From the IMG/VR virus record IMGVR_UViG_3300029448_000281, positions 1-29,304 of that record: a stretch of DNA of 29,304 nt; one strand, written 5' to 3'. The position numbers and the translations under genes were made by a program. The DNA comes from a virus. Numbering within the stretch: the first letter of the stretch is position 1; the number at the start of each line of letters is the position of its first letter. The notes under the pieces were generated by a model. It saw nothing but the letters and a program-made list of their open reading frames with translations, was not told the origin of the DNA and made no database searches. Below are positions 1 to 29,304 of this stretch, in pieces.

Positions 1-248
1 ACTACTTTTATCCAGTTACAGGTGGTTACGGTATGTCAGGCGTTCCCGATATTGTCGGGTGCTACAAAGGCACGTTCTTTGGCATTGAGTGCAAAGCAGG
101 TAGCAACAAGCCTACAGCACTACAGCTTAAAAACCTAAAGGATATTGAATTAGCAGGGGGCATAGCCGTTGTTTGTAATGAGAAGAATATGAATATCGTT
201 GAAGATTTATTGAATTGGTCTGGAGATAGACAGGTAGAGTTAAACTAG
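1..248 (+). CDS. VRR-NUC domain nuclease (5'-truncated by window edge)
   Basis: The reading frame is open from base 3 and runs into an internal ATG at 33, so the gene begins outside the window; at least 82 codons are present. The visible part has the core of a VRR-NUC (PD-(D/E)XK-fold) nuclease: a G-x-SGVPD segment giving the first acidic residue, then a glycine-rich turn, then IECKAG, the E-x-K catalytic strand, followed by a conserved Gln (ALQLKNL) and a GGIAVV strand. Stand-alone VRR-NUC proteins are common in phage replication and recombination modules, where they act as structure-specific DNA nucleases. This agrees with the SNF2 helicase, PD-(D/E)XK and HNH-like genes downstream. The N-terminal portion cannot be judged. 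The assignment rests on motif recognition. Confidence 0.8.
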   Translation, partial: YFYPVTGGYGMSGVPDIVGCYKGTFFGIECKAGSNKPTALQLKNLKDIELAGGIAVVCNEKNMNIVEDLLNWSGDRQVELN

Positions 249-477
249 TGGGGTTTTGTTTTGGTCTTTTGATTTACCCACTAGGGCGTAAGCAGTGAGA
301 GCGTTGGTTTTAATTGTGTGCCGTTATCCTCTGCAACATGGGCAAGTCACTCCTTTCTATGATATATTTGACTTGTGACCTTGTGATGGTAAGACATCTA
401 AAAATTTAGCCCCTGTGGACGTGTAGAAGCCACGTTGATTTCACGCAGGGGCGACCATAAAAATAAAAGGAGAGAGA
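249..477 (+). promoter_or_regulatory. Structured noncoding leader between VRR-NUC gene and the early gene block
   Basis: This 229-bp gap is the only sizeable noncoding stretch in an arm where genes otherwise overlap. I see no convincing reading frame in it. It holds three hairpins in succession: an 8-bp stem 245-252/277-284 with a T-rich loop that starts at the upstream stop codon; a 7-bp stem 343-349/369-375; and a 7-bp stem 409-415/446-452 with inner pairing. A TTGACT hexamer at 368-373 could be a -35 box, but the best -10 at correct spacing (TAAGAC at 390-395) is poor. It could be a promoter plus leader, a small RNA, or part of a replication origin. A regulatory role is inferred from structure and position only. 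Confidence 0.4.
409..452 (+). other. Hairpin in leader, 25 bp upstream of a start codon
   Basis: GCCCCTG (409-415) pairs perfectly with CAGGGGC (446-452). Inside it two mutually exclusive stems are possible: CGTG 420-423 with CACG 442-445, or ACGTG 419-423 with CACGT 431-435. No T-run follows, so it is not a classical terminator. The strong ribosome site of the next gene (AAGGAG, about 467-472) lies just downstream. A 5'-UTR stability or translation-control element is the simplest reading. Confidence 0.4.
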
Positions 478-672
478 ATGAAAGAAGTTGTTACATATAT
501 TGCGTTGATTGTTATGGAGTTCAACGATGAAGCAACGTGCAATGCGTTCTATAAAAATTACAATTCAACAGAAGGACACACACCAACATGTTCTAGGATA
601 GTGCGGTTTGAAGGGGATTATTTTCCTTCACCCCTACCAAGACCAGAGGCTATCGGAGAGATAGTACAGTGA
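478..672 (+). CDS. Small hypothetical protein (64 aa)
   Basis: I do not recognise this protein. It starts at ATG 478 after a good Shine-Dalgarno sequence (AAAGGAGAG). It is the first gene after the structured leader, so it may be the first cistron of this transcript. The N-terminus alternates hydrophobic residues (VVTYIALIVMEF), more like a beta strand than a membrane helix. Two cysteines are at about residues 21 and 38, and the tail is proline-rich (PSPLPRPEA). There is no signal peptide or catalytic motif. Its stop codon overlaps the GTG start of the next gene, which suggests translational coupling. Confidence 0.6.
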   Translation: MKEVVTYIALIVMEFNDEATCNAFYKNYNSTEGHTPTCSRIVRFEGDYFPSPLPRPEAIGEIVQ

Positions 673-866
673 GCAATAATGATTATGTTACACATTGTTT
701 AGTTAAAGTAGGACTCAGAAGAGGTAACGTGTTTAATCATATTGATTCAAATACTATTAATTGGCTTGTTGATGAAACAATTAAAATTAAAGCCGATAAT
801 TTAGGTTTAACAATAGCGTCTATATTAAAAGATGCGTGTTACCAAGAACAGGGAGAAGAGAGATGA
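669..866 (+). CDS. Small hypothetical protein (65 aa), GTG start
   Basis: I do not recognise this protein. The start is GTG at 669, placed in a GTGA overlap with the preceding stop and preceded by a GGAGAG ribosome site. The sequence is soluble and mixed charged, with no membrane segment, signal or cysteine cluster. The middle (INWLVDETIKIKADNLGLT) looks helical. It ends in an ATGA overlap with the next gene and is part of the same packed unit. Confidence 0.55.
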   Translation: MSNNDYVTHCLVKVGLRRGNVFNHIDSNTINWLVDETIKIKADNLGLTIASILKDACYQEQGEER

Positions 867-1306
867 GAAAGTCTAAAAAAGCAGATAAAGTATGGCAATA
901 CCTACTAAAGAATAAATTAGCTACAACTAAAGAAGTAGCGGAAGCTTGTGGAGTTACATATAGCTACGCACACAAGTTGATGAGTAAAGTATCTACACCA
1001 AGAGAGGTGTTTGAGAAGGAAGCCAACAAGTTAGACCGTTGTGATTTATTGCGTGAAGCAGTGAGCCTTACAGGTGGTAATAGGTTAAAAGACTATGGTA
1101 GTCCTGTTGATAACCACCAACATATCGCCCGCATTTATACGGCTATCACAGGTAAACATGTTACAGGTAGAGACATAGCCATAATGCACCAAGCAACCAA
1201 GTTGGCACGTCGGCAAACAACCCCTTTAGAAAAAGATCATTACATAGACAACATGGCATACGTCGGTATTGAGTATGAGTGTGCAGTGGAGGAAGATAAT
1301 GAATAA
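863..1306 (+). CDS. Winged-HTH plus DUF6378-like phage protein (147 aa)
   Basis: I chose ATG 863 because it overlaps the upstream stop (ATGA) and follows a GGGAGAAGAG ribosome site; an in-frame GTG at 836 would have no such site. Residues 5-45 (KVWQYLLKNKLATTKEVAEA, then a CGVTYSYAHKLMSK recognition-helix segment) form a helix-turn-helix like those that start many small phage DNA-binding proteins. Residues 58-140 fit the DUF6378 pattern of phage proteins: an R-x2-LL-x-EA helix, KDYGSP, a HIARIY helix, a GRDIAIMHQATKLAR helix and a final D-x2-IDNMAYVGIE helix. Conserved acidic, Lys and Arg positions suggest an all-alpha fold, but I know of no proven activity. It could regulate early genes or sense nucleotides; this is inference. 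Confidence 0.65.
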   Translation: MRKSKKADKVWQYLLKNKLATTKEVAEACGVTYSYAHKLMSKVSTPREVFEKEANKLDRCDLLREAVSLTGGNRLKDYGSPVDNHQHIARIYTAITGKHVTGRDIAIMHQATKLARRQTTPLEKDHYIDNMAYVGIEYECAVEEDNE

Positions 1307-1421
1307 TAAATGTGATCTATGTGAGAAAAAAGCAGTTATTCAACAAAATAACCAAAGCAAGTTTTATTGTGCAGTGTGCGCTTTAAAAAAACAAAAAGAA
1401 GAGAAGAGGAAGAGTAAGTGA
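1299..1421 (+). CDS. 40-aa four-cysteine (zinc-knuckle-like) mini-protein
   Basis: A 41-codon frame starts at ATG 1299, five bases after a near-perfect ribosome site (GGAGGA 1288-1293), and overlaps the previous gene by 8 bp. It stops at TGA 1419-1421, sharing its last base with the polymerase ATG. The product has the layout CDLC, a 17-residue spacer, CAVC, then a Lys/Arg/Glu-rich tail (KKQKEEKRKSK). Two CxxC pairs at this spacing are typical of a small zinc ribbon. A strong ribosome site, coupling at both ends and the cysteine pattern make it a real gene. A nucleic-acid or protein adaptor role is a guess; no family is recognised. Confidence 0.7.
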   Translation: MNNKCDLCEKKAVIQQNNQSKFYCAVCALKKQKEEKRKSK

Positions 1422-3226
1422 TGGATCTAATTACTCTAGACTTTGAAACGTACTACGATAAGGACATATCCTTGCGTAAGATGACAACAGAAGAATACAT
1501 ACGTGACCCATTGTTTGAGGTTATAGGAGTATGTGTTAAGGTAAACAACGGAGCAACGGAGTGGGCGAGTGGTACGCACGAACAGATCAAAGATTACTTG
1601 CACAGTTTTAAATGGTCGGAAGCAATGGTTCTTGCACACAACACGATGTTTGACGGTGCTATACTTAATTGGCATTTTGGTATTAGTCCTCGTGTATATA
1701 CCGATACTCTTTGTATTGGTCGTGCTGTTCATGGAGTTGAACATAGTGTAAGTTTGAAAGCGTTGGCTGAACGGTATGACCTTGGAGTTAAGGGAGAAGA
1801 AGTCCTCAACACACTGGGTAAAAGACGTGAGCAGTTTACAGACGAAGAATTAGAACGGTTCGGTGACTACTGCGTCAACGATGTAGAGTTAACATACAAG
1901 CTATTTATAAAGATGGCTAAAGGTTTTCCCAAGAAGGAACTTAAACTTATTGATACGACATTGCGTATGTTTGTAGAGCCTGTTTTACGCTTGGACCAGG
2001 CATTACTAGAAGAGCATCTTACAGCAACACGTTCACGTAAAGAACACTTACTCTCCCAGGCAGGCGCTGAACGTGATGACTTGATGAGCAATCCTAAGTT
2101 CGCAGAGTTACTAAAAGGTCTTGGTGTTGAACCCCCCATGAAGATAAGCCCTACAACAGGAAAAGAAACTCTTGCTTTGGCAAAGTCAGATGAAGGGTTC
2201 AAAGCACTTGAGAGCCACCCAGATGAGAGGGTGCAACAGCTTGTAGCGGCGAGGCTCGGCAACAAAAGCACATTAGAAGAGACACGAACTCAGAGATTTA
2301 TAGACATACATAATCGTGGGTTATTGCCTGTACCTGTTCGATATTACGCGGCACACACAGGACGTTGGGGTGGTGATGATAAGATTAATCTACAAAACTT
2401 ACCTAGCCGTGGGGTCAATGGTAAGAAGTTAAAGCAGAGCATACTTGCACCAGAAGGATGCACGTTGATAGACGCTGATTCGGCACAGATAGAAGCGAGA
2501 GTATTGGCGTGGCTTGCAGGGCAAGATGATTTAACCCAAGCGTTCAGAGATGGCGAAGATGTATATAAGAAGATGGCATCACGCATCTATGGGGTCAAAG
2601 AAGAAGATGTTACCAAGGATCAAAGGTTTGTTGGCAAGACAACTATCTTGGGTGCAGGGTATGGTATGGGAGCGCAGAAGTTTCAGAACCAACTGCAAAC
2701 ATTTGGGTTTGATATGGATTTGGATGAAGCACGGCGCGTCATAAAGATATACCGTGAAGCTAACTATAATATAAACAAGTTGTGGAGAGATGCACAACTC
2801 TACCTGCAGCACGCATCTGCGTTCGGTCTAAAGGATGTATTAAAGATAGAAGATGGCACTATAATACTACCGTCTGGTTTAAAGTTACGATACGAAGATC
2901 TACAGTTTGACCAAACCGATAGAGGTTTTGAGTTTCATTACAAAGTTCGGCGTGGTCGTAACAGGATATACGGCGGTAAGGTTATAGAGAACGTATGTCA
3001 AGCTATAGCACGTTGTATTATTGGCGAACAGATGTTGAAGATAGCACAGAAGCATAGGGTCGTTTTGACAGTTCACGATTCTGTGGTATGCTGTGTTAAA
3101 GATGAGGACGTAGTAGAAGCGCAAGAGTATATCGAAGAATGTATGCGTTGGACACCCGATTGGGCAAAAGGTTTACCGATTAATTGTGAGTCGGGAACAG
3201 GCAAATCATATGGAGATTGTGAATGA
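1421..3226 (+). CDS. Family A DNA polymerase with 3'-5' exonuclease (601 aa)
   Basis: This is the replicative polymerase of the phage. ATG 1421 overlaps the upstream stop by one base; a GTG three bases earlier is possible. Exonuclease motifs are intact: D7-x-E9 (LDFET), N74-x3-D78 (AHNTMFD) and Y150-x3-D154 (YCVND). Polymerase motif A is D353-SAQIE-A-R with E358. Motif B is R402-x3-K406-x3-L410-x3-Y414-G. Motif C is VHDS with H552-D553. There is no 5'-3' exonuclease domain, as usual for phage Pol A, so primer removal must come from elsewhere. The residue equivalent to E. coli Phe762 is leucine, a variant reported for many virioplankton polymerases and linked there to slower, more accurate synthesis. 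No DnaJ-like cysteine insert is present. It lies in one packed unit with small genes on both sides. Confidence 0.95.
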   Translation: MDLITLDFETYYDKDISLRKMTTEEYIRDPLFEVIGVCVKVNNGATEWASGTHEQIKDYLHSFKWSEAMVLAHNTMFDGAILNWHFGISPRVYTDTLCIGRAVHGVEHSVSLKALAERYDLGVKGEEVLNTLGKRREQFTDEELERFGDYCVNDVELTYKLFIKMAKGFPKKELKLIDTTLRMFVEPVLRLDQALLEEHLTATRSRKEHLLSQAGAERDDLMSNPKFAELLKGLGVEPPMKISPTTGKETLALAKSDEGFKALESHPDERVQQLVAARLGNKSTLEETRTQRFIDIHNRGLLPVPVRYYAAHTGRWGGDDKINLQNLPSRGVNGKKLKQSILAPEGCTLIDADSAQIEARVLAWLAGQDDLTQAFRDGEDVYKKMASRIYGVKEEDVTKDQRFVGKTTILGAGYGMGAQKFQNQLQTFGFDMDLDEARRVIKIYREANYNINKLWRDAQLYLQHASAFGLKDVLKIEDGTIILPSGLKLRYEDLQFDQTDRGFEFHYKVRRGRNRIYGGKVIENVCQAIARCIIGEQMLKIAQKHRVVLTVHDSVVCCVKDEDVVEAQEYIEECMRWTPDWAKGLPINCESGTGKSYGDCE

Positions 3227-3456
3227 CAGATGAAGAAGAAAAAGAAAAAGCTAAAAAACTTTTAAAGAGAAAAAAGTGGGCTGACTTACAACATGCAATT
3301 CACGACCCTAATTATGTTGATAATTCTATTTTAGATAAAGATGCAGACGAATGGTTGGTTCGTTTAAGTACCATGGATTATAAATTAGAAAGAAGCCCTC
3401 AAGAAATGAAACGAAGAAAAGAAAAAGAAAGAGAGAAAAAATATGAAAAATTTTGA
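3223..3456 (+). CDS. Small charged hypothetical protein (77 aa)
   Basis: I do not recognise this protein. It starts in an ATGA overlap with the polymerase stop. Both ends are highly charged: an acidic/Lys-rich N-terminus (DEEEKEKAKKLLKRKK) and a Lys/Arg/Glu-rich C-terminus that should be helical or coiled coil. The central part (DPNYVDNSILDKDADEWLVRL) is less charged. There are no cysteines, membrane segments or known motifs. The 14-bp overlap with the next gene and its place between polymerase and nuclease suggest an accessory replication factor, but this is context only. Confidence 0.55.
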   Translation: MTDEEEKEKAKKLLKRKKWADLQHAIHDPNYVDNSILDKDADEWLVRLSTMDYKLERSPQEMKRRKEKEREKKYEKF

Positions 3457-3679
3457 TGAAGAAGAATTTGAAAAACTTTGTCTTAAGGCATGGGAAGAAA
3501 CAAAAGAACGAATAAAAGATTCTGCTCCAGAAGATTTTAAGCGATTAAACAAAATGTCCTACAAACTATTTAAGCAAGGTTTATGGCACGGTTGGAACTC
3601 TGGATCACGAAGTGTGGTAAATCAGTTAATAAAGGAAGGTGTGTTAAAACTCCCCAAAGAGGTTGAAATTTTTCAATGA
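3443..3679 (+). CDS. Small hypothetical protein (78 aa)
   Basis: I do not recognise this protein. ATG 3443 lies inside the end of the previous gene, after the purine-rich run AGAAAGAGAG, a modest ribosome site. It ends in an ATGA overlap with the PD-(D/E)XK nuclease gene. The sequence has an acidic N-terminal helix (NFDEEEFEKLCLKAWEETKE) and a central aromatic/Gly segment (LWHGWNSGSRS). It is soluble with no signal peptide. It might partner the nuclease or polymerase genes it is coupled to, but nothing in the sequence proves that. Confidence 0.55.
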   Translation: MKNFDEEEFEKLCLKAWEETKERIKDSAPEDFKRLNKMSYKLFKQGLWHGWNSGSRSVVNQLIKEGVLKLPKEVEIFQ

Positions 3680-4341
3680 GCATAGCGCCGTGGTCATTTA
3701 GTAGAATTAAATCCTTTGAGCAATGCCCGAAGCAGTTCTACCATATGAAGGTAGCTAAAGATTATAAGGAATCTTACACTGAAGCTATGCGTTATGGAAC
3801 GGAAGCTCACCTTGTTGCCGAAGAGTTTATTCGTGATGGGAAGCCAGTGCCTGACAAGTTTTCTTACATGAGAGGTCCCTTAGAAGCCTTAAGTAGAAGA
3901 CGTGGAAACAAGTTGACAGAGATACGTATGGGTTTGACAGCGGACCTAGAGCCTTGCGAGTTTAAGGCTAAGAATGTGTGGTGGCGTGGTATTGCTGATC
4001 TTGTTATTATGGATAAAGAAACTGCGTGGGTGGTGGACTACAAAACAAGTAAGTCTGCTCAATACGCTGACAAGGGACAACTTGAATTAATGGCTATGGC
4101 AACCTTTAAACACTTTTCCGAAATAAAAAAAGTTCATGCAGGGTTGTTATTTGTTATAGCAAAAAAACTTATTAAGCAAAAATATACAGATGACATGCAA
4201 CCTGCTTTGTGGGATAAATGGTTAGCGAACTATGATCGTATGGAGGTTGCGTACAAAGAAGATGTATGGAACGCAAGACCAAGTGGTCTATGTAAACGCC
4301 ACTGTGCCGTAATCGAATGTGTATATAATGGGAGTAATTGA
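3676..4341 (+). CDS. RecB/Cas4-like PD-(D/E)XK nuclease with cysteine cluster (221 aa)
   Basis: This is a single-domain RecB-family exonuclease. The N-terminal PWSFSRIKSFEQCPKQFY is the classic 'S-x-S-x-L-x-x-Y-x-x-C-P' opening of Cas4/AddB-type nucleases, with C17. G41-TEAH45 supplies the conserved His, D108 (RGIADLV) the first acidic metal ligand, D121-Y-K123 the catalytic D-x-K, and Q135 the motif IV Gln. The C-terminus has C206-x3-C210-x4-C215, which with C17 could hold a 4Fe-4S cluster as in Cas4 and AddB, though the spacing differs from textbook Cas4. It probably trims or resects phage or host DNA during replication or recombination. It is coupled to genes on both sides by ATGA and TGATG overlaps. 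Confidence 0.85.
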   Translation: MSIAPWSFSRIKSFEQCPKQFYHMKVAKDYKESYTEAMRYGTEAHLVAEEFIRDGKPVPDKFSYMRGPLEALSRRRGNKLTEIRMGLTADLEPCEFKAKNVWWRGIADLVIMDKETAWVVDYKTSKSAQYADKGQLELMAMATFKHFSEIKKVHAGLLFVIAKKLIKQKYTDDMQPALWDKWLANYDRMEVAYKEDVWNARPSGLCKRHCAVIECVYNGSN

Positions 4342-4598
4342 TGCCATATACAAAATCACCTAGACCTTACAAGAAAGAATACAAGAAACAAAAGGAGCGT
4401 GGGGAACACCCTGCTAGAATGGAACGTCAACGTGCCAGACGTAAGTATGATGAGAAAGGCATAAACCGTAAAGGTAAAGATGTTTCGCACAACAAAGCCC
4501 TAGCCAAGGGTGGGTCAAACAAAGATGGGACAAGATTAGAAAGTCCTTCAAAGAACCGTGCGAGAAACGGACAGAAGGATAAGAAGAAAAAGAAATAA
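4341..4598 (+). CDS. Small basic HNH-like protein (85 aa)
   Basis: I chose ATG 4341, which shares a base with the upstream stop (TGATG) and sits six bases after GGAG; TTG 4338 is a weaker option. The protein is extremely Lys/Arg-rich. Its centre (RKYDEKGINRKGKDVSHNKA, then LAKGGSN, then LESPSKNRARNG) fits a pattern common in small phage proteins annotated as HNH endonucleases: D-x-x-H followed by GGSN and a late N-R-x-R-x-G. The Cys pairs of many HNH proteins are missing and only one clear His is present, so the active site may be minimal or degenerate. It may instead be a DNA-binding protein only. The nuclease-rich neighbourhood supports a DNA role. Confidence 0.55.
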   Translation: MPYTKSPRPYKKEYKKQKERGEHPARMERQRARRKYDEKGINRKGKDVSHNKALAKGGSNKDGTRLESPSKNRARNGQKDKKKKK

Positions 4599-4616
4599 AT
4601 AACTTGGGAGAGTTAG

Positions 4617-6152
4617 ATGCAAATTATAAACGATAAGGCGTTATTGCTACGTCTGCGTGATCCTAGTAAAGTAACGAGTGTCATACCTAAAAGCAAAGAT
4701 GTTGGTGACAATAAAGTTGTTGTACACTGGGGATTGCAAGAAGCAGTGAGCCTCAACGCTTTGGATATAAAAGCACCGTCGCCTATAGAAAAACTGTATC
4801 AGTGGACAGGTAAACACAAACCGTTCAAACATCAAATAACAACAGCGTCTTTCTTTACGTTAAATAAAAAGGCATTCTGTTTTAACGAGCAAGGTACAGG
4901 CAAGACAGCGAGTGCTATATGGGCATCAGACTATCTATTTAACCAGAAACAAATTAATCGCGTACTTATTATATGTCCTCTCTCGATCATGGATAGTGCA
5001 TGGCGTGACGACTTGTTTACCTTTGCTACCCATAGAACAGTATCTGTAGCACATGGTTCATCAGAAAAAAGAAAGAAGATTATTAACGAAGGCTCAGAAT
5101 ACGTCATTATAAACTACGATGGTGTAGCCATAGTAGCAGATGAAATAAAGAACGGTGGGTTTGACCTTATTATTGTAGACGAGGCAACACACTATAAGAA
5201 TGCACAGACGACACGATGGAAGACACTGAGAAAATTAATTGGTGAGGACACATGGTTATGGATGATGACAGGAACTCCCGCCGCACAAAATCCTACGGAC
5301 GCATATGGTATTGCAAAACTCGTAAACCCTACTGGAGTGCCTAGATTTTTTGGAGCATTTAAAGATCAACTTATGTACAAAGTATCTCAGTTTACTTGGA
5401 AAGTTAAACCTACGGCTACAAACACAGTGTTTAGAGCGTTGCAACCTGCGATACGATTTACGAAAGAACAATGTTTGGACTTGCCAGATATGGTGTTTAC
5501 TAAACGAGAGGTAGAACTTACGGCTCAACAAAAGAAATACTACAAACAACTTAAAGACAAGATGGTTATGGATATAACAGGAGAACATGTTACTGCTATG
5601 AACGCGGCAGTAAGCCTTAATAAGTTACTGCAAATATCCGCAGGGGCTGTATATACAGACGAAGGTTCAACTCTAGCATTTGATATTAAGCACCGATATA
5701 AAGTTTTACGAGAGGTTATTGATGAGTCAAGCCAGAAGATATTAATATTTGTACCCTTCAAGCACGTCATTGATATACTGACAGACAAGTTGAGAGGCGA
5801 AGGTATAACAACCGAAGTTATCCGTGGGGATGTACCTGCTCACAGAAGGACAGATATATTTAAATCTTTTCAAGAGTCCGTAGACCCTAGAGTTCTTGTT
5901 ATACAACCACAAGCGGCGGCACATGGGGTCACGTTGACAGCTGCTAATACAGTCGTGTGGTGGGGACCTACGAGTTCGTTAGAAACTTACGACCAAGCTA
6001 ACGCTAGAGTACATAGATCAGGACAGAAACATAAATCTACTGTAGTACAACTACAAGGTTCTGCTGTTGAAAAACACGTTTACAAGTTATTAGACAAAAG
6101 AATTAACGTTCACGCAAAATTTGTCGATTTATATAAAGAAATACTTGACTAA
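4617..6152 (+). CDS. SNF2-type superfamily 2 helicase/translocase (511 aa)
   Basis: This is a DNA-dependent ATPase of the SNF2 branch of SF2. Motifs appear in order: Walker A Q92-GTGKT97, motif Ia region LIICPLSIMDSAW, motif II D188-EAT, motif III MMTGTPAAQ, and in the second RecA-like half ILIFVPFKHV (motif IV), AAAHGVTLTAANTVV (motif V) and Q460-ANARVHRSGQ470 (motif VI with arginine fingers). The first ~70 residues lack known motifs. No nuclease domain is fused. SNF2 proteins of phages are thought to remodel protein-DNA complexes or branched DNA during replication and recombination, and the nearby VRR-NUC and PD-(D/E)XK nucleases are plausible partners. ATG 4617 follows GGGAGAG. A sigma70-like promoter for the next genes overlaps its end. 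Confidence 0.93.
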   Translation: MQIINDKALLLRLRDPSKVTSVIPKSKDVGDNKVVVHWGLQEAVSLNALDIKAPSPIEKLYQWTGKHKPFKHQITTASFFTLNKKAFCFNEQGTGKTASAIWASDYLFNQKQINRVLIICPLSIMDSAWRDDLFTFATHRTVSVAHGSSEKRKKIINEGSEYVIINYDGVAIVADEIKNGGFDLIIVDEATHYKNAQTTRWKTLRKLIGEDTWLWMMTGTPAAQNPTDAYGIAKLVNPTGVPRFFGAFKDQLMYKVSQFTWKVKPTATNTVFRALQPAIRFTKEQCLDLPDMVFTKREVELTAQQKKYYKQLKDKMVMDITGEHVTAMNAAVSLNKLLQISAGAVYTDEGSTLAFDIKHRYKVLREVIDESSQKILIFVPFKHVIDILTDKLRGEGITTEVIRGDVPAHRRTDIFKSFQESVDPRVLVIQPQAAAHGVTLTAANTVVWWGPTSSLETYDQANARVHRSGQKHKSTVVQLQGSAVEKHVYKLLDKRINVHAKFVDLYKEILD

Positions 6153-6173
6153 CGTAAGTTTAGTCACTATATG
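6145..6173 (+). promoter_or_regulatory. Sigma70-like promoter for the SSB/primase gene group
   Basis: TTGACT at 6145-6150 (5 of 6 to consensus) is followed after exactly 17 bases by TATATG at 6168-6173 (4 of 6). The -35 box overlaps the stop region of the SNF2 gene and the -10 falls in the 53-bp gap before the next start at 6206. It is the best promoter match I found in the window and is oriented towards the HTH, SSB and primase-helicase genes. Recognition by host RNA polymerase is inferred. Confidence 0.6.
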
Positions 6174-6205
6174 TACTATTCTAACATATAACAGGAGTGA
6201 GAGTA

Positions 6206-6604
6206 ATGGGTGAAAAATTTATAACCCCCGATAAATTAACTAGAACTTATATAAAAATACGAGCAGAACGGTCTTTGCTATCCGCAAAGTTTAAAGAAGA
6301 GGACGATAAACTCTCAAGACAACTAGACCGTATAAAGCAGGCAATGCTTGACCATTGTGAAAGAAACAATGAAATAAGCGTAAGAACCGTTGAAGGTCTT
6401 TTCTTTAAGTCTGAAAGAACGAAATATTGGGTAAGTGATTGGGATGCCATGCACGACTTCATAAAAGAAAATGATGTTCCAGAACTTCTTGAAAATCGTG
6501 TAAGTCAAAAAAATATGAGAGAATACCTAACGGATAACCCAACTAAAGTTCCTGACGGTCTAAACACCGAAAAGGAAGTAGTAATTTCTGTGAGGAAAAA
6601 ATGA
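6206..6604 (+). CDS. Conserved phage hypothetical protein (132 aa)
   Basis: I chose ATG 6206, eight bases after AGGAG (about 6193-6197); an in-frame GTG at 6197 would overlap that ribosome site. Residues 7-55 form a charged helical, probably coiled-coil region (TYIKIRAERSLLSAKFKEED). A compact domain follows with a distinctive line of conserved positions: VRTVEGLFF, YWVSDWDAMHDFI and LLENRVSQKNMREYL, ending in an 'EVVISVRKK' strand. I recognise this architecture as recurring in podovirus and siphovirus replication regions, sometimes loosely labelled as a nuclease inhibitor, without a proven function. It is coupled by ATGA to the HTH gene. Its place just before the HTH protein and SSB suggests a DNA-metabolism role. 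Confidence 0.6.
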   Translation: MGEKFITPDKLTRTYIKIRAERSLLSAKFKEEDDKLSRQLDRIKQAMLDHCERNNEISVRTVEGLFFKSERTKYWVSDWDAMHDFIKENDVPELLENRVSQKNMREYLTDNPTKVPDGLNTEKEVVISVRKK

Positions 6605-6942
6605 ACGAACCTTTCGTGGCTAGAGAAGTACTGGCTAAACACTTAGGTGTTTCCAGTTCTACCATACGTGTTTGGACAAAGAAAAAACTTATTCCTGAAC
6701 ACACTTATCTAAAAGTAGAAAATACTTATAGGTATAAATTAAACGCTGTTACCGACGCATTAGTGGAGCAACGTTTGCAAGAGAGTGAAGAAAAACCCAC
6801 AAAACAAGATGACGTAGAGCAAGATGTTATGTGGGAAGAAGAACCTGTAGAACTATCACAGGCACAAATTGCTTTGGCGAAACGACTCGGCATAGCACCC
6901 GAAAACGATCTAGACCTTAATGATCTAGACGAAGATATATAA
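6601..6942 (+). CDS. MerR/excisionase-like HTH protein with acidic tail (113 aa)
   Basis: Residues 4-50 form a MerR/Xis-type winged helix: FVAREVLAKHLGVSSSTIRV gives the helix-turn-helix, KKKLIPEHTYLKVENTYRYK the wing, and LNAVTDAL the closing helix. Residues 60-113 are strongly acidic and low in complexity, ending in DLNDLDEDI. The fold binds DNA. In phage replication modules such small proteins serve as origin-binding, regulatory or recombination factors, and no integrase is seen here to pair with an excisionase. The acidic tail could contact basic partners or mimic DNA. It starts in an ATGA overlap with the upstream gene, followed by a 21-bp gap to the SSB gene. Confidence 0.7.
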   Translation: MNEPFVAREVLAKHLGVSSSTIRVWTKKKLIPEHTYLKVENTYRYKLNAVTDALVEQRLQESEEKPTKQDDVEQDVMWEEEPVELSQAQIALAKRLGIAPENDLDLNDLDEDI

Positions 6943-6963
6943 ATAGGAAGTGGAGAAGCGATT

Positions 6964-7647
6964 ATGAGTGAAATATATTTAATAAAAAACGTAGAGGCTC
7001 TTTGGCCTAAGATTAATACCACTTATCATTTTGATAACAAGGTAAATAAATCTATGCCCTGCGGTGCATTAGAAGATGGTGCAGAGTACTCTATACAATT
7101 TAAGATGAGTGAATCTGTTGCAAAAGATTTATTTCTGGCTATGTCTAAGTCTTACCAAGCAAACAGAAAAGAGAAATGGTCGGCTAAATTAGATAAGTCC
7201 GTACTTGTTAAAGATGATGATGGTATGTACACCTACAAGGCTAACTTAAAAGGTGCGTACAGTAATAATATAACAAAAAAACCTGTGCAGTACGATGCAA
7301 AGGGTACAAAATTACCAGATGATTTTTTACTTACGACAGGTAGCACTGTAAATGTTGCTGTATCATTTAATCCTTATGACTTTGGGGGTAAGCAGAGCGT
7401 TAATCTTAGATTAAGAGCTGTGCAAGTTGTTAAGTATGTACCTCTAGAAGATAGAAATCCTTTCGATACTGTTGATGGTTTTACCATAGAAGATGAGTCA
7501 AATCCTTTTGATACAAGTGTAGAAGAGGAAGAGACTATCGAAGAGCCAAAGAAGGTTGTTAAAAAATCAACTCCTCCACCCAAGAGTGATGACGATGACC
7601 TAGATGGTATTATTGATGATTGGGACGATGCCCCGAAGGATGACTAA
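6964..7647 (+). CDS. T7 gp2.5-like single-stranded DNA-binding protein (227 aa)
   Basis: The first ~160 residues look like an OB-fold single-strand binding protein of the T7 gp2.5/DUF2815-like type, with strand-rich segments (YSIQFKMSE, VNVAVSFNPYDF, VNLRLRAVQVVKYVP) and basic and aromatic residues between. The rest is a long disordered acidic tail with two copies of an NPFDT motif (NPFDTVDGF and NPFDTSVEE), a Lys/Pro stretch, and the end DDDDLDGIIDDWDDAPKDD. An acidic C-terminus is the hallmark of phage SSBs, which use it to contact polymerase and primase-helicase. ATG 6964 follows GGAAGTGGAG. A strong hairpin follows the gene. It should protect template strands and coordinate the polymerase at 1421 and the primase-helicase at 7732. 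Confidence 0.82.
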   Translation: MSEIYLIKNVEALWPKINTTYHFDNKVNKSMPCGALEDGAEYSIQFKMSESVAKDLFLAMSKSYQANRKEKWSAKLDKSVLVKDDDGMYTYKANLKGAYSNNITKKPVQYDAKGTKLPDDFLLTTGSTVNVAVSFNPYDFGGKQSVNLRLRAVQVVKYVPLEDRNPFDTVDGFTIEDESNPFDTSVEEEETIEEPKKVVKKSTPPPKSDDDDLDGIIDDWDDAPKDD

Positions 7648-7670
7648 TCCTAATTATTAATATACTGTCT

Positions 7671-7714
7671 CACCACGGCTATTCGGTGTTTAAATGCCTA
7701 GCCGTGGTGTCTTT
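7671..7714 (+). terminator. Strong hairpin after the SSB gene (terminator or attenuator)
   Basis: CACCACGGCTA (7671-7681) and TAGCCGTGGTG (7699-7709) form a perfect 11-bp stem with a 17-base loop, followed by TCTTT. The T-run is short, so termination may be partial, lowering transcription into the primase-helicase gene that starts 18 bases later at 7732. A processing site is the alternative. Confidence 0.6.
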
Positions 7715-7731
7715 AAACATGGGTGGAGATT

Positions 7732-10482
7732 ATGGAAACAAAGACATTTTTAGAAAGGGTGTTAGATAGCGGTGGTTATTATGCTGTATTGGGGTTCAAG
7801 GGAGAACATACCAAACAAAAGTTTTACGACTCTATAGATGCCGTTGTAGACGCTTCTCACAACTTAGATGCAGAAGGCTACGAGACTTACTTTGGATTAG
7901 CTACATTTAAAACTGCGGACTCTCGCAAGGTGGACAATGTAAAATCCTTAAGTTCATTTTATCTTGATTTAGATTGTGGTGAGGGTAAAGATTATCCTAG
8001 CCAAGAAGAAGCATACAAAGCTCTGCGGGCATTCTGCAAGAAGCTAACCTTACCCAAACCTGTTCTCATGAACTCAGGGTATGGTATACATGTATATTGG
8101 ACTTTGACGCATAGTGTAACTTATGATGAATGGTTGCCTGTAGCGTCGAAGCTAAAGAAGTTATGTGTGGAACATGGGTTGAACGCTGACCCTGTTGTAA
8201 CTGCCGATAGTGCAAGAATACTGCGTGTACCCAACACTCACAACTATAAGCACAACACGTCGAGGGCTGTTAGGCTATACGTGCCTGGACTACCTACTCC
8301 TTTAGACTTTAGTGAGTTCTCTGATTCACTCGGTGGGGGTATAACACAAGTACCTAAAACCCATGATATGGAAATAAGTGCATTTAAAAAAGGAATGATA
8401 AGGGACTCTGACTATAGCTTTAAAACTATAGTAATTAAAACCAAAGAAGGCACAGGGTGCGAACAAATAAAAAATATTATTATAAACCAACAGAGTATAG
8501 TTGAGCCTTTGTGGAGAGCAGGTATATCCATTGTAAAATACTGCAATGATGCAGAGCAAGCTATGCACATAATATCTAAAAACCATGAAGGGTACACAAA
8601 AGAAGCAACGCAAAGAAAAGCTGATTTAATAAAAGCTCCGTATGGTTGTGATAAATTTGATGAATACAATCCCGACGTATGCACGTCCTGTAAACATTGG
8701 GGAAATATTACAAACCCTTTAGCTTTGGGTCGTTCGATTAAGAAAGCTCCTATCCATAAAGATATACCCAACTACCCTAGCCCTTATTTTAGAGGTGCAA
8801 GTGGTGGGGTGTATATAAGAGTAAAGAACGCAGATGGTGAAGACGAGGATCGTCAGATATATCAGAATGATTTGTATGTGGTTAAGCGTGTTCGGGATGC
8901 AGAGATTGGGGAAGCTATTGTAATGCGACTTCATTTACCAAAAGATGGTATAAGAGAGTTTACAGTTCCGTTAACTTCTGTAACATCAAAAGAAGAATTA
9001 AGGAAACAACTGTCTATGCAAGGTATAGCAGTAACAAGGATGGATGAAATAATGCAGTATACAACAACATGGGTAACAGAGTTACAATCTCAAACAGTGG
9101 CAGATGAAGCACACAAACAGTTTGGGTGGACTAACGAAAACTTAGAAGGGTTTGTTCTTGGCAACAAAGAGGTGCGTAAAGACAGTATAGAGTTTAACCC
9201 ACCTTCTACACAAACAGCAGGGTTGTTCCCTTTGTTTGAACCAAGAGGTACGTTAGAGGATTGGAAAGAAACAATTAACTTTTATAATCGTGATGGGTTT
9301 GAGTTGCATCAATTTGTAGTAGGCACGTCGTTCGGGTCTCCTCTCATGACTATGTCGCCAATCAACTGTGCAGGGTTACATCTGCATGGGGGGTCAGGAG
9401 TAGGTAAGACAACAGCTATGGCGGCAGGGGCATCTGTGTGGGGTAATCCAGTAGACCTTATTATACACGAAAGAGACACTTACAATACTAAGATGAACAG
9501 GGGTGAGGTATACCATAATCTACCACTTTACATGGACGAACTTACAAACGCTAAAGGTAAAGAACTTTCAAACCTAGCGTATCAGTTAACAGGTGGTAGG
9601 CAACGAGGGCGTATGGCGGCAAGCAGTAACGCAGAACGATATAGGGGTGAAGCATGGAGTTTAATTTCTGTATCAACAGGCAATACAAGTTTGATAGAAA
9701 GTATTAATATTATTAAAGCCATGCCAAAGGCAGAAGCGCAGAGAATAATGGAGTGTCGTGTTAAGAAGATATATTTTGATACTAAGGAAGAGACTGATGT
9801 ATTTAGCGCTCGCTTACAGAACAACTACGGTCATGCAGGTGAGGTCTATATCCAATACGTTATGAACAATCTGGATGAAGTTAAAAGAATTTTTGAGAAC
9901 GTACAAGCCGCCGTCGATAAGAAGGCAGGGTTAACTGCTGAGAACAGGTTCTGGTCTGTTCTTGTTGCTTCTACTATAACAGGATTGATGTTAGCAAAAC
10001 GTGCAGGACTTATTACTTATGATACAAAAAAGATATTTGCGTGGGCGATAGAGAGACTAAAAGAAAACAAACGTCAAGTTGAGGATATGAGTATATCAGT
10101 AGAAGAAACACTCAATGATTATATACACGAGCATTGGAGCAATGTGTTATGGATAAAAAGTACAGATGACTTACGTAAACAGGAAGGTGGAGTTACTGAG
10201 CTTGTTATACCCGAAGCCAATGCTAGGATTAAACTTGTTGCACGATATGAGACAGATTTAAAACGTGCTTACCTTATACCAAAACCGTTGAAGGCTTGGT
10301 GCGGTGAACAACAGATAAATTATAGTTCGTTTGTGCATGACCTTAAAACTAAATTGGGTGCTAAAAGTACGAAGATGCGGTTAAGTAAAGGTACAAAAAT
10401 GGACTTGCCTGTGACACATGTAATACAAGTGGATTGTTCGGTAGAGAATGAGAATAAGACAGGGGATACTGAAGACGGATGA
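7732..10482 (+). CDS. Primase-helicase: AEP-like primase fused to DUF927-type helicase (916 aa)
   Basis: The N-terminal ~180 residues have archaeo-eukaryotic primase/RepB-primase features: D79-L-D81 metal ligands in SFYLDLDCGEG, SGYGIHVYW with H120, and R162-ILRVPN with R165. A cysteine group C306-x10-C317-x2-C320 with H322 (GCDKF...DVCTSCKHW) may bind zinc. The C-terminal half is a DUF927/SF3-like ATPase: HGGSGVGKTTA (Walker A, 553-561) and LYMDEL (Walker B, D602-E603). The fusion should unwind DNA and lay primers for the Pol A enzyme. I chose ATG 7732, directly after GGTGGAG; an in-frame GTG at 7723 would lie within that ribosome site. It overlaps the next small gene by 35 bp. The extreme C-terminus carries basic runs that may bind DNA. 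Confidence 0.88.
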   Translation: METKTFLERVLDSGGYYAVLGFKGEHTKQKFYDSIDAVVDASHNLDAEGYETYFGLATFKTADSRKVDNVKSLSSFYLDLDCGEGKDYPSQEEAYKALRAFCKKLTLPKPVLMNSGYGIHVYWTLTHSVTYDEWLPVASKLKKLCVEHGLNADPVVTADSARILRVPNTHNYKHNTSRAVRLYVPGLPTPLDFSEFSDSLGGGITQVPKTHDMEISAFKKGMIRDSDYSFKTIVIKTKEGTGCEQIKNIIINQQSIVEPLWRAGISIVKYCNDAEQAMHIISKNHEGYTKEATQRKADLIKAPYGCDKFDEYNPDVCTSCKHWGNITNPLALGRSIKKAPIHKDIPNYPSPYFRGASGGVYIRVKNADGEDEDRQIYQNDLYVVKRVRDAEIGEAIVMRLHLPKDGIREFTVPLTSVTSKEELRKQLSMQGIAVTRMDEIMQYTTTWVTELQSQTVADEAHKQFGWTNENLEGFVLGNKEVRKDSIEFNPPSTQTAGLFPLFEPRGTLEDWKETINFYNRDGFELHQFVVGTSFGSPLMTMSPINCAGLHLHGGSGVGKTTAMAAGASVWGNPVDLIIHERDTYNTKMNRGEVYHNLPLYMDELTNAKGKELSNLAYQLTGGRQRGRMAASSNAERYRGEAWSLISVSTGNTSLIESINIIKAMPKAEAQRIMECRVKKIYFDTKEETDVFSARLQNNYGHAGEVYIQYVMNNLDEVKRIFENVQAAVDKKAGLTAENRFWSVLVASTITGLMLAKRAGLITYDTKKIFAWAIERLKENKRQVEDMSISVEETLNDYIHEHWSNVLWIKSTDDLRKQEGGVTELVIPEANARIKLVARYETDLKRAYLIPKPLKAWCGEQQINYSSFVHDLKTKLGAKSTKMRLSKGTKMDLPVTHVIQVDCSVENENKTGDTEDG

Positions 10483-10681
10483 TCTTTGCCCTGATGGGGT
10501 TCGTATCATAGTTAATTGGGATCGTATGACAACAGGTTCCTCTGTGTTCATCTTGTGTATCAACACCCAGGCGGCACTACATAGCTTGGGAAAAATAGCA
10601 AAAGATAAAGGGTGGCAGATAGAAACTCAAGTTCGTACAGAAAATAAAAAGTTAGGGGTTCGCATGTGGAGAATTGTGTGA
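10448..10681 (+). CDS. Small conserved phage protein (77 aa), last early gene
   Basis: ATG 10448 lies within the end of the primase-helicase gene and is preceded by a weak GGTAGAG site; the shared 35 bp imply coupling. The core PDGVRIIVNWDRM, VFILCINTQAA, then a helix and a final LGVRMWRIV strand give a compact alpha/beta protein. I recognise this layout from small proteins placed after primase or polymerase genes in marine and enteric phages; they have no proven function. No catalytic or membrane motif is visible. A Rho-independent terminator follows 48 bp downstream, so it is the last + strand gene. Confidence 0.65.
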   Translation: MRIRQGILKTDDLCPDGVRIIVNWDRMTTGSSVFILCINTQAALHSLGKIAKDKGWQIETQVRTENKKLGVRMWRIV

Positions 10682-10728
10682 TATGGGTGACAAGACAGAT
10701 GTATTTCTGTCACTCTCCCTCCCATACT

Positions 10729-10754
10729 AGACCGCCTTCGGGCGGTCTCTTTTT
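10729..10754 (+). terminator. Rho-independent terminator of the + strand arm
   Basis: AGACCGCC (10729-10736), loop TTCG, GGCGGTCT (10741-10748), then C and TTTTT (10750-10754). The UUCG tetraloop on a GC-rich 8-bp stem followed by a T-run is a textbook terminator for rightward transcription. Its T-run overlaps the stop codon (10753-10755) of the converging late gene. On the - strand no T-run follows the stem, so leftward termination here would be weak. A second imperfect hairpin (10687-10713) precedes it. Confidence 0.9.
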
Positions 10755-13700
10755 AAAAGAATGTAAAGCCTTGATCGTATTCAGAACGACTTTGTTCTAA
10801 CGCTCTTCGCATGAGGGGGCTTACGGTAACACCATCAACCATGTCTTTAGAAGTTTGCATGTGAGTTTTCATCGACCTGTCAATAGTCTCTTTAGTTATC
10901 TTGGCATCAGGGTGTTTCTTATTAAACTCGTCCATTTTATCTGCAACTTCATACACACCGTCCATATCGCCTGTACGTCTAGCTAAGTAGTATTGTTTTA
11001 GTAATTTACTACGTGTGGCATTTACTGCTTTATCTATCTTCTTAGTATCTTGGCTCATCTCTTGTTTGAGTGTGTAATCCGCAGGTGCAAATCCTAATGC
11101 TTGTGCCGCATACAATCCAAAATTCATATCGTCAAAGATCAAGTCTCCTCTACGTGTTCGTATACCTTCTTCTTGAACGAACCTTACAACTTTTGCAGGA
11201 TTTCTAAACGCCGCAGGTAAAATGTTTTCTATACCACGTTGATACTCACCTTCTGATATATCTTTAACACCTCTAGCAATTTGAGAAACATAACTGTATG
11301 CAACCCCACCAAACATTTGTACGATGTCTTTTTCTACAGATGGATCAAAGTTGTATCGGTTAGAGCCAAGTATTAAATTAGATAGTCCGATACGTGCAGC
11401 TACGTCTACTTCTGCACCCAACAATCCTGTCGTAGCGTTAACACCCCCCTTAAAGAAACCTTCTCCAATAGCTTTACGTGTCAGTGTCTCAAAGGTTTCT
11501 TCGTCATCATCTACAAACAAGTTGTACAGACCTGCTATAATTCCGTACATTGTAAGTCCCTGTACCCCTGCAAGTGCCATCACAAAACCTTGAGTAGCCC
11601 AGAATTGTTTTGTAGCTTGTTTTCTGAGATAGGGGTCTTTCTCCATACCTATCATTTTTAAGAATGTCTTTGCTTGAGTGTAGTACATCTGCACACCAAA
11701 CGTCTTATACATCATAGCCACACGACCTATGTTTTGTTGTGCAATACGCGGAGCAGTTGTTAGTGTAGCGCCGCCGTTAGTTTGTTGTGTATCGTACATA
11801 GCCGTGTTGATGGCTTGTGTTGCTATCTGCCCGTCTGTTAGGTCTTTCTCGTTAGTGTTAGGATTTGGATTAGTAGCAAGTCTATCCATCTCAGTTAAGT
11901 AAGAAGCTACAAGTGTTACCTGACGGTTCATGCGTTCTGTTGTATGAAACGGAAGTGCAGAGTATGTTGTTAGTCTATCATAAAGTCGTGAAACTATATT
12001 ACCTTGAGCCTTGCCAGATATTTCTGATCCAAGCGTGTCAAATATTAATGATCTGTTAAGTAGTCCACGATTAGATACTTCTTGTACAAAGGGTTGCATC
12101 ATTTCTAAAAATTGTTTTTGTGTAAATTTTTTATTGACTGCGTTGACATAGTACACATCTTTGTCGTCAATATTCATGTCGTCACGTAGTGTTAAGTTTC
12201 CTTCTACATCTGCTATAAAATAATTGTCTATAGATGGGGCTGTTATTGCTTTTGTATACCCAGTTTTAATTCCAAACTTATTAATTCCAAACCGAGAACC
12301 TGTTCTCACACTCTCATCAGTGCCATATGCGGGTATGCGGTGGTCAAACCCTGCTCCTGTAAAGAGTTTGCCTGCAATCTTTAAGTTTGTCCCTGCTCGT
12401 TTAAATCCAATCTTCGCTGCGAGTGCAGGGTAAACAACGGTAGGTATCTGCACCGTATTAACAACGGTAGACGATACGTTAAATCCAATAGTGCCTAAGA
12501 AAGCTATCCTGTTTGCATTCTGTGCAACTCTTTCATACACGTTGTTAGGAGGGTTTATTGCAAAATTAACTCGTGTTTCTATTTCATCTAATAATATTTT
12601 TGCGTCTCTTGAACCTAGTAGCTTGCCATATTTTTTCTCGTAATCTGCTATCTTTTTATTAATAGCATCAATTTTTGTTTTATCGCCACTTGCATTAGCA
12701 TCGCGCCTCAAAGTTAAAAGATTATCAGCAGAAGGTTGGTTTTCATCTCCTTTGTTTTTTAACTCAACTTGTTCTGCTAAGTTACGAAGCTCGTCTCGTA
12801 ATAAATCTGAGGAGCGCATTTGTTGTATCTGCCGTGATAGATTGTACGCTTTTGTTTGAAACGCAAGTTCACTATTTTCAATATACCCTGCTTTATCTCC
12901 CCGACTTTGCATAGATTTAGCAAACGACGATTCGGGTAAAGCTCTTACAAACATTTGCATTATTTCGTTTTGTACAGAAGTCTCTACATTATTATCTTGT
13001 AATACTTTTATTGTCTGACCTACCCACCCTTTTGAAGGAGTTTTGTCAAAAGTCATAGTCTCAAATTTTGTAAATTCTGCTATTGTTTCTTCTTTTACTT
13101 TACCTGTTGCCAACACGTCTCTACGTGTTCTTCTAGCCGCGCCAGGGGTTTCAAACGCTTGGACTACATACTCACCCGCATTTGTTTCGTAGGTTAACCA
13201 ATAGTCACCTTCTCTTGTTAAAGGAAAGTACGGTTCAATTAATTCTTTTTTAAATAAATTTGATAACACATCGTTACGTAAAAAATCTTTATCTTTTTCT
13301 GATAGGTTTAAGTCAGGTGAAGCTATTTTAGTAAATATACTTTCTTGCAGTTGTTTATATAATTCTTTGTAGGTATCACGCATAGCTTTGTATTGTGCTT
13401 GACCACTTTCACCTAGTTTAGTCCAATCTCCATTTTCAGCATTAAATGCTACCCACGTATCTAATAGATCAGCATTACCATCTCTATCTGTTTTAGAAGA
13501 ACCGTCTTTGTTCATGTAAGTTTCTTTATCCAACGAGGGGTCAACACGCCGTGTTGTGCTTTTATACACCACATCATCAAAAGTTTTTGCTAAAGTTGGG
13601 TTAGCAATTTTCCAATTTCGTAGGTTTGTCAACGTGCCATCAAGAGGTTTCTCTGCTTGGTTTACTGCACCCTGTTGTTTTTCAAACGCCTCGTGTATGC

Positions 13701-16700
13701 GTTGTACATTTTCAAGTCCAAAGTAAGAGGCAACGTCGGCTAGTCCTTGAGACGGTAGTACTTTAAACCCTACAAACTTAGCTCCTTCATTGCCAATACT
13801 ATTAAATAAACCTCCGACTGCATCTAAAAAACCACTTAAAGGTTTACCTCTAGCAGTGTTACCAAAATCATAATATCCTTTGGTAATTCCGTTAGCTAAT
13901 TCATTTACTTTTTTTTTACTAGTAGTCAGTAGCTCTAGGTCTCCTGCATTTCGATACTTAGGTGCAGGGGCAACAAGTTGTTCAAAGATGCTGTTTACTT
14001 CTGTAAGTGCGTCTGAGTTTAATGATACCAGTGGTCTGCCTGTTATGCGTCTTAGTATGTTTCCAATGGCACGTCTAAATCTTTGGAGTAAAGTTAAACT
14101 AGAGTCTTTTGTTATTATCTTTGAAAGTTTCTCTTGAAACTGAGGGTTACTCATTGCTTCAGACATAAACTCGTCAATGTTTTGTGTACCATATACTGTG
14201 TCTAATCTATCTACAGCTTGATTAAATATTTTCTTTAGACTTACAACTGGGCTTGACTGAGAATTATCTTTTATCTCTGCAGATACCGTAGCGTGTGTCA
14301 TTTCATGTAGCAACGTGTGTACATTAATGCCTTCTACCGAGTCTAACTTTATAGTGTTTGTAGTTGGACTAAATATACCTGCTCTACCTTTACCAAGCTT
14401 ATTTACAATCTGTAGTTTGGTTGAACCAACATTGTTTAGTAGAGTACCTGCAAGTTTTTGTATTGCCGCGTTTGGACTTGTTGTTTGCAACCCTGCAAGA
14501 GCGCCTCTTAAATCGCCATCCATAAGCGAGGCTTTTACAACAGGGTGCATAGGTATATCTAAAACTACAGCGTCTGTGGTTAAGCTAAAGTTTTTAAGTG
14601 GTTTGCCTTTATACGCACTAGACATCTCTTCTTCAAACACGGCAAAATCTCTAAGAGCTGCACGAGCGTCTCGTTGCGTGTCTTCCTCAAGTAGTTTTCT
14701 TTCAAGTGCGGCGGCTTCATTTACTTTTTTAAGTTTAGCCGCTTCTTCTTTACGTTCTTTTACAATACGATCTTCTTTACTGCCTTCAAAAGCAGTTGTT
14801 TCTGCTGCAGTTTTACTTTGTTCTATTTCTTGTCTAGTAATAAACGCATTTGTTTCTTCGCTCATATTGGCTCTTACCCACTCAAGAGCAGAAGCTGCAC
14901 GAACTTTACCCGTGCCTGCAAAAAGAACATTATCTGTATCGGGTAAAGATTTAGAAGGTTCGTACTTTTTATTTCCAAACTCTTTGTCATGCACCATTGC
15001 TATGATTGCATCCGTGGGTTGTCTGTATTTACTAAAATATAAAGCCGCTGATACTTTAGGAGAAAATGTTTGTTTTCTATCTTTTATTTTTCCGTCAGGA
15101 GTATACTCTATTAACTTTTCTTTTCTTAAGTTAACAACTTTACCTTTATCTAAATTAGTGGTTGCATCAGGAGTTTTATAATCTGTCCGTCGTCCTACCC
15201 ATCGTTTTGCTGCTTCAACTAATATCTCAGGACTGTTAGCATCAAACTCTTTGTCTAATGCTTTACGCATAGTTGCGTTAACTTTTGGGTCTTTGTCTGT
15301 CTTTTTATCTGCAAGAGCATCAAGTTTAATTTTCTTGACCGCAAGTTCACTTAATACTTTTCGTTGTCTTTCTTTTCTTTTAACAGTTCGTTCAATTTCT
15401 AACTCGCTTGGCTGCTGACTAAGAAGGTTAGGATTGTCTCTATAAAATCTTTCTATGTTTACTGTATCTGAACCTGTCTTTCTAGGAAGTTGTTTTCTTA
15501 GTTCTTCTTGTAAAGTTGTAGTTTTTTCTTTCCCAACGGCTTTTTGAAAAACGCTCATAGCTTTTGCACGTTGTCCTGACAACCTAGCACGGGCAACATT
15601 ATTTTTTTCTGCTTTTATGTCTTCAGGGGTAATAGGGTACGTAGATTTTAATTTATCTATTTCAGTTTGAGTATATGCTTTAGCACCGCGCCTCACAGGT
15701 GCAGGTCTTACATCTTGAACAGTTGCTTTAGCACCGCGCCTCACAGGTTCAACCTCTGTTTCTACTGGCGCAGCCACAGGTTCTACTGATGCAGCGGGTG
15801 CAGGTCCTGCGTCTATTAAACTTCCTACATACTCTGCCTCACCTGTCTTTCTATACAAATCATCTACGTTAACATTTTTAAATAACGTGTCTATTTGAGC
15901 TTTAGTAGCCTTGTCTTGCGTTTCTCTCTTAACGGCTGTAATTACCTCATTAAAAATATCTTCTGGTACTACACCCTTTGCACCTATTGGATTTGCGTAT
16001 AGTTGATCAAACGTACTAAGAAGTTGTTCTTTATTTTTTATAGTAGCATCTTCTACAACTTTACGTCTCATATTAGAAACAAGCCGTTGCCGTCCTTGTA
16101 TAACTTCTAATGGAGGAGTATCAAACGTAGCGGCGGCAGTTTCTTTAGCTTCTTGTTCTGCTATTATCTTATCTTGTTCTATTTTTTGTTCCGCTGCTAA
16201 CCTTGCATCAGTTTGTTTTTTTGTTTCTACTGTTTCTCTTGCGGTTCTTGCTGTACCTTCTGGGTCAACAACAATGTTTGGCGGTGCAGGTAATTGTTTT
16301 CTAGGACCTTCTAATTTTTTTATGGGGTCTACTATTGCAGCCTGTGGTTCAAGTTCAGATTTACGTTTTGGCTTTGCGGTTTTTTCTGCTATTTTTTCTT
16401 GCGCACGAGTTGCAAGAGTTTGATCTGTTATTGCTTTTGTTGGTGCTATTTGAAGATTTGTAGCAGATGTTGGAGAGTCGGGATACAATTCGCGTCCAAT
16501 ATCAGGACGCGGTGCAGGTAATGCTAAAGGTTTTTCTTGATCTAAAGCTTGTATTTGTTCTGTAATATCAGTTTCTTCTGCGGGAGGTGGTGTGCCTCTA
16601 GCACGAACCCTTGGTGCAATCATCTCAGCAAAAGCTTGTACAAAACCACCTACACCTGCGCCGTAGCCAAATGCTTCTCCAGAACCTGTAAACGTACCTT

Positions 16701-17454
16701 GTTCTGGGTTGTATATACCTTGTTCAATAAGATTTTGACCTACATTAGCTGCATATTCTTGAAATCCTTCAACCCCTGCTTGTTCAAGTACACGTACACC
16801 TCTATCTTTTAATTTAGTACTAAGTTCTTTACCTACATTTTTACTAAACCTACCAAGTAACAAACCTACAGGTAATAGTTCAGAAGCCCCTACAACCCCT
16901 CCAAGTATAGAAGCTCTAGCTCGTTCTGCAGGAGTTGCTCCTTCTTCTCTTGCTCTTTCAACAGCTTCACCCATACCTGCGGTTACAGCTAATGTACCAC
17001 CTGCTGCAGGGTTAACAAGAGTTGCTCCAAGTATACCTCCAAAAGAACCAAGTGCTTCACCAAACTTACGAGGTATAGCAGATGCCCCTACGCCTACATT
17101 TGCACGGGGGGCTAGAGGTTCTTGAATTACATCGAAAGCGCCTTGTATACCTTCTCTTACAGGATCATCAAAAGCATCGGGGACAAGAAAATCTGCTGCT
17201 CCAATAGCTCCTGTTTCTAATATACCCGCAGCCCCACCAAGAATACCTTTACCAAATTCTGCAATGCCTTGACCAATACCCCCAGGTTGAAGTTGAGAAA
17301 GTTGTAAATTTCTAGCAGCTTCTTCGGCGGCTCTATCTCTTGCAGGTGCAGGTGTACGTTCTTTTATAGCATTAGCTAATAGCGCTGCATCTTGTGTTGC
17401 ACCTCTAGCTTCTGCGTTTCTTAACGCTGTTTTAAGTTGGTCAAGTGAAGCCAT
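10753..17454 (-). CDS. Giant polyvalent virion protein with zincin metallopeptidase motif (2233 aa)
   Basis: This is the last and largest late gene. ATG 17454 follows GTGAGGG. Residues ~60-290 are Gly/Ala-rich and hydrophobic (GKGILGGAAGILETGAIGAA, FGGILGATLVNPAAGG), resembling the membrane-active N-terminal parts of injected internal virion proteins. Residues ~290-1000 are long, charged and helical, with a short duplicated PVRRGAKA motif. Near residue 1050 is LLHEMTHA, a zincin H-E-x-x-H site (H1050, E1051, H1054), followed by EFMSEAMSNP, the likely third-ligand helix. The C-terminal ~550 residues (PFHTTERMNRQVTLVA, VAMMYKTFGVQMYY, GLLGAEVDVAARIGLSNLI) match the LPD38/PLxRFG-type region of phage polyvalent proteins. 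It is probably packaged and delivered with the DNA, where the protease may mature virion proteins or act on host proteins. Function is inferred from architecture. Confidence 0.75.
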   Translation of the reverse strand: MASLDQLKTALRNAEARGATQDAALLANAIKERTPAPARDRAAEEAARNLQLSQLQPGGIGQGIAEFGKGILGGAAGILETGAIGAADFLVPDAFDDPVREGIQGAFDVIQEPLAPRANVGVGASAIPRKFGEALGSFGGILGATLVNPAAGGTLAVTAGMGEAVERAREEGATPAERARASILGGVVGASELLPVGLLLGRFSKNVGKELSTKLKDRGVRVLEQAGVEGFQEYAANVGQNLIEQGIYNPEQGTFTGSGEAFGYGAGVGGFVQAFAEMIAPRVRARGTPPPAEETDITEQIQALDQEKPLALPAPRPDIGRELYPDSPTSATNLQIAPTKAITDQTLATRAQEKIAEKTAKPKRKSELEPQAAIVDPIKKLEGPRKQLPAPPNIVVDPEGTARTARETVETKKQTDARLAAEQKIEQDKIIAEQEAKETAAATFDTPPLEVIQGRQRLVSNMRRKVVEDATIKNKEQLLSTFDQLYANPIGAKGVVPEDIFNEVITAVKRETQDKATKAQIDTLFKNVNVDDLYRKTGEAEYVGSLIDAGPAPAASVEPVAAPVETEVEPVRRGAKATVQDVRPAPVRRGAKAYTQTEIDKLKSTYPITPEDIKAEKNNVARARLSGQRAKAMSVFQKAVGKEKTTTLQEELRKQLPRKTGSDTVNIERFYRDNPNLLSQQPSELEIERTVKRKERQRKVLSELAVKKIKLDALADKKTDKDPKVNATMRKALDKEFDANSPEILVEAAKRWVGRRTDYKTPDATTNLDKGKVVNLRKEKLIEYTPDGKIKDRKQTFSPKVSAALYFSKYRQPTDAIIAMVHDKEFGNKKYEPSKSLPDTDNVLFAGTGKVRAASALEWVRANMSEETNAFITRQEIEQSKTAAETTAFEGSKEDRIVKERKEEAAKLKKVNEAAALERKLLEEDTQRDARAALRDFAVFEEEMSSAYKGKPLKNFSLTTDAVVLDIPMHPVVKASLMDGDLRGALAGLQTTSPNAAIQKLAGTLLNNVGSTKLQIVNKLGKGRAGIFSPTTNTIKLDSVEGINVHTLLHEMTHATVSAEIKDNSQSSPVVSLKKIFNQAVDRLDTVYGTQNIDEFMSEAMSNPQFQEKLSKIITKDSSLTLLQRFRRAIGNILRRITGRPLVSLNSDALTEVNSIFEQLVAPAPKYRNAGDLELLTTSKKKVNELANGITKGYYDFGNTARGKPLSGFLDAVGGLFNSIGNEGAKFVGFKVLPSQGLADVASYFGLENVQRIHEAFEKQQGAVNQAEKPLDGTLTNLRNWKIANPTLAKTFDDVVYKSTTRRVDPSLDKETYMNKDGSSKTDRDGNADLLDTWVAFNAENGDWTKLGESGQAQYKAMRDTYKELYKQLQESIFTKIASPDLNLSEKDKDFLRNDVLSNLFKKELIEPYFPLTREGDYWLTYETNAGEYVVQAFETPGAARRTRRDVLATGKVKEETIAEFTKFETMTFDKTPSKGWVGQTIKVLQDNNVETSVQNEIMQMFVRALPESSFAKSMQSRGDKAGYIENSELAFQTKAYNLSRQIQQMRSSDLLRDELRNLAEQVELKNKGDENQPSADNLLTLRRDANASGDKTKIDAINKKIADYEKKYGKLLGSRDAKILLDEIETRVNFAINPPNNVYERVAQNANRIAFLGTIGFNVSSTVVNTVQIPTVVYPALAAKIGFKRAGTNLKIAGKLFTGAGFDHRIPAYGTDESVRTGSRFGINKFGIKTGYTKAITAPSIDNYFIADVEGNLTLRDDMNIDDKDVYYVNAVNKKFTQKQFLEMMQPFVQEVSNRGLLNRSLIFDTLGSEISGKAQGNIVSRLYDRLTTYSALPFHTTERMNRQVTLVASYLTEMDRLATNPNPNTNEKDLTDGQIATQAINTAMYDTQQTNGGATLTTAPRIAQQNIGRVAMMYKTFGVQMYYTQAKTFLKMIGMEKDPYLRKQATKQFWATQGFVMALAGVQGLTMYGIIAGLYNLFVDDDEETFETLTRKAIGEGFFKGGVNATTGLLGAEVDVAARIGLSNLILGSNRYNFDPSVEKDIVQMFGGVAYSYVSQIARGVKDISEGEYQRGIENILPAAFRNPAKVVRFVQEEGIRTRRGDLIFDDMNFGLYAAQALGFAPADYTLKQEMSQDTKKIDKAVNATRSKLLKQYYLARRTGDMDGVYEVADKMDEFNKKHPDAKITKETIDRSMKTHMQTSKDMVDGVTVSPLMRRALEQSRSEYDQGFTFF
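15676..15748 (-). repeat. Short 48-bp-period duplication inside the giant virion gene
   Basis: A 25-bp block beginning TGCTTTAGCACCGCGC is repeated exactly at 15676-15700 and 15724-15748. It encodes two PVRRGAKA segments 16 residues apart in the charged linker region. The nucleotide identity suggests a recent tandem duplication. Confidence 0.8.
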
Positions 17455-17466
17455 TTTAATCCCTCA

Positions 17467-18780
17467 CTATGTATTTCTTGCAACTACAGCATCCATTGGA
17501 TCGGTCATTAGATCCTGTTGCAACTGTCTAACTCTTGCTTGTAGTTCTTTTCGTTGAACTAACAACCCTACATCTCCACTACTCATTGGATCAGCATAAC
17601 GTTCTAATTCAGCGGCAGATGAAAGTCTTAATAAATTTACTCTTTTTTGTATTTTTGTTGTATCTTTACCGTCCTCTATCGCTTCTTGAAGTTCCGCATC
17701 TGCTTTTCTCAATGCCTGATTTGTTGGAGTGTCAGATAATTGTGTTTGCAACGCTGCAATTTCAGCATTTACTTGAGTTAAACGGTTCTGTAATACATTT
17801 ACTGAATTAATTTTGTTAAGTTCTTGTTTAGCAATAAGTGTGTCTTGTTGTATTTTATTGGTAAATTCTTGTTGGTCATAATCACGACCTGTTCCTCCAC
17901 GCAAAAGATAAATAAGTCTACTTAAATCTCTTTCTTTTTCTTTTCCCCCACCTGTACTTGTTGGTGTCTCTGGTGTTACGGGTGCTTCAATAGAATCAGG
18001 TGTTTCTTCTACAGGAGTAGAATCTCCAGGTTTTAAAAGTTTATCTGCTACTAATGCTCCTATACCTGCTGTCCCTGCTACTGCCCCAGGTCTAACTGTT
18101 CGTTTTCCAGGACCAATAAATTTAGGGTTAGGACGTGTTTTTTCTTTAGTAAATAAATTTTTAAAACCACTTGATACTTTTTGTCCTAATTTTGTACCCC
18201 CTAACCCTCTTAAAAATCCAAGTCCTCCTCGCGCAATAGGATTAGCAAGTAACCCATATCCTGCAGCTTCAAGTGGGTTTTCTTCAATATAACGGTCTAA
18301 ACCTGCCATTCCTGGGAGACGATACATTCCAGTTTCTTTATCTTTAAATCTATCTAAAAATCCACCATCTTGATACCCAACAATACCACCTTGAGCCGCA
18401 AATTGTCTTCGTTGCACAGGCGCTCTAGTTATGCCTTGATTTCTTATACGTTGCATATTTTTTTGTGCATTTTTAGCTTTGTTTTGTAAAACTCCTGCTA
18501 TTGCCTGCATAACTTCTTGTTGCGCTTTGTTTTGTAACTCAGCTTCGTTTTGTTGTGCAACAGTTCTAGGGTCACTTTGCATTGAGAGGGACATTTCTCT
18601 AGCCGTGGCAGCTTTATCATTAAGAACTTTTTCTGCTACTAAAGCCTCTCCAAGACTTCTAGGTAGTCCACTAGGCTTAACAGGTTGTCTCTTTTTCATT
18701 AACTCAGATTGAGGTAACGACTGAAAAGCAGTTTCTTTTTTATCAAGTTCTGATGTTAAACTTCCTAATCCTAAAGCCAT
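17467..18780 (-). CDS. Virion-associated structural protein with GGI-x-GYQDGG motif (437 aa)
   Basis: I have no named family for this protein, but the layout recurs in marine podovirus late operons between a GAFGG-type protein and a giant internal protein. Residues ~1-115 are helical and Gln/Ala-rich (AIAGVLQNKAKNAQKNMQR). FAAQGGIVGYQDGGFLDRF follows, a 'GGI-x-x-x-x-GG' element common in phage structural proteins. Residues ~155-255 are Gly/Ala-rich and hydrophobic in patches (GLGFLRGLGGTKLG, GAVAGTAGIGALVADKLL). A Pro/Thr/Glu linker and a long coiled-coil tail (QNRLTQVNAEIAALQTQL) end the protein. It lies 9 bp downstream of the 307-aa gene and 12 bp before the giant gene, so it is part of the same operon. 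A portal-vertex, internal-core or tail role is likely. Confidence 0.6.
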   Translation of the reverse strand: MALGLGSLTSELDKKETAFQSLPQSELMKKRQPVKPSGLPRSLGEALVAEKVLNDKAATAREMSLSMQSDPRTVAQQNEAELQNKAQQEVMQAIAGVLQNKAKNAQKNMQRIRNQGITRAPVQRRQFAAQGGIVGYQDGGFLDRFKDKETGMYRLPGMAGLDRYIEENPLEAAGYGLLANPIARGGLGFLRGLGGTKLGQKVSSGFKNLFTKEKTRPNPKFIGPGKRTVRPGAVAGTAGIGALVADKLLKPGDSTPVEETPDSIEAPVTPETPTSTGGGKEKERDLSRLIYLLRGGTGRDYDQQEFTNKIQQDTLIAKQELNKINSVNVLQNRLTQVNAEIAALQTQLSDTPTNQALRKADAELQEAIEDGKDTTKIQKRVNLLRLSSAAELERYADPMSSGDVGLLVQRKELQARVRQLQQDLMTDPMDAVVARNT

Positions 18781-18789
18781 ATTAACTCC

Positions 18790-19713
18790 TTACGTATACG
18801 TACTTGCGCCAACGCCAGACTGCCCTTCGTTTAAAGAATCTCCACTAAGATCAGGAGGTGAATCTCCACTACCAAACGCATCTGGATATTGTTTAGCAAA
18901 TTCTTCAAAAAGTTCAATTAATTTACCTGCATCCCCAGTTAACTGTTCATATCCTGTTGGTTGGGAATACGTATACGCCTGTGTTTCAAGAGGTAATCCT
19001 TGTAATAAAGACTGCATAAATTGAACTTGTTTATACGGAAACATTTTTTCTTCTATAAATTGTAATTGGTCAGCAGTTATTCCTTGTTGTTCTATATCTC
19101 TTTGAGTTTCTCCTGCACTTAATTGCATGTCTAAAGCATCAAGCCCAAATCGATCTCTTTTCGTAGCTGCATCTAAGGCTCTATCTTGTTGTACATTAAA
19201 CTGCCCCATTGCTTTATCATAAGCATCTCTGTATCCTTCTCCTGTAATACCCGCTAGATTTTGTAATAAATTTCTTTGGTTTTCTGCAGCCATCACAGCT
19301 TGACGACCCCCACCAAAAGCCCCCGCCTGTAACAATCGACCTGCAGATCTCTGTCTTTCTATGTCAGATTGCCGTCTTGCTTCCTCTAACTGTGGGTTTA
19401 GTGCAGCCATAAGATATGGGTTCATAAGTCCTTGCGCTGCTTCAGCAGTAAACTCTGTAGGTGCGTAGGTTCCCATAGTATCTGTAGGAATATTTAAACT
19501 ACCAATACCTTCAAAAGCTGTTGTTTGTAAATCAGATGCACCTGCTGTCAAAGGTCCTTCATAAGCTTCATAAGGAGTATCAGCTAATGCTGCTCCTTTG
19601 CCCATCATTTCTGTAACATAAGGACCTGCATAAGTCGTTAACGCCGACTCCGTGCCTACTTGAGTACCTGCTTGAGTTCCTTCTGTATTTACACTTAGAC
19701 CATCATCTTCCAT
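18790..19713 (-). CDS. Conserved GAFGG-type virion protein (307 aa)
   Basis: The central part is recognisable as a conserved phage structural family: a 'MNPYLMAALNPQLEEARRQS' helix, then LLQAGAFGGGRQAVM, then NLLQNLAGITGEGYRDAYDK and QFNVQQDRALDAA, i.e. long Ala/Gln-rich helices broken by the GAFGGGRQ turn. This arrangement is common in podovirus-like marine phages next to internal virion proteins. The C-terminus is acidic with Ser/Gly (SGDSPPDLSGDS). There is no signal or membrane segment. It sits between the 618- and 437-aa genes with gaps of about 10 bp that hold ribosome sites (GGAGACAG before ATG 19713). It is probably an internal core or tail-tube component; the exact role is unknown. 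Confidence 0.6.
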   Translation of the reverse strand: MEDDGLSVNTEGTQAGTQVGTESALTTYAGPYVTEMMGKGAALADTPYEAYEGPLTAGASDLQTTAFEGIGSLNIPTDTMGTYAPTEFTAEAAQGLMNPYLMAALNPQLEEARRQSDIERQRSAGRLLQAGAFGGGRQAVMAAENQRNLLQNLAGITGEGYRDAYDKAMGQFNVQQDRALDAATKRDRFGLDALDMQLSAGETQRDIEQQGITADQLQFIEEKMFPYKQVQFMQSLLQGLPLETQAYTYSQPTGYEQLTGDAGKLIELFEEFAKQYPDAFGSGDSPPDLSGDSLNEGQSGVGASTYT

Positions 19714-19722
19714 ATCTGTCTC

Positions 19723-21579
19723 CTACACTTTCGGTAAAAACTTTTGAGGGTTTATTTCTGGGGCTTGTTTTTTTGTACCCGTTCTAGCCATACGCACATC
19801 GCCCATAAAATCGTCTAAAACTTTAGCTCCTGCGTCTGAATTACCGTTACCTAAATGACCTACAACATCTGCGGTTATAACATATTCACCGTCACTTAAA
19901 GCTGCAGGGTCTTCACCATCTATCATAGCAGGGACTTTATCTGCCATACCATCTGTTGCACCGTCTAACATACCACCCTTTGCCAAACCTCTTGCGTCTT
20001 TATTTACACCTCTACCAAAACCTCCACCTAATATTTGTAATAATTGTTCTAAAATGCCTTCACTGTTAATTTTTAAAGTGCCATCATCATTATACATGTC
20101 ACCGTACTTTTTATCCCACTCTCTTCTTTCTTTTTGTCTTTTTCTAAAAGCATTATCTTTATTTAAAGAACCTTTAAAATCACCTATCTTTGGCTTTGGT
20201 GGTTTAGGTGGCGCTCCACGACCCTGATATGTAGCAGGGGGAATAGTTGTATCTTTAGGAACACCTTGTAAAATTAACTCTAATTGAGACATAAAATCTT
20301 CGTTTCGCATCTCAGGACCGATACCTGCACCTGTAGGATATGTGGTCATTCTTCCTCGATTAATACCTATTTGATCTTCTAAAGTAAGACTTTCAGGTCT
20401 ATTTGCTGTTGTAGTTTCTTGAGGAGCAGGAGGTTGATATTTAGGTAAATTTTCTTGAGTTATTTCAGGAGTAGGAGCAGTAGGTTTAGGTTTAGGAAGT
20501 GATAAAATACCGAGATTTCGTGCATCTCCAAGAGATGGGTCAGCTAATTCTTTAATATCCTTTGCGGCTAAACCTAAACGTTCTTTAAGAGGTAGCGCAT
20601 AATACTCATCAATCGTTATACCAAGAGCTTCTGCATCTTTTCTAGCTTGTTCTTGTGCGCTAGCTATACCACCCGCTGACATACCTATTCTTGGGGTTTC
20701 TTCATTTTGTTGCATAACACTCTCCATAATACCCCCACTATATGGAATTGAACTTCCTGTACCACCTTTACCTGATTGAAAATCAGAAATAGCTTGATCA
20801 ACTATAAAGTCTAAATCGTCACTTGGAGAAGTTTCAACAGTTTTGACCCCTGCCTCTATCAGCTCTTGTTGTAATTTTTCAGGATTATTAAGAAGCTCTT
20901 GTTGATGTTTTATAAGATCCATGGCAGAAAATGTTGGCACAGGCATAGTTTCAATTACAGCAGACGCGGGAGACGTTGATGCCTTTGCCCTACCCTGTGT
21001 TCTTGGGGTTTCTACATTTTGTTGAGGGATAGCAACAGGTGGGATTGAACTTCCTGTACCCATTTTAATATCGTTAGAACTAGGTATTGGTTTAGCAGAA
21101 AATGTTGGTACAGGCATATTTTCAATTACAGCAGACGCGGGAGCAGGAGGTGCAATAGGAGAAGAAGGAGGTGCAGTAGAAGGTATAACAGAACTTATTC
21201 CTTTTGGAGTTTGTGCTAGCGATAATTCTTCTACTTGTTTTTCTGCCGCTGCTTGTGCTTCTTCTAATGTTATAGGTTTTGATTCAGGTGTTGTTGCATA
21301 TTGCATATCTGTAAAGTAACGCCGTCCACCACTTCCTGGGCGACGATTAGGATCATTCGTAATTGGCACACGACGGCGAACAGCAGTATAGTTTGGTACA
21401 CTACCTTGATACCCCACAGGTTGATCTGGACGACCAAAAAGCCCTGGAGCTAAATTAAAACCACCAGGACTGCCTAATAACGCCGCAATACCCGCAAGTT
21501 TACCAGGATCTAATTTGCCATCGGTAGAAAATAAACTACCCCCGACATCGCCAATAAAATCAAAAAAACTAGATAGCAT
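19723..21579 (-). CDS. Structural protein with conserved 'DGMAD-VPAMIDG-LSDGEYV' C-terminus (618 aa)
   Basis: ATG 21579 follows the previous stop directly (TAA-ATG), with AAGGAG a few bases upstream. Residues ~1-120 are Gly-rich and hydrophobic in parts. Residues ~130-310 are Pro/Ser/Thr-rich and contain a two-fold duplication (MPVPTFSA, GTGSSIP and QQN-x-ETPR each occur twice). After a basic, proline-rich region the last ~85 residues are GLAKGGMLDGATDGMADKVP, a short linker, then DGEYVITADVVGHLGNGNSD and VRMARTGTKKQ. I recognise this C-terminal module from many marine phage virion genes; its molecular role is not known to me. The sharp contrast between a low-complexity body and a conserved tail suggests the tail binds another virion component. 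Confidence 0.6.
   Translation of the reverse strand: MLSSFFDFIGDVGGSLFSTDGKLDPGKLAGIAALLGSPGGFNLAPGLFGRPDQPVGYQGSVPNYTAVRRRVPITNDPNRRPGSGGRRYFTDMQYATTPESKPITLEEAQAAAEKQVEELSLAQTPKGISSVIPSTAPPSSPIAPPAPASAVIENMPVPTFSAKPIPSSNDIKMGTGSSIPPVAIPQQNVETPRTQGRAKASTSPASAVIETMPVPTFSAMDLIKHQQELLNNPEKLQQELIEAGVKTVETSPSDDLDFIVDQAISDFQSGKGGTGSSIPYSGGIMESVMQQNEETPRIGMSAGGIASAQEQARKDAEALGITIDEYYALPLKERLGLAAKDIKELADPSLGDARNLGILSLPKPKPTAPTPEITQENLPKYQPPAPQETTTANRPESLTLEDQIGINRGRMTTYPTGAGIGPEMRNEDFMSQLELILQGVPKDTTIPPATYQGRGAPPKPPKPKIGDFKGSLNKDNAFRKRQKERREWDKKYGDMYNDDGTLKINSEGILEQLLQILGGGFGRGVNKDARGLAKGGMLDGATDGMADKVPAMIDGEDPAALSDGEYVITADVVGHLGNGNSDAGAKVLDDFMGDVRMARTGTKKQAPEINPQKFLPKV
20924..21143 (-). repeat. Duplicated segment in the 618-aa gene
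   Basis: A 49-bp block is present at 20924-20972 and 21095-21143 with two mismatches (one changes Asn/Thr in PASAVIE[N/T]MPVPTF). Further paired blocks flank it: GAACTTCCTGTACC near 20747 and 21050, and TTCTTGGGGTTTCT near 20688 and 21000. The spacing between paired blocks differs, so the duplication has diverged by insertion or deletion. Confidence 0.8.
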
Positions 21580-24500
21580 TTAAGAAATACTCCTTAAAAA
21601 GTTAAGTAGTTGGTCTGTTGTACCATAGGGAGAAGTGCCAGTAAACCTGTTTTGTTGTTCTCTGTTACCAAATATACTGCTAAAATCATAAGGATCACCT
21701 ATATCTGCAACGCCTGACGGTTCTACTTTTACTTGTTGCCCATATAAAATATTTCTAATTTCATCTACAGGATCTTCCTCTTCTTTCTCTTCCTCTTCTT
21801 CAGTTTCTATTACAGGATCAGCAGGAGGTGTAACGGGAGGCACTGCGGGAGGTAATATAGGAGGAATTACGGGTTCTCCAACTGTGGTATCTGCAATAGT
21901 ATCTGTACCTGTCTGTGTACCTGTCTGTGTACCTGTCTGTGTACCTGTCTGTGTACCTGTAGTAGTATCTGTACCTGTCTGTGTACCTGTCTGTGTACCT
22001 GTAGTAGTATCTGTACCTGTGATAACATCTTCACCTGTACCCGTAGTAGTATCTGTACCTGTTGTTACGTCTCCTGTACCTATAACTCCTGCACCTACTC
22101 CTGCTCCTGCGCCTATATCTGTATCGCCTTGCCCGATTGTTTCTCCATCAGTGCTAGTTATTGCATTTATTAACTCTGTTGTTGTGTCACCTGCGAGTGT
22201 TGTACCCGTACCTGCAGTTGCAAATTGATCGGTTTCGTCAGTAATTTCTGGTTTAGTAGTTGTTATCACAGGTGTTGTACCCGTACCTGCGGTTGCAAAC
22301 TGATCAGTTTCGTCAGTAATTTCTGGTTTAGTAGTTGTTATCACAGGTGTTGTACCCGCTCCCGCAGGTGTCCCCAATGTATCTGGATCTTTTATTACAG
22401 GTGCATCATCTCCCGTTATATCTGTAAGTGTTGCTCCCGTTCCTGCGCCTGATCCTGTTAAATCTATATCTAGATCATCAACCACTTTTGGACCAGTACC
22501 TGCCATAATATTTGCGCCATCAGCGGCGGCTTGAGATGCGTAAGGTATAGTTGTACCTTCTATATATGGACTTCCAGTAGCGTCAGTAAACATACCTGCA
22601 AACTCGTCTACACCAGAGTCATCGAAACCTGTGCCTGTTATGAGAGGTCCAATTTCATCGTATGTGCCTGATTCAGGAAAAGTAGTAGTGACTTGTTGTA
22701 ATGTGGCTGCGTCTATAGGTTTGCCATCTGCAAAATATTGTCGAACCCCATCAATTACTTCTGAAGTAACTATTGCTCCAGTTATAGCGGTTGCCGCTGC
22801 TAAAAGTGCTTGAACTGCAGGTGTCATAACAGGAGCTAATAAAGGAGCAGCAAACACAGCTCCTTCTGCAGAAGGTACAATTGCGTTAGAAAGTGTGCTA
22901 TAAGCATCTTTTATAGTGTCAAGGTATTCTTCTGGTTTACTTGCTTCTTGTTCAGCTTTAGCACCAAAAGCGTCTGATAGAAAATCTTCAACATTAGAAA
23001 TATTTTTCCCTGCATTTTCAAAATATTCTTTTATTGTTTTATCGTCTTCAAAACCTTCCCCAGTACCAGGAATAGCAGTAGAAAGAACATTATCTACCCC
23101 AATATCATCAGACAATGTTGCAGGCTCATCAGTAAAAAATACATCTTCTGTTCCACCTAAAGAAGAATCAGGATCACCTAGTGTTTCTTTAACAATATCA
23201 TCAAATGCGGCTGATCTTTCTTCATAAGTTAATTCAGGATTTGTTGCGGCTCCCACCATTGCATCAAAAGTTTCGTCATCAAGCCCAGGAAATAAACTTG
23301 TTATTGTATCTTCTGCGTCTGAAATAGATAAAGGTGTAGTCGGTACAACAAACGCCCCGCCAAACTTGTCATTATATGCAGAAAGAGTAGTACCAAGCTC
23401 ATCATCTGGATTATATTCGCCCCCAGTGTTTATAAAATTTATTGCGCCTGTTCGCCCTCCAAGATGTGCCATAGCACGAAAACCATCTTTAGTTACTCCT
23501 GCATCGAGTACTGTATTTCTATCTAAACTATCATAAAGTTCATCAATATCATTTATGTGCCATGCGTTAACTGTATCTTGTAACTCATTGTTATTTTTAA
23601 ATTCATCTAAAGTAATATTAGTATTATTGTCTTTATTATAATCATCAATTCTATCTTGCCCAAATTGTAGTAATCCTACAAAACGTCTTCCTTGACTATC
23701 TTCATACTCAGCTTGATAATTATTGCTACTTTCACTTCCTGCTAACTTGTTAACATAATCCTTAACGTCCGTACCTTTAAATGTGAGTGAGTTATCGGCA
23801 GCTTCACTATAAAGAGGTCCGTACAAATCTTCATAATTGGGCGCATCTGGTCTAAGAGGTGGAGCGCCATCAGTTAACCCTAATCCTTCTAATTCTTCTT
23901 CTGCTGTTTTTATAACAGGTGCATCTGTAGCATCTGCGGGAGACTCTAGTGTATCTGGATCTTTTATTACAGGTGCATCATCTTCAGCCGTTACCGTTGT
24001 AGGGTCTGCTATAGAGTCACCTCCTTCAGGTTGAGAAAGAGGGTCTGTATCTACGTCGGGTGGGTAAAATATACTTCCAGTGTCTACTTGATCTCCACTT
24101 TTTCCTCCTGCAGTAGCAAATTGTTCTGTTTCGTCAGTAGTAGGTGTTGTTGCACCTGTATCTCCCAAATCACCCACACCAGTTAAACCTGCTTCTTCTA
24201 AGGATTCGGCAAGCTGTTGATACCCTTCAACATCAACATCTATGTTCTTTTCTATTTCTTCTTTTGGAGTTGTTGCAAAAGTCGTCATTGCATTTCCTAT
24301 GGCGTTATCTAAATCTTGTCCTTTAGTTAGATTTGATATGGTGTTTGCGAACCCATCGATAACGTCTGAAGAAAAACCTGCTTCTTGTCCTATGGCATTT
24401 GCTATTTCTTTACCAATATTATCTATAGCTTCATCCATACCAATAGCGCCCAACACTATGTCTTTCGTCGTTGCTCCTGATCCAATACCTTTAATAGTGT

Positions 24501-25662
24501 TAATTAATTCTTGTGGCGGTTCTGTTCCTAATATGTTTGGTAAATCTTTAATTATGTTGTTTGTTAAAGTAGTAAAACCACCCAACCCTGTAAAAGCTTG
24601 AAACGCATTAAGATTTCCGTCTGATACACCTTTAAGCACTGTTGCTGCAGTTGTATAAGGCACAGATAACCCACCTGAAGCAATAGCAAGAAATCCTTTT
24701 CCTATACCACTATCAATAAACCTATTTATAGCACCGCCAAGACCTTCGTTTCTTTCGCCCTCTGCGCCTTTTTCCCAATCTACTGCGTGTTCAAATTTTG
24801 TTCTACCCGTATCTTTTTCTACATTTTCTCCATCTTCGTTCACATAAACTTGCGCCCAAGTTTTACCTACATCTTTAAAGACCGTGCCATCTTCACCAAA
24901 TCTATAACCTTCTCTAGGTTCACCGTTTTCATCCATATACGCACTTGTATCTGTTAGGGGAGTTAAATTTTCATTAACAACTTCTTCATAGTTATCCAAC
25001 ATCCCCGCAGCTCTGTCTTCGTTACGAGTGCCTATATCAATCTCATTACCGTCTTCGTCTTGGTAGTACCAATACCCATCATTTTTTTCGTAAATATCAG
25101 TGTTATAAGGTGGGTTTGCTATTGCATCTGCTTGAGTTGCCGCCGTTGTTGCCTGTTCTGCTTGAGCTGCTAATGTATCTGCCGTCGTCTGCGCTTCTGT
25201 ATAATTTTGTTGGGCTTCTTGTGTTTCTGTTACTTGTTCTGGAGTTATATTAGGGTCAATATATCCTGCAGTCCCATCTATATTAGGTCCTGTAAACTGT
25301 CCTGTGCCAGGGGCTGAAAGCATTGTTTCATAAGCATTTTCTGCATTTTGTATTGCTGCTTCTGCCTCCGCTGCTAACCTATCTGCTTCTGCTTGTAACC
25401 TGTCTGCCTCTGCTTGAGCCGCTTCCTGTTCTGCCGCTTGTGCTTCCGCTAGCCTCGTCGCCTCTGCCTGTTCTTCCTCTAGTCTTTCTGTTACTGCTGC
25501 TCCTGCAGTTAGGAAATCTTCGCTTGGACCAATACCAAAACTACTTAAATCTAAATCTGGATTACTTTCTGCTATTTGAGCTAAAGCTGCATTTTGTTTG
25601 TCTATGTCTTCTTGTGTCGTTGGTTTTCCTGACCAAAAATTAAAGTCGCCTACTTTTGCCAT
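21580..25662 (-). CDS. 1360-aa virion protein with lysozyme-like domain and C-terminal repeats
   Basis: ATG 25662 shares a base with the upstream stop (TAATG). Residues 58-112 are an Ala/Glu/Arg coiled coil. Around residues 635-720 is a lytic-transglycosylase/lysozyme-like domain: KLAGSESSNNYQAEYEDSQG with candidate catalytic E644, then VGLLQFGQDRIDDYN, the 'ES-x-NY...G-x-x-QFG-x-R' signature of phage peptidoglycan-cutting virion proteins. Residues ~930-970 are hydrophobic and may be membrane-active. The C-terminal ~300 residues are repeats: 25-residue units, a Thr/Gly/Gln array (TGTQ units), a PILPPAVPPVTPP stretch, an acidic run, then the distinct tail DPYDFSSIFGNREQQNRF. It is likely a tail or ejected protein that opens the cell wall locally at infection. 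Low-complexity regions dominate, so homology elsewhere is weak. Confidence 0.7.
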   Translation of the reverse strand: MAKVGDFNFWSGKPTTQEDIDKQNAALAQIAESNPDLDLSSFGIGPSEDFLTAGAAVTERLEEEQAEATRLAEAQAAEQEAAQAEADRLQAEADRLAAEAEAAIQNAENAYETMLSAPGTGQFTGPNIDGTAGYIDPNITPEQVTETQEAQQNYTEAQTTADTLAAQAEQATTAATQADAIANPPYNTDIYEKNDGYWYYQDEDGNEIDIGTRNEDRAAGMLDNYEEVVNENLTPLTDTSAYMDENGEPREGYRFGEDGTVFKDVGKTWAQVYVNEDGENVEKDTGRTKFEHAVDWEKGAEGERNEGLGGAINRFIDSGIGKGFLAIASGGLSVPYTTAATVLKGVSDGNLNAFQAFTGLGGFTTLTNNIIKDLPNILGTEPPQELINTIKGIGSGATTKDIVLGAIGMDEAIDNIGKEIANAIGQEAGFSSDVIDGFANTISNLTKGQDLDNAIGNAMTTFATTPKEEIEKNIDVDVEGYQQLAESLEEAGLTGVGDLGDTGATTPTTDETEQFATAGGKSGDQVDTGSIFYPPDVDTDPLSQPEGGDSIADPTTVTAEDDAPVIKDPDTLESPADATDAPVIKTAEEELEGLGLTDGAPPLRPDAPNYEDLYGPLYSEAADNSLTFKGTDVKDYVNKLAGSESSNNYQAEYEDSQGRRFVGLLQFGQDRIDDYNKDNNTNITLDEFKNNNELQDTVNAWHINDIDELYDSLDRNTVLDAGVTKDGFRAMAHLGGRTGAINFINTGGEYNPDDELGTTLSAYNDKFGGAFVVPTTPLSISDAEDTITSLFPGLDDETFDAMVGAATNPELTYEERSAAFDDIVKETLGDPDSSLGGTEDVFFTDEPATLSDDIGVDNVLSTAIPGTGEGFEDDKTIKEYFENAGKNISNVEDFLSDAFGAKAEQEASKPEEYLDTIKDAYSTLSNAIVPSAEGAVFAAPLLAPVMTPAVQALLAAATAITGAIVTSEVIDGVRQYFADGKPIDAATLQQVTTTFPESGTYDEIGPLITGTGFDDSGVDEFAGMFTDATGSPYIEGTTIPYASQAAADGANIMAGTGPKVVDDLDIDLTGSGAGTGATLTDITGDDAPVIKDPDTLGTPAGAGTTPVITTTKPEITDETDQFATAGTGTTPVITTTKPEITDETDQFATAGTGTTLAGDTTTELINAITSTDGETIGQGDTDIGAGAGVGAGVIGTGDVTTGTDTTTGTGEDVITGTDTTTGTQTGTQTGTDTTTGTQTGTQTGTQTGTQTGTDTIADTTVGEPVIPPILPPAVPPVTPPADPVIETEEEEEKEEEDPVDEIRNILYGQQVKVEPSGVADIGDPYDFSSIFGNREQQNRFTGTSPYGTTDQLLNFLRSIS
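21905..22020 (-). repeat. 12-bp coding minisatellite (TGTQ array)
   Basis: On the + strand the unit GTACCTGTCTGT occurs four times in a row (21905-21952) and twice more at 21971-21994, separated by a variant unit; on the coding strand it gives TGTQ repeats alternating with TGTDTTTG. Units are identical in sequence, so slippage could change copy number in steps of four residues without breaking the frame. Confidence 0.9.
22200..22349 (-). repeat. 75-bp tandem duplication in the 1360-aa gene
   Basis: Two copies, 22200-22274 and 22275-22349, differ at three bases and encode the same 25 residues (TPVITTTKPEITDETDQF + ATAGTGT). A partial third copy begins at 22350. A related ETEQFATAG segment occurs earlier in the same protein. 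Confidence 0.9.
22379..22411 (-). repeat. 33-bp dispersed exact repeat, copy 1
   Basis: Bases 22379-22411 are identical to 23951-23983. Both encode a DDAPVIKDPDTL segment of the 1360-aa protein, about 524 residues apart. Confidence 0.85.
23951..23983 (-). repeat. 33-bp dispersed exact repeat, copy 2
   Basis: This is the second copy of the 33-bp block at 22379-22411. Nearby DAPVIKTAEEE is a shorter echo of the same motif, showing repeated reuse of this segment in the linker regions on both sides of the lysozyme-like domain. Confidence 0.85.
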
Positions 25663-25982
25663 TATGTTAACTCCAATACACTAGCAACAACATGTAACCT
25701 GTTAGCAGTAGCAGCAGTTACTTTTATTATTTCTCCTGCAGTAACAACAAGAGGTGCAGTAAGTAGCTCTGTTGTAGCATTTGCGCTAATAGACTTTGTT
25801 TTAAATAAACTAAACACACTAGTGCCATTAGTCAAAGTAACAGTTATAGTATCTGCGTTACCTGAGTCTTCAGATACAAGTATAGACTTAAATATAGCAG
25901 TTGTAGACGTTGCACAGGTGTAAAGTGTTGTGACACTTGTGCTTGTTAGATCTGCTTTTGCATTTGTATACGTATTTGCCAT
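25662..25982 (-). CDS. Small beta-rich virion protein (106 aa)
   Basis: I do not know a named family. The sequence is Thr/Ala/Ser-rich with alternating strands (TTLYTCATSTTAIFKSILVS, TITVTLTNGTSVFSLFKTKS, IIKVTAATANRLHVVASVLE) and has the character of a small beta-sandwich. Proteins of this size and composition are common in marine phage late operons and are often called structural. It is coupled to neighbours by TAATG overlaps at both ends, so it is likely made in fixed proportion to the 61-aa and 1360-aa products. A decoration or tail-surface role is plausible; nothing proves it. Confidence 0.55.
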   Translation of the reverse strand: MANTYTNAKADLTSTSVTTLYTCATSTTAIFKSILVSEDSGNADTITVTLTNGTSVFSLFKTKSISANATTELLTAPLVVTAGEIIKVTAATANRLHVVASVLELT

Positions 25983-26167
25983 TAGCTAAAAAACCACGCT
26001 TGTGCTTCGGATCTGTTTACAATAGCAGTGTCACGTAATGTATTATCTATTTGACTAAAATATATACGTAATAATGCGTTAAATTCACTTACATACAACT
26101 TATCATATTCATCAGGAGGAAAAGGTAGTGCAGGTGCGCGAAACTCTACTTTATATTCTGTAGTCAT
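25982..26167 (-). CDS. Small hypothetical virion protein (61 aa)
   Basis: I do not recognise this protein. It starts at ATG 26167, sharing one base with the stop of the 711-aa gene (TAATG), and ends the same way against the 106-aa gene. It has a proline-rich opening (APALPFPPDEYDKLY) and a helix (SEFNALLRIYFSQIDNTLRD). There is no membrane segment or cysteine. The tight coupling and position suggest a connector or assembly partner of the flanking virion proteins. Confidence 0.55.
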   Translation of the reverse strand: MTTEYKVEFRAPALPFPPDEYDKLYVSEFNALLRIYFSQIDNTLRDTAIVNRSEAQAWFFS

Positions 26168-28302
26168 TAGCGCCTCCCATCTGGACGCATATCAAGTCTT
26201 GGAGCGCCTAACTGCCATTGAACTCCTGTAGCACTTGACTCTATTTTTAAAGACATTTGCCTACCTCGAACTCGTGTGTGTACTTGCGTTGTATAGACCT
26301 CTACAGGAGATGTAGCTGAACGTGTTATTGTGCCTGTATTCACACCACTTTCTGACGCGGGGTTGTTGTATCCTGAACCTGAAGACCCCAAACCAAAAAA
26401 TGTCATTGTTACAACAGGACTATCAGCAGTGGACCCCTCAAAAGATACATCAGGTATTACACGAGACATTAACATAAACTGATGTCCATCATCTAAATCA
26501 AACTCTGCTGAAGTAATAAACGAAGATATAGCCGCTGTAGTGCCTGTTTCATTATCATCTATACCATTCTCATGATCAACAAGCACTCCATTGTAAGTGG
26601 CTGCTAGCGGGAAGTTACGAAGTCCTGAGTCAAGCCAAGCAGACCGTGCCATAGACCCATAATACCAAATATTTTCTACATAATTGTACACGATATATTT
26701 ATCAATATTAGTGGCACTGCTAGAACAATAAAACCACCATATTTCATTATATCCTTCATTACTACCACCAAACACCTGAGTATATTGTTCAGTATTAAAA
26801 TCAGTAAAAACATGTTTACGTAAATCACATGGTAATGTTTGCACCCGTCCATCATATTGATAAAACTTATCTTTACCCATCCAATAGGTTGCGCCCCCCG
26901 CGGTAACCATAGCATTTTGAGAAGCTATAGATATTTTTTCACCAATAAGTTGAGAACTCCACACACCTGAATCTATTCCTACATACTGTAAAGCATACAA
27001 AGCGGAATCAGTCCAAATAAGAATTTCTTGTCTACCTTGTTTTGCTCCAACTATCTCCGTTCCTTTAGATAATGTTAGAAACCCTGCTTGACTAGTAGCA
27101 GTAACCTCCCAATTTACAGCACTTTCTATATCTGACCAACGTATAAGCATAGGGTCTTGAGTAGTAGATCCGTATATATTAGCGCCAAAACAAAACACAA
27201 AATTACTTACATCAGAAACTAATATTCCGTTTTGAACGGTAGGTACATTAGATGCCCCTGCAAGAGTGCTAAGTTCAACTGCTCTTGTCTCTAAAGGAGA
27301 ATCTACGCTTGCATCCCAATAATACAAACGACCTCCTCTTGGTCCAAAGATTAAGTCTTCTGTAAAATTACTTTGTGTCCATAATCTAAAATCTTCTGTA
27401 CTTGTTTCACCAGTACCAAAAGGACCTGACCCCCAAGCACCTGCGCCCCACCCTCGGACTTCTGTAGCAGATGCTGCAGTTGTACTTACTTGATAAGTTG
27501 CTACAACACTATTACCGCCGTTGCCAGAATCTGAAGAAGTAGATGCAACATTAGTAAATTTTAATGTACTGTCACTAAAACTTTTAGCAAGAATTGTGTA
27601 AGTATCTGGAGTCTCTACTGCTTCTATTTGATAATTTCTATTTAAAACAGTAGCAGTAATATTACCTCCTAGTGAAGCAGCTCCACTAAATGTTACAAAG
27701 TCTCCTGCAACAACTCCATGAGCAGCATCTGTAACAAGTATAGTAAAACATGTTACTGCGGCTCCAGAACTATGTGTTGCCGCTGTTGTGCTAGTAGCCA
27801 CGTCGTCTACAAGCTTAGAGGCTCCTCGTGTACAACCTGTCAACGTGTTGTCAGTAATACCTGTATAATCTACAATCTCACTGCCTATTAACACTTTCCC
27901 TGCTATTGGAAACCCCGTGGCATCAGTTATAGCTATAGTTGTTGCACTTGTTGAACTTACATTAGCGCTTAAAGTTGTATTAGACGCACTAAATGTTACG
28001 TCTCCTGATGAGGTTGTACTACGCACAGGGGTAATGTCATTGTAAGCTCCCCCGTTTTCTATTAGAAATTTAAGGTTAGTACCTACACCTATTAAATTTT
28101 GTCCTGATAAAGTAATCCAGTTATGTAATGATCGGGCAATACCATCAAAAGTTGAAGAGTTTATACGGGTCCACCCACCAATTTTTTCAGGAGTGCCTTG
28201 TCTAAACCGTATATTGTTACACTCAAACCAACCACCTTCATTAGTATAACGAGTATTTTCTCTATTAACTCCAGATTTAAATAATAACTTCTTAAGAGGC
28301 AT
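26167..28302 (-). CDS. Structural/tail protein with inserted beta domain (711 aa)
   Basis: ATG 28302 follows AGGAAG. The opening GVNRENTRYTNEGGWFECNN then IRFRQGTPEKIGGWTRI is a strong signature of a family found in many marine podovirus-like phages and usually annotated as a virion, tail or DNA-stabilisation protein. Residues ~260-690 are beta-rich with repeated Trp-containing strands (ILIWTDSALYALQYVG, YWMGKDKFYQYDGR, NEIWWFYCSSS, NIWYYGSMARSAW), suggesting a beta-propeller-like body. Residues ~117-185 hold a separate compact element (ITDATGFPIAGKVLIGSEIV, YTGITDNTLTGCTRG) that looks inserted. It lies 8 bp after the endolysin stop. A tail-hub or head-closure role is likely but not proven. 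Confidence 0.7.
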   Translation of the reverse strand: MPLKKLLFKSGVNRENTRYTNEGGWFECNNIRFRQGTPEKIGGWTRINSSTFDGIARSLHNWITLSGQNLIGVGTNLKFLIENGGAYNDITPVRSTTSSGDVTFSASNTTLSANVSSTSATTIAITDATGFPIAGKVLIGSEIVDYTGITDNTLTGCTRGASKLVDDVATSTTAATHSSGAAVTCFTILVTDAAHGVVAGDFVTFSGAASLGGNITATVLNRNYQIEAVETPDTYTILAKSFSDSTLKFTNVASTSSDSGNGGNSVVATYQVSTTAASATEVRGWGAGAWGSGPFGTGETSTEDFRLWTQSNFTEDLIFGPRGGRLYYWDASVDSPLETRAVELSTLAGASNVPTVQNGILVSDVSNFVFCFGANIYGSTTQDPMLIRWSDIESAVNWEVTATSQAGFLTLSKGTEIVGAKQGRQEILIWTDSALYALQYVGIDSGVWSSQLIGEKISIASQNAMVTAGGATYWMGKDKFYQYDGRVQTLPCDLRKHVFTDFNTEQYTQVFGGSNEGYNEIWWFYCSSSATNIDKYIVYNYVENIWYYGSMARSAWLDSGLRNFPLAATYNGVLVDHENGIDDNETGTTAAISSFITSAEFDLDDGHQFMLMSRVIPDVSFEGSTADSPVVTMTFFGLGSSGSGYNNPASESGVNTGTITRSATSPVEVYTTQVHTRVRGRQMSLKIESSATGVQWQLGAPRLDMRPDGRR

Positions 28303-28310
28303 AGTACTTC

Positions 28311-28820
28311 CTATATTAGTTGTAGAGCTTCTTCTAACGCTTCTTTATTTCTCCTTGTCCAACCTTTACCAAATGTATCAAATGTTGACAATCCTTCATA
28401 AAACCCTTGACGCTTATCGTGCATTTTATGTAGGACTTCTTTTGCATCGTGTTCTGCAAGCATCTTTAATGTTTTAGGTCCTATACCGCCGTCTTGTGTT
28501 GCACCGATAATACCTTGTAAAGCTTTGGCGCTACGACTTGTTCCTGAATTAACACCCCAATCAAAACAAAAAAAGTCTAAACCAGATGGTAAGTCGTCTC
28601 CTTTAATTTTTTTCCAATACTGATTTTTATACAAAGGAGCTACATCAGTTGGGCTAAGATATTTCATCTCATTATCTTTGAGTTCTCTACCAACCCATCG
28701 TTGCCAAACTAAACGTGTTACACCGTGATTAGTCTCGCCCCCAGGGTCACGCGGGTGGTTAACGTAGCCACCTTCATGTTTTAAAAGCATTTCCAGAGCT
28801 TTCTCGAAATTTTCTTTCAT
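28311..28820 (-). CDS. GH108 family endolysin (169 aa)
   Basis: This muramidase cuts peptidoglycan at lysis. The N-terminus ML-L-KHEGGYVNHPRDPGGET with NHGVT is the signature of glycoside hydrolase family 108 (ZliS-type) endolysins, with E16 as the predicted catalytic Glu. QYWKKIKGDDLPSGLDFFCF, DWGVNSG and GIGPKTL continue the family pattern through a C-terminal peptidoglycan-binding-like part. Length is normal. There is no signal peptide, so release should depend on a holin, which precedes it in the operon. I chose ATG 28820, five bases after AAAGGAG; an in-frame GTG at 28826 would overlap the ribosome site. Confidence 0.92.
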   Translation of the reverse strand: MKENFEKALEMLLKHEGGYVNHPRDPGGETNHGVTRLVWQRWVGRELKDNEMKYLSPTDVAPLYKNQYWKKIKGDDLPSGLDFFCFDWGVNSGTSRSAKALQGIIGATQDGGIGPKTLKMLAEHDAKEVLHKMHDKRQGFYEGLSTFDTFGKGWTRRNKEALEEALQLI

Positions 28821-28941
28821 CGTCACTCCTTTGTTTGCACGTAAGACAAACTTCTTTCATAGTTTTCCATTTTTGTTCTCTAGTGTATATCCAGTATACA
28901 TTTATTTTAGTTCCACAGACAATACAAACTTCATCTTCTAT
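28774..28941 (-). CDS. Possible CxxC/CxxC mini-gene without a canonical start codon
   Basis: Between the holin and endolysin a frame is open from an upstream TGA to TGA 28774-28776. It reads EDEVCIVCGTKINVYWIYTR, then a Lys-rich stretch, then EVCLTCKQRSDDERKF: two CxxC pairs about 25 residues apart followed by a charged tail, as in a zinc ribbon. No ATG, GTG or TTG precedes the first cysteine pair. The best candidate start is ATA at 28941, which overlaps the holin stop as ATAG and lies about nine bases after AAAGG. Its 3' end overlaps the endolysin start region. It may be real with a rare start, reached by frameshift, or a decayed gene. Confidence 0.4.
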   Translation of the reverse strand: MEDEVCIVCGTKINVYWIYTREQKWKTMKEVCLTCKQRSDDERKFRESSGNAFKT

Positions 28942-29304
28942 TTCGTTAAACCTTTCTGCTTCTCATATGTTCTGAGGGAGCCTATGCCCAACATTCCGCC
29001 TAAAACCGTGAGGAGCGTACTCATGTCGAAATTTGGTAATTCTGGTATTTCAACTCCAGTTACAGTTAAAATAAAAACCAAAAAAGGTTGCAGCACAAAA
29101 TGATACGCAAAAGCAATCCCAGATGTCCACCCAATAAAGGGCCGCCAACCGCCTTTAAACAAACTACCAGAGGCTGCTTCCGCTTTGTTTATCTCTAATT
29201 GAGCAAGCAACGCTTGTTGGGCATGGGTATCAGACATGGTAGCTATTTCGTGGGCAAGCTTCGCCTTTTGATCTTTGTCTTGGATTACTTTATCAAGGAT
29301 ACCA
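28938..29304 (-). CDS. 3TM-type holin-like lysis protein (5' end beyond window)
   Basis: The frame stays open from TAG 28938-28940 to the window edge, giving at least 121 residues; ATG 29237 is internal, because the 22 codons before it (ILDKVIQDKDQKAKLAHEIA) belong to the same family pattern. The soluble N-terminal part with LEINKAEAASGSLFKGGWRP and FIGW is typical of the 'holin of 3TMs' family (PF11351) found in phages and gene-transfer agents. Hydrophobic segments follow (IAFAYHFVLQPFLVFILTV and LLTVLGGMLGIGSL), then a short basic tail. It should form inner-membrane lesions that release the GH108 endolysin encoded next. Confidence 0.8.
   Translation of the reverse strand, partial: GILDKVIQDKDQKAKLAHEIATMSDTHAQQALLAQLEINKAEAASGSLFKGGWRPFIGWTSGIAFAYHFVLQPFLVFILTVTGVEIPELPNFDMSTLLTVLGGMLGIGSLRTYEKQKGLTK

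Follow-up and report, generated by a model that had tools for sequence, protein, structure and literature searches.

A family of small zinc-finger genes with a putative AUA start codon overlapping the holin stop in marine phage lysis cassettes

The open frame between holin and endolysin

A holin gene and an endolysin gene lie on the minus strand of the 29,304-nt window (the whole stretch of viral DNA that was analysed), separated by 117 bp, and the locus raises the question of whether the open frame that fills this gap is a gene and, if so, where its translation begins. The original prediction described a frame in an otherwise empty gap whose only possible start is an ATA overlapping the holin TAG, and both points were confirmed from the sequence. 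The frame, referred to here as the finger frame, reads IEDEVCIVCGTKINVYWIYTREQKWKTMKEVCLTCKQRSDDERKFRESSGNAFKT followed by a TGA stop at 28776–28774. The holin TAG occupies 28940–28938 and forms a 4-nt ATAG overlap with the ATA at 28941–28939. The in-frame stop upstream of the ATA is a TGA at 28965–28963, and the seven codons between the two (GAA GCA GAA AGG TTT AAC GAA) include no normal start. The first ATG of the frame, at 28860, is located downstream of the first C-x2-C pair. At its 3' end the finger frame shares 47 nt with the endolysin gene; the endolysin itself is 57–65% identical to Roseobacter phage proteins. No tRNA genes that could read AUA differently were found in the window.

Table 1. 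Features at the holin–endolysin junction, in window coordinates
Feature	Position	Strand	Basis
Proposed zinc-finger gene, C-x2-C-x22-C-x2-C, 55 codons plus stop	28774..28941	-	Relatives, coding signature, structure model
Proposed start codon ATA	28939..28941	-	ATA invariant in aligned relatives
Holin gene, 3' part, ending EKQKGLTK and stop; 5' end beyond the window	28938..29304	-	GTA_holin_3TM, Pfam E 2e-21; PHROG holin E 5e-29
GH108 endolysin gene, ATG at 28820	28311..28820	-	Glyco_hydro_108, Pfam E 1.5e-29
Strong Shine-Dalgarno (SD) of the endolysin, AAAGGAG, inside the zinc-finger gene	28826..28832	-	Duplex -8.2 kcal/mol
Weak SD-like AGAAAGG, 9 nt upstream of the ATA, inside the holin gene	28951..28957	-	Duplex -3.4 kcal/mol, E. 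coli anti-SD

Relatives and coding constraint

A search with the window protein returned three close relatives in IMG/VR. Searching with the endolysin gave 80 loci, in seven of which the finger frame was complete and in one more was cut by the contig end, and a profile search for the finger itself gave 24 loci. Relatives of the finger occur in many marine viruses. In contrast to the losses that would speak against a gene (missing cysteines, frameshifts or stops), for which the relatives were inspected, all four cysteines were kept in the IMG/VR relatives and the conserved C-x2-C frame anticipated by the original prediction was found. Across the 33-codon core, none of 18 sequences contained an internal stop or frameshift, and differences by codon position numbered 971, 1013 and 1859. 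The median pN/pS was 0.31 in the finger frame; in the two shifted frames, both of which contain stops, it was 1.01 and 0.73. Conservation of this kind is more than would be expected by chance. The half of the frame that precedes the internal ATG was constrained on its own (pN/pS 0.35). Synonymous sites are near saturation between distant relatives, which means that the frame has been maintained over a long period. Judged by this pattern of substitution, the finger frame is a real protein-coding gene and not a product of decay.

No relative of the window protein was found in 50,697 GenBank phage records (tblastn, E up to 1), and the proteins of loci L106, L145 and L187 had no named relative in GenBank phages by the same search. 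A pattern search of GTDB species genomes gave 55 matches, among which no relative was confirmed.

Start codons across the family

The profile search took no account of start codons. Of its 24 loci, 20 had ATA at the holin stop, two had ATT, one had ATG and one was cut off before the start. In the alignment of 17 distinct DNA sequences (A6), ATA was present in all 17, with the holin stop being TAG in 16 and TAA in one. When the family was extended to 39 distinct DNA sequences, the starts were ATA in 22, ATT in five, TTG in one, ATG in seven and GTG in four, and every holin-linked sequence (22 of 22) carried ATA. The check proposed with the original prediction, whether relatives start with ATG, thus found ATG in seven of the 39 and ATA in most.

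So that the answer should not be chosen beforehand, a start-blind DNA pattern was also run, consisting of the fixed holin tail and two cysteines and allowing ATG, ATA, GTG or GTA. It reported 86 stretches, of which 80 were examined and 46 had the holin tail, holin context in this set being defined by a regex on the tail sequence. ATAG was found in all 21 finger-family loci, a number that includes L215 and L258, which the family regex missed and which were assigned by reading the sequences.

The junction with the holin gives this codon a context. Among 80 holin relatives, the stop overlapped the next start as ATGA in 52 and as GTGA in four, and the remaining junctions read ATAA in nine, GTAA in eight, ATAG in five and GTAG in two. 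Since in relatives lacking the finger gene the holin stop mostly overlaps the next start as ATGA, the ATA sits at the position that a normal start has in these relatives. The last lysine of the holin was encoded by AAA in 30 of 30 distinct ATA sequences, drawn from this family and from a second one described below, so that the base supplying the first A of the ATA does not vary. In control holins that end in TAA or TAG with no finger gene after them, the same lysine was AAA in 12 and AAG in 10 (n = 22, two finger-family members being left out; Fisher p 4e-5 without phylogenetic correction). The T and the second A of ATA are under constraint as bases of the holin stop as well, which counts against reading their conservation as selection on the start.

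Distant relatives with canonical starts place them close by. Aligned at the ATA position are the TTG of L134 and the ATG of L109 and L106, and one or two residues after it are the ATG of L145 and the GTG of L123. Where upstream sequence is present these starts touch the upstream stop (TTGA, TAATG, TAGTG), just as ATAG and ATAA do in the holin-linked members; L145 differs in that its ATG is near the upstream stop and does not touch it. Most TTG, ATG and GTG starts of the distant relatives thus coincide with the ATA in the alignment or lie no more than two residues away, and this marks the ATA as the start. ATT is used by five distinct relatives that follow a different upstream gene (L096, L099, L110, L111 and L112), with an in-frame ATA nine bases before it as an alternative candidate. 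Relatives of the L187 type are an exception that counts against the ATA start: they begin at an ATG nine codons earlier and have an internal ATA at the finger-start position. Between the holin and the finger relative in L187, L200, L203, L205 and L206 (L187 and L200 being the same contig), a nine-codon open reading frame, MTTKKTVRP followed by a stop, is joined by ATGA upstream and by TAATG downstream and is a possible coupling peptide.

The ATA is thus a near-cognate codon that is conserved in relatives and has no alternative start in the window, and it is probably the start of the finger gene. Of the three options that the original prediction offered, a rare AUA start is the one that the relatives support. 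The counts should not be read as independent events, as all ATA members may share one founder; on the tree, the ATA label requires two changes and a single origin is allowed.

Proposed route of translation

The explanation that we consider likely is that of a real small zinc-finger gene, translated from AUA after termination on the holin and yielding a scarce product. Ribosomes that end the holin at UAG would be handed back to the overlapping AUA by termination-reinitiation, with the weak SD alone to assist them. AUA is among the weakest of start codons, and a start of this kind would keep the finger protein scarce and sensitive to the level of IF3. The downstream endolysin, with its own strong SD, would be translated independently of the finger.

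With the E. coli anti-SD assumed throughout, the SD duplex at the ATA was -3.4 kcal/mol in the window and -3.2 to -4.6 kcal/mol in the 17 sequences, compared with a median of -5.1 at 30 ATGA relatives and -8.2 kcal/mol at the endolysin. In L218 the ATA is present and AAAGG is absent. A strong SD that might compensate for the codon, a feature of examples from Staphylococcus aureus but no strict requirement for a near-cognate start, was not found at the finger. In that bacterium infC, ccpN and cvfC1 have conserved AUA or AUU starts with extended SDs, which according to the sections cited yield about 10% of AUG, and up to 30% for ccpN (PMC13009471). The finger resembles these genes, as portrayed there, in having an evolutionarily kept near-cognate start and a low expected output, but it differs in its weak SD, its overlap with an upstream stop and its place in a phage lysis cassette (PMC13009471).

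Overlaps of the ATGA type, as treated in the cited part of a study of termination-reinitiation (PMC10666635), have the same geometry, and the relatives carry ATGA at the same spot on the same holin tail, where the finger has ATAG or ATAA instead. The overlap rules in that part assume starts ending in G, with rare non-canonical starts named only as a possible exception (PMC10666635). The coat/lysis coupling of RNA phage GA is alike in that a gene of the lysis region is fed by ribosomes terminating upstream. In the portion of that work cited, however, the coupling needs AUG, and changing AUGA to AUAA in an E. coli coupling reporter lacking an SD left no downstream product (PMC9955659). IF3 is described as disfavouring weak third-position pairs (PMC10158994) and as lowering reinitiation without an SD (PMC2268962), in the passages cited from each. 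Taken with the weak SD, these data lead us to expect low output, and initiation may require a factor specific to the host. The retention of AUA in relatives suggests that the phage deliberately makes very little finger protein, and low output may itself be the point.

Alternative explanations

An unlikely alternative, also among the options of the original prediction, is that ribosomes slip by -1 or at the stop codon at the end of the holin, so that a fraction of molecules are holin–finger fusions and the ATA is merely a codon in passing. In every case the finger frame lies at -1 to that of the holin and is open from the holin's last seven codons onward, as such a fusion would need, and a slippery heptamer was present within the last 15 nt in three of 17 distinct sequences (L100, L102 and L105). 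The other 14 had none in the seven-codon overlap, L015 having one only at -51, and RNAalifold, which covers structures other than pseudoknots, found no consensus pairs in the 17 sequences. Neither a conserved slippery heptamer nor a conserved stimulatory structure, the marks of programmed -1 frameshifting, was therefore seen. In addition, by eye count, 12 of the 30 distinct sequences have C as the base before the last AAA, where the Lys-tRNA could not re-pair, and AAG, which a slip product would tolerate as the last lysine codon, was never seen there. A fusion is also not needed by the relatives outside the holin context, given that five distinct ones follow a different gene and others carry starts of their own.

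Two further readings grant the frame a smaller role, and both are far less probable. Initiation at the internal ATG (28860) would give a 28-residue peptide, leaving the upstream half untranslated or with some other role. This ATG does open a 28-codon frame, and methionine is found at the position in most relatives; however, the residue is leucine (TTA) in L009, isoleucine (ATA) in L011 and valine in L096, and the half upstream is coding by its own measure and contributes two of the four cysteines, half of the metal site. We regard this reading as very improbable. There is a similarly slim chance that expression of the finger is incidental and that the conserved feature is ribosome traffic from the holin to the endolysin, the frame acting as a coupling leader. 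The overlap with the endolysin start in the window and the nine-codon coupling-like frame of the L187-type relatives are in keeping with this, but four invariant cysteines and constraint at the level of amino acids speak against a mere coupling leader, and in L093–L095 and L216 other sequence or genes stand between finger and endolysin.

The third option of the original prediction, a dying gene that has lost its ATG and is no longer translated, accounts for the lack of a canonical start upstream of the first C-x2-C but is hardly credible against 18 intact sequences under purifying selection, an ATA held across near-saturating synonymous divergence and a search for broken-frame relatives that found none.

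Predicted fold and possible role

In an AlphaFold model of the finger protein (mean pLDDT 85.9), a cysteine knuckle leads into a beta hairpin and then into a helix that begins with the second cysteine pair. A treble clef has this order, with a C-x2-C knuckle, then a beta hairpin, and the second C-x2-C at the start of a helix. The predicted fold of the finger is therefore treble-clef-like rather than that of a zinc ribbon, and the earlier description as zinc-ribbon-like probably named the wrong fold class. Fold searches gave no significant match in the PDB (best E 2.4), among viral models (best E 0.2) or in a second search (Z no higher than 2.4), and the best PDB match by sequence had an E of 0.26. 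Pfam and PHROG matches were all weak, those from Pfam being below the curated cut-offs; the best Pfam match of the window finger was to the double zinc ribbon (DZR, PF12773), at 17.7 bits against a cut-off of 27.3. The finger thus shares C-x2-C pairs with DZR and with GATA-like/ADD fingers, although its matches to them fall under the curated cut-offs and no fold match was significant.

The endolysins that neighbour the fingers are of unlike kinds, including GH108, a Peptidase_M15-type enzyme (L109) and a phage-lysozyme-like one (L246, with a match of E 0.00076, just under the cut-off). With such different enzymes beside it, regulation of lysis or of late expression is a likelier role for the finger than partnership with one enzyme. 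That it is such a regulator is a guess from its position.

Other zinc fingers in the same position

A second zinc-finger family, C-x2-C-x12-C-x2-C, was brought up by the start-blind pattern directly after the same holin in 12 loci, eight of them distinct (L223, L228, L234, L249, L250, L253, L255, L265, L270, L278, L281 and L285). ATA within ATAA or ATAG was present in 12 of 12 loci (8 of 8 distinct) and is the only in-frame start, likewise with only seven open codons upstream. The variable columns by codon position were 5, 5 and 13, as expected for coding sequence. Comparison of the two profiles gave a 5% probability of relation, the alignments being shallow, and the second family is apparently unrelated to the first. 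A tblastn search of GenBank phages at E up to 1 gave no relative of it. The tail of this second finger continues into the gene downstream, which has a DFGV motif like that of M15-type endolysins.

Further zinc-finger types occupied the slot with ATGA in 13 loci of the start-blind set. Cysteine-pair frames unlike the window family were present in six of 80 holin loci (L145, L165, L166, L171, L182 and L188), with ATGA or GTGA starts in the same post-holin slot. Small zinc fingers of several types thus recur in the slot after this holin.

A broader and more tentative proposal, which we hold to be somewhat doubtful, is that AUA starts are a selected and repeatedly adopted device of expression in marine phage lysis cassettes, used by at least two unrelated finger families that start across the stop codon of the same holin. 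IF3 or ribosome recycling would gate the output, and a scarce regulator would in this way time lysis whichever endolysin is present.

Implications for annotation

On the comparisons above, the finger family is a set of real lysis-cassette genes that had escaped annotation, with a conserved candidate AUA start in a stop-start overlap. Gene callers as a rule take ATG, GTG and TTG, and genes with an ATA start such as the finger are missed by callers so restricted. Near-cognate starts are already known, and it is the ATAG/ATAA stop-start form in a phage lysis cassette that would be new; in a literature search, PMC13009471 was the one paper to report conserved AUA starts in bacteria, and among the titles and abstract openings listed none described a phage gene with an AUA start. 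Were the AUA start true, ATAG and ATAA overlaps would be a class of junction left out of overlap surveys by definition, and these phages would offer a natural test of how far reinitiating ribosomes tolerate near-cognate starts. A further outcome of the analysis is a slot in the lysis cassettes of marine phages where zinc fingers recur.

Small open frames elsewhere in the window

On the plus strand, a second small cysteine-pair frame (MNNKCDLCEKKAVIQQNNQSKFYCAVCALKKQKEEKRKSK) lies at 1299–1421, between the genes at 836–1306 and 1418–3226. A 77-codon open frame at 439–672, also on the plus strand and with an ATG 13 codons in, is located inside the 587-bp gap at 249–835.
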